The notes beneath the pieces were generated by a model. It did not search any database, was not told the DNA's origin, and saw only the letters and a program-made list of their open reading frames with translations. The translations under genes were made by a program, and so were the position numbers. Shown piece after piece: positions 1 through 64,000 of a stretch of 64,000 bases of DNA. The DNA comes from Lysobacteraceae bacterium (GTDB taxonomy: Bacteria; Pseudomonadota; Gammaproteobacteria; Xanthomonadales; Rhodanobacteraceae). Each line of letters starts with the position of its first letter. The first letter of the stretch is position 1. Location of the stretch: positions 37,216 to 101,215 of the forward strand of contig JAGWPB010000001.1 in the NCBI GenBank assembly GCA_028870665.1, written 5' to 3'.

Positions 1-79
1 CCGGAATGCCCGCGGCGTCCAGCGCATCCTTGACGAGCTGGGCATCGACCAGCGATTCGGCGTGATAGACGATGCGCAT
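1..79 (-). CDS. DUF2007-like small protein, N-terminal fragment (runs off left edge)
   Basis: Minus-strand translation MRIVYHAESLVDAQLVKDALDAAGIP... resembles the N-terminus of DUF2007 signal-transducing proteins; truncated by window start. Confidence 0.55.
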   Translation of the reverse strand, partial: MRIVYHAESLVDAQLVKDALDAAGIP

Positions 80-177
80 GCGGCGACGCTAACCCCCGGC
101 GGCGCCCGCGGCAAGCCCGTCCGCGCCGAGCATGGCAACCGCTACACTTCGCGGCTCGACCTCATGCAGAAGCCGCC

Positions 178-1911
<1,734 letters not shown>

Positions 1912-1912
1912 C

Positions 1913-2473
1913 ATGCTGTACGCCCAGGTTCACCTCACCCTGCCGCCCTGGGTTCACCAGCTGGATCTCGAGGGCCGACTCTACGCCGATGATGATGCGC
2001 GCATCGCGCTGGCGATCGAATTGGCGCGCCGGAATGTCGAGCATCGCACCGGAGGCCCCTTCGGTGCCGCGCTGTTCAACGGCGCCGGACGCCTGCTCGG
2101 TGTCGGCGTCAATCGCGTGATCGAGCACAATTGCTCGGTTGCGCACGCCGAGATGATGGCCTTCATGTGCGCGCAGGGACGACTGGCACGCCATCGGCTC
2201 AACGAGGACGGCGTGCGGGTCGTGCTGGCAACCAGCGCGCAACCCTGTTGCCAGTGCTACGGCGCCACGTTCTGGGCCGGCATCGACGAGCTGCTGATCG
2301 GAGCGCGCAGCGCGGACGTGATGCACCTGACCGCCTTCGACGAAGGCCCGCTGCCGGCGGACTGGATCGGTGAACTCGAACGCCGCCGCATCGCGGTCAA
2401 ACGCGACCTGCGCCGCGACGAGGCCTGCGCGGTGCTTGCCGCGTACGCTGCCGCGGCCGGAGTGACGTATTGA
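1913..2473 (+). CDS. Nucleoside/CMP-dCMP deaminase family protein
   Basis: HAEMMAF and PCCQCYGATFWAG zinc-deaminase motifs. Confidence 0.85.
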   Translation: MLYAQVHLTLPPWVHQLDLEGRLYADDDARIALAIELARRNVEHRTGGPFGAALFNGAGRLLGVGVNRVIEHNCSVAHAEMMAFMCAQGRLARHRLNEDGVRVVLATSAQPCCQCYGATFWAGIDELLIGARSADVMHLTAFDEGPLPADWIGELERRRIAVKRDLRRDEACAVLAAYAAAAGVTY

Positions 2474-3540
2474 ACGTGCCCGTCGTCTCGCCGATCTGCG
2501 GCCGCCTGGCGCTGTGCCGGCCGGGGTTCGAGCGCGAGTGCGTGCAAGAGCTGGAGCAGGCCGCGCGCGCGGCCGGGCTCTCCGGCTACGCCCGCGCCCG
2601 CGAAGCCGGCGGCTACGCCGAGTTCATCCTGCACGATGGCGCCGACGCCGGCGCCTTGACCATGGCGACGCAGTGGAATGCGCTGATCTTCGCGCGTCAG
2701 GCACTGGATCTGATCGCGCGTCTGGATGGCCTCGACCCGGTGGACCGGATCGGGCCGCTGCTGGTCGCGTTGAGCGGACGCGGCGAATGCTTCGGCGACA
2801 TTCGCATCGAACACACCGACAGCGATGCCGGGCGCGAGCTGTCCGGCCTTGCCCGCAGTCTGACGCCACCGCTGCGCACGGCGCTGCAACGGGCACACCT
2901 GCTCGATACGGCTGCGCCGCGGCATCTGCACGTTCTGCTGCTGGCCGGCGACAGCCTGATACTGGCTGCGGCCGCACCCGCCGCGTCCGCGCCCGATGCC
3001 GGCGGCATCCCGCGCCTGCGCTTCCCGGCCGGAGCGCCCAGCCGTTCGACGCTGAAACTCGAAGAAGCACTGCTGGTGCTTCTGAGCGATCGCGAACGCG
3101 AGCGCTGGCTGCGCGCCGGCATGACCGCGGTCGACCTCGGTGCCGCGCCGGGCGGCTGGACCTTCCAGCTGGTGCGCCGTTCGCTGCGGGTGATCGCGGT
3201 GGACAACGGGCCGATGGATCGCGCCCTGCTCGATTCGGGGCTGGTCGAACATCGTCGCGAGGACGGCTTCCGCTTCCGGCCGGCGAGGCCGGTCGACTGG
3301 CTGGTCTGCGACATGGTCGAGCAGCCGCGCCGGATCGCCGCGCTGATAGCGGCGTGGCTGGGTGAACGCTGCTGCAGGCATGCGCTGTTCAATCTCAAAC
3401 TGCCGATGAAAAAGCGGCTCGACGAGGTCCGCCTGTGTCTGGCGCTGATTCGCGACACGGTGCCGGGCATCGAGCTGCGCGCGCGCCAGCTTTATCACGA
3501 CCGCGAGGAAATCACGGTCCTCGCGGTGCCGTCCACCTGA
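2470..3540 (+). CDS. rlmM: 23S rRNA (cytidine-2'-O)-methyltransferase RlmM
   Basis: 356 aa; LCRPGFERECVQEL N-terminus, VDLGAAPGGWTFQLVRR SAM motif, FNLKLPMKKR. Confidence 0.92.
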   Translation: MNVPVVSPICGRLALCRPGFERECVQELEQAARAAGLSGYARAREAGGYAEFILHDGADAGALTMATQWNALIFARQALDLIARLDGLDPVDRIGPLLVALSGRGECFGDIRIEHTDSDAGRELSGLARSLTPPLRTALQRAHLLDTAAPRHLHVLLLAGDSLILAAAAPAASAPDAGGIPRLRFPAGAPSRSTLKLEEALLVLLSDRERERWLRAGMTAVDLGAAPGGWTFQLVRRSLRVIAVDNGPMDRALLDSGLVEHRREDGFRFRPARPVDWLVCDMVEQPRRIAALIAAWLGERCCRHALFNLKLPMKKRLDEVRLCLALIRDTVPGIELRARQLYHDREEITVLAVPST

Positions 3541-3609
3541 CCTTCGACGCATTGGGCGCTCCGCGCCGTGCGGCTATGCTTGTCCGGATACCTCTCTCCA
3601 CCCCCATCG

Positions 3610-4296
3610 ATGCAACGCCTGCGCGCCCTGCTCCCGCTGCTGCTGCTGCTCGCTACCGGCATCGTGCTGGTGAGCTCGGGTACCTTGCGGCATTTCGACC
3701 CGCAGCATCTCGCTGCCGAGCACGCGCACCTGCGCCGTCTGGTCTTGGCGATGCCGTGGCTGGCTCGGCTGAGTTATCTCGGCATCATGGTGCTGGCCGT
3801 TGCCAGCGGCGTACCCGGCCTGCTCTTCGTGACCATCGCCGGCGGGCTGATCTTCGGACTGGTCGAGGGCACGCTGCTGTCAACGCTGGGCCTGGCGCTG
3901 GGCTCGCTGCTGCTGTTCCTCGCCGCACGCTACGCGCTGGGCAGCAATGGCAGACCCGCGCCGACGCTGGCGGAACGCATCCGCGCCGGCTTTCTGCATC
4001 ATCCGGCAAGCTACACGCTGTTCCTGCGCCTGGTGCCGATCTTCCCGTTCGGCGGGGTGACCCTGGCGCTGGCCTGGCTGCGCTGCCCGCTGTGGCTGTT
4101 CATGGCCGCGACCGCTGCCGGCGGCATGGTGATGGAAGCCTTCGAGAGCGCGATCGGTGCCGGACTCAGCGAAGCGCTGGCACGCGGCGAGCCGATCGGC
4201 ATGCGTCTGGTCCTCGAACCGCACGTGCTGCTGCCGCTCGCTGCGCTCAGCCTGCTGGCGCTGCTGCCGGTACTGCTGGGGCGACGGCGCCGCTGA
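3610..4296 (+). CDS. TVP38/TMEM64 (DedA-like) membrane protein
   Basis: Multi-TM ORF with GVPGLLFVTIAGGLIFG and FLRLVPIFPFG motifs; ATG at 3610 preferred over upstream start. Confidence 0.85.
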   Translation: MQRLRALLPLLLLLATGIVLVSSGTLRHFDPQHLAAEHAHLRRLVLAMPWLARLSYLGIMVLAVASGVPGLLFVTIAGGLIFGLVEGTLLSTLGLALGSLLLFLAARYALGSNGRPAPTLAERIRAGFLHHPASYTLFLRLVPIFPFGGVTLALAWLRCPLWLFMAATAAGGMVMEAFESAIGAGLSEALARGEPIGMRLVLEPHVLLPLAALSLLALLPVLLGRRRR

Positions 4297-4443
4297 ACCG
4301 GCGCCACGGCGAAGTCATGGCCGCGGCGCGCGGCGGCAAGGCGATGCGTGCATGTTGCGGCGCCATCGCCGGAGCGCTGCCTTGACCCTGCGTATCCGCC
4401 GCGCCGCTGCGAATCACCGTGGGCGAGCCGCAATCGGGCGTCG

Positions 4444-4481
4444 TCCGGCCGCAAGCCGGATCGTCACCGGCGCGAAGCCGG
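4444..4481. repeat. Pair of REP-like palindromes
   Basis: TCCGGC-CGCAA-GCCGGA (4444-4460) followed by CCGGC-GCGAA-GCCGG (4467-4481) between convergent genes. Confidence 0.5.
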
Positions 4482-4492
4482 ATGCGCGCACC

Positions 4493-5653
4493 TCAGCGCA
4501 AGGTGCCGAGCGTCCGCAGCGCGCCGGTCACCTGCGTTTCGCGGCCCAGGGCCGCGGCGATGCCGTGCACGCGCGCTTGCAGGGTGGCGGCATCCGCGGC
4601 GCACACGGTCGCATGCCCGACCTTGCGGTGCGGACGCGCCGACTTCCCGTAGTCGTGCCAGTGCGCATCCGCCGCTGCCAGTACAGGCGTCACCGCGGGC
4701 AGCTCGCCGATCCAGTTGAACATCAGGCTGCACCCGCGCGCATCGGTATCGCCGAGCGGCAGTCCCAGCACGGCGCGCACGTGGTTCTCGAACTGGCTGG
4801 TGACCGCGCCCTCGATGGTCCAGTGTCCCGAGTTGTGCACGCGTGGCGCCATCTCGTTGCCGAGCAGGCGCCCCTGGTCGACGAACAGTTCCAGCGCGAA
4901 CACGCCGACATAATCCAGCCTTTCGGCCAGCGCGCGCGCATGGTCGGCAGCCTGGGACTGCAGCGCCTCGACCTGCGGCGCCGGCGCCAGACTGGCCGCG
5001 AGAATGCCGTCATCGTGCCAGTTCTGGGTCAGCGGCCAGGTGACGAAGCGGCCATCGCGGCCGCGCGCTGCAAGCACCGACAGCTCACGCTCGAACGCCA
5101 CGAAGGCTTCGAGAACCAGGCCGTGGGCGCCAGCCTGGGGGCCCAGCGCGGCCCAGGCCGCGTCGGCATCGGCCAGCGCACGGATGCGGAACTGGCCCTT
5201 GCCATCGTAGCCGAGCCGGCGCGTCTTCAGGATCGCCGGGGCGCCCACCGCCCTCAACGCCTGCGCAAGATCCTCGCGGCTGGCGACCGCCGCGAATGCC
5301 GGCGTGGCCAGGCCAATGGCATGAAACAGGGTCTTTTCCTCGATCCGGTCCTGGGCCACGGCCAGCGCGCGCGGGTTGGGAAATACCGGTGCGCGTGCGG
5401 CGAGCCACTGCGCGGTCGCGGCCGGCACATTCTCGAAATCGAAGGTGATGACATCGACGCGTTCGGCAAAACGCGCCAGAGCCTCGTAATCGCGCCAGTC
5501 CGCGACCAGCAGTGGCGCCACCTGGGCCGCGCAGGCATCGGCCGCGCTGTCGACCACCAGGGTACGTACACCCAGCGGCGCGGCTGCCAGCGCCAGCATG
5601 CGCGCCAGCTGACCACCACCGAGAACCCCCAGGGTCGGCTGGCGGCGGCTCAT
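4493..5653 (-). CDS. purK: 5-(carboxyamino)imidazole ribonucleotide synthase
   Basis: [31 protein letters not shown]-grasp; [17 protein letters not shown]; adjacent to purE. Confidence 0.95.
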
Positions 5654-6156
5654 GCCAGGCGTGGATCCGGGCTGGCCAGCACCTCGGCGGTCTGCGCGGC
5701 ACGCCACTGTTCCAGACGCTCCGCCAACGCGACGTCGGTCAGTGCCAGCATCGAGGCCGCCAGCAGCGCGGCATTGATCGCGCCCGCGCGTCCGATCGCC
5801 AGCGTGCCCACCGGCACCCCCGCCGGCATCTGCACCATCGACAGCAGCGAGTCCATGCCATTGAGCGACAGCGAGGGCACCGGCACGCCGAGTACCGGCA
5901 AACGGGTCTTGGCCGCCAGCATGCCCGGCAAGTGTGCCGCGCCGCCGGCGCCGGCAATCAGCACGGCCAGTCCGCGGTCAACGGCTCGACCGGCATAATC
6001 GAACAGCAGATCGGGGGTGCGGTGCGCCGAGACCACCCGCACCTCATGGGCGATCTCCAGGCGCGCCAGCGCCTGTACCGTGTGCTGCATGGTTTCCCAG
6101 TCGGAACGCGACCCCATCACCACGCCCACGCGCGGCGCCTGCTCGCTCGATGCCAT
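5650..6156 (-). CDS. purE: 5-(carboxyamino)imidazole ribonucleotide mutase
   Basis: [31 protein letters not shown]; overlaps purK start by 4 nt. Confidence 0.96.
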
Positions 6157-6215
6157 GGCCGATCCTGTCCGAAAAACGCTATTGTACGGCTCCCGCTCCA
6201 CACGATGCGCCGCCC

Positions 6216-6482
6216 ATGGACAAACGCATGCTCGACCTGCTCGTGTGCCCGGTGAGCAAGGCGCCGCTGCGCCCGCTCGGCGTGGGCGAGCTGGCCATTC
6301 TCAACCGCGCGATCAGCGCCGGCCAGGTGACCACGGTATCCGGCGCCGCAGTGGCCACGCCGCTCGCGGCTGGTCTGATCACCCGCGACGGCCACGTCAT
6401 TTATCCGGTGGTTGACGAGATCCCGGTGATGCTCCGCGAAGCCAGCATCGGAACCATCCAGCTCGAAGGTTTTCCGCGCTGA
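6216..6482 (+). CDS. Trm112/UPF0434-family small protein
   Basis: [18 protein letters not shown]... [15 protein letters not shown] typical of UPF0434. Confidence 0.8.
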
Positions 6483-6564
6483 ACCGCTTCGAGCGTGACT
6501 GCGGTCACACTTCCGAGGGCACAATGAAAGACAATGTAACCCCGCGGTCTGGCCAGGCGCCGCC

Positions 6565-8847
6565 ATGAATCAGCCCCCCGAAGCCGCACCCGGCAAAATC
6601 GTTCCGCTGGGTCCGCGCGGCGATGCGCGCGGCGAACGCGTCGGTGACTTGCTTGTTGCCGCGCGCGGCATCGCCCAGCGGCATCTGCAGGCATTGACCA
6701 GCACGCTGTTCGACAACGTCGATGACGCCCTGTTCGATCTCGCCGAAAAGGCCGAAAGCAACGCCGCGCAAACCCAGTTCTTCGACGGCATGCGCGAGGC
6801 ACGCAAGAAGCGCACGCTGACCGAGCGCCTGTTTCTCGAAGAGGTCGCACGCAGCATCACCGAGCTTGCCGCGGGCAAGCTGCGCTCGCGCGGCAGCGCC
6901 GAGCAGACCCGCGGCGGCGGCGAGCTCAGCCTGGTCGAGGACAGTGAGCTCGAAGAATCGCTTGCCGTCGGAAGCATGGGCAGCAAGGCGGAAATGCGCC
7001 TGTCGCGCGTGCTTTTCGCGCTGCATCAGCGGCTGGCGGTGATCTGCGGGGGGGTCAAGCTTGACGACACCAGCAACCCGCTGGCACCGGCGGCGATCGC
7101 GCAGGCGTTTCGCATGGCACAGCGCGAGCTGGCTGTCGAGACGCGCGTACGCCTGATCATCTACAAGCTGTTTGACCGCTACGTCATGAGCGGACTCGAT
7201 CCGCTCTACGACGAGCTCAACATCACTCTGGCGCGTGCCGGCGTGTTGCCACAGTTGCGCTATACCAGCGGATCGCGTGCGCGTGGCGGTGGCGGTGGCG
7301 GTGGCGGTGGCGGCTCGCAAGCGCCGGACGCCGACCCCGGGGACACCATGCTGCAGGCCGAACTGGTGCAGACCTTGGGCAACCTGCTCGCGGCACGTCG
7401 TGGTCACGCGGGCAGCGGCATGCCGCATGGCGGCACGACTGGCAATCACGCCCCGCTGCCCGGACCGGCCGAACTGCTGGGCGCGTTGAGCCTGCTGCAG
7501 GGCGAAATCTCCAAGGCCCACAACTACGCCGATGCCGACGAAGCCAACCTGCTGAGCGAGGTCCAGCAGATCAAGGACCAGTTGCTGGCCCAGGTGGCGC
7601 AGCTCAGCGGCCAGGCCAAGGGCCGCGTTTCAGGCGCCGACGAGGACACCATCGATCTGGTCGGCATGCTGTTCGAGTTCATCCTCAAGGATCGCAACCT
7701 GCCCGCCGAAATGCAGGTACTGCTGGCGCGCCTGCAGATCCCCTATCTCAAGGTGGCGATTCTTGATCGCCGCCTGTTCGCCCAGCGCAATCACCCGGCA
7801 CGACGCCTGCTCGATGCGCTCGCCGATGCGGCCAAGGGCTGGTCGCAGGAGTCCGACCGCGACCAGCAACTGCTGGGTTGCGTGCGCGGCATCGTCGAGC
7901 GCCTGCTGCAGGAATTCGACGACGACCTCGGCATCTTCCAGCGCCTGCACGACGACCTGGCCGCGTTTCTCGACAGCCACCGCAAGCGCGCCGACATCGC
8001 CGAACAGCGCGCCGCCGAAGCCGCGCGCGGACGCGAGAAGTTGCAGGATGCGCGCCGGCGGGCGGCACGCGAGATCCTCGCCCGCATCGAGGGCCGTGCG
8101 CTGCCGCCGCTGGTACAGAACGTTCTCGTGAGGCCATGGGCCAACTACATGGTCCTGACCCTGCTGCGGCATGGCGAGGACTCGCCGGAGTTTCGTGCCA
8201 CGCTGCGCTTCGTCGATGATTTTGTCTGGAGCGCCGAGCCGCGCCGCGACCCGACCGAACGCGAGCGTCTGCGCAATCTGCTGCCGGGCGTGGAGAAAGC
8301 GCTGCGGCAAGGCCTGGCGACGGTCGCCTTCCAGGAAGCCGATGTCGCGCGGCTGATGGGCGAGCTGAACCTGCTCTACCGCCAGCAGCTGGGCGAGGCC
8401 GCAGCGCTGATCCCCGACGGCATTGCCGCGATGAGCGAGCCGAGCTCGCCCCCGGTCCGGCCGCTGTCGATGCCCGAGTCGATCGAGGCCATCGCGGTCC
8501 CCGAGGTTGCGGCGCCCGCAGAGGATGTGGGCGACGATACCTCGCCGGAAGCCGTGCTGGTGCGCGAACTCAAGCCGGGCTGCTGGATCGAATTCATCGA
8601 TGCCCAGGGTGCGCGTGAACGCGCCAAGCTGTCGTGGATCAGCCCGATCAGTGGCCGCTACCTGTTTGTCAACCGGCGCGGCCTGAAGGTGGCCGACAAG
8701 ACGGTCGCCCAGCTGAGCGCCGAATTGCGAGCCGGGACAGCCCAGATCCTCGAGGAAGTACCCTTGTTCGACCGCGCGCTGGATGCGATCGTCGAGCGCC
8801 TGCGCCAGGGGCATGTCCAGGCCGAGAGCATCGTCAAGGCGCCATGA
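6565..8847 (+). CDS. DUF1631 family protein
   Basis: 760 aa soluble protein; N-terminus and overall layout match DUF1631 proteins; internal poly-Gly tract. Confidence 0.75.
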   Translation: MNQPPEAAPGKIVPLGPRGDARGERVGDLLVAARGIAQRHLQALTSTLFDNVDDALFDLAEKAESNAAQTQFFDGMREARKKRTLTERLFLEEVARSITELAAGKLRSRGSAEQTRGGGELSLVEDSELEESLAVGSMGSKAEMRLSRVLFALHQRLAVICGGVKLDDTSNPLAPAAIAQAFRMAQRELAVETRVRLIIYKLFDRYVMSGLDPLYDELNITLARAGVLPQLRYTSGSRARGGGGGGGGGGSQAPDADPGDTMLQAELVQTLGNLLAARRGHAGSGMPHGGTTGNHAPLPGPAELLGALSLLQGEISKAHNYADADEANLLSEVQQIKDQLLAQVAQLSGQAKGRVSGADEDTIDLVGMLFEFILKDRNLPAEMQVLLARLQIPYLKVAILDRRLFAQRNHPARRLLDALADAAKGWSQESDRDQQLLGCVRGIVERLLQEFDDDLGIFQRLHDDLAAFLDSHRKRADIAEQRAAEAARGREKLQDARRRAAREILARIEGRALPPLVQNVLVRPWANYMVLTLLRHGEDSPEFRATLRFVDDFVWSAEPRRDPTERERLRNLLPGVEKALRQGLATVAFQEADVARLMGELNLLYRQQLGEAAALIPDGIAAMSEPSSPPVRPLSMPESIEAIAVPEVAAPAEDVGDDTSPEAVLVRELKPGCWIEFIDAQGARERAKLSWISPISGRYLFVNRRGLKVADKTVAQLSAELRAGTAQILEEVPLFDRALDAIVERLRQGHVQAESIVKAP
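7284..7313 (+). repeat. (TGGCGG)5 hexanucleotide tandem repeat encoding poly-Gly
   Basis: Direct reading: tggcgg x5, in frame inside the DUF1631 CDS. Confidence 0.9.
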
Positions 8848-9701
8848 GCGCATCGCGGATCGCTCCACCCGATCCGGCATCGGTCGCCGATGACGTCAGC
8901 CGCGCCCTCGCCGAGGATATCGGTGATGATGACGCCACTTCCGCCCTGTTGCCTGCCGGCGTGCGGAGCACGATGCAGCTCAGCGTCCGCGAGGCGGCGG
9001 TGCTGGCGGGTCGTGACTGGTTCGCCGGCTGCTTTCGCGCGCTCGATCCGGCGGTCTCGCTGCAGTGGAGCGCAGCCGACGGCGAGCGCGTCACGGCCGG
9101 CAGCATGCTGTGTCGCGTCACTGGCGACGTGCGCGCCCTGCTCGGTGCCGAGCGCAGCGCGCTGAACTTCCTGCAGACGCTGTCCGCCACCGCGACCCGC
9201 ACAGCGCGCTACGTCGAGGCGGTCGCCGGCACGCGTGCGGTGATCCTCGACACCCGCAAGACCCTGCCGGGACTGCGTCAGGCGCAAAAATACGCGGTGC
9301 GCTGCGGCGGTGCCTGCAACCACCGCATGGGCCTGTTCGATGCGGTGCTGATCAAGGAAAACCATATTGTCGCAGCGGGCGGCATTGCCGCCGCGATCAC
9401 CGCCGCGCGACGGCTGCGGCCCGGACTGCCGGTGGAGGTGGAGGTCGAGTCGGACGCCGAACTGGAGCAGGCACTGGCGGCCGCGCCCGACCGCATCATG
9501 CTCGATGACTTCGATCTCGACGGCATCGCCGCGGCGGTGCGGCGCGTCGCCGGGCGCGTGCCTCTGGAGGCATCCGGAGGCGTGGATTTGGCCCGTGTGC
9601 GCGGCATCGCCGAGACCGGTGTTGATTTCATCTCGATCGGCGCGCTGACCAAGCACGTGCGCGCCATCGACCTGTCGCTGCGACTGCTGCCACCGGATTG
9701 A
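8844..9701 (+). CDS. nadC: Nicotinate-nucleotide pyrophosphorylase (carboxylating)
   Basis: ILDTRKTLPGLRQAQKYAVRCGGACNHRMGLFDAVLIKENH. Confidence 0.97.
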   Translation: MSASRIAPPDPASVADDVSRALAEDIGDDDATSALLPAGVRSTMQLSVREAAVLAGRDWFAGCFRALDPAVSLQWSAADGERVTAGSMLCRVTGDVRALLGAERSALNFLQTLSATATRTARYVEAVAGTRAVILDTRKTLPGLRQAQKYAVRCGGACNHRMGLFDAVLIKENHIVAAGGIAAAITAARRLRPGLPVEVEVESDAELEQALAAAPDRIMLDDFDLDGIAAAVRRVAGRVPLEASGGVDLARVRGIAETGVDFISIGALTKHVRAIDLSLRLLPPD

Positions 9702-9789
9702 GGTGTCGCGCGATCGGCGTGCCGCGGCACTCCGGAATTTCCCTGCGCGGCGATCGCGGCCGCGGTCTCGCCACAACGGGTCCGCGTCG

Positions 9790-10266
9790 CTATTTGACCA
9801 CGCGCAGACGCGGCGGCCCTTTCGGCCGCGGCGGCTCACCGTCCTCGCTGACACCGGTCTCCTCGCCACGCAGTGGCGCATCGGCGATCGCGGGTACGGC
9901 GCCTGCATTGGCCGCGCCGGCCGTGCTGTCTGACTCCGCCGACTGGCCGGACTCGGGCAGCTCGGGCTCGAACATCATGCCCTGGCCATTTTCCTGTGCG
10001 TACACGGCGCGCACGGCCTGGATCGGGACGACCACGTTGTGGCTGACCCCGCTGAAGCGAGCCATGAAGCGTACGGCGTCGTTGCCGAGCTCGAGCTGGG
10101 CGACTGCCCGCGTGGCGATATTGAGCACCACGCGACCCTCGCGCACGGTATGCGGCGGCACGCGCACGCCCGCAACCGTGGCGTCCACCAGCAGGTAGGG
10201 CGTCAGACCGTTGTCGCTGATCCAGTCCGCCACCGCGCGCAGCAGATAGGGACGGTTGGAGCTCAT
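9790..10266 (-). CDS. sspB: ClpXP protease specificity-enhancing factor SspB
   Basis: MSSNRPYLLRAVADWISDNGLTPYLLVDA...VVLNIATRAV; next to sspA. Confidence 0.93.
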   Translation of the reverse strand: MSSNRPYLLRAVADWISDNGLTPYLLVDATVAGVRVPPHTVREGRVVLNIATRAVAQLELGNDAVRFMARFSGVSHNVVVPIQAVRAVYAQENGQGMMFEPELPESGQSAESDSTAGAANAGAVPAIADAPLRGEETGVSEDGEPPRPKGPPRLRVVK

Positions 10267-10279
10267 CGCCGGCGGCGGC

Positions 10280-10903
10280 TCAGTCACGCAGTGCACGCTC
10301 GTCCGCGGTGAGGCTGCGCGCGAAGCCCTGGCTGGCGAACATGCGCTCGCCGTAATCCAGAACCGGCTTGGCCTCGCGCGCCAGCTGCACGCCCAGCACC
10401 GGCAGCCGCCACAGGATCGGAGCCACCAGACAATCGGCGAGGCTGATTTCGGGGTTGAGGAAGAACTTCGACGCCTTGAACAGCGGCACCGCCGCCAGCA
10501 GCGCCTCGCGCAGACGCCGGCGCCCGGTCTCGGCAGGTCGACCACCGGCGCGGATGGTGGCGACCAAAGGCATCCAGTCGCGCTCGATACGCACACAGGC
10601 CAGGCGCAACCGCGCCCGCGCCAGCGGGTCCACCGGCATCAGCGGCGGGTGCGGATAGCGCTCGTCGAGATATTCGCAGACCACCGCCGTGTCATAGAGC
10701 ACGAGATCGCGATCGACCAGCGTCGGCAGCGTGCCATAGGGATTGAGGTCGGCGAGATCCGCGGAAGGCTTGTCCGGATTGACGAGCTCGCGCTCGTAGG
10801 CCACGCCCTTGGCGGCGAGTACCAGGCGCGCCCGATGGCACTGGATGTCATCCGGCGCGGTGTACAGGGTCAATATGGTTCGCGAACGGGCACTCAGGGC
10901 CAT
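10280..10903 (-). CDS. sspA: Stringent starvation protein A (GST fold)
   Basis: LTLYTAPDDIQCHRARLVLAAKGVAYE; GST domains; adjacent sspB and petABC. Confidence 0.92.
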   Translation of the reverse strand: MALSARSRTILTLYTAPDDIQCHRARLVLAAKGVAYERELVNPDKPSADLADLNPYGTLPTLVDRDLVLYDTAVVCEYLDERYPHPPLMPVDPLARARLRLACVRIERDWMPLVATIRAGGRPAETGRRRLREALLAAVPLFKASKFFLNPEISLADCLVAPILWRLPVLGVQLAREAKPVLDYGERMFASQGFARSLTADERALRD

Positions 10904-10968
10904 GCCGACTCTCCCCCCTCAACCGCGGATCGGGTGCGCGGCGGGTCCCCGCCCGCCACGCTTCCGCA

Positions 10969-11709
10969 TCAGTGTACGTCCTTCCAGTACTCGCGCTTCA
11001 GCAGGAGCGCCAAGAAGGTGAACACCGCCAGGTACAGCAGCACCCATACGCCGATGCGCTCGCGCTGCAGCGCCGCCGGCTCGGATACGTACTGCAGGAA
11101 GGTGGTCAGGTCGCGGATGGTGCGGTCGTACTGCGCAGGAGTCTGCAGGCCGGGCTGGCTGATCTGCAGCTTTTCGACCTGGGGATCGTGCCCCGGCTGC
11201 GCCGGAGCGTAGACCGGCGTCTGCACACCCTGCAATTCCCACAACGGAAACGGCATCGATACATTGGGGAATACCGTGTTGTTCCATCCCGTCGGCCGCG
11301 TCGGGTCAAGGTAGAACGACTTCAGATAGGTGTAGACCCAGTCCGGACCCTTGGCCGCGACTTCCAGCGACAGGTCCGGCGGCGCCTTGCCGAACCATTT
11401 CGCGGCATCCGCTGCAGGCATCGCCGAGATGGCCGGATCGCCGAACTTGTCTCCGGTCGTGTCGAGATTGGCCATCACCTGCGCCTCACTCAGGTCCAGA
11501 TCCTGGGCGATGCGCGAGTAGCGCATGTACTGCAGCGAGTGGCAGCCGGCGCAGTAGTTGAAGAACGTGCGCGCGCCGCGTTGCATCGCGGCGACGTCGT
11601 GGATGTTGGTGTGCGCCGCGTCCAACGCGTCACCCTCCGCGCCCAGCGCGGCGGTGGCGGTCAACAGGCCGAGTGCGAGGACCCAGGAGCGGAAGATTGG
11701 CTTAGTCAT
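10969..11709 (-). CDS. petC: Ubiquinol-cytochrome c reductase, cytochrome c1
   Basis: CAGCHSLQYMRYSRIAQDL haem motif, C-terminal TM anchor. Confidence 0.95.
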   Translation of the reverse strand: MTKPIFRSWVLALGLLTATAALGAEGDALDAAHTNIHDVAAMQRGARTFFNYCAGCHSLQYMRYSRIAQDLDLSEAQVMANLDTTGDKFGDPAISAMPAADAAKWFGKAPPDLSLEVAAKGPDWVYTYLKSFYLDPTRPTGWNNTVFPNVSMPFPLWELQGVQTPVYAPAQPGHDPQVEKLQISQPGLQTPAQYDRTIRDLTTFLQYVSEPAALQRERIGVWVLLYLAVFTFLALLLKREYWKDVH

Positions 11710-12958
11710 GCGTGGTCACCCGCAGCGGAACCGGCTTGGTCTTCTCCCAGCCGAAGTAGGTATAGGCCCAGAGGAAGATGAAGAAGGCGAAATAGACGCC
11801 GGTCAGCGCGCGGCCGATGTAGGTGTCGCCGATCCAGGTTCCCTCGCCGCCGCCGATCTTGCCCAGCCAGATGAAGGCCAGCGCGAACAGGCCGAGCGCG
11901 ACCTTGTAGCCGGCACCACGATAGCGCCACGACTTGACCTTGCCGCGATCGATCCAGGGCATGAAAAACAGCAGCGCGATCGCCGAGAACAGCGTGATCA
12001 CGCCCAGGCCCTTGCTGGGGATCACGCGCAGCATCGCGTAGAAGGGCATGAAGTACCACACCGGATGAATCGCCGCCGGGGTCACCAGATTGTTGGCGGG
12101 CACGAAGTTGTCATGCTCGAGGAAGAAACCGAAGAAGGTCGGCTGGTAGAAGATGATGAAGGCGGCGATCAGCAGGAACACGCCGACACCGAACAGATCC
12201 TTCACCGTGTAGTAGGGATGGAACGGAATGCCGTCCAGCGGTCGGCCGGCGGCGTCCTTGCTCTCCTTGATCTCGACGCCGTCGGGATTGTTGGAGCCGA
12301 CTTCGTGCAGCGCCCACAGATGCAGCACCACCAGCATCAGCAGCACCAGCGGCAGCGCGATGACGTGCAGGGCGAAGAAACGGTTGAGGGTGGCGTCGGC
12401 GGGCAGGAAGTCGCCCATGATCCACTCCACCAGCTTGTTGCCGATCACCGGCACCGCACCGAACAGCGAGATGATCACCTTGGCGCCCCAGAACGACATC
12501 TGCCCCCACGGCAGCACATAGCCCATGAAGGCCTCGGCCATCAGCGCCAGATACACGAACATGCCGAGGATCCACAGCAGCTCGCGCGGCTTCTTGTAGG
12601 AGCCGTACATCAGCGCGCGGAACATGTGCAGATACACCACGACGAAGAACAGCGAAGCGCCGGTGGTGTGCATGTAGCGGATCAGCCAGCCCCACTCGAC
12701 GTCGCGCATGATGTACTGCACCGAGGCGAAGGCGCCGGCCGCGCTCGGATTGAAGTTCATGGTCAGGAAGATGCCGGTGACGATCTGGTTGACCAGCACC
12801 AGCAGCGCCAGCGAGCCGAAGTAGTACATCACGTTGAAGTTCTTCGGCGCGTAGTAGTCGGTGGTCGCCGAACGCATGAAGCCGATGATCGGCAGGCGCT
12901 CCTCGATCCAGGCGAGCACCTTGTTGTCCGGCTTGTAGGCATCGTGCGCGGCGGCCAT
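11702..12958 (-). CDS. petB: Cytochrome b of bc1 complex
   Basis: MAAAHDAYKPDNKVLAWIEERLPI...WGWLIRYMHTTGASLFF, VLPWGQMSFWGA; polytopic. Confidence 0.96.
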   Translation of the reverse strand: MAAAHDAYKPDNKVLAWIEERLPIIGFMRSATTDYYAPKNFNVMYYFGSLALLVLVNQIVTGIFLTMNFNPSAAGAFASVQYIMRDVEWGWLIRYMHTTGASLFFVVVYLHMFRALMYGSYKKPRELLWILGMFVYLALMAEAFMGYVLPWGQMSFWGAKVIISLFGAVPVIGNKLVEWIMGDFLPADATLNRFFALHVIALPLVLLMLVVLHLWALHEVGSNNPDGVEIKESKDAAGRPLDGIPFHPYYTVKDLFGVGVFLLIAAFIIFYQPTFFGFFLEHDNFVPANNLVTPAAIHPVWYFMPFYAMLRVIPSKGLGVITLFSAIALLFFMPWIDRGKVKSWRYRGAGYKVALGLFALAFIWLGKIGGGEGTWIGDTYIGRALTGVYFAFFIFLWAYTYFGWEKTKPVPLRVTTHD

Positions 12959-13554
12959 CACGCGGCTCCTTTCGGGCTGACGCCGATACGCACGTGGGTA
13001 TCGTCGATGAAGTGGTAGGGCGGGATCACCATGTTCAGCGGCGCGGGCACGCCCTGGAACACGCGGCCGGAGACGTCGTAGCGCGACTTGTGGCAAGGGC
13101 AGAAGTAGCCGCCCTTCCAGTGGGCATCGAAGGGCTCGGGCCGGATCTCGCCGTAGTAGTCGGGCACGCAACCGAGATGGGTGCAGATGCCGATCATCAC
13201 CAGCCATTCCGGCTTGATCGAACGCCAGGTGTTCTTGCAGTAGGAAGGCTGCTGGTCTTCCTCGCACTTGGGATCACGCAGGCGCGGATCCAGCGACGGC
13301 AGGTCGGCCAGCTGTTCCTTGGTGCGGTTGGCGACGAACACCGGCAGTCCGCGCCAGGCGAAGCGCACCATCTGGCCCAGCTCGATCTTGCTGATGTCCG
13401 CGGTCACCGGGGCTCCCGCGGACAGGGCGCGTGCGCTCGGCTCCCAGGATTCGATGAACGGTACTGCCGCGGCCACCACACCCACGCCGCCGATCACGGC
13501 GGTGGTGGCAGTGAGGAAGCGGCGGCGGCCGTGGTCTACGCCTTCATTCGCCAT
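12958..13554 (-). CDS. petA: Ubiquinol-cytochrome c reductase Rieske iron-sulfur subunit
   Basis: Tat-like RRRFLT signal; CTHLGC and CPCHKSRYD Rieske motifs. Confidence 0.96.
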   Translation of the reverse strand: MANEGVDHGRRRFLTATTAVIGGVGVVAAAVPFIESWEPSARALSAGAPVTADISKIELGQMVRFAWRGLPVFVANRTKEQLADLPSLDPRLRDPKCEEDQQPSYCKNTWRSIKPEWLVMIGICTHLGCVPDYYGEIRPEPFDAHWKGGYFCPCHKSRYDVSGRVFQGVPAPLNMVIPPYHFIDDTHVRIGVSPKGAA

Positions 13555-13677
13555 CAGGCTCTCCGGAACGGCATTGCGACGGTGGGAAGGGGCGGGTACC
13601 CCCAAAAAACGGCCTAGTGTAACGAGTGGCTTGGCCCCCTTACAATCAAGTCCTGCCTTTCTGCGGCGACTTTACGC

Positions 13678-14847
13678 ATGCTGCGCCCTTACGAACTGCT
13701 TGCGTTTGCGCTGCGCGCCGCGGTGACGGGACTGGCCGTGGCGATACTGGTCATTCTGGTCTGGCCGGCTGCCGGAACCGCGCTGCGCGCGCGCCTCGGA
13801 CTCGCTGCGCCACCGCCGGCGGCGGCACCGGCGGCCGTCGCGGCACCGGCGTCGTATGCCGACGCGGTGGCGCGGGCGGCGCCCGCGGTCGTCAACATCT
13901 ACGCCAACCGCACCGTGCTCGAACAGCCGCTGCGGGCGTTCTCCGACCCTCTGCTGCAGCAACTGCTGGGCCCGCAGGCCTACGGCCCGGCGCGCCCGCG
14001 GCGAGTGCAGAACCTTGGTTCCGGCGTGATCGTCAGCAGCAAGGGTTACGTGCTGACCAACAACCACGTGATCGCCGGCGCCGACAACATCCAGGTGATG
14101 CTCTACGATGGCCGCGTGGCCAAGGCCACGGTGATCGGCAGCGATCGCGACACCGATCTGGCGGTGCTGAAGATCGACGCTCACCCGCTGCCCGCGGTGG
14201 CGATCGAGGACCCGCGTCCGGTACGCGTCGGCGACGTGGTGCTGGCGATCGGCAACCCGCTGGGCATCGGCCAGACGGTGACGATGGGCATCGTCAGCGC
14301 GCTGGGCCGCCAGCTCAGCCTGTCCACCGACGAGGACTTCATCCAGACCGACGCCGCGATCAACTCCGGCAATTCCGGCGGCGCGCTGGTGAACTCGCTG
14401 GGCGAGCTGGTCGGCATCAACACCGCCATGCTCGGCCGCGCCTCGGGCGCCGAAGGCATCAGCTTTGCCATCCCGGTGCGCACCGCACGCATGGTGCTGG
14501 AGCAGATCATCCGTCACGGCCGGGTGGTACGCGGCTGGCTGGGCGCCGATTACGCGCCGATCGCGCTGACGCGCGGCGGCCTGCCGATGGCGGCGCGCGG
14601 CGCCATCGTCACCGAGGTCTATCCGGGCGGGCCGGCCGCCGAAGCGGGGCTGCGCCCCGGCGACGTGCTGCTGCGCATCGACCGGACCGACATCCTCGAC
14701 CCCGCCGATCTGCGCCAGCGCGAGTCGGCGCTGACGCCCGGTACGGAGGTGACCCTGTCCGGCCTGCGGCTTGGAGTGCCGTTCCATGTCCGCGTGCGGC
14801 TGGCGGAACGGCCTCCGCAACCGATGGGCCTGCCCTCCGCCGGCTGA
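13678..14847 (+). CDS. DegS/AlgW-type trypsin-like serine protease with PDZ domain
   Basis: N-terminal TM, TNNHVI, DTDLAVLKI, NSGNSGGALV, C-terminal PDZ. Confidence 0.93.
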   Translation: MLRPYELLAFALRAAVTGLAVAILVILVWPAAGTALRARLGLAAPPPAAAPAAVAAPASYADAVARAAPAVVNIYANRTVLEQPLRAFSDPLLQQLLGPQAYGPARPRRVQNLGSGVIVSSKGYVLTNNHVIAGADNIQVMLYDGRVAKATVIGSDRDTDLAVLKIDAHPLPAVAIEDPRPVRVGDVVLAIGNPLGIGQTVTMGIVSALGRQLSLSTDEDFIQTDAAINSGNSGGALVNSLGELVGINTAMLGRASGAEGISFAIPVRTARMVLEQIIRHGRVVRGWLGADYAPIALTRGGLPMAARGAIVTEVYPGGPAAEAGLRPGDVLLRIDRTDILDPADLRQRESALTPGTEVTLSGLRLGVPFHVRVRLAERPPQPMGLPSAG

Positions 14848-14863
14848 CCTCGCCGCGTCTGAC

Positions 14864-15793
14864 TCAGCCGCCCTGCGCCAGCGAGGGCTCGATGGCCGCA
14901 CGATAGCGCCGGTGCAGCAGCGCCACTCGCTGCACGTAGAGCCGCGTCTCGTCGTACGGCGGTATGCCGTTGTACTTGCGCACCGCCGCCTCGCCGGCGT
15001 TGTAGGCCGCCGTGGCGAGACGCTCGTTGCCGTGGAAGTCCCTGAGCAGCTGGGCCAGGTAGCGCGCGCCGCCGTCGATATTCTGTCCGGGCAAGAAAGC
15101 GTCGCGCACGCCCATGTCGGCAGCAGTACCGGGCATCAGCTGCATCAGGCCCTGCGCGCCCTTGTCCGACACCGCCCGCGGATCGAAGGCGCTTTCGGCG
15201 TGAATGACCGCGCGCAGCAGCGCCGGATCGACGCCGTAACGGCTTGCGGCCGAAGCGATTTCGGGCGCATAGGCGTGCACTCGCAGCGGCGTGGTCGCCC
15301 AGTCGATGCCGGAATGCGTGCTGCAGGCGAAGCAGGTCGATATGTAGGTGAACAACATGTCCACGCGCTTGACCGTGATACCTACCGGCCGCACGTTGGT
15401 GTACTCGACGGTACCGTCGGCAAGGGTGACGCGATAGACGCTGCCGCGCAGGATGCGCGCATGCCGGCGCAACGACGGCAGCGTGGTGACCTGATCCGGC
15501 TGCAGCTCCGCGACCAGCGGCTGCGCCGCGGTGGGGCTCTCCGCCGCGGCGCCGGGTCCGGCATCGGCGCCGCGGTTGCCGACCGTCGTGCCGGCAGCGG
15601 CACGGCGTTCGGAGGGGTAACTCATGCGCCGGCACTGACCGTAGCCGCCGCGGCTGGTGCTGAAGACGGTTTCACCGTGGGTGCCGATGCAGCGCCACAG
15701 CGCGCCGGCATGCCCCGGCCACGCCATCAGCAGGCCGCTCGCGGCGAGCAGCGGCAGGGCGAAGCGGCGGCGGGGAAGCGAGAGGGCCGGCAT
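14864..15793 (-). CDS. Lytic transglycosylase (SLT domain)
   Basis: YGVDPALLRAVIHAESAFDPRAVSDKGAQGLMQLMPGTA...AAYNAGEAAV. Confidence 0.9.
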   Translation of the reverse strand: MPALSLPRRRFALPLLAASGLLMAWPGHAGALWRCIGTHGETVFSTSRGGYGQCRRMSYPSERRAAAGTTVGNRGADAGPGAAAESPTAAQPLVAELQPDQVTTLPSLRRHARILRGSVYRVTLADGTVEYTNVRPVGITVKRVDMLFTYISTCFACSTHSGIDWATTPLRVHAYAPEIASAASRYGVDPALLRAVIHAESAFDPRAVSDKGAQGLMQLMPGTAADMGVRDAFLPGQNIDGGARYLAQLLRDFHGNERLATAAYNAGEAAVRKYNGIPPYDETRLYVQRVALLHRRYRAAIEPSLAQGG

Positions 15794-15907
15794 GGGTCGG
15801 CAGTCTGCTACGGACCGCGCGCAGTTCCAAGCGACCGCGTCACACGGCTGGTGAGGCGACGGCGGCACGCGTAGACTGCGACGTTCGCCGAAAATCCAGC
15901 ATCGATC

Positions 15908-17251
15908 ATGCCCGGCAAGCTCTTCATCAAGACCCACGGCTGCCAGATGAACGAGTACGACTCCGCCAAGATGGCGGACGTGCTGCGGGTCGCACACGGG
16001 CTGGAGATCACCAGCGACGAGACCGCGGCGGACGTGATCCTGATCAACACCTGTTCGATCCGCGAGAAAGCCCAGGACAAGGTGTTCAGCCAGCTCGGTC
16101 GCTGGAAGCGGCTCAAGCAGCGCAATCCGGATCTGGTGATCGGCGTCGGCGGCTGCGTCGCCAGCCAGGAGGGCGAGGCGATCGTGCAGCGCGCGCCCTG
16201 CGTGGACCTGGTGTTCGGCCCGCAGACCCTGCATCGCCTGCCGGCGATGATCGATGCGCGCCGCGCAAGCGGCCGTGCCCAGGTGGATATCCGTTTCCCC
16301 GAGATCGAGAAGTTCGACCGCCTCCCCGAGCCGCGCGCCGAAGGCCCCTGCGCCTTCGTCTCGATCATGGAAGGGTGCTCCAAGTACTGTTCCTACTGCG
16401 TCGTGCCCTATACCCGCGGCACCGAGATCAGCCGGCCGTTCGACGACGTGCTGGCCGAGGTGGCCGCGCTGGCCGAGCAGGGTGTGCGCGAGGTCAATCT
16501 GTTGGGCCAGAATGTCAACGCCTACCGCGGACCGCTGCACGGTGGCGGCGCGGCTGATCTGGCGCTGCTGATCCGCGCCATCGCCGAACTCGACGCTATC
16601 GGCCGCATCCGCTTCACCACCTCGCATCCGCTGGAATTCAGCGACAGCCTGGTCGCGGCCTACCGCGACGTTCCCAAGCTGGCCAACTACCTGCACCTGC
16701 CGGTGCAGGCCGGTTCGGATCGCATTCTCGCGGCGATGAAGCGCGGCTACACCGTGCTCGAGTACAAGCAGAAGATCCGCCGCCTGCGCGCGGTGCGCCC
16801 GGACATCGCGATCAGCACCGATCTGATCGTCGGCTTCCCCGGCGAGACCGCGGCCGAGTTCGCGCAGACCCTGAGGCTGGTTGATGAAATCGGTTTCGAC
16901 CAGAGCTTCTCCTTCATCTACTCGCGCCGTCCCGGCACGCCCGCCGCCAGTCTCGCCGACGACGCCACCGACGCGGTCAAGCACGAGCGCCTGGCTCGCC
17001 TGCAGGCGGCACTCAACGCCAATGCGCGCCGCTACAGCGAGGCGATGGTCGGCAGCACGCAGGTCGTGCTGGTCGAAGGTCCGAGCCGGAAGAACCCGGA
17101 CGAGCTGACCGGGCGCACCGAGAACATGCGCGCCGTCAATTTCCCCGGCCAGCCGCGGCTGATCGGGCAATTCGTCGCGGTCACCATCACCGAGGCACGC
17201 GCCAACTCGCTGCGCGCATGCATCCGCCAGGCGGACGATGCCGCGGCCTGA
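15908..17251 (+). CDS. miaB: tRNA-2-methylthio-N6-dimethylallyladenosine synthase
   Basis: [27 protein letters not shown] radical SAM; TRAM domain. Confidence 0.97.
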
Positions 17252-17273
17252 ACCGGCGCGCCCGTCCGAACCG

Positions 17274-18314
17274 ATGACCGACACCCTCATGCACCGTGAT
17301 TTTGCGCTCGCCCCCGACGATGGCGTGCGGCTGGCCAACCTGTGCGGTCCCTTCGACGAGCATCTGCGCCAGATCGAGCTGCGCCTCGGCGTCGAAATCG
17401 TCAACCGTGGCGCCGTCTTTCGCGTGATTGGCGACGAGCGTGCCGCCGCTGCCGCCGAGCGCGTCCTGCGGACCCTCTACGGCGCCTCCGCAGACGTGAC
17501 TCTCGACGCTGCTCGCGTGCATCTGCAGCTGGCCGAATCCGGCGCCGAGAGCGGCGTCGAGCGCGGCACCGACGATGCGCAGGAGGTGGTGATCCGGGTC
17601 AAGCGCGGCATGATCAAGGGCCGCGGCCCGACCCAGGCCCGCTATCTGCACGCGATCGCGCGTCACGACATCAGCTTCGGCGTCGGGCCCGCCGGCACCG
17701 GCAAGACCTACCTGGCGGTGGCCAGCGCGGTGGAGGCGCTGGCGCAGAACCGCGTGCAGCGGCTGATCCTGGTGCGCCCGGCGGTCGAGGCCGGCGAGAA
17801 GCTCGGCTTCCTGCCCGGTGATCTGACCCAGAAGGTCGATCCCTATCTGCGGCCCCTGTACGACGCCCTCTACGAGATGCTCGGTTTCGAGCGCGTGGCC
17901 AAGCTGATCGAGCGCAACGTGATCGAGATCGCACCGTTGGCCTACATGCGTGGGCGCACACTCAATGATGCCTTCGTGATTCTCGACGAGGCGCAGAACA
18001 CCACCGTCGAGCAGATGAAGATGTTCCTGACCCGCATCGGCTTCGGCGCGATGGCCGTGATCACCGGCGACGTGACCCAGACCGACCTGCCGCGCCAGGT
18101 GCGCTCGGGCCTGCGCCACGCCGTCGAGGTGCTGCGCGAGGTCGACGGCATCAGCTTCACCTTCTTCACCTCGCGCGACGTGGTGCGCCATCCGCTGGTG
18201 GCGCGCATCGTGCGGGCGTACGAGGCGTTTGAGGAGAACGGGGTCCGGGACCCGGGAAATGCCGAGCAAAAGCCGAGGTTCGGCGATCGCGAAAAGCGCG
18301 ATCCAACGCTCTGA
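17274..18314 (+). CDS. ybeZ: PhoH-family ATPase
   Basis: GPAGTGKTYLAVA Walker A, FVILDEAQNTT Walker B; miaB-ybeZ-ybeY synteny; start 17274 or 17238. Confidence 0.93.
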   Translation: MTDTLMHRDFALAPDDGVRLANLCGPFDEHLRQIELRLGVEIVNRGAVFRVIGDERAAAAAERVLRTLYGASADVTLDAARVHLQLAESGAESGVERGTDDAQEVVIRVKRGMIKGRGPTQARYLHAIARHDISFGVGPAGTGKTYLAVASAVEALAQNRVQRLILVRPAVEAGEKLGFLPGDLTQKVDPYLRPLYDALYEMLGFERVAKLIERNVIEIAPLAYMRGRTLNDAFVILDEAQNTTVEQMKMFLTRIGFGAMAVITGDVTQTDLPRQVRSGLRHAVEVLREVDGISFTFFTSRDVVRHPLVARIVRAYEAFEENGVRDPGNAEQKPRFGDREKRDPTL

Positions 18315-18415
18315 ATCGCCCGCGCCATGCCTCGCCACCCCACGCACTTTGCTCTTCCGAGTCCCGAACCCCGGGTCCCGGCTCTTCAGGTCCGGGGCCC
18401 CGGCTCCTCCCCAGA

Positions 18416-18441
18416 TCCCGCGTCCCGCGTCCCGCGTCCCG
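18416..18441. repeat. 7-bp tandem repeat (TCCCGCG)x3.7 within a CCCGGG-rich intergenic block
   Basis: Direct reading: tcccgcg tcccgcg tcccgcg tcccg. Confidence 0.85.
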
Positions 18442-18455
18442 GCGGCAGCCCCATC

Positions 18456-18926
18456 GTGCACGTCAGCTACGCCCTGCCCCGCCGCGGCCTGCCGGCACCG
18501 GTGTCGTTCCGGTGCTGGGTGACGGCGGCACTCGCCGGTGCCCGCCGGCGCGCAGCAGCCGAGCTGGCGATCCGCATCGTCGGCACCAGCGAGAGCCGCG
18601 CGCTCAACCGCCGCTACCGTGATCGCGACCGCGCCACCAACGTGCTGTCGTTCACCGCCGAGCTGGCGCCGGGACTGCGCCTGCCGCTGCTGGGCGACCT
18701 GGTGATCTGTGCACCGGTGGTGGCGCGCGAGGCGCGCGAACAGGGCAAGCCGCCAGCCGCGCACTACGCCCATCTGACCATCCACGGGGTGTTGCACCTG
18801 CTTGGCCATGATCATCAGCTCGAGGCTCCGGCGCAGCGCATGGAGACACTGGAAACACGGATCCTGGCCGGTCTCGGAATCGCCGATCCCTACGCGGATG
18901 AACGCGGGCGCCGCCCTTTCGGCTAG
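18456..18926 (+). CDS. ybeY: Endoribonuclease YbeY
   Basis: LTIHGVLHLLGHDH motif; probable GTG start (VHVSYALPRRG); the longer ORF from 18327 reads through repeats. Confidence 0.9.
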   Translation: MHVSYALPRRGLPAPVSFRCWVTAALAGARRRAAAELAIRIVGTSESRALNRRYRDRDRATNVLSFTAELAPGLRLPLLGDLVICAPVVAREAREQGKPPAAHYAHLTIHGVLHLLGHDHQLEAPAQRMETLETRILAGLGIADPYADERGRRPFG

Positions 18927-18966
18927 ACTTTCAGATTCCACCCCACCGACACGATCCACGCCGTCA

Positions 18967-19809
18967 ATGAGCGAGGACCCGAGTACCAGCGGCCCGGCGC
19001 GCTCCTTCTGGGGCCGCCTGGGCCACATGCTTTCCGGCGAGCCGCGCAACCGCGAGGAACTGCTCGCCGAGCTGCGTGCCGCCCACGACAACGGCCTGCT
19101 CGCCCGCGATACCCTGGCGATGATCGAGGGCGCGATCGAGGTCAGCGAGCTGATCGTGGCCGACGCGATGATTCCGCGCATGCAGATGGTGATGCTGGCC
19201 GTCGATGCGCCGTTCGCCGACCTGTTGGCCACGGTGGTCGAATCCGGTCACTCGCGCTTTCCGGTCCACGGCGAGGACAAGGACGAGATCCTCGGCATCC
19301 TGCTGGCCAAGGACCTGCTGCGCACCTTCGGCAACGCCGAGGGCTGCGCCATTCGCGCCCTGTTGCGACCGGCGGCCCTGATTCCGGAATCGATGCGGCT
19401 GAACGTGCTGCTGGGCGAGTTCAAGCTCACCCGCAACCACATGGCCATCGTGATGGACGAGTACGGCGGCGTCGCCGGGCTGATCACCATCGAGGATGTG
19501 CTGGAGGAGATCGTCGGCGACATCGCCGATGAGCACGATGATGCCGAGGCCACCCCGCGCGTGCAGTCGCAGCCCGACGGCAGTCATCTGGTGGACGCGC
19601 TGATGCCGATCGATGACTTCAACGAGCGCTTCGGCACGCAGTTCCCCGACGCGGAATCCGACACCGTCGGCGGCCTGGTCACCGCCGCGATCGGCCATCT
19701 TCCGGAAGCCGGCGAAAGCGCCAGCATCGACGGCTACGCCTTCGAGGTCGTCGCCGCCGACGACCGCCGCGTGATCCGCCTGAAGCTGCGCGCGCCCGAT
19801 GCGGCCTGA
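18967..19809 (+). CDS. corC: CorC/YbeX-type CBS and transporter-associated domain protein
   Basis: MSEDPSTSGPARSFWGRLGHMLSGEPRNREELL; MIPRMQMV; VMDEYGGVAGLITIEDVLEEIVGDI. Confidence 0.93.
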   Translation: MSEDPSTSGPARSFWGRLGHMLSGEPRNREELLAELRAAHDNGLLARDTLAMIEGAIEVSELIVADAMIPRMQMVMLAVDAPFADLLATVVESGHSRFPVHGEDKDEILGILLAKDLLRTFGNAEGCAIRALLRPAALIPESMRLNVLLGEFKLTRNHMAIVMDEYGGVAGLITIEDVLEEIVGDIADEHDDAEATPRVQSQPDGSHLVDALMPIDDFNERFGTQFPDAESDTVGGLVTAAIGHLPEAGESASIDGYAFEVVAADDRRVIRLKLRAPDAA

Positions 19810-21037
19810 GCGGCTCCGGGTCCCTGCGACCCTGCTGGCGCTCCTGCTGCTGGCCGCCCTGCTGCCCGGCACCGCCCGCGCCGGACTGGCCGATGCGCCG
19901 GGAGCCAGCCTCGAGGTGGCGCTGGTCACCTACGGCCCGGGCACCGCGGTATGGGAGCGCTTCGGCCACATCGCCATCTTGCTGCGCGATCGCGCCAGCG
20001 GCGAGGCACGCACCTTCAATTACGGTATCTTCGATTTCGCGCAGAAGGACTTCTACCTCAACTTCGCGCGCGGCCGGATGATCTACCGCATGGACTCCGA
20101 CCCGGCCGACGACGACATCGCGTCGTACATGGCCCAGGGCCGCTCGGTACGCGAGGAGATCCTGGCGTTCACGCCGGCGCAGGCCGCCGCGCTGCGCGAT
20201 TTCCTGTACTGGAATCTCGAGCCGCAGCACGCGCGTTACCGCTACGACTACTTCACCGCCAACTGCTCGACGCAGGTGCGCGACGCGCTCGATCGCGCGC
20301 TCGGCGGCGTCATCCTGGCGCAGACCCAGGCACCCTCCAGCGGCTTCACCTACCGCATGCAGACCGATCGCCTGCTGGCACCGGACCCGGCGCTGATGCT
20401 GCTGGTGGACCTCGGCCTGGGCCCCTACGCCGACCGCCGGCTGTCGTACTGGGACGAGAGCTTCGTGCCGATGGTGCTGGCGCGGGTGTTGCGCGAGGTG
20501 CAGGTGCCGGTCGCCGGCGGCGGCTTGCGCCCGCTGGTGGTCTCCGATCGCCTGCTGGCGCCCAACCGCATCACGGCACCACCGGCGCTGCCACCCGACC
20601 TGCGCCTGCCGCTGCTGGCGACGGGCTTGCTGTGGGCGGCACTGATTGCCGCGCCGCTGCGCTGGCCGCAACGCCGCGCCCTGCGCCGGGTCAGTGCCGT
20701 CGCGGGCGGGCTGTATGCCCTGCTTGGCGGACTCGCCGGCCTGCTGATGCTGGCGCTGTGGACCCTGACCGCGCACCGCGCCGCCTGGGGCAACGAGAAC
20801 CTGTGGCTGTTCGACCCCGCATTGCTGCTGCTGATCGTGCCGCTGCTGCGGCAGGCCGGCACTGCTGCGCGCAGCAGCGTGTTCGCGCGCGGGCTGTCGC
20901 TCCTGCTGGCGCTGGCGGCCGCGTTCGCGCTGTTTTCCAAGATCCTGCCCGGGTTTCCGCAGCAGAACCTGCCCTGGATCCTGCTCGGCCTGCCGCTGGA
21001 TCTGGCGCTGGCCGGGGTGCTGTGGCGGCGTCGTTGA
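19799..21037 (+). CDS. DUF4105-domain membrane protein
   Basis: Signal peptide; VWERFGHIAI...FNYGIFDF; YFTANCSTQVRDALD; C-terminal TM helices. Confidence 0.82.
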   Translation: MRPERLRVPATLLALLLLAALLPGTARAGLADAPGASLEVALVTYGPGTAVWERFGHIAILLRDRASGEARTFNYGIFDFAQKDFYLNFARGRMIYRMDSDPADDDIASYMAQGRSVREEILAFTPAQAAALRDFLYWNLEPQHARYRYDYFTANCSTQVRDALDRALGGVILAQTQAPSSGFTYRMQTDRLLAPDPALMLLVDLGLGPYADRRLSYWDESFVPMVLARVLREVQVPVAGGGLRPLVVSDRLLAPNRITAPPALPPDLRLPLLATGLLWAALIAAPLRWPQRRALRRVSAVAGGLYALLGGLAGLLMLALWTLTAHRAAWGNENLWLFDPALLLLIVPLLRQAGTAARSSVFARGLSLLLALAAAFALFSKILPGFPQQNLPWILLGLPLDLALAGVLWRRR

Positions 21038-21068
21038 GCGCGCCCGCCGCGGCGGGCATGATCGGCGC

Positions 21069-22058
21069 ATGAGTGCGCCCGCGCCGATGGTAGTCAACTG
21101 CGCCGCCTACGATCGTGCCGGCCGGCGCGTGGCCGAGATTCAGGATCTCGGCGCCATCAGCGACGTGCTGGCGGCGGGCGATCGCTTCGTCTGGATCGGC
21201 CTGCACGAACCCGACGCGGCCCTGCTGGACACGCTGCAGCAGGAGTTCGGCCTGCACAACCTGGCGGTCGAGGACGCGCGCAACGCGCACCAGCGGCCCA
21301 AGATCGAGGCCTACGGCGAATCGCTGTTCGTGGTGGTGCAGACCGCGCAGCTGGTCGCCGGCGCGATCGCCTTCGGCGAGACGCATGTGTTCATGGGCGC
21401 GAACTATCTGGTCAGTGTCCGCCACGGTGCTTCGCTGTCCTATGTCACCGCCCGGCGCAGCGCGGAGCAGTCGCCGGAGCTGCTGGGCCTGGGTCCGAGT
21501 TACGCGCTCTACGCGGTGCTCGATTTCGTCGTCGACAACCTGATGCCGATCGTGGACGCCTATCGCGCCGAACTGCGCGAGCTGGAAGGCGACATCTTCG
21601 CTGCGCAATGGAAGCGCGACAGCATCCGCCGCCTGTACGAGATGCAACGCGAACTGATGACGCTGCGCCTCGCGCTGGCACCGCTGCAGGACATTCTCAG
21701 CCAGCTGGTACGGCTGTATCCGGCGCTGGTGCGCGAGGAGACGCGGGTGTACTTCCGCGACGTGTTCGATCACGTCAGCCGCCTCAACGAGGCGGTCAAC
21801 GCGATGCGCGAAATGCTGGGCGCGGCGATGACGGTGTCGCTGTCGCTGGTGACCGTGCGCCAGAACGAGGTGGTCAAGCGCCTGGCCGGCTGGGCCGCGC
21901 TGCTGGCGGCGCCGACGCTGATCGCCAGCTGGTACGGCATGAACTTCCGGCACATGCCCGAACTGGATGCGCCGTGGGCCTACCCGGTGCTGATCGGTGT
22001 GACCGCCTTGATCTGCGGCGGGCTGTTCGTCGCCCTGCGCCGCGCGCACTGGCTGTAA
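21069..22058 (+). CDS. CorA-family Mg2+/Co2+ transporter
   Basis: C-terminal ASWYGMNFRHMPEL (GMN motif) plus TM helices. Confidence 0.95.
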   Translation: MSAPAPMVVNCAAYDRAGRRVAEIQDLGAISDVLAAGDRFVWIGLHEPDAALLDTLQQEFGLHNLAVEDARNAHQRPKIEAYGESLFVVVQTAQLVAGAIAFGETHVFMGANYLVSVRHGASLSYVTARRSAEQSPELLGLGPSYALYAVLDFVVDNLMPIVDAYRAELRELEGDIFAAQWKRDSIRRLYEMQRELMTLRLALAPLQDILSQLVRLYPALVREETRVYFRDVFDHVSRLNEAVNAMREMLGAAMTVSLSLVTVRQNEVVKRLAGWAALLAAPTLIASWYGMNFRHMPELDAPWAYPVLIGVTALICGGLFVALRRAHWL

Positions 22059-22107
22059 CCGCCGCGGCGCCGCGCCACGGGGCGGCAGCGTACCGAACCC
22101 CCCGTCT

Positions 22108-24192
22108 TCACTCTTTGCCCGGCGTTGCCGTCCAGCGCCGGATCCAGGCCAGCACGGTGTCGTGCCACATCACGCTGTTCTGCGGCTTGAGCACGTGGTG
22201 GTGCTCGTCGGGGAAATACAGCAACTGGCTGGGAATGCCACGCCGCTGCAGGGCGGTGAACGCGCCCAGGCTCTGCTCGTCGGGGATGCGATAGTCGCGT
22301 CCGCCCTGGATCACCAGCATCGGCACGCGCCAGTCGCCGACCTGGTTGAGCGGGTTGAATTTCTCGTAGTTCGCAGGCTGCGCGTACTGCGGCCCACCGT
22401 GCTCCCATTCCTCGAACCACAGTTCGTCGGTGGCGTAGTACATCGAACGGCTGTCGAACACGCCGTCGTGGGCGACGAGGCACTTCCACGGCTGATTCCA
22501 CACACCGGCCATCCAGTAGATCATGTAGCCGCCGTAGCTCGCGCCCAGGGCGCAGGCGCGGTCGGCGTCGAGGAACGGGTAGTCCCGCAATGCGGCTTCC
22601 CAGCCGCGCTTGAGATCCTCGAGCGGTTTGCCGCCCCAGTCACCCGAGATCGAATCGGTGAACGCCTGGCCGTAGCCGGTCGAACCGTGGAAATTGATCG
22701 CCACCACGGCGAAACCCGCGCCGGCATAGATCTCGGGGTTCCAGCGATAGTGGAAGTCGTCGTGCCAGGCACCCTGCGGCCCGCCGTGGATCAGGAAGGC
22801 CACCGGGTATTTCCGGCCCGGCTGGTAACCGACCGGCTTGACCACATAGCCCTGCACGCTGGTGTCGTTCCAGCCCTTGAACGTGAAGAACTCGGCGGCG
22901 CCGAAGCGCGCCTCGGCCAGGCGTTCGGCGTTGAAGTGCGTCACCGGCGTCAGGTTCTCTCCATCGGCGTCGGCGGTGTAGAGATCGGTCGGATGGGTGA
23001 AGTCCTGGCGCGCGACGACCAGCCCGTGCCGGCCGACCGCGAAGCCGGTGACGGTGCCGCCGGCGACCAGTCGCCGCGCTTCGCCGCTCGCCACGTCGAT
23101 CGCGAACAGCGGACGCTGGCCCTCGTCGTCGGCGACGCCATACAGCGTGCGCCCGTCGGCGCTGATCGCGAGCGGCCCGGCCGAGCGGTCCCAGTGCGCG
23201 GCGACCTCGCGACGGGCCCCGCTGGCCAGATCCAACGCCATGATCGCGAAACGGTCGGCCTCGAAGCCCGCGCGTCGCATCGCCAGGTAGTACAGCATGC
23301 GGCCATCGGGCGACGGCAGCGGAAAGGCATCCCAGGCCGGATTGCCAGCGGTGAGATTGCGCGGCGCGGCGGTGCCGTCGGTGGCCACCGCGTAGACGTC
23401 GAAATTGGTCGACCAGGGCTCGTCGCGACCGGCGATGCGTGCGCCGAAGTAAAGCATCTGCCCATCGGGGCTGAAGGCATACTCGTCGGTGCTGCCGTCA
23501 GGCTTCGAGGGCACGTCGCCATCGATGCCGGATGTCAGCAGGCGCGGCTCGCCAGCCGCCTTGCCGTCGGCGCCGAGGGCAGCCAGGAACAGCTGCGATC
23601 GACGGCCATCGGCCCACTGGTCCCAGTGCCGCACGAACAGCTTGTCATACAGACGGCCGCTGGCCCGGGCCGGCACATGCGCGTCCAACTTCGCCTTGCT
23701 GCAGGCGAGGTCCGCGCATGCGGGGAAGACATCGATCGAAAGCGCCAGATGGCGGCCATCCGGGGACACCCTGAAGGTGCCGACATCGAGCGGGTAGTCG
23801 GTCACCTGCACGGGTGTGCCGCCGTCGACCGCGACGCGCCAGACCTGGCTGCTGCCCTTGGCGTCGGCGAGATGGAAGATCGACGCGCCATCCGCCGACC
23901 AGCGCGGATCGCTGCCGACGGCGAGCTTCACCGGCGTCGCGTCGGCTTGTGCGAGATCGAGCAGCCACACCGATGTGATGCCCTTGTTGGCGGCATAGTC
24001 GGTGCTGCGCACGCTGAAGACGACGGCGCGGCCGTCCGGTGCCAGCTGCGGATCGGACACGCGATCCAGCATCACCAGATCGCGCACGTCGAACGGATGC
24101 GCGCCGCGGCGAGATTCAGGCGCCTCGGCAGCCACGGCCATCAGCGGTGCCGCGGCGATCGCGAACGCAGCCAGCAGGGATGTCGGATTCAT
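22108..24192 (-). CDS. S9-family (prolyl oligopeptidase/dipeptidyl aminopeptidase) peptidase
   Basis: Signal peptide, WD40-like N-terminal part, LIHGGPQGAWHD, GASYGGYM, C-terminal alpha/beta hydrolase. Confidence 0.93.
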   Translation of the reverse strand: MNPTSLLAAFAIAAAPLMAVAAEAPESRRGAHPFDVRDLVMLDRVSDPQLAPDGRAVVFSVRSTDYAANKGITSVWLLDLAQADATPVKLAVGSDPRWSADGASIFHLADAKGSSQVWRVAVDGGTPVQVTDYPLDVGTFRVSPDGRHLALSIDVFPACADLACSKAKLDAHVPARASGRLYDKLFVRHWDQWADGRRSQLFLAALGADGKAAGEPRLLTSGIDGDVPSKPDGSTDEYAFSPDGQMLYFGARIAGRDEPWSTNFDVYAVATDGTAAPRNLTAGNPAWDAFPLPSPDGRMLYYLAMRRAGFEADRFAIMALDLASGARREVAAHWDRSAGPLAISADGRTLYGVADDEGQRPLFAIDVASGEARRLVAGGTVTGFAVGRHGLVVARQDFTHPTDLYTADADGENLTPVTHFNAERLAEARFGAAEFFTFKGWNDTSVQGYVVKPVGYQPGRKYPVAFLIHGGPQGAWHDDFHYRWNPEIYAGAGFAVVAINFHGSTGYGQAFTDSISGDWGGKPLEDLKRGWEAALRDYPFLDADRACALGASYGGYMIYWMAGVWNQPWKCLVAHDGVFDSRSMYYATDELWFEEWEHGGPQYAQPANYEKFNPLNQVGDWRVPMLVIQGGRDYRIPDEQSLGAFTALQRRGIPSQLLYFPDEHHHVLKPQNSVMWHDTVLAWIRRWTATPGKE

Positions 24193-24402
24193 GCAGGCTT
24201 CCCGGAACAACGGACGGATCGCGACGCTAGCCAGCGCCCAGCGCCGGCGCAAGCGCCATGGGTCATGGGGCGAAGCCGATGACGGACGGGCGGTCCGGCA
24301 AACGCACCCGGTACCGGTGTCGCCGCAGCGGCGCCGGATGCGCGGCCGCAGGCAATCCGCCGCGCGCAGGGCGCGTCGGCCAGCGGCTGGCGGCAGCCGC
24401 GC

Positions 24403-25707
24403 TCAACCCTCGGCCGGCTGCGGATGCGGGAATCGCACCGTGACCGCGGTGCCGGCATTGAGTTCGCTCTCGAACTCGACCTGCCAGCCGAAACGGTCGG
24501 CCAGCCGGCGCACGATGGTGAGGCCGACGCCATGGCCGTCCGAGCGACTGCGGCCGGCGCGGAAGAACGGCTGGGTGACCCGTGCCAGTTCCTCGGCACT
24601 CATGCCGATGCCGGTATCGGCGATACGCACCGTGCCTTCGCCGACGGTGGCGGTGACGCTGCCGCGCTCGGTATACAGGCAGGCGTTGCGGATCAGGTTG
24701 CCGATCAGGACCGCGAACACGCGCGGTGACGCGTGCAACGCGAAGCGCTGGGGCTGCTCCAGCAGCAACTGCACCGGCTTGCCGATCACCAGGTCCTGGG
24801 CGCGCTCCAGCTCGTCACGCACCACCTCGTTGGCGATGAAGTCCTCCTCCGGCAGACCGGTGTTGTCCTCGCGCGCCAGGATCAGGAACGACTCGATCAG
24901 CGCCTCCATGTCGCGCGCGGCGCGACGGATGCGATGCACCGAGCGCTGGCCGAACGGCGACAGCGCGGGCTCTTCCTCGAGCACGCCGGCAGCGACCTTG
25001 ACCACGGTCAGCGGCGTGCGCAGCTCGTGACTGGCGTCGCGGGTGAAGTTGCGTTCGCGTTCGATGAACGACTCGATGCGGCTGGCGAATCCGTGCAGCG
25101 CACGCGCCAGCACCTCGACATCACCGTCGCTGTTGGGCGGCAGGTTGGCGGGCTCCAGCGCGGCCAGATCGGGATGCTTGGGATCCCAGCGCCGTACCAC
25201 GCTGGCGAGGCCGATCACCGGCGACAGCGCGCGCCGTGAAGCGCGATAGGTGAGGTAATGGGTGATGTAGATGATCAGCAGCACCACCGACAGCGGCACG
25301 AAGCCGAACAGGAAGGCGAGGCGATCGACCTGCTCCTGCTTGAACACCAGGTACAGCTGGCCGGGCGCGGCGTCGGTGACGTAAACCAGATCCTCGTGCC
25401 CGGACCCGCCCAGGCGGTGATACCCGGGAGCCAGCGCGCGCAGGGCCGCCGGCAGTGCCGACCGTGTCCCGCCCGGCGCCAGCAGATAGCCGCGCATGTT
25501 GGCGGTATTGGGCAGCTGCGCCGAGGGATCGGCCGCCCGGAAGGCCCAGAAGTGGGCAGCCTCCTCCTTCAGTGCCTGCTTGATCAGCACATCCTCGAGG
25601 ATGGTCGCGGCGCCGTACACGCTGAGCACGGTGGCGAAGCTGATCGCCGCCAGCTGCATCACGAACACGACCCACAGCTTGCGGCGGATGCCGGCAGGAC
25701 GACGCAT
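24403..25707 (-). CDS. Sensor histidine kinase
   Basis: TM sensor, FTRDASHELRTPLTVVK H-box, GLTIVRRLADRFGW. Confidence 0.93.
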   Translation of the reverse strand: MRRPAGIRRKLWVVFVMQLAAISFATVLSVYGAATILEDVLIKQALKEEAAHFWAFRAADPSAQLPNTANMRGYLLAPGGTRSALPAALRALAPGYHRLGGSGHEDLVYVTDAAPGQLYLVFKQEQVDRLAFLFGFVPLSVVLLIIYITHYLTYRASRRALSPVIGLASVVRRWDPKHPDLAALEPANLPPNSDGDVEVLARALHGFASRIESFIERERNFTRDASHELRTPLTVVKVAAGVLEEEPALSPFGQRSVHRIRRAARDMEALIESFLILAREDNTGLPEEDFIANEVVRDELERAQDLVIGKPVQLLLEQPQRFALHASPRVFAVLIGNLIRNACLYTERGSVTATVGEGTVRIADTGIGMSAEELARVTQPFFRAGRSRSDGHGVGLTIVRRLADRFGWQVEFESELNAGTAVTVRFPHPQPAEG

Positions 25708-25849
25708 CGAAGCCTCTTGATGGACAGCTGCAACCCGTTGCATGCGCGGCGCTCGCGCGGCCGCTCGCGCCAGGCACGGAAGTCACGAATAGCGGCAATC
25801 TACGCGATCGGCACGGGCACGGATGCGAGGGCAGGGATTCCCCGCGTGC

Positions 25850-26611
25850 TCAGCCGACCTGCCGGGCGGCGCCGGAGACCTCGCTGTCGAGATCGGCCAG
25901 ACGGTAGCCCGCACTGTGGATGGTGTGCAGCAGGGGTTTCTGGAACGGCTTGTCGATCACCTTGCGCAGGTTGTAGAGGTGGCTGCGCAGGGTGTCGGAA
26001 TCCGGCAACAGGTCGCCCCAGATCTCGCGCTCGATGTCGCGCCGGCTCACCACGCGCGGGGATTCGCGCATCAGGATCGTCAGCAGCTTGAGGCCGATCG
26101 GCGAAATCTGCAGGTCCTGCCCGGCGCGAGTCAGGCGCAGGGTGGCGGTGTCGAGCACCAGGTCGCCCACCTTCAGGACCTCGGCCGAAACCTGGCGACG
26201 GTCGCGACGGATCAGCGCCTTGACGCGCGCCTCGAGCTCGCGGATCTCGAAGGGCTTGATCAGATAATCGTCGGCGCCGGCATCGAGGCCGACCAGCTTG
26301 TCGTCCAGCGTGTCGCGCGCGGTCAGCATCAGGACCGGGGTGGACTTCTTGGCCTCCTGGCGCAGCTTGCGGCACAAGTCGAGCCCGTCCATGCCCGGCA
26401 GCATCAGGTCCAGCACGACCACGTCATAGCTGTTGGATACCGCCAGATGCAGGCCGGTGATGCCGTCGGCGGCGTAGTCCACCGAATAGCCGCGGCGCTC
26501 CAGGAACTCGCCTACCATTTCGGCGATGCTGCGGTTGTCCTCGATCAGCAGGATCAGGCCTGCCTGTTCGTCGCGTGCGCTCATCGGGCGGCTCCAGGTC
26601 ATTTCACTCAT
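25850..26611 (-). CDS. OmpR-family response regulator
   Basis: LILLIEDNRSIAEMV, VLDLMLPGMDGL, KPFEIRELEARV, winged-helix C-terminus; start 26611 or 26584. Confidence 0.93.
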   Translation of the reverse strand: MSEMTWSRPMSARDEQAGLILLIEDNRSIAEMVGEFLERRGYSVDYAADGITGLHLAVSNSYDVVVLDLMLPGMDGLDLCRKLRQEAKKSTPVLMLTARDTLDDKLVGLDAGADDYLIKPFEIRELEARVKALIRRDRRQVSAEVLKVGDLVLDTATLRLTRAGQDLQISPIGLKLLTILMRESPRVVSRRDIEREIWGDLLPDSDTLRSHLYNLRKVIDKPFQKPLLHTIHSAGYRLADLDSEVSGAARQVG

Positions 26612-26671
26612 GTGAAGATTGGAACCGGGGCCGGGTGATTCTGCCGTGAAGAGACCTAAGGCCGCGCCGGA

Positions 26672-27316
26672 TCAGAGGGTTTTCAACGTCGGCGCCAGCA
26701 CCGACCAGACGTTGGCCAGCACGCGCGGTTCGCCGGCCGCGACAGGATGCAGGCCGTCGGACTGCATCAGCGCCGGATCCAGCGCCACGCCCTGCAGCAG
26801 GAACGGCAACAGCGGCAGATGGTGCTCCCGGGCCAGGTCGGCGTAGATCGCCTGCAAGCCGTCGCGATAGGGCGGGCCGTAGTTGACCGGCAACTCGATG
26901 CCCAGCAGCACGACCTTGGCGCCGGCTTGACGGCAGTCGCGGATCATCGCCTGCAGATTGGCGCGGATCCCGGCCAGCGGCAGGCCTCGCAGGCCGTCGT
27001 TGGCGCCCAGTTCCAGCAGGACCAATGCAGGGCGGTAGCGTTCGAGCAATCCGGGCAGACGACTGACGCCGTCGGCCGTGGTCGCGCCGCTGATGCTGGC
27101 ATTGATCACTGCGCGCGGCGGCCGCATGTTGGCAAGACGCGCGCCGAGCAGGTGCACCCAGCCGTCCTGCTCGGCAATGTTGTGCGCGGCGGAGAGCGAA
27201 TCGCCCAGCACCAGGACGGGCCGCGCGACGGAAGCAGCCGCCGGCGCAGCGCAGGCCGGTAGCGGCAGACACCCCAACGCCAACAGCATCAGTGCCAGGA
27301 AACGCCGCATGACCAT
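26672..27316 (-). CDS. tesA: Arylesterase/multifunctional thioesterase I
   Basis: VLVLGDSLSAAHNI GDSL motif, LELGANDGLRG, SDGLHP; divergent from ybbA; start 27310 or 27316. Confidence 0.93.
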   Translation of the reverse strand: MVMRRFLALMLLALGCLPLPACAAPAAASVARPVLVLGDSLSAAHNIAEQDGWVHLLGARLANMRPPRAVINASISGATTADGVSRLPGLLERYRPALVLLELGANDGLRGLPLAGIRANLQAMIRDCRQAGAKVVLLGIELPVNYGPPYRDGLQAIYADLAREHHLPLLPFLLQGVALDPALMQSDGLHPVAAGEPRVLANVWSVLAPTLKTL

Positions 27317-27998
27317 CGCCATCCCCATGCTCAGTGCCCGCGATGTTAGCAAGGCACTGGTCGGCCCCGAGGGCCGCATCGACATTCTGGCGGGCATCGA
27401 TATCGAGGTCGCGACCGGCGCCAGCGTCGCCATCGTCGGCGCCTCCGGCTCGGGCAAGACCACCCTGCTGGGCCTGCTCGCCGGGCTCGACCTGCCGAGC
27501 GGCGGCGGCATCCGTCTCGACGGCCACGCGCTGGAGACGCTGGACGAGGAGGCGCGCGCCGCATTGCGCCGGCGCCTGGTCGGCTTCGTGTTCCAGTCGT
27601 TCCATCTGCTGCCGGCGCTGACGGCACTGGAAAACGTCATGCTGCCGCTGGAGCTCGAGGGCGAGTCCGCGGCACGCAGGCGGGCGCGCGAGGCATTGCA
27701 GGCCGTGGGCCTCGACGCGCGCTGCGGTCACTACCCGTACCAGCTTTCCGGCGGCGAGCAGCAGCGCGTGGCGCTGGCGCGCGCCTTCGTGCACCGTCCG
27801 CGACTGCTGTTCGCCGACGAGCCCACCGGCAACCTCGATCGCCGGACCGGCGCCGGCGTTGCCGAGCTGCTGTTCGAGCTCAACCGCGCGCACGCCACCA
27901 CGCTGGTGCTGGTGACCCACGATGCCGCACTGGCCGCGCGTTGCGGACGCACGCTGGAGCTGGTCGACGGTCGACTGGTCGACGGCGCGCCGGCATGA
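27309..27998 (+). CDS. ybbA: ABC transporter ATP-binding protein
   Basis: GASGSGKTTLLGLLAGLD, YQLSGGEQQRVALARAF; start 27309 or 27327. Confidence 0.93.
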   Translation: MTIAIPMLSARDVSKALVGPEGRIDILAGIDIEVATGASVAIVGASGSGKTTLLGLLAGLDLPSGGGIRLDGHALETLDEEARAALRRRLVGFVFQSFHLLPALTALENVMLPLELEGESAARRRAREALQAVGLDARCGHYPYQLSGGEQQRVALARAFVHRPRLLFADEPTGNLDRRTGAGVAELLFELNRAHATTLVLVTHDAALAARCGRTLELVDGRLVDGAPA

Positions 27999-30475
27999 AC
28001 ACGCTGCGCCTGGGCCTGCGCACGCTGCGCCGCGAGTGGCGCCTGCCCGAACTGCGCACGCTGGCCGCGGCGCTGCTGCTTGCGGTTGCCGCGCTCGGCG
28101 CGGTGGCGACGCTGGCCGCGCGCGTCGAGGCGGCGCTGCTGGCCAGCGCCGCCGAGCTGATCGGCGGCGACGCCGGCATCAGCGACAACCGGCCGCTGCC
28201 GCCGGCGGTGGCAGCCGAAGCGCAACGCCTCGCGCTCACGGTCAACCGCAGCAGCACGTTCCCATCGGTCGCCTTCAACGGCACGCTCAGCCAGCTGCTC
28301 GACGTGCGCGCGACCGATGCGTCCTATCCGCTGCGCGGCACGCTTCGGCTGGCCGACGCGGCCGGGCGCATCATCGACGGCCGCGGTCCCGCAGCGGGAA
28401 CGGTTGATCTCGATCATCGCGCCCTGGTGGCGCTGGATCTGACCGTCGGCGATCGCGTGCAGATCGGCGGACGCGAGCTGACCATCGGCGCCGAGATCGT
28501 GCGCGAACCGGACGGCGGCGAGCTGTTCGCGATCGCCCCGCGTGCGCTGATGAGCCTGGCTGATGCCGAAGCCGCGGGCCTGCTGGGCACCGGCAGCCGC
28601 GTGCAGCATCGCCTGCTGGTGGCGGGATCTGCGGCCAGCGTCGATGAATTTGTCGTTTGGCTGAAAGCCCATCGGCCGCCGGATGCCGAGTTGATCACGC
28701 CCGAGCGCACGCAGCAGCGATTGCGCATCGCCTTTGACCGCGCCGGTGCCTTCCTGCGCCTGTCGGCGCTGCTGTCGGCGCTGCTGGCCGGTGTCGCCAT
28801 CGCGCTGTCGGCGCAGCGCTACGCCCGGCGCAAGACCGACGAGATCGCCCTGCTGCGCGCGCTGGGCGCGCCGCGTGGCCAGGTGCGCGCGCTGGTGCTG
28901 GTCACCCTGCTGGGCATGGCGCTGCCGGCGCTGCTGCTGGGCGCGCTGCTGGCGCTGGGCCTGTCGAGCGCGGCGTGGACGCTGGCGCGCGGGCTGCTGC
29001 CCGGCACCGCGGGTGGTCTGCCGTTGCTGCCCGCGCTGGCGGCCGCGATCGCCGGCCTCGCCCTGCTGCTGGGTTTTGCGCTGCCGCCGCTGGCGCGATT
29101 GGCCGAGGTCGCGCCGGTCGCGGTGTTCAGGCGCGGCGCACGGCAACGCGTGCGCGCCCTTGATGCGCTGTATCTGCTGCCGGTGCTGGTCGCGGTGGGC
29201 CTGGCCTGGTTCGAGAGTGGATCGTTTCGGCTGGCCGGCATCCTCGCCGCCAGTCTCGCCGGCGTCGCCGTGATCGCGGCCCTGCTGGCGACGCTGCTGC
29301 TGGCACTGATCCGCCGCCTCGCGCCGGGTGCGCATCCGGCGTTGCGGCTGGGGCTGGCCGCGCTGGCGCGACGGCGTGCACTGAGCCTGATCCAGGCCAC
29401 CGCGCTGGCGCTGGGTCTGACCGCGCTGCTGCTGCTCGCGGTGATCGCCCCGGCCCTGCTCGACCGCTGGCGGGCCGAGCTGCCGGCCGACACGCCCAAC
29501 TGGTTCGCGCTCAATATCCAGGATGACCAGCGGATGCCGGTGACGACCGCGCTCGACCGCCTGGGCGCGCGCAAGCTCAATAGGCTGCCCTTGGCGGTCG
29601 GCAAACTGGCCAGCATCAATGGCGTGCCGGTCGCCAGCGTGCACTTTCGCGACCGGGCGACGCGCGACTGGGCCGAGCAGCAGCTGCGACTGTCGTGGAG
29701 CGCGGTGCTTCCGCCAGCCAACACGCTGGTCGCGGGCCGCTGGTTCACGGCCGATCCCGCGCAACCCCAGGCCTCGGTCGAACAGGGCTGGGCGCAGCGC
29801 TTCGGCGTCAAGTTGGGCGATACCCTGGGCTTTCGCATCGGCGAAGACACCTACACCGCGCGCGTCACCAGCCTGCGCAAGGTCGACTGGACCAGCTTCC
29901 GGGTGAACTTCTTCCTGCTGCTGGATCCGGCGCACGCCCGCGCACTCCCGCACAGCTGGCTGGCGAGCTGGTATCTGCCGCCAGGAAACGCGCCGGCGCT
30001 GGCCGCCTTCAACCGCAGCTACGGCAATCTCAGCCTGATCGACGTCAACGCCCTGCTCGACCGCGTGCGCGACATCATCGTGCGGGTGACCGCCGCGGTG
30101 CGCTGGGTGCTGGGCTTCAGCCTGCTGGCCGGCGCGCTGGTGCTGGCCGCAGCCCTGGCGTCGAGTGCCGCCGAACGCCGCCGCGAAGCCGCACTGCTGC
30201 GCACCCTGGGCGCGTCCTCGGCCCAGTTGCGCGCGGCGGCCGCCGCGGAGTTCGCGCTGCTCGGCCTGATCGCCGGCCTGACCGCCGCGCTGGGCGCGGC
30301 CGCGACCGGAGCGTGGATCGCCGCCAGCGTGATGGACCTGCCCGACTTCGTTCCGCCCCTGCCGACGCTGGGGCTGGCCGCACTGGCCGCGGCGCTGGGC
30401 GTGATGCTGCTGGGTCTGGCCGGCACGCGCCGCGTGCTGGCGACCTCGCCGCTGGCCCTGCTGCGTCGCGGCTGA
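27995..30475 (+). CDS. ybbP: ABC transporter permease (FtsX-like)
   Basis: 826 aa polytopic protein directly downstream of ybbA, FtsX-type domains. Confidence 0.92.
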   Translation: MNTLRLGLRTLRREWRLPELRTLAAALLLAVAALGAVATLAARVEAALLASAAELIGGDAGISDNRPLPPAVAAEAQRLALTVNRSSTFPSVAFNGTLSQLLDVRATDASYPLRGTLRLADAAGRIIDGRGPAAGTVDLDHRALVALDLTVGDRVQIGGRELTIGAEIVREPDGGELFAIAPRALMSLADAEAAGLLGTGSRVQHRLLVAGSAASVDEFVVWLKAHRPPDAELITPERTQQRLRIAFDRAGAFLRLSALLSALLAGVAIALSAQRYARRKTDEIALLRALGAPRGQVRALVLVTLLGMALPALLLGALLALGLSSAAWTLARGLLPGTAGGLPLLPALAAAIAGLALLLGFALPPLARLAEVAPVAVFRRGARQRVRALDALYLLPVLVAVGLAWFESGSFRLAGILAASLAGVAVIAALLATLLLALIRRLAPGAHPALRLGLAALARRRALSLIQATALALGLTALLLLAVIAPALLDRWRAELPADTPNWFALNIQDDQRMPVTTALDRLGARKLNRLPLAVGKLASINGVPVASVHFRDRATRDWAEQQLRLSWSAVLPPANTLVAGRWFTADPAQPQASVEQGWAQRFGVKLGDTLGFRIGEDTYTARVTSLRKVDWTSFRVNFFLLLDPAHARALPHSWLASWYLPPGNAPALAAFNRSYGNLSLIDVNALLDRVRDIIVRVTAAVRWVLGFSLLAGALVLAAALASSAAERRREAALLRTLGASSAQLRAAAAAEFALLGLIAGLTAALGAAATGAWIAASVMDLPDFVPPLPTLGLAALAAALGVMLLGLAGTRRVLATSPLALLRRG

Positions 30476-30571
30476 TCCGGATTGCGTGTCAACCGCAGCC
30501 GCGGCGGTGCGTTGTCTGGCATGGCGGCTCCCTCTCGCCGCCGACAAGAAAATCCCCTTGCTTGAATTTGC

Positions 30572-30599
30572 AGGCGGACCCGGATGGTCCGCCTTTTTG
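30572..30599 (+). terminator. Rho-independent terminator downstream of ybbP
   Basis: AGGCGGACC-CGGAT-GGTCCGCCT followed by T-run. Confidence 0.93.
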
Positions 30600-30607
30600 T
30601 TGGGCGC

Positions 30608-31435
30608 TCAATCGCCACGCCGTGGCACGCTGACTGTGCCCTTGACGTCACGGTAGCGGAGATCGCCGCTGCGGGTGGCGCCGACCGTCAGGTTGCCGGC
30701 GACACCACTGACGACGACATCGCCGGAGCCTGTAGCGCCGACATGCACGCTGCCGCGCACGTCGCGCGCGCTGATGTCGCCGGAGCCGGTGCCGGCCACA
30801 TCGACGCTGCCGCCGACGCCCTCGAAGCCGAGATCGCCCGAACCGGAGTGCCCCGCACGCACATCGCCGCGCACGTGCTCGGCGTGCACATCGCCCGATC
30901 CGGTACCGCGCAGGTCGAGGCTGCCGATATCGGCCAGTCGCGCATCGCCCGAGCCCAGGCGCAGGCCGACCGCACCGGCGACGCTGCTCGCGCTGAGGTC
31001 CCCCGAGTCCGAGGTCACGTCCAGCGCCGCGACCTGCTGCGCGTCGACATCGCCCGAGCCGGTGTCCACCACCAGTGCCAGCGTCGCCGGCACGCGCACG
31101 CTCAGCGTGAAGCTGCGGCGGCCCCGGAAAAACCAGCCGCCGCTGCCGTTCGGCATCCTTGCGGTCACGACCACCCCATCGCCCTGGCGCTGCGTTACCA
31201 GCGTCATGCCGGCCAGCGCCGCGGGATCGGAGGCACAGGCCCGGCCACGCACCTCGATCCTGGCCAGTCCGGGTACACCGATCACCTCGAGATCGGCCGC
31301 ACCCAGCACGAGACGCGCCTGGCGCAGGCCCGCGGCATCGAGATCGAGCGTGCGCAGAGTCGCGTGTGGACAGGAGCTGGCCGCAGCCAGCACGGGCATC
31401 CACAGCAGGGCGAAGCAGGCAAGCAGTCGGCGCAT
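30608..31435 (-). CDS. Secreted DUF4097/GIN-like protein with GSGD repeats
   Basis: Signal peptide MRRLLACFALLWMPVLAAAS; about 8 repeats of ~20 aa around (G/S)SGD. Confidence 0.75.
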   Translation of the reverse strand: MRRLLACFALLWMPVLAAASSCPHATLRTLDLDAAGLRQARLVLGAADLEVIGVPGLARIEVRGRACASDPAALAGMTLVTQRQGDGVVVTARMPNGSGGWFFRGRRSFTLSVRVPATLALVVDTGSGDVDAQQVAALDVTSDSGDLSASSVAGAVGLRLGSGDARLADIGSLDLRGTGSGDVHAEHVRGDVRAGHSGSGDLGFEGVGGSVDVAGTGSGDISARDVRGSVHVGATGSGDVVVSGVAGNLTVGATRSGDLRYRDVKGTVSVPRRGD

Positions 31436-31503
31436 GACGGGCTCCATCACGGGGTGGGCGGTGCGTAGCGCGTGAATGAACGATCGGGCGACGAAGGACC
31501 CGG

Positions 31504-31914
31504 TCAGTCGCGGGTGCGACGGTGCCCGGCCAGGTCGGGAAGTTGCGGCCAGCCATCGTCGCCGAAGGTCAGGACCGCGCCGATCGTCAGTGCGCCGCAG
31601 AGCACCAGGCAGGGCCCCAGCGCCTGCACCAGCAGCGGCAGATCCCGCGGCATCGCCAGGCCGGCAAGCGCGGGCAACCGGAACCCGGTGGCGACAAGGG
31701 CAGCGGCGATCACCATGAACATGCCCAGCACGGTCAGGGCTCGCGTCCAGGGTGCCGCAACGCGCGGCGCGATGTGTGCGATGACGCGCTCGCTGAAGCC
31801 GGCGTCCGCGGGCCACGGATCACGGCGCGCATCCGCGCGCAGCAGGGCTTCGACGCGCGCGGCGGCATCGGGCAGGCCGGAAGCATCATGGGGCGAATTC
31901 CAGTGACCGTTCAT
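31504..31914 (-). CDS. Small membrane protein, possible anti-sigma factor
   Basis: 136 aa, soluble N-terminus plus two hydrophobic segments, directly downstream of ECF sigma gene. Confidence 0.55.
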   Translation of the reverse strand: MNGHWNSPHDASGLPDAAARVEALLRADARRDPWPADAGFSERVIAHIAPRVAAPWTRALTVLGMFMVIAAALVATGFRLPALAGLAMPRDLPLLVQALGPCLVLCGALTIGAVLTFGDDGWPQLPDLAGHRRTRD

Positions 31915-31915
31915 G

Positions 31916-32485
31916 TCAGATCCTCACCGGGATATCCTCGCCCAGCCGTCTGCGCAGTTTCTGCAGGGCCCGCGCGAGATGCGATTTCAGTGTACCCAGC
32001 GGGCAGCCGATGACGAAGGCGGCCTCGCGGTGGCTGAGGTCGAGGTAATAGCAGTGCACGATGACCGCGCGCTCGGGCTCGCTCAGGCAGTCCAGCGCGC
32101 GTCGCACTTCGCCCTGCGCAACCAGGTCCGCCCCGGACTCCGCGGCCGGGCCTGCGTCGTCGGCGTCCCAGCGCTCGTCGAGCGGCTGGGTGGATCGGAC
32201 GGACGGGCGACGCACGTGCATCAGAAACGTGTTGTAGGCGATGCGATAGAGCCAGGTGCCAAAGGCGGCTTCGCCGCGAAAATGCTCGAGCCGGCGCCAT
32301 GCCTGGACCAGCGCATCCTGCGCCAGATCGTCCGCGAGCGCCGCATCCTCCCGGCACAACCGGCGCAACAACGCCCGCACCCGGCCCTGGTGCCGACGCA
32401 CCAGCTCGCCGTAGGCCCGGCGGTCGCCGGCCATGGCCTGCCGGATCAGCAGCGCCTCGGCGTCCGCGTCCGCATCCGCATCCAT
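31916..32485 (-). CDS. ECF-type RNA polymerase sigma factor
   Basis: DDLAQDALVQAWRRLEHFRGEAAFGTWLYRIAYN (sigma2); PLGTLKSHLARALQKLR (sigma4); start at 32485 or 32506. Confidence 0.92.
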   Translation of the reverse strand: MDADADADAEALLIRQAMAGDRRAYGELVRRHQGRVRALLRRLCREDAALADDLAQDALVQAWRRLEHFRGEAAFGTWLYRIAYNTFLMHVRRPSVRSTQPLDERWDADDAGPAAESGADLVAQGEVRRALDCLSEPERAVIVHCYYLDLSHREAAFVIGCPLGTLKSHLARALQKLRRRLGEDIPVRI

Positions 32486-32517
32486 CCGCGATCCTCCGTC
32501 GCGCAAGGCCCCTGTCG

Positions 32518-32904
32518 TCAGGGCAGATGCTCCGGTGTACCGGAGTCCCTGCGTGGCGTCACGCGTCGGCCTTCGATCCAGTGCACGAGCAGCAATCCGA
32601 GGCCGACCAGCAACGGGATGAAGCCCGCCGCCAGAATCGGGCGCTGGCCGTTCATGGCGCCGAAGACGACCAGGCCCAGACCGACGGCGGCCCAGACGAT
32701 CGCCGCGCGCAGCGGCGAGCGCGGGGTCGGGTTCGTCGGCTGCAGCAACTCGGCCGGAATCGGCTGCCCCGATTCGACCAGCTTCAGCAGCAGTTGCTGA
32801 CGCAGCTGAGCCCGCCGATAGCTGTAGACCAGCCCGGCGACCACGATGATGATCGGCATCCCCAGACTCAGCACCACCGCGAGCACATCGACCAGCTCTT
32901 CCAT
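32518..32904 (-). CDS. DUF6249-like small membrane protein
   Basis: MEELVDVLAVVLSLGMPIIIVVAGLVYSYRRAQLRQQLLLKLVESGQPIP; TM-cytoplasmic-TM-TM layout. Confidence 0.65.
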   Translation of the reverse strand: MEELVDVLAVVLSLGMPIIIVVAGLVYSYRRAQLRQQLLLKLVESGQPIPAELLQPTNPTPRSPLRAAIVWAAVGLGLVVFGAMNGQRPILAAGFIPLLVGLGLLLVHWIEGRRVTPRRDSGTPEHLP

Positions 32905-33066
32905 ACGGCCTCCTTCGCGAACGATCGCGATGTCTGCCGATTTGGATGCGGCGCGGGGACGTCTGGTTGCATTACCGACAGCAACGGTCCCGTTGGCAGG
33001 AACACGTGCGCGAGCCGGCACTGCGCCGTTCGGGATTCGCAGGGGCCGGATGCCCGCGGCAAACGG

Positions 33067-33333
33067 TCACTGGCGCAGTCGTCCGTGAACGCTCGCCAAG
33101 GAGCGGTCCGCCTCGTCGTGCGCCCAGGCCGTGGTCAGCCGCCGCCAGGCTCGCCGTGCCAGCAGCGTGTTGACGACCAGCGCCATCAGCATCACGGCGC
33201 TCAGGATCAAGGCATGGCCCTCGTGGGCAAGTCGGCAGGCCAGGACCGGCACGCCGAACGCCAGCAGCACCACGCCCTGGGCAAGCAGATAGCGGTCGGT
33301 CAATCGCGAACACTCCTGACGCAGTCGTTCCAT
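33067..33333 (-). CDS. Hypothetical small membrane protein (88 aa)
   Basis: ORF with two hydrophobic helices upstream of the sigma-factor cluster. Confidence 0.5.
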   Translation of the reverse strand: MERLRQECSRLTDRYLLAQGVVLLAFGVPVLACRLAHEGHALILSAVMLMALVVNTLLARRAWRRLTTAWAHDEADRSLASVHGRLRQ

Positions 33334-33616
33334 CGCACGGCCCTCCCGGGCAAGCCTGTCGAAGGCGCTGACGCCTTCGCGCCGGCATCCAGTTCACAAC
33401 CGGATCGGTTCCCGCGCTGACGGCCGCATCGCTGATTGACGTTCCGTCACAATCCGATCGGGGAACTGCGACGGCACGCACATGCCGGCGGATGCGCTGC
33501 CTTGGCAGCGACGCGCGATCGGATCGCGAACGCCTGCGTGATCGAGCGCCCGCGCGCCCGCGACATGCGCCGCCACGGGAACGGGCCAGGCCTGTCCTCC
33601 AGTTGCCCTGGGCACC

Positions 33617-34468
<852 letters not shown>

Positions 34469-34631
34469 GCGGGAAGTGTCGCAGGAAATCCGGATCGCGG
34501 CAGGTGCTGCGCGGCGCATGCAGGGCTGCCCGCACATCGGGCGACTTCAGATGGATGCGGCGCACCGGATCCGGATCCACGCCGGCCCCGGTGCGTCTGA
34601 CAGCTCGGGATGGCCGTGTCGTGAGCCTGCG

Positions 34632-35438
34632 TCAGCCGGCCAACGCAAGTTTCTTGCGCCAATCCTGCGCCGGATCGCCGACGGCGATGAAGTGCGGATT
34701 GAGCAGGGACTCTTTGGTGTTGTAGGCAAGCGCCGTGCCGGCGAGGCCGAGCACCGCACCGCCGGCCTCCTCGAGCACACACTGCGCGGCGGCAGTGTCC
34801 CACTCCGAGGTCGGGCCGAGGCGGACATAGAGATCCGCCGCGCCTTCGGCCAGACGCAGGAGCTTCAGCGACGAGCCCAGCGCCAGTGCATCATGCGGCC
34901 CGAGCCGGGCCAGCAACGCCTGTTCCGCGGGCGAGGCGTGCGAGCGGCTGCCGGCCACCAGCGGCCGCTGCGGCAGCGCGCGGCTGTGCAGTCGCTGCGG
35001 TGTCGCGCCCGGTCCTGCCTCGCGCCAGGCACCGCCGCCCTGCCAGGCCAGCACCAGCTCGCCACTGACCGGCGCCAGCACCACGCCAAGGATGGGCCGG
35101 TGGTCGTCGATCAGCGCCACGTTGACGGTGAACTCGCCGTTGCGCTTGACGAACTCGCGGGTACCGTCCAGAGGATCGACCAGCCAGTAGCGCGACCAGC
35201 GCCGACGCTCGGTCCATGGCACGTCGGCGGATTCCTCCGACAGCACCGGCCACGACGGCGCCAGTGCCTCCAGTCCCGCGACCAGGATACGGTGCGCGGC
35301 GAGGTCGGCCGTGGTCAACGGCGAGGCATCGTCCTTGAATTCGACCGCGAAGGCACCGGCGTACACCGCCATGATCGCTGCGCCCGCATGCCGCGCGAGG
35401 TCGGCCACGGCACGCGACAGCGCGGGCAGGCTGTTCAT
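34632..35438 (-). CDS. cysQ: 3'(2'),5'-bisphosphate nucleotidase
   Basis: WLVDPLDGTREFVKRNGEFTVNVALI. Confidence 0.93.
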   Translation of the reverse strand: MNSLPALSRAVADLARHAGAAIMAVYAGAFAVEFKDDASPLTTADLAAHRILVAGLEALAPSWPVLSEESADVPWTERRRWSRYWLVDPLDGTREFVKRNGEFTVNVALIDDHRPILGVVLAPVSGELVLAWQGGGAWREAGPGATPQRLHSRALPQRPLVAGSRSHASPAEQALLARLGPHDALALGSSLKLLRLAEGAADLYVRLGPTSEWDTAAAQCVLEEAGGAVLGLAGTALAYNTKESLLNPHFIAVGDPAQDWRKKLALAG

Positions 35439-35992
35439 CGCGACCGCAGCCGTCCGGCCAGGTACTCGCGGGCGATGAACAGCGCGGCGATCGAGCGGCC
35501 TTCGCTCACGTCCTCGCGCGCCAGCAAGGCGTGCAGCTCGGACAGCTTCCAGGGCACCACTTCCAGCTCCTCCGGCTCGTCGCCCTGCAGGCGCTCGGGA
35601 TAGAGGTCCTCGGCCAGTACCACATGGGTCATGTGCGTCATGTACGCTGGCGACAGCGACAGCGTGGTGAGGATGCGCAGATGGTGCGCTCCGTAGCCGA
35701 CCTCTTCCTTCAACTCCCGGTTGGCGCCCTGTTCGACGGTTTCGTCGCGATCGAGCCGACCCTTGGGCAGGCCGAGCTCGTAGCGCTCGACGCCGACCGC
35801 ATACTCGCGCACCAGCAGCACGGTGTCGGCGTCCAGCATCGGCACGATGATCACCGCGCCGAGGCCGGAGGGCATCAGACGCTCGAAGGTGCGGCGTTCG
35901 CCGTTGGCGAACTCGAGATCGACGCGCTCGACGCGCAGAAACGGCGTGGAATCGGCGGCATGCGTGGCGAGGATGCGCGGCAGACGGGACAT
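35435..35992 (-). CDS. nudE: ADP compounds hydrolase (Nudix)
   Basis: GLPKGRLDRDETVEQGANRELKEEVGYGA Nudix box; next to cysQ. Confidence 0.92.
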   Translation of the reverse strand: MSRLPRILATHAADSTPFLRVERVDLEFANGERRTFERLMPSGLGAVIIVPMLDADTVLLVREYAVGVERYELGLPKGRLDRDETVEQGANRELKEEVGYGAHHLRILTTLSLSPAYMTHMTHVVLAEDLYPERLQGDEPEELEVVPWKLSELHALLAREDVSEGRSIAALFIAREYLAGRLRSR

Positions 35993-36066
35993 GCGCGCGA
36001 TTGTAGCCTCGCGTGCGGCGCTCGCGGCGCTTGAGCCGCATGGCATCGCGCGCGGATGATAGGCGG

Positions 36067-37446
36067 ATGGACGACCCCGCCGCCGCACTGGCCGCACGCG
36101 ACCTCGCCGTGCTCTGGCACCCCTGCACGCAGATGCACGATCACGAGCGCGTGCCGATGCTCCCGATCGCTCGCGGCAAGGGCGCGTGGCTGATCGGCAC
36201 CGACGGCCGCCGCTACCTCGACGCGATCAGCTCGTGGTGGACCAACCTGTTCGGCCACGCCGATCCGCGCATCGCCGCCGCGATCGCCGAACAGGCGCGC
36301 ACGCTGGAACAGGTGATCTTCGCCGGCTACACGCACGCACCCGCCGTCGAGCTCGCCGAACGCCTGCTGGCAATCGCGCCGCCGGGGCTGAGCCGGGTGT
36401 TCCTCGCCGACAACGGCTCGGCCGCGGTCGAGGTCGCATTGAAGATGAGCTTCCACTACTGGCGCAACCGGGGCGAGGGCGAGCGCAGGCGCTTCATCGC
36501 GCTCAGCGGCGGCTACCACGGCGAGACCCTGGGCGCGCTGGCGGTCAGCGACGTCGGCCTGTACCGCGAAACCTACGCGCCGCTGCTGTTCGAGCGCCTG
36601 CTGGCACCCTCGCCGGACGCCTGGGAGGGCCTGCCCGGCGAATCCGCCTCCGCGGTCGCGACACGCCGCCTCGGCGAGCTGCGCGGCCTGCTCGAGCGTC
36701 ACGCCCACCAAGTCTGCGCGGTGATCGTCGAGCCGCTGGTGCAGTGCGCGGGCGGGATGCGCATGTATCACCCAAGCTATCTCACCGGCCTGCGCGCGCT
36801 GTGCGACGCGCATGGCGTGCATCTGATCGCCGACGAGATCGCGGTCGGCTTCGGACGCACCGGCACGCTGTTCGCCTGCGAGCAGGCGCCGGCGGCGCGG
36901 CCTGGCGCCAAGCCCGGGATCACACCCGATTTTCTGTGCCTGTCGAAGGGCCTGACGGGCGGTTTCCTGCCGCTGTCGGCGGTGCTGACCACGCAACGCG
37001 TCTACGAGGCTTTCTACGCCGACTACAGCTCCGGCAAGGCCTTCCTGCATTCGCACAGCTACACCGGCAACCCGCTGGCCTGCCGCGCGGCGCTGGCGAC
37101 GCTGGACATCTTCCGCGACGAGCCGGTGCTGGAGCGCAACCGCGCGCTGGCTGTGCATCTCGCCGGGCGGCTGGCGCCACTGGTGGAGCACCCGCATGTC
37201 GCCGAGGTGCGCCAGACCGGCCTGATCGCCGCCGTGGAGCTGGCCGCCGACAAGGCCACGCGCACACCCTTCCCCGCTGCCGAGCGCCGCGGCCTGCGCG
37301 CGCGCCTGGCCGCGCTGGAGCACGGCGTGGTGCTGCGTCCGCTCGGCGAGGTGATCTACGCCATGCCTCCCTACTGCACCACACCGGAGGAAATCGACTT
37401 GATCGCCGATGCCATCGCCGCCGGCATCGACGCTGCCTGCCGCTGA
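36067..37446 (+). CDS. bioA: Adenosylmethionine-8-amino-7-oxononanoate aminotransferase
   Basis: LWHPCTQMHDHERVPML; DEIAVGFGRTGTLFACEQA; LSKGLTGGFLPLSAVLTT. Confidence 0.96.
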   Translation: MDDPAAALAARDLAVLWHPCTQMHDHERVPMLPIARGKGAWLIGTDGRRYLDAISSWWTNLFGHADPRIAAAIAEQARTLEQVIFAGYTHAPAVELAERLLAIAPPGLSRVFLADNGSAAVEVALKMSFHYWRNRGEGERRRFIALSGGYHGETLGALAVSDVGLYRETYAPLLFERLLAPSPDAWEGLPGESASAVATRRLGELRGLLERHAHQVCAVIVEPLVQCAGGMRMYHPSYLTGLRALCDAHGVHLIADEIAVGFGRTGTLFACEQAPAARPGAKPGITPDFLCLSKGLTGGFLPLSAVLTTQRVYEAFYADYSSGKAFLHSHSYTGNPLACRAALATLDIFRDEPVLERNRALAVHLAGRLAPLVEHPHVAEVRQTGLIAAVELAADKATRTPFPAAERRGLRARLAALEHGVVLRPLGEVIYAMPPYCTTPEEIDLIADAIAAGIDAACR

Positions 37447-37454
37447 GTGCCGCC

Positions 37455-38189
37455 ATGCGCTCGATCCGTCTCCACGTCGACCTGCCGCTGGTACCCGACT
37501 CCGATGTCACCCTGCCCGCCGCCGCCGCCGAGCACGCCACCCGCGTGCTGCGGCTGCGCAGCGGCGACGCGCTGGTGCTGTTCAACGGCGATGGTCACGA
37601 CTATCCGGCGCATCTTCTGGCCGTGTCCCGCGCCGGCGCCAGCGTGCGCATCGCGACGCGCGACGCACCTGCGGCGCCGGAGTCACCGTTGACACTCACC
37701 CTGGCGCAGGGCATCGCGCGCGGCGAGAAGATGGACCTGATCCTGCAGAAAGCCACCGAGCTGGGCGTGACGCGCATCGTGCCGCTGATCACCGCCCGCA
37801 CCGAGGTCAGGCTGGATGCCGGGCGCGGCGAAAAGCGCATGACGCACTGGCGCGGCGTGATCGCCGGTGCCTGCGAGCAGTGCGGCCGCGCGCGCCTGCC
37901 CGAACTCGCGACGCCGCGGTCGCTGGCGGAGTGGACGGCCGCCTCGGATGCGCTCGACGGCCTGCGGCTGTGCCTGGACCCGGAGGCCGCCTGCGGTCCG
38001 CGCCAGCTTCCCGCCTTTGCCGCGGCATGCCTCGTGGTCGGTCCGGAGGGCGGTCTTGCGCCCGCCGACCATGCGCTGCTGCAGAAGGCGGGATTCACCG
38101 GAATGCGCCTGGGTCCGCGCGTGCTGCGGACCGAAACCGCCGGCCTCGCCACGCTGGCTGCACTGCAGGCGCTGCATGGCGACTTCTGA
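37455..38189 (+). CDS. rsmE: 16S rRNA (uracil1498-N3)-methyltransferase
   Basis: LQKATELGVTRIVPLITARTEV; ACEQCGRARLPEL; VGPEGGLAPADHAL. Confidence 0.95.
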   Translation: MRSIRLHVDLPLVPDSDVTLPAAAAEHATRVLRLRSGDALVLFNGDGHDYPAHLLAVSRAGASVRIATRDAPAAPESPLTLTLAQGIARGEKMDLILQKATELGVTRIVPLITARTEVRLDAGRGEKRMTHWRGVIAGACEQCGRARLPELATPRSLAEWTAASDALDGLRLCLDPEAACGPRQLPAFAAACLVVGPEGGLAPADHALLQKAGFTGMRLGPRVLRTETAGLATLAALQALHGDF

Positions 38190-38267
38190 CGGACGGCCCG
38201 GCAGTACCGGAACCGTCGAGCTCAGCGGCATCGGCTGGCGGCAGGCCGCCCGCGGGCGCCGCAACGC

Positions 38268-39071
38268 TCAGGCACGCAGCAGTTCGGGCGGCAGCTCCGG
38301 GCCGATGGTCCGGACCATCGCCTGCATCAGCTTGTGGTTGGCGGCGACCACGTTGCCGCTGGCGGGCAGGCCGTCGCGACCGGCGAAATCGGTGTAGCTG
38401 CCGCCGGCCTCGCGCACCAGCAGGCAGCCGGCCGCCATGTCCCAGGGCTTGAGGCCGATCTCGAAATAGCCGTCGTATCGCCCGGCGGCGACGTAGGCCA
38501 GATCAAGCGCGGCCGAACCGGAACGGCGCAGATCCTCGGCGCTGCCCAGCAGGGCACGAGTCATGCCCAACTGGGCCGGCAGATGCGCGCGCTGGCGCCA
38601 CGGGAAACCGGTGGCCAGCAGTGCCCCGTCCAGGGTCTCGCGCGCACTCACGCGCATGCGGCGATCGTTGAGAAACGCGCCGTCGCCCTTGCTGGCGGTG
38701 AACAGCTCGCTGCGCAGCGGGTCGAAGATCACGCCGTGGATCGGCTCGCCACGCTCGAGCAGACCGATCGAGACGCAGAAATGCGGGATGCCGCGCAGGT
38801 AATTGTGAGTGCCGTCCAGCGGATCGACCATCCAGGTGAACTTGCCGCGGCTGACCTCGCCCGACTCCTCGGCGACGATGCCGTGATCGGGATAGGCGCG
38901 GCGCAGCTCGCGGATGATCTCGGCCTCGGCGAGGCGATCCACCTCGCTGACGAAGTCGAGCCGCTGCTTTTCGACCACCGTCACGCTCTCGAGGCGGTTC
39001 ATGTAGCGCAGGATGACGCTGCCTGCGGCGCGCGCGGCGCGCACCGCGATGGTGACGGCGGGTCTGGGCAT
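38268..39071 (-). CDS. suhB: Inositol-1-monophosphatase
   Basis: VEKQRLDFVSEVDRLAE; WMVDPLDGTHNYLRGIPHFCVSIGL. Confidence 0.95.
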   Translation of the reverse strand: MPRPAVTIAVRAARAAGSVILRYMNRLESVTVVEKQRLDFVSEVDRLAEAEIIRELRRAYPDHGIVAEESGEVSRGKFTWMVDPLDGTHNYLRGIPHFCVSIGLLERGEPIHGVIFDPLRSELFTASKGDGAFLNDRRMRVSARETLDGALLATGFPWRQRAHLPAQLGMTRALLGSAEDLRRSGSAALDLAYVAAGRYDGYFEIGLKPWDMAAGCLLVREAGGSYTDFAGRDGLPASGNVVAANHKLMQAMVRTIGPELPPELLRA

Positions 39072-39163
39072 GGCTGGGGCTCGAAAGAACGGTTCCGCGC
39101 GGGACGCGGCTCGCGCATTATGCCAGCCTGTCGCGCACCGCGCCGCCGCCCCGAGCCTGCTCC

Positions 39164-40000
39164 ATGCGTTCCACCGCCGATCCCGACCTTGCGCGCTTGC
39201 GCTTCGTGCTCACCCGCCCTTCGCATCCGGGCAACATCGGCGCGGCGGCGCGCGCCCTGCGCACCATGGGTTTCGAGCGCCTGGCGCTGGTGGCGCCGGC
39301 GCGCTTCCCCGACCCCGAGGCGACCGCGCTGGCAGCCGGCGCAGACGCCGTGCTCGCCACCGCGGCCTTGCACGCCACCCTGCCCGATGCGCTGGCCGAC
39401 TGCACGCTGGCGCTGGGCCTGAGCGCGCGCCGGCGCGGCGTCAGCCTGCCGGAACTCGACCCGCGCGCCGCTGCCGCCGTGGTCTGGACCGCGCTGCGCC
39501 GCGGCGAAACGGTGGCCCTGGTGTTCGGCAACGAGCGCACCGGACTGGAGAACGACGAGCTGGCGCGCTGCCACGTGATGGTGCGCATCCCCAGCGTCGA
39601 CGATTTCAGCTCGCTCAACCTCGCGCAGGCGGTGCAGGTGATGGCCTATGAGCTGCGCATGGTCGAACGGGCCGATGCGGCCGCCGCGACCACCACCGCT
39701 CCCGCCCGCGAACCGCCGGCCGGCGGCGCCGACATGGAGCGCTTTTTCGACCACCTGTTTGCCGCGCTGCACACCATCGACTTCCACAAGGGCCGCGCGC
39801 CGATCACGATCGAGCAGCGCCTGCGCAAGCTGTTCCTGCGCGCAAAACCCGATGCACGCGAGCTGCGCGTGCTACACGGCATTCTCAGCGACGCCGAGCG
39901 CATGGCGCGGCTGGCCGGGCGCGCGACGTCAGAACAGACGGCGCAGCAGGGTCAGGATCGCGCCGCTGGCGCTGGCAAAGGTGCCGATGGTGACCAGTGA
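39164..40000 (+). CDS. trmJ: tRNA (cytidine/uridine-2'-O)-methyltransferase
   Basis: SPOUT: RPSHPGNIGAAARALRTMG; FGNERTGLENDEL; IPSVDDFSSLNLAQAVQV. Confidence 0.94.
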   Translation: MRSTADPDLARLRFVLTRPSHPGNIGAAARALRTMGFERLALVAPARFPDPEATALAAGADAVLATAALHATLPDALADCTLALGLSARRRGVSLPELDPRAAAAVVWTALRRGETVALVFGNERTGLENDELARCHVMVRIPSVDDFSSLNLAQAVQVMAYELRMVERADAAAATTTAPAREPPAGGADMERFFDHLFAALHTIDFHKGRAPITIEQRLRKLFLRAKPDARELRVLHGILSDAERMARLAGRATSEQTAQQGQDRAAGAGKGADGDQ

Positions 40001-40534
40001 CAGCCCCCAGGCGACCAGCAGCAGCACGCCGTCGCGCTCCAGCAGGGTGACTCCGTAGAGCAGCAGCAGGGCGCCGATCGGCCAGTTGGTAAACGGGATC
40101 GGCAAGGCCAGCAGGATGCCGACCAGCACCAGCAGCAGGCCGCTGAACAGACTGGCCGGGCGCCGGGTCAACGCTTCCAGCCGCGGCCGGCACAGGCGCT
40201 CCAGCCACGAGAGCAGCGGCTGCCCGGCACGGACCACGCGCTCGGCGATGCCGCGCCTGAGCGTGTAGTCGGCGATGCGGCCCGGCAGCCAGGGGCGGTC
40301 CAGACCGAGCAGCATCTGCAGGCCGGCCAGTACCACCAGCACACCCATCGGGCCGCCGATGCCGATCGGAACCGGAACGAAGTTGGGCAGCGCCAGGATC
40401 AGCAGCAGAAAGCCGAACGCGCGCTCGTGCAGCGGATCGATCAGCGCGCCCAGGCGGATGCTGTCGCCCGGATGCGCACGCAACGCGGCGGCGAGCAGCT
40501 CGCTGGTACGCGGATCGTGTCCTCGCTCGCTCAT
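39929..40534 (-). CDS. ExoD-like exopolysaccharide synthesis protein
   Basis: DPLHERAFGFLLLILALPNFVPVPIG, C-terminal TM helices. Confidence 0.85.
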   Translation of the reverse strand: MSERGHDPRTSELLAAALRAHPGDSIRLGALIDPLHERAFGFLLLILALPNFVPVPIGIGGPMGVLVVLAGLQMLLGLDRPWLPGRIADYTLRRGIAERVVRAGQPLLSWLERLCRPRLEALTRRPASLFSGLLLVLVGILLALPIPFTNWPIGALLLLYGVTLLERDGVLLLVAWGLSLVTIGTFASASGAILTLLRRLF

Positions 40535-40557
40535 CGCGATCGGCCGGCGGCGCGCAT

Positions 40558-41883
40558 TCAGGCATCCGCCGCGCCGGCTTCGGCCGGCGGCACGACCAGC
40601 ACCTTGTCGATGCGTGCACCGTCCAGGTCCAGCACCTCGAAGCGCATGCCGTGCCAGCTGAAGGCCTCGCCGGCCTGGGGAATGCGGCCAAACGCGGCCA
40701 TCATCATGCCGGCAACGGTGCGGAAATCGTGATCCTCCTCGTTGGGCAGCTGCTCGATGGCAAGCAGTTCGCGCAGATCGTCGGTGGCCAGCGCGCCGTC
40801 CACCAGATAACTGCCGTCTTCGCGGCGCGCGATGGGGGCATCCCGCGCGACGCTGGCGCCTTCGGTGGACATGCTCTTGCCGACGACCGCCTCGAGCAGG
40901 TTGTTGAGGGTGACCAGGCCCTCGATGTCACCGTATTCGTCCACCACCAGCGCCAGCGGCGTCTCGGCGTCGCGGAACTCCTCCAGCAAATCGAAGGCGC
41001 GCGCGCTGGCCGGCACATACAGCGGCTTGACCAGCACGCGAAAGAGGTCGGTCGGATGCACGCCGCGGACGATGCCCTCCAGCAGACTCTTGACCTCGAG
41101 CACACCCAGCACCTCGTTTTCGCTGAGGCGATAGACCGGATAGCGCGAGTACGGCGTGTCGTGCAGCACCGCGAGATTGTCGGCCAGCGGCGCGGCGGCA
41201 TCCAGCCAGGCGATGCGCGGACGCGGCGTCATCACGCTGTCCACCGTGCGGTCGCCCAGGCGCAGCACGCGGCTGACCATGTTGCGCTCGTCTTCGTCGA
41301 GCACGCCTTGCTCGGCGCTTTCGGCGACCAGCAGACGGATCTCCTCCTCGCTGACCTGCTCGCGGCTGGCGCGATCCAGACGCAGCAGGCGCAGCAGCAG
41401 CGAGCTGGCGGCGTTGAGGATCCACACGAACGGCGCGACCAGGCTGCCCAGCACCCGCATCGGCACCGCGACCAGCACGGCCAGGCGTTCGGGTGCCACC
41501 AGTGCGGCGCGCTTGGGCACCAGTTCGCCGACGACGATGTTGATGAAGGTGATCAGGCTGATGCTGAGGATCAGCCCCAGCGGCAGCGCGTAGGCGGCCA
41601 GCCACGGCAGGCCCAGCGCCGCCAGCCAGATCGACAGGCGCCGGCCGATGCTGGCGCCGGTGACCACGCCGGTGATGATCGCGAGCAGGGTGATGCCCAC
41701 CTGCACAGTGGACAGGAAGCGTTCAGGCCGCTCGACCAGGCGCAATGCCACCGCTGCGCGACGACTGTGCGTCGCCAGCGCCTTCAGGCGCGACTTGCGC
41801 GCCGCGACCATCGCGATCTCGCTCAGCGCGAAAAACCCGTTGACCAGCGCGAGCAGAAGGACAAGCCCGAGTTCACTCAGCAT
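40558..41883 (-). CDS. HlyC/CorC (CNNM-CBS) hemolysin-family transporter
   Basis: CNNM TM domain, CBS pair with VVDEYGDIEGLVTLNNLLEAVVG, C-terminal CorC/HlyC domain. Confidence 0.93.
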   Translation of the reverse strand: MLSELGLVLLLALVNGFFALSEIAMVAARKSRLKALATHSRRAAVALRLVERPERFLSTVQVGITLLAIITGVVTGASIGRRLSIWLAALGLPWLAAYALPLGLILSISLITFINIVVGELVPKRAALVAPERLAVLVAVPMRVLGSLVAPFVWILNAASSLLLRLLRLDRASREQVSEEEIRLLVAESAEQGVLDEDERNMVSRVLRLGDRTVDSVMTPRPRIAWLDAAAPLADNLAVLHDTPYSRYPVYRLSENEVLGVLEVKSLLEGIVRGVHPTDLFRVLVKPLYVPASARAFDLLEEFRDAETPLALVVDEYGDIEGLVTLNNLLEAVVGKSMSTEGASVARDAPIARREDGSYLVDGALATDDLRELLAIEQLPNEEDHDFRTVAGMMMAAFGRIPQAGEAFSWHGMRFEVLDLDGARIDKVLVVPPAEAGAADA

Positions 41884-41950
41884 CGGGGCGGGCGCATTCG
41901 AGGCATGCCGCGAGTGTAGCAAGAGCACCCGCTGTTGCCGCGACAGCCGC

Positions 41951-42352
41951 TCAGAGCGCGTCGCCCTCGACCGCCATGGCCTGTTCCAGCTGATCGCCGA
42001 GCACGCCCAGCTCGGCAATCAGGCGATCCAGTTCGTGCACGGTGAGTATCTCGTAGGGGCGGTTCTCGCACAGGTGCAGGTACGGCGATCCCTCCAGATC
42101 ACTGACCGCGAGATAGCCGATGCGCTGCTCCCAGTTGAAGCGCAGGCAGCGTTGCGCGTCCATGCCGGCGAGCGGGCCGATCGGCGTGGACACACGCAGG
42201 GACTTGCGGCCGTCTTCGCCGTCCAGCTCGATCAGGTAGATGCCCTGGTGACGCTGTCCGACCGCAAGGTCGAAGCTGATCAGGTACGGGTCGTTGGTCT
42301 CCAGACTGTGCCGGCCGCCGATATGCGAGCGGATGTTCTCGAAGGTCAGCAT
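41951..42352 (-). CDS. Hypothetical protein (133 aa)
   Basis: MLTFENIRSHIGGRHSLETNDPYLISFDLAVGQRHQGIYLIELDG...; compact ORF between annotated neighbours. Confidence 0.6.
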   Translation of the reverse strand: MLTFENIRSHIGGRHSLETNDPYLISFDLAVGQRHQGIYLIELDGEDGRKSLRVSTPIGPLAGMDAQRCLRFNWEQRIGYLAVSDLEGSPYLHLCENRPYEILTVHELDRLIAELGVLGDQLEQAMAVEGDAL

Positions 42353-42403
42353 GGCAACGTCCCGGCCCCAGGTAGGGATGCCATGGTAGCGTGCCGGCCA
42401 CCG

Positions 42404-42745
42404 ATGATGAATCCGCAGCACGTCCGCATCCTCGAGGCCGTCGCCGCCATCCCGCGCGGGCGCGTGGCCAGCTACGGCGCGATCGCCGCCCGTGCCGGAC
42501 TGCCGGGCCGCGCGCGCCTGGTCGGACGTGCGCTGCGCGAAGCACCGGCCCTGCCGGCCCTGCCCTGGCATCGCGTGCTGCGCGCGGATGGCCGCATCGC
42601 GCTGCCGCAGGGCAGCACCGGATTCGCCGAGCAGTGCCGACGCCTCGCCGCGGAAGGCGTCACGGTGCGCAACGGCCGCGTGGCGCTGGATGCATTCGGG
42701 CTCGATCCCGATCTCGATCGCGCACTGTGGGGGCAGCGGAATTAG
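42404..42745 (+). CDS. Alkyltransferase-like (ATL) DNA repair protein, MGMT family
   Basis: PRGRVASYGAIAARAGLPGRARLVGRAL; PWHRVLRADG with Trp in place of MGMT catalytic Cys (PCHRV). Confidence 0.88.
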   Translation: MMNPQHVRILEAVAAIPRGRVASYGAIAARAGLPGRARLVGRALREAPALPALPWHRVLRADGRIALPQGSTGFAEQCRRLAAEGVTVRNGRVALDAFGLDPDLDRALWGQRN

Positions 42746-42821
42746 GGCCGGGCATTGCCGGCCCGCGAGATCAGTCCGCGGCGATGCGGCACATGCCGGT
42801 TCCCGGGTCTCGGCGCACCAT

Positions 42822-43424
42822 CTACAGCCAGCCCTTCTGCCGTGCCAGACGATAGGCTTCGATGCGGTTGCCGACACCGAGCTTGCCGATCGCCTCGCTG
42901 AGATAATTGCGCACCGTGCCGTGGGAAAGGTTCAATCGTGCGGCGATACCGGAGGCAGCCAGCCCCTCGCCGGCCAGACGCAACACCTGGCGCTCACGCT
43001 CGCTGAGCGGATCGGCCTCGGTCCAGGCCTCCAGCGCCAGCTGCGGATCGATCGCGCGGCCGCCCCGATGCACGGTGCGCAGCGCTTCGGCCAACTGCTC
43101 GGCCGGAGCATCCTTGAGCAGATAGCCTGAAACGCCGGCATCCAGCGCGCGGCGCAGGAAACCGGCGCGAGCGAAGGTGGTCACGATCACCACCCTGACC
43201 GGCCATCCGTGGCGCTGCAGGCGCTGTGCCAGCTCCAGACCGGTCAGACCCGGCATCTCGATGTCGGTCACCAGCACGTCGGGCTTGAGACGCTGCAGTT
43301 CACGCCAGGCGGCTTCGCCGTCGGCGGCCGTGCCGAGCACCTCGAGGTCGGATTCGAGACTGAGCAGCGCCGACAGCGCCCCGCGCACCATGGCCTGATC
43401 CTCGGCCAGCAGGATGCGGATCAT
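42822..43424 (-). CDS. NarL/LuxR-family response regulator (DesR-like)
   Basis: MIRILLAEDQAMVRGALSALL; LSERERQVLRLAGEGL HTH. Confidence 0.94.
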   Translation of the reverse strand: MIRILLAEDQAMVRGALSALLSLESDLEVLGTAADGEAAWRELQRLKPDVLVTDIEMPGLTGLELAQRLQRHGWPVRVVIVTTFARAGFLRRALDAGVSGYLLKDAPAEQLAEALRTVHRGGRAIDPQLALEAWTEADPLSERERQVLRLAGEGLAASGIAARLNLSHGTVRNYLSEAIGKLGVGNRIEAYRLARQKGWL

Positions 43425-44677
43425 GGCCCGGCCCCGCGCCGTGTGCTGCCGGCCGCCGCACTGTCGGCGGCTTGTGTGACGATCGCCCGCTGCACCGGCA
43501 TCGCAGCGGCGGCACACAGACGACCTGGCGCCAACGCACCCTCGGCCAGGCCAGCCCCGGTACGCGGGCAGCCGAGATCGGCGCAAAGACGCGTGCCGTG
43601 ACCGGGCTCCGAATCGATCTGCAGGGTGCCGCCCAGCGCCGCCAGCCGCTCGCGCATGCCGATGAGGCCATTGCCCTCACGCACGACGCCGCCACAGCCG
43701 TCATCCTCGATGCACAAGCGCACCCGTTCGCTCGTGCGCGTCAGTACGACGCCGACGCGATGCGCGCTGGCGTGGCGCTGGATATTGGTAGCGGCCTCGC
43801 GCAGCACCATGGCCAGCGCGGCGTCAAGGGCCGGTGGCAGATCGGCGGTATCGGTGCGGCTGTCCACCAGAATGCCGGCGGTTTCCAGCAGCAACCGCGC
43901 GCTGGCCATTTCGGCCAGCAGCTGCGGCGCGTGCAGTCCGCTGACCGCGGCGCGCACCTGCGTCAGCGCCTCGCGCGCCACGCGCTCGACCTCGCGCATC
44001 TCGCGCCCGGCCGCAGCGGCGTCGCGCTCGACCAGACGCGCGGCGAGTTCACTCTTCAGCGCTACCAGCGATAGCGTGTGGCCCAGCAGATCGTGCAGGT
44101 CACGGCCGATCCGTTCGCGTTCGGCGGTGGCGGCGAGGCGGCGGATTTCCTCATGACTGAGACGCAGCTGCGCGTCAGCCTGACCCTTGCTGCGATACAT
44201 CATGTTCATGCCGCCAATCACCAGCGCCCACAACGTCACACTGAGAATGGTCGGCCACGACCAGCCCAGTGCCCGCGCCTCGACGGTGTAGGCAGCAAGC
44301 AGGCCCAGCATCGCCAGGAGCGAGATGCGAACGCCGCGGAATGCAAAGCCGCTGAACACGCAGGCGTAGATCACGTAGGTCAGCGCACCGGGATTGACCG
44401 GCGAAAGCACGAAACCCAACGCGGCGATCGCGGCGACATAGCCCTTGATCTGCCGGACCGGCACGGCATAGGCGCGCAAGTACAGCCATATGAACAGCGC
44501 GTACGACAGCAGGGTGGCCGGCATCCAGGCGCGCCATGGCATGGAATTGAGCACCGGCACGGCCACGATCCACACGCCCCACACCAGATTGGCGAGCGCG
44601 AAGCGCCACGCCTTGTGCGATGGCTGGGTGCCACGGGTGTAACCGAGGATGGAATCCGGCGCGATGTCGAAACGCAT
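43421..44677 (-). CDS. HisKA_3-type sensor histidine kinase (DesK-like)
   Basis: Multi-TM N-terminus, ERERIGRDLHDLLGHTLSLVALKSELAARLV, GNGLIGMRERLAALGG. Confidence 0.93.
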   Translation of the reverse strand: MRFDIAPDSILGYTRGTQPSHKAWRFALANLVWGVWIVAVPVLNSMPWRAWMPATLLSYALFIWLYLRAYAVPVRQIKGYVAAIAALGFVLSPVNPGALTYVIYACVFSGFAFRGVRISLLAMLGLLAAYTVEARALGWSWPTILSVTLWALVIGGMNMMYRSKGQADAQLRLSHEEIRRLAATAERERIGRDLHDLLGHTLSLVALKSELAARLVERDAAAAGREMREVERVAREALTQVRAAVSGLHAPQLLAEMASARLLLETAGILVDSRTDTADLPPALDAALAMVLREAATNIQRHASAHRVGVVLTRTSERVRLCIEDDGCGGVVREGNGLIGMRERLAALGGTLQIDSEPGHGTRLCADLGCPRTGAGLAEGALAPGRLCAAAAMPVQRAIVTQAADSAAAGSTRRGAGP

Positions 44678-44727
44678 GCGTCCTCCAGGATCGCGATACC
44701 GCCATCATAGGCGCGTCGCGCTTGTGT

Positions 44728-45489
44728 TCACCCGGCGCTGCGCAGGCGCCGCACGGCGAACACGAAGCACAGCGCCGTGAACAGCAGCAGCGTCTCGACG
44801 TGCGGCAGCACGGAGGCGGGCGCCATGCCCACGGCATGCAGGCTGAGCCGGCCCAGATGATAGGCCGGCCACAGCGGCGCCAGTCCCTGCAGCACGTGCG
44901 GCATCGCCTGCAGCGGCACCCACAGCCCGGACAGGAACGACATCGGCAGGTAGATCAAATTGGCGAGTGCCGGCGCCGCCTGCGCGCTGGCCCAAGTGCC
45001 GATCAGCAGGCCGATGGCGCAGAACGGCAGCACGCCCAGCACCATCACCAGAGCCAGTGTCAGCCACTGCGCCGGCGCTAGGCGCACGCCACCGATACTC
45101 GCCGCCAGCACGGCCAGGATCACGAAGATCAGCGCAGCGAACAGCATCGCCATTGCCATCTTGGCAGCGAGATAGGCGCCCGGCGGTACCGGCAACGCGC
45201 GCTTGAGCGCCAGCAGGCCACGCTCGCGATCGATCGCCACCCCGATGCCGAGCGCGAACAGGCCCGGCGCCATCACACCGAAGGCACCCATGCTGCCCAG
45301 CACGTAGACCGCCTGCTGCGGACCGTGTCCGCCGAAAACGACCCCGAACAACAGATAGAACATCGCCGGAAATGCCAGCATCGGCACCACCGCACCAGGC
45401 GCGCGCAGCAGGCGCAGGAATTCGTACCCGGCATCCGCCGCGTAGATGCGCGCAAGGCGAGGCAATGGCAGGGTATCGACAGCATTCAT
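44728..45489 (-). CDS. ABC-2 type transporter permease
   Basis: Polytopic, ABC-2 topology; 1-nt overlap with upstream ATPase. Confidence 0.9.
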   Translation of the reverse strand: MNAVDTLPLPRLARIYAADAGYEFLRLLRAPGAVVPMLAFPAMFYLLFGVVFGGHGPQQAVYVLGSMGAFGVMAPGLFALGIGVAIDRERGLLALKRALPVPPGAYLAAKMAMAMLFAALIFVILAVLAASIGGVRLAPAQWLTLALVMVLGVLPFCAIGLLIGTWASAQAAPALANLIYLPMSFLSGLWVPLQAMPHVLQGLAPLWPAYHLGRLSLHAVGMAPASVLPHVETLLLFTALCFVFAVRRLRSAG

Positions 45490-46388
45490 CAGGCGACCTC
45501 GCGAGTGAGTTCGGTAAAGGCTTCGGCCAGCCCTGCGCGCTGCACTTCCAGCGCACTGAGATGCGGATCGGCGTCGAGCAGTCGCCGCAGCACCGGCTCG
45601 GCCTGCTGCAGCGTGGTGATGGTCAGCAGCCCGTTTTCGACCTGGCTTTCGCACACTCCCGGCCAATCGCGCACCGACTCGACAGTGAGCGCGCTGCAGC
45701 AGCGGATGCGCTTGCGGGCAACACGGGCGCGAATCGACTCGACGCTGCCCTCGGCCAGCACGCGGCCGCGCGCCAGTACGGTCACGCGACCGGCCAGCGC
45801 TTCGGCCTCCTCCAGATCGTGCGTGGTCAGCAGCACCGCGCAGCCTTCGGCGACCAGGCCACGGATCGTGGCCCACAGGCGCTCGCGCGCCTCGAGGTCC
45901 ATGCCGACCGTGGGTTCGTCGAGAAACAGCAGTTCGGATCGCCCGCACAGCGCCAGCGCGAACTGCACGCGGCGCTGCTGCCCGCCGGACAATTGGCCGT
46001 AGGGACGCTTGAGCAAATCGCCGATACCGGCCAACCGGGCGCTCTCGGACAGCGGGCGCGGGCGCGGGTAGTAGTTGGCGGCCATCGCCAGCAGTTCGCC
46101 GACGCGCAGCGTTTCCGGCAAAGCCCCGGACTGCAGCATCACGCCGACGCGCCGGCGCGGCACCAGCGTTTGCGGATCCGCTCCGAACAACTCGACGCGG
46201 CCGCTGTCCGCCCGCGCCAGCCCCAGCAGCAGGGCGATCGCCGTGGTCTTGCCGGCGCCATTGGCACCAAGCAGGGCATGCAGTTCGCCCCTCTTCAGCA
46301 TGAGATCAATGCGGTCGAGCGCACACTGGGTGCCGAAGTGCTTGCGCACTTCGCGCAGCGCGGCGACGGGCGAGTCTGCAGGTGCCAT
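45489..46388 (-). CDS. ABC transporter ATP-binding protein
   Basis: LLGANGAGKTTAIALLLGLA; YGQLSGGQQRRVQFALAL; LLFLDEPTVGMD. Confidence 0.94.
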   Translation of the reverse strand: MAPADSPVAALREVRKHFGTQCALDRIDLMLKRGELHALLGANGAGKTTAIALLLGLARADSGRVELFGADPQTLVPRRRVGVMLQSGALPETLRVGELLAMAANYYPRPRPLSESARLAGIGDLLKRPYGQLSGGQQRRVQFALALCGRSELLFLDEPTVGMDLEARERLWATIRGLVAEGCAVLLTTHDLEEAEALAGRVTVLARGRVLAEGSVESIRARVARKRIRCCSALTVESVRDWPGVCESQVENGLLTITTLQQAEPVLRRLLDADPHLSALEVQRAGLAEAFTELTREVA

Positions 46389-46564
46389 CCGCTTCCTCCA
46401 CGGGTGGCGGCAGTGTGGATGAGCGCGCGGCGGCGCAGCACTCGCCAACGTCAACACTCGCGCCTGACAGCCGTCATCCGGGGGTACCGGCGGCGGCGGC
46501 GCGATGTTATGCTTGTCGCCTATTTTCCTTTCCCAATAAAGGCTTAGCGCGTCAGGCGGGACTC

Positions 46565-48109
46565 ATGACTGAGTCCCCAGGACGCCCCGGAGGAGCCATG
46601 AACCTGATCAGCCGACTCGCCAGCCTGCGCCACGCCGGCGGCACGATCCGCACCCATGGCCTGGATGATGCGGCGATCGAACGCTTCGCGGCGCTCGATC
46701 CCGCGCTGGTACAGGCGGTCGATGCCGCGTGCGTGGAATTCCAGCGCCTGCAGATCGAGATGCCCGAATTCCTGCGCCTCGACGAGCAGGAACAGATCGA
46801 TCGCGTGCAGTCGGGTTTCGTCAACTTCTACCCCGACGACGCGGTGAATCCCTATATCGCGCTGGCGGCACGGGCGTCATGGATCGTCAGTCTCAAGGGT
46901 GCCGTAATCCAGGATTGCGGTGGCTACGGCATGCTCGGCTTCGGCCACGCGCCGCAGCCGGTGATCGACGCCATGGCCGGGCACCAGGTGATGGCCAACG
47001 TGATGACACCGAGCTTGTCGCAGCTGCGCTTCGATCAGGCCCTGCGCCGCGAGATCGGCCACACGCGCGGTGGTTGTCCCTACAGCCATTTTCTGTGCCT
47101 GAACTCGGGCTCGGAGTCGGTCAGCCTGGCTGGCCGTTTCGCCGATGTGAACGCCAAACTGATGACCGAGCCGGGCGCGCCGCATGCCGGGCGCAGCATC
47201 AAGCGCATCGCGGTCAAGGGCGCATTCCACGGCCGCACTGAACTGCCGGCGCTGTATTCGGATTCTTCACGCAAGGCGTATGTGCAGCATCTCGCCAGTT
47301 ATCAGCACCACGAGTCGCAGCTGATCACCGTCGAGCCCTACAGCGTCGAGCATCTTGCACGGATCTTCACCGAGGCCGAACGCGAGGGCTGGCACATCGA
47401 GGCCATGTTCCTCGAGCCGGTGATGGGCGAAGGCGATCCGGGTCGGGCGGTCACACCGGAGTTCTACCGCGCCGCGCGCGAGCTGACGCTGGCACATGGC
47501 ACCCTGCTGCTGGTCGATTCGATCCAGGCGGGACTGCGTGCGCACGGCGTGCTGTCGATCGTCGATTACCCCGGCTTCGAGGGCCTGGACGCGCCGGATA
47601 TGGAGACCTACTCCAAGGCGCTCAACGCCGGCCACTACCCGCTCTCGGTGCTGGCGGTGAATGCGCGCACTGCCGCGCTCTACCGCAAGGGCATTTACGG
47701 CAACACCATGACTAGCAACCCGCGCGCCCTGGACATCGGCTGCACGGTACTCGGCATGCTGAGCGATGCCCTCCGCGAGAACATCCGCGCGCGCGGCCGC
47801 GAGTTTCTGGACAAGCTCAGCCGACTCAAGGACGAATTGCCCGGTCTGATCACCAAGGTGCAGGGCACCGGCCTGCTGTTTTCCTGCGAGCTGGCACCCC
47901 AGTTCAAATGCTATGGCGCCGGTTCGATCGAGGAATGGCTGCGCGAACACGGCATCGGCGTGATCCACGGCGGCGCCAACTCGCTGCGCTTCACCCCGCA
48001 CTTTCGCGTGACCAGCGCCGAGGTCGATCTGATCGCGCAGCAGGTGCGCAGGGCACTGCTCGAAGGCCCCGGCGCGACGGCCGTCGCGCCGAAGGCCGCG
48101 GCGGCCTGA
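46565..48109 (+). CDS. Class-III PLP-dependent aminotransferase family protein
   Basis: CLNSGSESVSLA, KGAFHGRTELPA, LEPVMGEGDPG, VDSIQAGLRAHG, SKALNAGHYPLS; start 46565 or 46598. Confidence 0.85.
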   Translation: MTESPGRPGGAMNLISRLASLRHAGGTIRTHGLDDAAIERFAALDPALVQAVDAACVEFQRLQIEMPEFLRLDEQEQIDRVQSGFVNFYPDDAVNPYIALAARASWIVSLKGAVIQDCGGYGMLGFGHAPQPVIDAMAGHQVMANVMTPSLSQLRFDQALRREIGHTRGGCPYSHFLCLNSGSESVSLAGRFADVNAKLMTEPGAPHAGRSIKRIAVKGAFHGRTELPALYSDSSRKAYVQHLASYQHHESQLITVEPYSVEHLARIFTEAEREGWHIEAMFLEPVMGEGDPGRAVTPEFYRAARELTLAHGTLLLVDSIQAGLRAHGVLSIVDYPGFEGLDAPDMETYSKALNAGHYPLSVLAVNARTAALYRKGIYGNTMTSNPRALDIGCTVLGMLSDALRENIRARGREFLDKLSRLKDELPGLITKVQGTGLLFSCELAPQFKCYGAGSIEEWLREHGIGVIHGGANSLRFTPHFRVTSAEVDLIAQQVRRALLEGPGATAVAPKAAAA

Positions 48110-48190
48110 TACCCCGCCCAGCGCGATCGAGACACGCGACCGCGACGCCCGGATGGCGCTGCACGGTACGGAACGGATGCTGATCCTGCC

Positions 48191-48228
48191 CCCGGATTCC
48201 ACCCTCCGCGAGGCTGCATCCGGGCTAC
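48191..48228. repeat. REP-like palindrome
   Basis: cccGGATtccaccctccgcgaggctgcATCCgggctacc: inverted CCCGGAT/ATCCGGG, resembles dispersed gtagcccggatgcagc...ggaatccggg elements. Confidence 0.55.
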
Positions 48229-48288
48229 CCATTGCGGCAATCGAACGCAACCTGGCACCGGCCAATCGGCGCCGCGTGTCCCCTGCGA

Positions 48289-49395
<1,107 letters not shown>

Positions 49396-49438
49396 TCAAG
49401 CGCGGGATTCTAGCAGGGCGCCGCGCCCGCGGGTGAAC

Positions 49439-49795
49439 TCAGCGCCGCAGCAGATGCAGCACTTCCTCAAGCTCGATGCGCACCTGACGCACCACCTGGG
49501 TCGTCAGGTTCACCTCCTCGCGGGCCTGCTGTCCTTCGAGGCGCTGTCGCGCGCCGGTGATGGTGAAGCCGTGCTCGTAGAGCAGCGAGCGGATCTGCCG
49601 GATCATCAGCACGTCATGGCGCTGGTAGTAGCGCCGGTTGCCGCGCCGCTTGACCGGCTTCAGGCCGGTGAACTCCTGTTCCCAGTAGCGCAGCACGTGC
49701 GGCTTGACGCCACACAACTCGCTGACCTCACCAATGGTGAAGTAGCGCTTGGCCGGGATGGCCGGCAGCTCGCTGTTACTGCCTGGGTCCAGCAT
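49439..49795 (-). CDS. MerR-family transcriptional regulator
   Basis: [41 protein letters not shown]. Confidence 0.93.
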
Positions 49796-50075
49796 AGGCC
49801 TCCACCTGCATCTTCAATTTCTGACCGGGACGGAACGTGACCACGCGGCGGGCGGAGATCGGAATCTCCTCGCCCGTCTTCGGGTTGCGTCCCGGCCGCT
49901 GGTTTTTCTGGCGCAGGTCGAAATTGCCGAAACCCGACAGCTTGACCTGCTCCCCCTGTTCCAGGGCCTCGCGGATCACCTCGAAAAAGGCATCCACGAA
50001 TTCCTTGGCTTCACGTTTGTTCAGGCCGACCTCATCGAACAGGCGCTCCGCCATTTCCGCTTTCGTCAGCGCCAT
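49776..50075 (-). CDS. ihfA: Integration host factor alpha subunit
   Basis: [32 protein letters not shown]...[26 protein letters not shown]. Confidence 0.97.
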
Positions 50076-50077
50076 GC

Positions 50078-53917
<3,840 letters not shown>

Positions 53918-53929
53918 GGTCTCACCTCC

Positions 53930-54127
53930 TCAAGCGTAGGGAAGCATGCGCGCAACACCCTTTTGATCGGATGCATGCACATGGTTGGGGCCGCGAAGAT
54001 TGCGCTTACGCTTGGTCGACTTCTTGGTCAGGATGTGCGACTTGAAAGCGTGTCCAGCCTTGAATTTGCCGCTGGCGGTCTTGCGGAACCGCTTGGCAGC
54101 GGCCCGATTGGTCTTGATCTTGGGCAT
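53930..54127 (-). CDS. rpmI: 50S ribosomal protein L35
   Basis: [46 protein letters not shown]. Confidence 0.98.
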
Positions 54128-54278
54128 GGTCGTGTTCCTTCCGATCGTTCTTGACTGACGCGGGCGGCGGCGCAGCCGCGCTTTCCATCCTGCCCGGGTC
54201 GGCGAAACAAGGCCCATCCGACGGGCCAAGTCATTCAGTTTAATGCAAAAGCTGCTGCAGCGGGCAAGCCGTCGGCAA

Positions 54279-54803
54279 TTATTTCTTCTTCGGGCCGATC
54301 ATCATCACCATCTGCCGACCCTCGAGGCGAGGAAACTGCTCGATCACGCCCTGTTCGCCCACATCCGTCTCGATCTTCTTGGCCAGGTTGTAGCCCAGCT
54401 CCTGGTGCGACATCTCGCGACCGCGGAATCGGATGTTGACCTTGACCTTGTCGCCCTCGTCGAGAAAGCGCAGCAGGTTTCGCAACTTGATCTGGTAATC
54501 GCCGACGTCGGTGGTCGGACGGAATTTCAGTTCCTTGATCTCAACCTGCTTCTGCTTCTTCTTGGCGGCGTTGGCCTTTTTCTGCGTCTCGAACTTGAAC
54601 TTGCCGAAATCCATGATGCGGCAGACCGGCGGATCCGCGTTCGGCTGGATCTCGACCAGATCAAGCCCGACCTCCTCGGCCTGACGCAGCGCGTCGTCAC
54701 GCGACAGGATGCCGACCATTTCGCCATCCTCGCCGATCACGCGCACGCGCGGTACACGGATCTCTTGGTTGCGGCGGTTGGCCTTGTTCTCAGGGGTAGC
54801 GAT
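54279..54803 (-). CDS. infC: Translation initiation factor IF-3 (putative AUC start)
   Basis: [44 protein letters not shown]...; GGAGG at 54812-54816 is 8 nt upstream of ATC at 54803. Confidence 0.93.
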
Positions 54804-54841
54804 ACCAGCGTCCTCCAAATGTTCGATGCGATGCCGCGGCC

Positions 54842-56743
54842 TCAGTGCAGGGCCTCGGCCTCCAGGCGATGGGCAAGATCGACGATGGACATGCTGCCGT
54901 GATCTTCCCCGTTGCGCGTGCGCACAGCAACGTGTCCCGAATCCCGCTCGCGGTCACCAACCACCAGCAGATAGGGCACTTTCTGCAACGTATGCTCGCG
55001 GATTTTATAGCCGACCTTCTCGTTTCGCAAATCGGCCTCGACGCGGAAACCTTTTCCGACAAGGGTTTGCGCAAGCTCGCGGGCATAGTCGGCCTGGGCA
55101 TCCGTGATGTTGAGGACCACGGCCTGCAGCGGCGCCAGCCAAAGCGGCAGGTTGCCGGCATGGTGCTCAATCAGGATGCCGATGAAACGCTCCATCGAGC
55201 CGACGATAGCCCGATGCAGCATCACCGGATGGCGACGGCGCGAATGCTCATCCACGTATTCGGCGCCCAGACGCTCGGGCATCATGAAATCGACCTGCAT
55301 GGTCCCGACCTGCCAGGCGCGGCCGATCGAATCGTGCATGTGATACTCGATCTTGGGCCCGTAGAAGGCACCCTCGCCCGGCAATTCCTCCCAGCTGATG
55401 TCGCAGGCAGTCAATGCCGCGCGCAACGCCTCCTCGGCCTTGTCCCAGACCGCATCGGCACCGATGCGCTGATCGGGCCGCAGGGCGATCTTCAGCGCGA
55501 TATCGCTGAAACCGAAGTCCGCGTAAACCTGCATCGCCTGGCGATGAAAAGCCGTCACCTCGGCCTCGATCTGGTCCTCGGTGCAGAAGATGTGACCATC
55601 GTCCTGGGTGAAGGCGCGCACGCGCATGATGCCGTGCAGCGCGCCGGAGGGTTCGTTGCGATGGCAGGCCCCGAACTCGCCGTAGCGGATCGGCAGGTCG
55701 CGGTAGCTGTGCAGGCCGGCGTTGTAGATCTGCACGTGGCCCGGGCAGTTCATCGGCTTCACCGCGTAATCGCGCTTTTCCGACTCGGTGAAGAACATGT
55801 TTTCCTTGTAATTGTCCCAGTGCCCCGAGCGCTTCCACAGCGATACGTCAAGAATCTGCGGGCAGCGCACTTCCTGATAGCCGGAGGCCTTGTACACGCG
55901 GCGCATGTATTGCTCGACCTGCTGCCAGAGCGCCCAGCCGCGCGGATGCCAGAACACCATGCCCGGCGCTTCCTCCTGCTGGTGGAACAGGTCCAGCGCC
56001 TTGCCGATCTTGCGGTGATCGCGTTTCTCTGCCTCCTCCAACTGGTTGAGATAGGCCTTGAGATCCTTGTCGTTGAGCCAAGCAGTGCCGTAGATGCGCG
56101 AAAGCATCGCGTTGCGGTGGTCGCCGCGCCAGTAGGCGCCGGCCACCTTCATCAGCTTGAAGGCCCTGAGCCGCCCGGTGTCCGGCACATGCGGCCCACG
56201 GCAGAGGTCGGTGAACTCGCCCTGGCTGTACAGCGACAGCTCCTCGCTGGCCGGAATCGATTCGATGATCTGCGCCTTGTACTCCTCACCCAGTCCGCGG
56301 AAGAACGCCACTGCCTCGTCGCGCGGCAACACGCGACGCGAAACCGGCAATGCCTCGGCGGCGATCTTCCTCATCTCCGCCTCGATCTTCGGCAGATCCT
56401 CGGGCGTAAATGGTCGATCGTAGGCGAAGTCGTAATAGAAGCCGCTGTCGATCACCGGGCCGATCGTGACTTGCGCGCCGGGATACAGCCGCTGCACGGC
56501 CTGCGCCAGAAGATGCGCCGTGGAGTGGCGAATGATCTCCAATGCCTCAGGGCTTTTCTCGGTGATGATCTGCAGATGTCCGTCGCTCTCGATGCGCTGG
56601 CCGAGATCAAGCGTACGCCCATCCAGCTTGCCGGCGATGGCGGCCTTGGCGAGGCCCGGACCGATCGCTGCGGCGATATCGCGCAGGGTAACGGGATGGT
56701 CGAAGGACTTCTGGCTGCCGTCGGGGAGCGTGATGGTGATCAT
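54842..56743 (-). CDS. thrS: Threonyl-tRNA synthetase
   Basis: [31 protein letters not shown] domain; [11 protein letters not shown]; catalytic class II motifs. Confidence 0.98.
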
Positions 56744-56820
56744 GAAATGGATTGAGTGGTGGTGGCCCGACGGCGCTTGCCTATGAAGCGCAGCACGGTC
56801 GCGACATGGGGGGCAACAAC

Positions 56821-56842
56821 GAAAAAGGGCGCCGGGCGCCCT
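56821..56842 (-). terminator. Intrinsic terminator in the thrS 5' leader (candidate attenuator)
   Basis: Minus strand AGGGCGC-CCG-GCGCCCT-TTTTC, between the thrS promoter and thrS start. Confidence 0.75.
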
Positions 56843-56875
56843 CATGGAGACTGCGGCCCAGCGCGCGATGGATGC

Positions 56876-56896
56876 TCAGTCGATCCGTGTCCTCAT
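56876..56896 (-). other. Mini-ORF MRTRID* in thrS leader
   Basis: ATG AGG ACA CGG ATC GAC TGA preceded by GAGGG at 6-nt spacing; directly after a 9-bp GTAA-loop hairpin (56908-56929). Confidence 0.4.
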
Positions 56897-56956
56897 GTCG
56901 CACCCTCGACGCGCGGTTACCCGCGCGTCACCCAGTCGGCATCGTATTCGAAGTGC

Positions 56957-56985
56957 AAACTAGAGCAGCATCCGCACGCTGTCAA
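56957..56985 (-). promoter_or_regulatory. Sigma70-type promoter for the thrS operon
   Basis: Minus strand TTGACA (56985-56980), 17-nt spacer, TAGTTT (56962-56957). Confidence 0.65.
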
Positions 56986-57111
56986 CGCATGCCAGCCGCG
57001 GCTTCGAAGACGCACCATCGACCGAACGTCACGCGCCGCACCGGCGCCAGCATGCGCCCCTGCTAAACTCGACGGCTGCTGAGGCGGCAGTGGCCGCAAC
57101 GGATTTCTGCG

Positions 57112-58095
57112 ATGCGCATCCTGGTGACGGGCGCCGCCGGATTCATCGGCGCGGCACTGGTCGAGCGCCTGCTGGCCCGCGGCGATGCGGTGTCGGGCCT
57201 CGACAATCACAACGACTACTACGATCCCGCGCTGAAGGAAGCCCGGCTGGCGCGCTTTGCCGATCATCGCGCCTACCATCATCTGCGCGCCGACGTCTCC
57301 GACGCGCCCGCGGTCGAGCGCGCTTTCGCCGAAAGCCGGCCCCAGCAGGTGATTCATCTGGCCGCGCAAGCCGGGGTGCGTTACTCGTTGACGCATCCCG
57401 AGTCGTACATCCAAAGCAACCTCGTCGGTTTCGGCCACGTGCTGGAGACCTGTCGCCGCCACGCGGTCGGTCACCTCGTGTACGCCTCGTCGAGTTCGGT
57501 CTACGGTGCCAACCGCAAGCTGCCGTTCGCCGTCGACGACGCGGTGGATCACCCACTTAGCCTGTACGCCGCCAGCAAGCGCGCCAACGAACTGATGGCG
57601 CACGCCTACAGTCATCTGTATGCGCTGCCAACGACAGGGCTGCGCTTCTTTACCGTGTACGGTCCGTGGGGCCGCCCGGACATGGCGCCGATGCTGTTTG
57701 CCGAGCGCATCCTGCGCGGCGAACCCATCGACGTGTTCAACCAGGGCCATCACCGTCGCGACTTCACCTACATCGACGATATCGTCGACGGCGTGCTGCG
57801 CGTGCTCGATCATGCCCCCGCGGCTGGCGCCGATCCGGCATCGGGCGCGCCGTATCGGCTGTACAACATCGGTAACGATGCTCCGGTCGAGCTGTTGCGC
57901 TTCATCGAACTGCTCGAACGCGAGCTTGGACGCGGCGTCGAGAAACGCCTGCTGCCGATGCAGCCCGGCGATGTCGAATCCACCTGGGCCGACATCGAAC
58001 CGTTGCGTCGCGATACCGGATGGGCGCCGTCGATCGCGATCGAGGATGGCATCGCCCGGTTCGCCGCGTGGTTTTGCGACTACCGCCACCTATGA
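57112..58095 (+). CDS. NAD-dependent epimerase/dehydratase (UDP-glucuronate 4-epimerase-like)
   Basis: ILVTGAAGFIGAALVERLLARGDAVSGLDNHNDYYDPALKEARL; YAASKRANELMAH; FFTVYGPWGRPDMA. Confidence 0.92.
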   Translation: MRILVTGAAGFIGAALVERLLARGDAVSGLDNHNDYYDPALKEARLARFADHRAYHHLRADVSDAPAVERAFAESRPQQVIHLAAQAGVRYSLTHPESYIQSNLVGFGHVLETCRRHAVGHLVYASSSSVYGANRKLPFAVDDAVDHPLSLYAASKRANELMAHAYSHLYALPTTGLRFFTVYGPWGRPDMAPMLFAERILRGEPIDVFNQGHHRRDFTYIDDIVDGVLRVLDHAPAAGADPASGAPYRLYNIGNDAPVELLRFIELLERELGRGVEKRLLPMQPGDVESTWADIEPLRRDTGWAPSIAIEDGIARFAAWFCDYRHL

Positions 58096-58180
58096 GCGCC
58101 GTCACCCAGCCCGCGCAGCGCCCGCACCCTGCCTTTATGCTGGCGGATCATTGCCGCTGCCCTTTCCGGAGATCCTGACC

Positions 58181-60007
58181 ATGTGCGGAATCGTCGCCGC
58201 CGTTGCCCAGCGCGATGTCGCGCCGATCCTGATCGAGGGTCTCAAGGCGCTGGAATACCGCGGCTACGACTCGGCGGGCCTGGCTGTGCTCGGCGCCAAC
58301 GGCATCCGCCGCGTGCGTGCCAAGGGCAAGGTGCGCGAGATGGAGTCCCTGTATCTGGCCGATCCGTTCCCCGGCGGCACCGGCATCGCGCACACGCGAT
58401 GGGCCACGCACGGAGTGCCCAGCGAGATCAACGCGCACCCGCAGGCGGCCGGCCGCGTCGCGGTGGTGCACAACGGCATCATCGAAAACCACGTCACGCT
58501 GCGCAGCGAATTGCAGGCACGCGGCCGCGTGTTCACCTCGGAAACCGACACCGAGGTGATCGCGCATCTGATCGACGACCTGATCGGGCAAGGTCACGGC
58601 CTGCGCGAGGCCGTGCTGGCCGCGGCTCGCCGGCTGGAAGGCGCCTATGCGATCGCGGTGATCAGCCAGAGCGAACCCGATCGCGTGGTTGGCGCACGCC
58701 GCGGCGCGCCGCTGGTGATCGGCCTCGGCATCGGCGAGAACTTTCTGGGCTCGGACGTGCAGGCGCTGATCAAGGTGACCAACCGCGTGATCTATCTCGA
58801 AGAGGACGACATCGCCGAGATCAGCCGCGAGGCGGCGACGACCTACACGCTGGACGGTCGGCCGGCCCATCGCGCCATCCACCAGAGCGAACTGACTGCA
58901 GACGCGGTCGAACGCGGCGAATACCGGCACTACATGCAGAAGGAGATCTTCGAGCAGCCGCGCGCCGTCGCCGACACGCTCGAAGGTCGCATCGGCGCCA
59001 ACGGCGTGCTGCCCAACATCTTCGGCAGCGACGGCGACCGTCTGCTTGAGCGCGCATGCGGACTGCACATCGTCGCCTGCGGCACCAGTTACCACGCCGG
59101 GCTGGTGGCCAAGATCTGGATCGAGCAACTGGCACGGCTGCCGGTCAGCGTCGAGGTGGCCAGCGAGTACCGCTACCGCGACGTGGTGGTGCCCGCCGCT
59201 ACCCTGTTCGTGGCCGTATCGCAGTCGGGCGAAACCGCCGACACCCTGGCGGCACTGCGCGAGTCGCGGCGACGCGGCTATCTCGGCTCACTGGCGTTGT
59301 GCAACGTACCGGAATCCTCACTGGTGCGTGAGGCCGACCTCAAGCTGATGACTCGTGCCGGCCCCGAGATCGGCGTTGCCTCGACCAAGGCTTTCACTAC
59401 CCAGCTGACCGCGTTCGCCCTGCTGGCGCTGCAGCTGGGCCATATGCATGGTCTGGACGGCGAACGTTATCGCGCATTGTGCGCCGAGCTGATGCACTTG
59501 CCGCGCGCCATCGAGAGCGCACTGGCGCTGGAGCCGGCGATCGAGACGATGGCGGCGCGCCTGGTGCATCGCCAGCACGCGCTGTTCCTCGGTCGCGGCA
59601 CCCAATATGCCGTGGCGATGGAAGGCGCGCTCAAGCTCAAGGAGATTTCCTACATCCATGCCGAGGCCTACCCGGCCGCTGAACTCAAGCACGGCCCGCT
59701 GGCGCTGGTGGACGAAAACATGCCGGTGATCGCCGTCGCGCCGAACAACGAGCTGCTCGACAAACTGCAGTCGAACCTGCAGGAAGTACGCGCCCGCGGC
59801 GGCGAGCTGTATGTGATCGCCGATCGCGGTGCCACGCTTGAGCATGAGGACGCCGCGCGCACGCTGCGTCTGGATGCCGGAGGCAGCTTCATTGCACCGG
59901 CGGTGTTCACCGTGCCGTTGCAGCTGCTGGCCTATCACGTCGCGGTACTTCGCGGCACCGACGTCGATCAGCCGCGCAATCTGGCGAAATCCGTCACGGT
60001 GGAATGA
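58181..60007 (+). CDS. glmS: Glutamine-fructose-6-phosphate aminotransferase
   Basis: MCGIVAAVAQRDVAPILIEGLKALEYRGYDSAG; SIS domains; C-terminal NLAKSVTVE. Confidence 0.98.
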   Translation: MCGIVAAVAQRDVAPILIEGLKALEYRGYDSAGLAVLGANGIRRVRAKGKVREMESLYLADPFPGGTGIAHTRWATHGVPSEINAHPQAAGRVAVVHNGIIENHVTLRSELQARGRVFTSETDTEVIAHLIDDLIGQGHGLREAVLAAARRLEGAYAIAVISQSEPDRVVGARRGAPLVIGLGIGENFLGSDVQALIKVTNRVIYLEEDDIAEISREAATTYTLDGRPAHRAIHQSELTADAVERGEYRHYMQKEIFEQPRAVADTLEGRIGANGVLPNIFGSDGDRLLERACGLHIVACGTSYHAGLVAKIWIEQLARLPVSVEVASEYRYRDVVVPAATLFVAVSQSGETADTLAALRESRRRGYLGSLALCNVPESSLVREADLKLMTRAGPEIGVASTKAFTTQLTAFALLALQLGHMHGLDGERYRALCAELMHLPRAIESALALEPAIETMAARLVHRQHALFLGRGTQYAVAMEGALKLKEISYIHAEAYPAAELKHGPLALVDENMPVIAVAPNNELLDKLQSNLQEVRARGGELYVIADRGATLEHEDAARTLRLDAGGSFIAPAVFTVPLQLLAYHVAVLRGTDVDQPRNLAKSVTVE

Positions 60008-60013
60008 ATACGC

Positions 60014-61354
60014 TCAGAGCATGAACGGGACCTTGAAACCCATCGTGACATCAGGCGCGTCCGGAGTCAGGCCGACGCCCAGCGAAGCGACCAGGGTGAA
60101 CTTCGGGCTGATCGCATAGGTCATGCCCAGATTCAACGCGGCGGCGTTGCCATCGCTGCCGATTACGCCTTGCCAGTAGCCGAGATTGTCTGCTCGCACG
60201 CGGGTGGCGCCATTGAACCGGTGCGTGAGCGCCATGCTCAGGCTGGTGCGTTCATTCAGGGCGAACGCCACGCCGACGCCGTAGTTGAAAGCGTTGCCGA
60301 GATCGACCCGCCCCGGATTGCGGGTGGCGGGATTGGTGTCGAGATCGTCGAAGTGGCGCGCGAAGGTATGCGTGTAACCGATGCTGGCGAACAGGATCGC
60401 GGGATCCAGCGTCTTGACGAATGACAGCCCCGCCGACGCACCCCACACGCCGTTGCCTGTCGGCTGCGTCTCCGGTACTGCAAACTGGATGTAATCGCCC
60501 TGGCTTTCAAGCACCCGCCAACTGATGCCGTAGGGTGCGCGCCCGGTCGGGATGCTGACGCTGGTGTTGAGCACGATATCGGGCCGGGTCGCGGTCTCGC
60601 CAAACAGTCGGTAGCTGACGCCGCCGATGACGTCGCCAACATGCGCATCCGATCCGACCTGTTGCTCCGCAACCACCGCCGCCGCGCCGCCCGCGCCACC
60701 TTTCTGATAGGTGGTCCAGCGCTGAAGCACGGGCACATCGACATTGACGGTCAGATTGGGCGTCAGCGAGTAACGCGCCGAGCCGGTAAAGGTGAAGGTG
60801 TCGGACTCGACATTCTCGATCGCGATATTCCCGAGAAAGATCGCATCCAGTGCGAGAAACCCGTTGAGGGTGAGCTGCTTACGATCATAGCGGGCGTAGG
60901 TCATGCCCGCCTCGAGGATCAGGGGCTGATTGAACACCGCATGCTCCTGCAGCAGCACATCCTCAACACTGCGCGAAGCGCCAGCCGAACGCGTGGCAAT
61001 CGGGGGGCGGTTGGCGTCTTCGGCCTGAACCTGCGCCACAGCGCTGGCACCAGGCGCCGCCGAGACGGAGTTGTCCGCAATCATCGGTGCCGTCACTGGC
61101 GGCACGGCCGGAGCGCTCTGGACCGCTGCGCTCCCGCTCATCCGCGCAGTCAGCGCCTGCAGACGAGCGTCAATCTCGCGTAGCTTGCGAACTTCCTCCG
61201 CGTAGTGCTGCTTGAGCGTCTGCAGCTCGCGCTGCAGCACCTGCACCTGGGCCGCATCACTACCTGTCTGCTCGTCGGCCGCGAGCAATGGCTCCGGGTC
61301 CAGCGCCGAGAGTGTCATCAGCCCCAGCAACGCGCGCTCACGAATGCTCCGCAT
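60014..61354 (-). CDS. Outer-membrane beta-barrel transporter-like protein with N-terminal coiled coil (FapF-like layout)
   Basis: Signal-like N-terminus; LQRELQTLKQHYAEEVRKLREIDARLQALTARM heptads; amphipathic beta strands; C-terminal ...VTMGFKVPFML. Confidence 0.7.
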   Translation of the reverse strand: MRSIRERALLGLMTLSALDPEPLLAADEQTGSDAAQVQVLQRELQTLKQHYAEEVRKLREIDARLQALTARMSGSAAVQSAPAVPPVTAPMIADNSVSAAPGASAVAQVQAEDANRPPIATRSAGASRSVEDVLLQEHAVFNQPLILEAGMTYARYDRKQLTLNGFLALDAIFLGNIAIENVESDTFTFTGSARYSLTPNLTVNVDVPVLQRWTTYQKGGAGGAAAVVAEQQVGSDAHVGDVIGGVSYRLFGETATRPDIVLNTSVSIPTGRAPYGISWRVLESQGDYIQFAVPETQPTGNGVWGASAGLSFVKTLDPAILFASIGYTHTFARHFDDLDTNPATRNPGRVDLGNAFNYGVGVAFALNERTSLSMALTHRFNGATRVRADNLGYWQGVIGSDGNAAALNLGMTYAISPKFTLVASLGVGLTPDAPDVTMGFKVPFML

Positions 61355-61486
61355 GATGCGAACCCCCAGTCGTTTGTGCTCAGTGCTGCCATCAGGGCAT
61401 CTGACTGCAGCGAGCGGGATGCGTGTTACGGGACCCAGGAACTTGTCGTAACGGAAATAATCGAAAAAATGCATCGCCAGGCGTCG

Positions 61487-61849
61487 TCATACACGAATGA
61501 TGCTCTCTTTCAACGAATAGAGAATAGCGATGACTTCGCTTTGGGAGTCGACGTCCACATCATGCTTTTTCAACGCATTGAGAATGTCATCCATTACTGC
61601 CAAATATTCTTGTTCGCTGATGTTCATGCCCTTGTGAGCAGCAAGCATGTCTTTGCCCGTGTATGGTTCCGGGCCGCCGGAGCCTGCGCCGAAAAATTCG
61701 CGCGCCATCCGCTTGGCATGTCCTATATCCTTGATGGCCTCGAAGCGGGCCTTGACGATAGGATTATCCAGATGCGCGGCGATGACATCATCCACGATGC
61801 GGGCAATGCCATTCGCCCCACCAAGGCGTTGATAGAGCGTTGCGGTCAT
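61487..61849 (-). CDS. Group 1 truncated haemoglobin
   Basis: MTATLYQRLGGANGIARIVDDVIAAHLDNPIVKARFEAI...MLAAHKGMNIS. Confidence 0.9.
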   Translation of the reverse strand: MTATLYQRLGGANGIARIVDDVIAAHLDNPIVKARFEAIKDIGHAKRMAREFFGAGSGGPEPYTGKDMLAAHKGMNISEQEYLAVMDDILNALKKHDVDVDSQSEVIAILYSLKESIIRV

Positions 61850-61948
61850 ATCGTACCTCTCAGTGCTTGAGTTATGTACGACAATTGAATCAAACGACAC
61901 TTTGCGAGTGATCTAAGGTTGCTGTAAAATCGCGGCTCAGATTTTCAT

Positions 61949-62350
61949 TCAGAGCATGCCACGCAAGAGTCTGACTTTCTCGCCACGCGGGGTCAGGACG
62001 GCCAGTACCGCTGCCACGACAAGGAGCGCGGGCACATCACCAAGGAGATGGCCAGCGCTGCCCGCACTGGTAAACGACTGAGCCGCCATGATCCCGCCAT
62101 GCACCACGCTTGACCAGACAGTGAACCAGATCAGGCTGAGATGATCGAGTGGATTCCGTGCGGCGATGATCAGGAAAATGCCGAGAGTCGCGTAAATACC
62201 TATGATCATCGGCGGATAGTTCGAATGGCCCGTGTGCCACACCCAACCGGATGGCCAGACGATCATGAGCAGGTAGATCCCGGCAACGAACATCAAGCCG
62301 GTCAATACCAGCGCGATCTGCAGATACTTGAGCGGGTGAATGTCGGTCAT
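61949..62350 (-). CDS. DUF6632-like small membrane protein (four hydrophobic segments)
   Basis: 133 aa polytopic ORF; MTDIHPLKYLQIALVLTGLMFVAGIYLLMIVWPSGWVWHTGHSNYPPMIIGIYATLGIFLI. Confidence 0.65.
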   Translation of the reverse strand: MTDIHPLKYLQIALVLTGLMFVAGIYLLMIVWPSGWVWHTGHSNYPPMIIGIYATLGIFLIIAARNPLDHLSLIWFTVWSSVVHGGIMAAQSFTSAGSAGHLLGDVPALLVVAAVLAVLTPRGEKVRLLRGML

Positions 62351-62474
62351 GGCAGCTTCCTTCGAGTTTTACCGCTTGGCGGCGAGGCGGGCTGCCAGTG
62401 CGTGGACGGAATCAATGCAGATCACAGCTCAGCCGATAATGAAATGCGCGAGCCCGGCCCGAGGCATATCGCTC

Positions 62475-63263
62475 TCAGGGATGGCCAAGCCCACGCATTT
62501 GGGACAGCGACTGCGCGACGTTCTGCCGCAGCAGGCTCGTCAGATCCATCTGCTGCAGCACCAGTGTCATCTGCAACTGGTTGGTAATTAGGTGGTTGTC
62601 GCCCAGCACGGTGGCGCTTTGCAGCACGCTGCCCATGCCGGCGCCGTTGCCGCGAATCAACTGCTGGACCAGACCCTGGTCGGCCAGCGCCAAGGTCACA
62701 CCGATGCCGTCCGGTGTGAACGCAACCTGCGCACTGGCACCGTCACTGGCTAACTGCGCCGAATCCGGACCGCCGCCAGCGGTACTACCGGAGGGTATGG
62801 CGCCCAGTACGTCCAGACGCAAGGTGTTGCCGACGCGGTTGTGGTCGCCGGTCACCTGGATGTTCTGTACCAGGCCTGAGGCGTTGGCGACGCCGCTGCT
62901 GTCGATCGTGCGCCCGGAGGTGTCGGCCAGTGTTCCATGCGGCCCGATGCTCGTGATACTGACCGTTGGCGTGAAGCTGATTACCGGTACTCCGCTGCGA
63001 AAATCGATATTCACCAAGGCGCTGCCGCTGAGCAGGCGACCATCCGGCATCTGCCAGCTCGACAGCATCTGCACGCCGAAATAGAGCACCGTATTGCTGC
63101 CGACCAGATAGCGGCCGCGCATGTCGCCCAGAGTGGCCTCGGGCAACTCCTGCAGGCCGCGGGCCAGCGGACGACCCATATCCGCAGCGCTTGCGGTACC
63201 GCCCAGGCAACTGGCGCACGCCAGCGCCGCTGCAATCGTCAACCCCATCACTCGCGTCGGCAT
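62475..63263 (-). CDS. Secreted protein with two curlin/Fap-like GD(H/N)N-x-N motifs (FapE-like candidate)
   Basis: Signal peptide MPTRVMGLTIAAALACASCLGGTASA; IQVTGDHNRVGNTLRLDV and ATVLGDNHLITNQLQMTL. Confidence 0.6.
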   Translation of the reverse strand: MPTRVMGLTIAAALACASCLGGTASAADMGRPLARGLQELPEATLGDMRGRYLVGSNTVLYFGVQMLSSWQMPDGRLLSGSALVNIDFRSGVPVISFTPTVSITSIGPHGTLADTSGRTIDSSGVANASGLVQNIQVTGDHNRVGNTLRLDVLGAIPSGSTAGGGPDSAQLASDGASAQVAFTPDGIGVTLALADQGLVQQLIRGNGAGMGSVLQSATVLGDNHLITNQLQMTLVLQQMDLTSLLRQNVAQSLSQMRGLGHP

Positions 63264-63274
63264 CACACACTCCC

Positions 63275-63976
63275 TCAAAACAGATCTGCATGGGTGAATC
63301 CGAAATCGAGCAATTCGCCATCGGAAATAGGACTCTGCAGCGCAAACAGCGCGCGCGCACTGGGCGGACCGGAACGATCGAACAGCACCGTGTCGCGATC
63401 GAATCCGCTGCCGATCACGGCGAACACGGCCTTGCTCGGCCACATGCGCTGAAAGTCGGCCAGCGCATACGACTTGTTGCCCAGCGCCGGATCGGCCACG
63501 TCGACGCGACCTCCGGCAACGCGCTTGAGCACGACGAAATGCTTGTAACCTTGAGTATCCAGCAAGACGATCGTGGGGATGCGCAGGCTCTGCAGCCGCT
63601 GCAGGTCGACACGGTACCCACGCCCTCGCATACCCAGGCTTTCGACGTAGCGCTTGATGTCGAGTAGTGAAAAACCCCGCTCGCGCACCAACGCCGGATC
63701 GGCGACGGCGAGCATGCCCTGCATCACGACGTTCTCGTCCACGTCCATGCGGTAGGCATAGCGCAGCAAGGTCGCCAGTGCCGCCGCGCCGCAGCTGAAG
63801 TCAGTCCGCTGCGGGATCAGGTTGACGTAGCGCGACTCGCGCAAGCTGACCACATTGCGCGCCAACAGGCTTCCGTCGGGCAGCACGCCGCCAAAACGGA
63901 CGTCCGCGGCATCGACGCCGAAGCTCGCCAGCAGGACAGCCGCCGAGGTGATCGCACGGAACAGGATCCGCTCCAT
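63275..63976 (-). CDS. Secreted C39-family cysteine peptidase-like protein (FapD-like)
   Basis: Signal peptide; IPQRTDFSCGAAALATLLRYAY (Q/Cys), YKHFVVLK (His), VADPALG (Asp). Confidence 0.85.
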   Translation of the reverse strand: MERILFRAITSAAVLLASFGVDAADVRFGGVLPDGSLLARNVVSLRESRYVNLIPQRTDFSCGAAALATLLRYAYRMDVDENVVMQGMLAVADPALVRERGFSLLDIKRYVESLGMRGRGYRVDLQRLQSLRIPTIVLLDTQGYKHFVVLKRVAGGRVDVADPALGNKSYALADFQRMWPSKAVFAVIGSGFDRDTVLFDRSGPPSARALFALQSPISDGELLDFGFTHADLF

Positions 63977-64000
63977 CGATACTCCCCGCCGCTTGCTGCC

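Follow-up and report, generated by a model that had tools for sequence, protein, structure and literature searches.

The enterobacterial thrABC operon has a leader (Rfam RF00506, Thr_leader) in which a leader peptide with threonine codons is combined with an attenuator. At the thrS operator of Escherichia coli, translation is blocked by the enzyme itself, bound to a leader that resembles a tRNA. Classical attenuators are known before synthetase genes, namely before pheST in gamma-proteobacteria and, as predictions, before trpS and leuS in Streptomyces (PMC1262725). T-box riboswitches before thrS are typical of Firmicutes (PMC2494555). E. coli ThrRS, with thrS under the control of its own product, figures in an open survey of premature terminators (PMC2965389), the main text of which has no leader of the kind described here.

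The leader described here lies upstream of thrS in a window of 64,000 nucleotides from a Lysobacteraceae bacterium (the window is the whole stretch of DNA that was analysed). It is very probably a ribosome-mediated transcription attenuator which sets the expression of thrS by the supply of charged tRNA-Thr. With pheM-pheST and the Streptomyces trpS and leuS leaders it has in common a leader peptide with cognate codons, an antiterminator, an intrinsic terminator and a synthetase gene. It differs from them in its open reading frame of only 5-9 codons, with 1-3 Thr codons and a near-invariant, rare ACT as codon 3, in a conserved hairpin (P1) just 5' of this frame, and in a protector strand (region 1) that, where supported, lies upstream of the frame and not within it. 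The E. coli operator acts on the same gene from its leader; here, by contrast, the region upstream of thrS has a mini-ORF with Thr, a terminator and an antiterminator that covaries, and the loop of P1 lacks conservation. A tRNA-mimic operator was considered and dropped, as the loop varies in length and sequence and has no conserved anticodon-like sequence. This supports the contrast with E. coli that had been drawn in an earlier reading made from the letters of the window (the sequence-only reading). The Firmicutes T-box makes termination before thrS depend on whether tRNA-Thr is charged, as is proposed here, and AGGTGGCCCGCG is loosely T-box-like. A T-box reading of this motif was dropped, with no stem I or specifier region, a position 5' of the mini-ORF and no Rfam match.

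The window leader matched no Rfam family, even at E 10. RF00506, which belongs to a different operon, gave no match in the source genome or in ten related leaders, and the same model detected its controls, including E. coli. Searches of open-access full texts yielded no description of a leader peptide before thrS for this group; an earlier prediction in subscription literature is possible. The leader family has no Rfam entry and is a candidate for addition. It would place transcriptional leader-peptide control of thrS, in a group for which none was found described, beside the E. coli operator and the Firmicutes T-box. With the near-invariant rare ACT at codon 3, it could be tested cleanly whether attenuators favour whichever codon responds most to tRNA charging.

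Organization of the locus

The promoter, hairpin, mini-ORF and terminator proposed in the sequence-only reading were all confirmed by direct reading of the window. The features are:

54842..56743, minus strand: thrS, threonyl-tRNA synthetase, 633 aa, start MITITLPDG; the gene under the proposed control
56822..56842, minus strand: intrinsic terminator AGGGCGC-CCG-GCGCCCT with T-run; stem 56842-56826, T-run to 56822
56829..56837, minus strand: antiterminator 3' strand GCCCGGCGC; overlaps both terminator arms and the loop
56856..56864, minus strand: region 2, antiterminator 5' strand GCGCTGGGC; from folding with its partner and the swap test
56876..56896, minus strand: mini-ORF MRTRID (ATG AGG ACA CGG ATC GAC TGA), with Thr codon ACA at position 3
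56897..56907, minus strand: conserved GAGnGTGYGAC, directly 5' of the mini-ORF start; from alignment; GAGGGTG in the window at 56907-56901
56908..56929, minus strand: hairpin P1, GACGCGCGG-GTAA-CCGCGCGTC; perfect 9 bp, -18.8 kcal/mol
56930..56937, minus strand: region 1, GACTGGGT in the window, ACAAGGTGG in relatives; candidate protector strand and candidate ribosome-binding sequence
56957..56962, minus strand: -10 hexamer TAGTTT, 17-nt spacer to the -35 hexamer; from sequence and recurrence in relatives
56980..56985, minus strand: -35 hexamer TTGACA; from sequence and recurrence in relatives

Read along the minus strand, the promoter is followed by region 1, P1, GAGGGTGCGAC, the mini-ORF, an interval of 33 nt, the terminator with its T-run, and thrS, the ATG of which (56743) lies 78 nt beyond the terminator. 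Upstream, the next gene is epimerase-like, lies on the plus strand and starts at 57112. For this reason no minus-strand gene ends upstream of the leader, as had been noted in the sequence-only reading. Downstream of thrS, infC and the ribosomal protein and pheST genes are arranged in the same direction, so that the leader switch could act on translation factors too.

Among the genomes of the order that were sampled, nearly all contain a full-length match to ThrS (633 aa) with at least 62% identity. At G018:C1:1343318-1345150 lies a second thrS homologue, almost full-length, with 55% identity to the window ThrS. The thrS start in the window is the conserved one and has no Shine-Dalgarno match. 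Upstream, the thrS frame remains open (56741-56845, minus strand) as far as an ATG within the terminator, at 56845. Folding of the whole window leader is only slightly stronger than that of shuffles (z -1.4 and -1.6), and a single sequence therefore proves little by itself.

Conservation and distribution of the leader

By comparison across relatives, the leader, P1, the Thr mini-ORF and the terminator are conserved, and the antiterminator covaries. The sequence-only reading depended on conservation of these elements, and the leader does recur before thrS, in two families. In relatives it has the form AAGGUGGCC-hairpin-GGYCGAGnGUGYGAC-AUG-nnn-ACU-ACn...stop, followed by region 2 and the terminator; the position n of GAGnGTGYGAC is C, T, G or A. 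The leader was found in named contigs of Dyella, Rhodanobacter, Luteimonas, Lysobacter, Pseudoxanthomonas and Xanthomonas. Judged by thrS loci from named organisms, the window falls close to Dyella and Rhodanobacter, and the family names given to other genomes rest on this placement.

A covariance model of 54 positions, covering the 5' half of the leader (P1 and the mini-ORF start), matches 247 of 399 genomes of the order, and all but a few marginal ones belong to the two families. In the sampled class only five strong matches were obtained, all inside the order and none outside it. The source genome contains one strong match, before thrS (E 4.9e-16; next best 0.018). Second matches in some genomes are weak (24-27 bits) and mostly consist of the hairpin alone.

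Covariation among homologous leaders, proposed as a check in the sequence-only reading, is present in the antiterminator (see below) and in P1. For P1, 95.4% of cells are paired and the score is 0.236, as compared with 0.124 in shuffled controls and at most 0.072 when the pairing was slid. A second hairpin, GUCG-AGUGUG-CGAC, was dropped, since its pairing is lost where GGUC changes to GGCC.

About half of the 149 leaders have the promoter, in the form TTGACA-17-TAGnnT, at a constant spacing: approximately 60 nt 5' of the mini-ORF ATG, 71 of them score at least 9 of 11, and shuffled leaders reach at most 8. The TTGACA/TAGTTT promoter was absent from the output of a generic promoter scan of the window.

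Mini-ORF

Codon 3 encodes threonine in all 149 distinct leaders and is ACT in 139 of them, in a set biased by its selection, for which GTGYGACATG and a Thr among residues 2-5 were demanded. Without the Thr filter, codon 3 is Thr in 120 of the 120 loci located by the covariance model, 3 of whose 54 positions cover this codon. Threonine is also encoded by codon 4 in 129 of the 149 leaders, with a variable third base. The stop codon is conserved, and exactly 8 codons precede it in 126 of 149 cases. ACT is rare among Thr codons: it makes up 3.7% of them in thrS of these species and 5.7% in the window genes.

The mini-ORFs of the window and its two sisters are MRTRID, MGTRTD and MGTRID, in which the second Thr is replaced by Arg. 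Because MRTRID has a single Thr codon, it had been regarded in the sequence-only reading as unlike a classic Thr-rich attenuator. The codon count is correct for the window, but the reading is misleading for the family, with its constant threonine at codon 3 and frequent second one at codon 4. MRTRID is a reduced form, and the window leader is a divergent member of the family. The window's genus also includes mini-ORFs of 5 codons (for example MSTPR, MSTTF and MSTTR), as well as two eroded-looking leaders, L248 (G010) and L249 (G001), which have altered mini-ORFs with Thr still at codon 3 and retain the promoter and a P1-like region. The thrS attenuator may be decaying within this genus.

Terminator and antiterminator

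The window terminator has a folding energy of -13.3 kcal/mol, the outer G-T pair included. With the same search, a terminator between the mini-ORF and thrS was detected in 140 of the 149 leaders; among relatives, none was detectable in L023, L030, L050, L053 and L064. No convincing antiterminator had been found by eye in the sequence-only reading. One does exist, formed by 56864-56856 with 56837-56829. The hairpin GCGCTGGGC:GCCCGGCGC (-22.9 kcal/mol) is mutually exclusive with the terminator, and its equivalents in relatives show compensating changes: CGAGG/CCUCG, CAAGG/CCUUG (L152, L153), CCACGG/CCGUGG (L180) and CCAGGC/GCCUGG (L174).

Comparison of the pairing with single-base shuffles of region 2 gave modest z-scores (-0.94 and -0.60), and swaps of partners between species were therefore adopted. 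In 51 non-redundant leaders, the own antiterminator pairing amounts to -17.07, as against -15.03 with the partner of a swapped species (z -6.3, p <1e-4); the control pair 1:3 gives about zero. Redundancy among the leaders was cut because kinship can inflate the z-scores of this test, and the signal persists under stricter cuts.

Putative ribosome-binding signals and region 1

Region 1 (AAGGUGG) pairs with the anti-Shine-Dalgarno sequence at -8.1, as compared with -6.0 for shuffled sequences (149 leaders). The anti-Shine-Dalgarno pattern was not found in the source genome, the assembly of which may simply be without its rRNA. GAGnGUG was dropped as a Shine-Dalgarno sequence (-5.76 versus -5.78 shuffled).

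The leaders were split into a Rhodanobacteraceae-like and a Xanthomonadaceae-like set by residue 2 of the mini-ORF, a proxy for family. Pairing of region 1 with region 2 exceeds swapped controls in the former (z -3.6, p 0.0003) and gives no signal in the latter (z -0.6). As a trait of the whole family this pairing was dropped, given the null result in the Xanthomonadaceae-like set and an all-leader signal that vanishes at stricter redundancy limits. It is conceivable, though doubtful, that AAGGUGG 5' of P1 is the Shine-Dalgarno sequence of the mini-ORF, with P1 bridging to the start, that the same strand doubles as the protector of region 2, and that the single rare ACU at codon 3 is the Thr sensor. 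One RNA strand would in that case serve both the loading of the ribosome and the switch of the terminator.

Predicted folding with a ribosome on the leader

To model the effect of a ribosome, the RNA was masked as far as a chosen position and the probability of the terminator was then calculated, under equilibrium folding that ignores the kinetics of transcription. In 140 leaders the median probability is about 0.2-0.4 with the segment behind the stop codon free, 0.76 with 6 nt hidden past the stop and 0.86 with 10 nt, approximately the footprint expected for a ribosome with the stop codon in its A site. Between a stalled and a terminating ribosome the probability moves by 0.30 in 47 non-redundant leaders, and by 0.09 (replicate means 0.02-0.17) when region 2 is shuffled. 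In the window leader the step occurs only at 14 nt hidden past the stop, versus the usual 10-11 nt, and there is little switching in its sisters, L002 and L003; the model therefore fits the family better than the window copy. A variant in which the 5' arm of the terminator pairs before the 3' arm exists was set aside, as it only weakly told the ribosome states apart.

Proposed mechanism and alternatives

We infer as follows how the ribosome moves, how the leader responds to threonine and in which direction thrS is controlled. RNA polymerase would initiate at TTGACA/TAGTTT, and a ribosome would load on the mini-ORF right after P1. With ample Thr-tRNA it would reach the stop codon and cover region 2 just behind it; the antiterminator would be blocked, the terminator would fold and transcription would end before thrS. 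With scarce Thr-tRNA the ribosome would stall at codon 3 (or 4) and leave region 2 exposed to pair with the 5' arm and loop of the terminator, so that transcription would read into thrS. In the Rhodanobacteraceae-like group, a helix of regions 1 and 2 may favour the terminator when no ribosome is present. The response of the window leader may be weaker because it has one Thr codon (ACA) and because its region 2 lies slightly farther from the stop. That the leader is a thrS attenuator, as the sequence-only reading had held, is the most likely interpretation, in view of its conservation before thrS and of a terminator with a covarying antiterminator.

The sequence of P1 and its flanks shows strong conservation, beyond the need of a plain hairpin, which would suit binding of ThrRS to P1 as a mimic of tRNA-Thr, either shifting the balance between terminator and antiterminator or blocking translation. 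Control of E. coli thrS by its own product, which the survey cited above (PMC2965389) also notes, is a precedent. Such autoregulation is nevertheless unlikely here: the P1 loops of relatives (GNRA loops, CTT, TCC and others) have no common anticodon-like triplet, and the fixed Thr codon, the rare-codon bias and the length of the frame would be left unexplained. The chance that the mini-ORF senses something else, such as the general rate of translation or, in the window's clade, arginine, is small. In MRTRID the ACA codon is flanked by AGG and CGG, of which the former is a rare Arg codon (7 of 314 Arg codons in the window genes), and codon 4 is Arg in the window and its sisters; yet Arg at this position is limited to few leaders, Thr at codon 3 is the sole constant over the 149 leaders, and the gene is thrS.

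A compact transcript of about 130 nt would also result from the promoter, the stable hairpins and the terminator, and the lack of a Shine-Dalgarno match at the window thrS start would agree with a gene driven from elsewhere. The short terminated transcript would in that case be a small RNA or a by-product of a constitutive terminator. This is very improbable, given the strict linkage of the leader to thrS, the overlap of the covarying antiterminator with the terminator, and the absence of an upstream minus-strand gene in need of a terminator.

Other thrS leaders with Thr mini-ORFs

A distinct Thr-rich mini-ORF (MTPRTTT... and variants), with GGTT before it and a strong terminator after it, was observed upstream of thrS, mostly in Betaproteobacteria (L052, L054, L055, L057, L061-L063, L066-L069, L071, L081, L084, L089, L092, L097, L098, L103). 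The same switch was not seen in the masking model for these betaproteobacterial leaders, where the terminator dominates; any switch there would therefore work differently. Many of these leaders directly follow a tRNA gene. A third type of Thr mini-ORF before thrS, without P1, is present in L021, L024, L041 and L047 (MTRTACNA, MTRTAFNA, MTRTGLLN and MSTRTAVNN).
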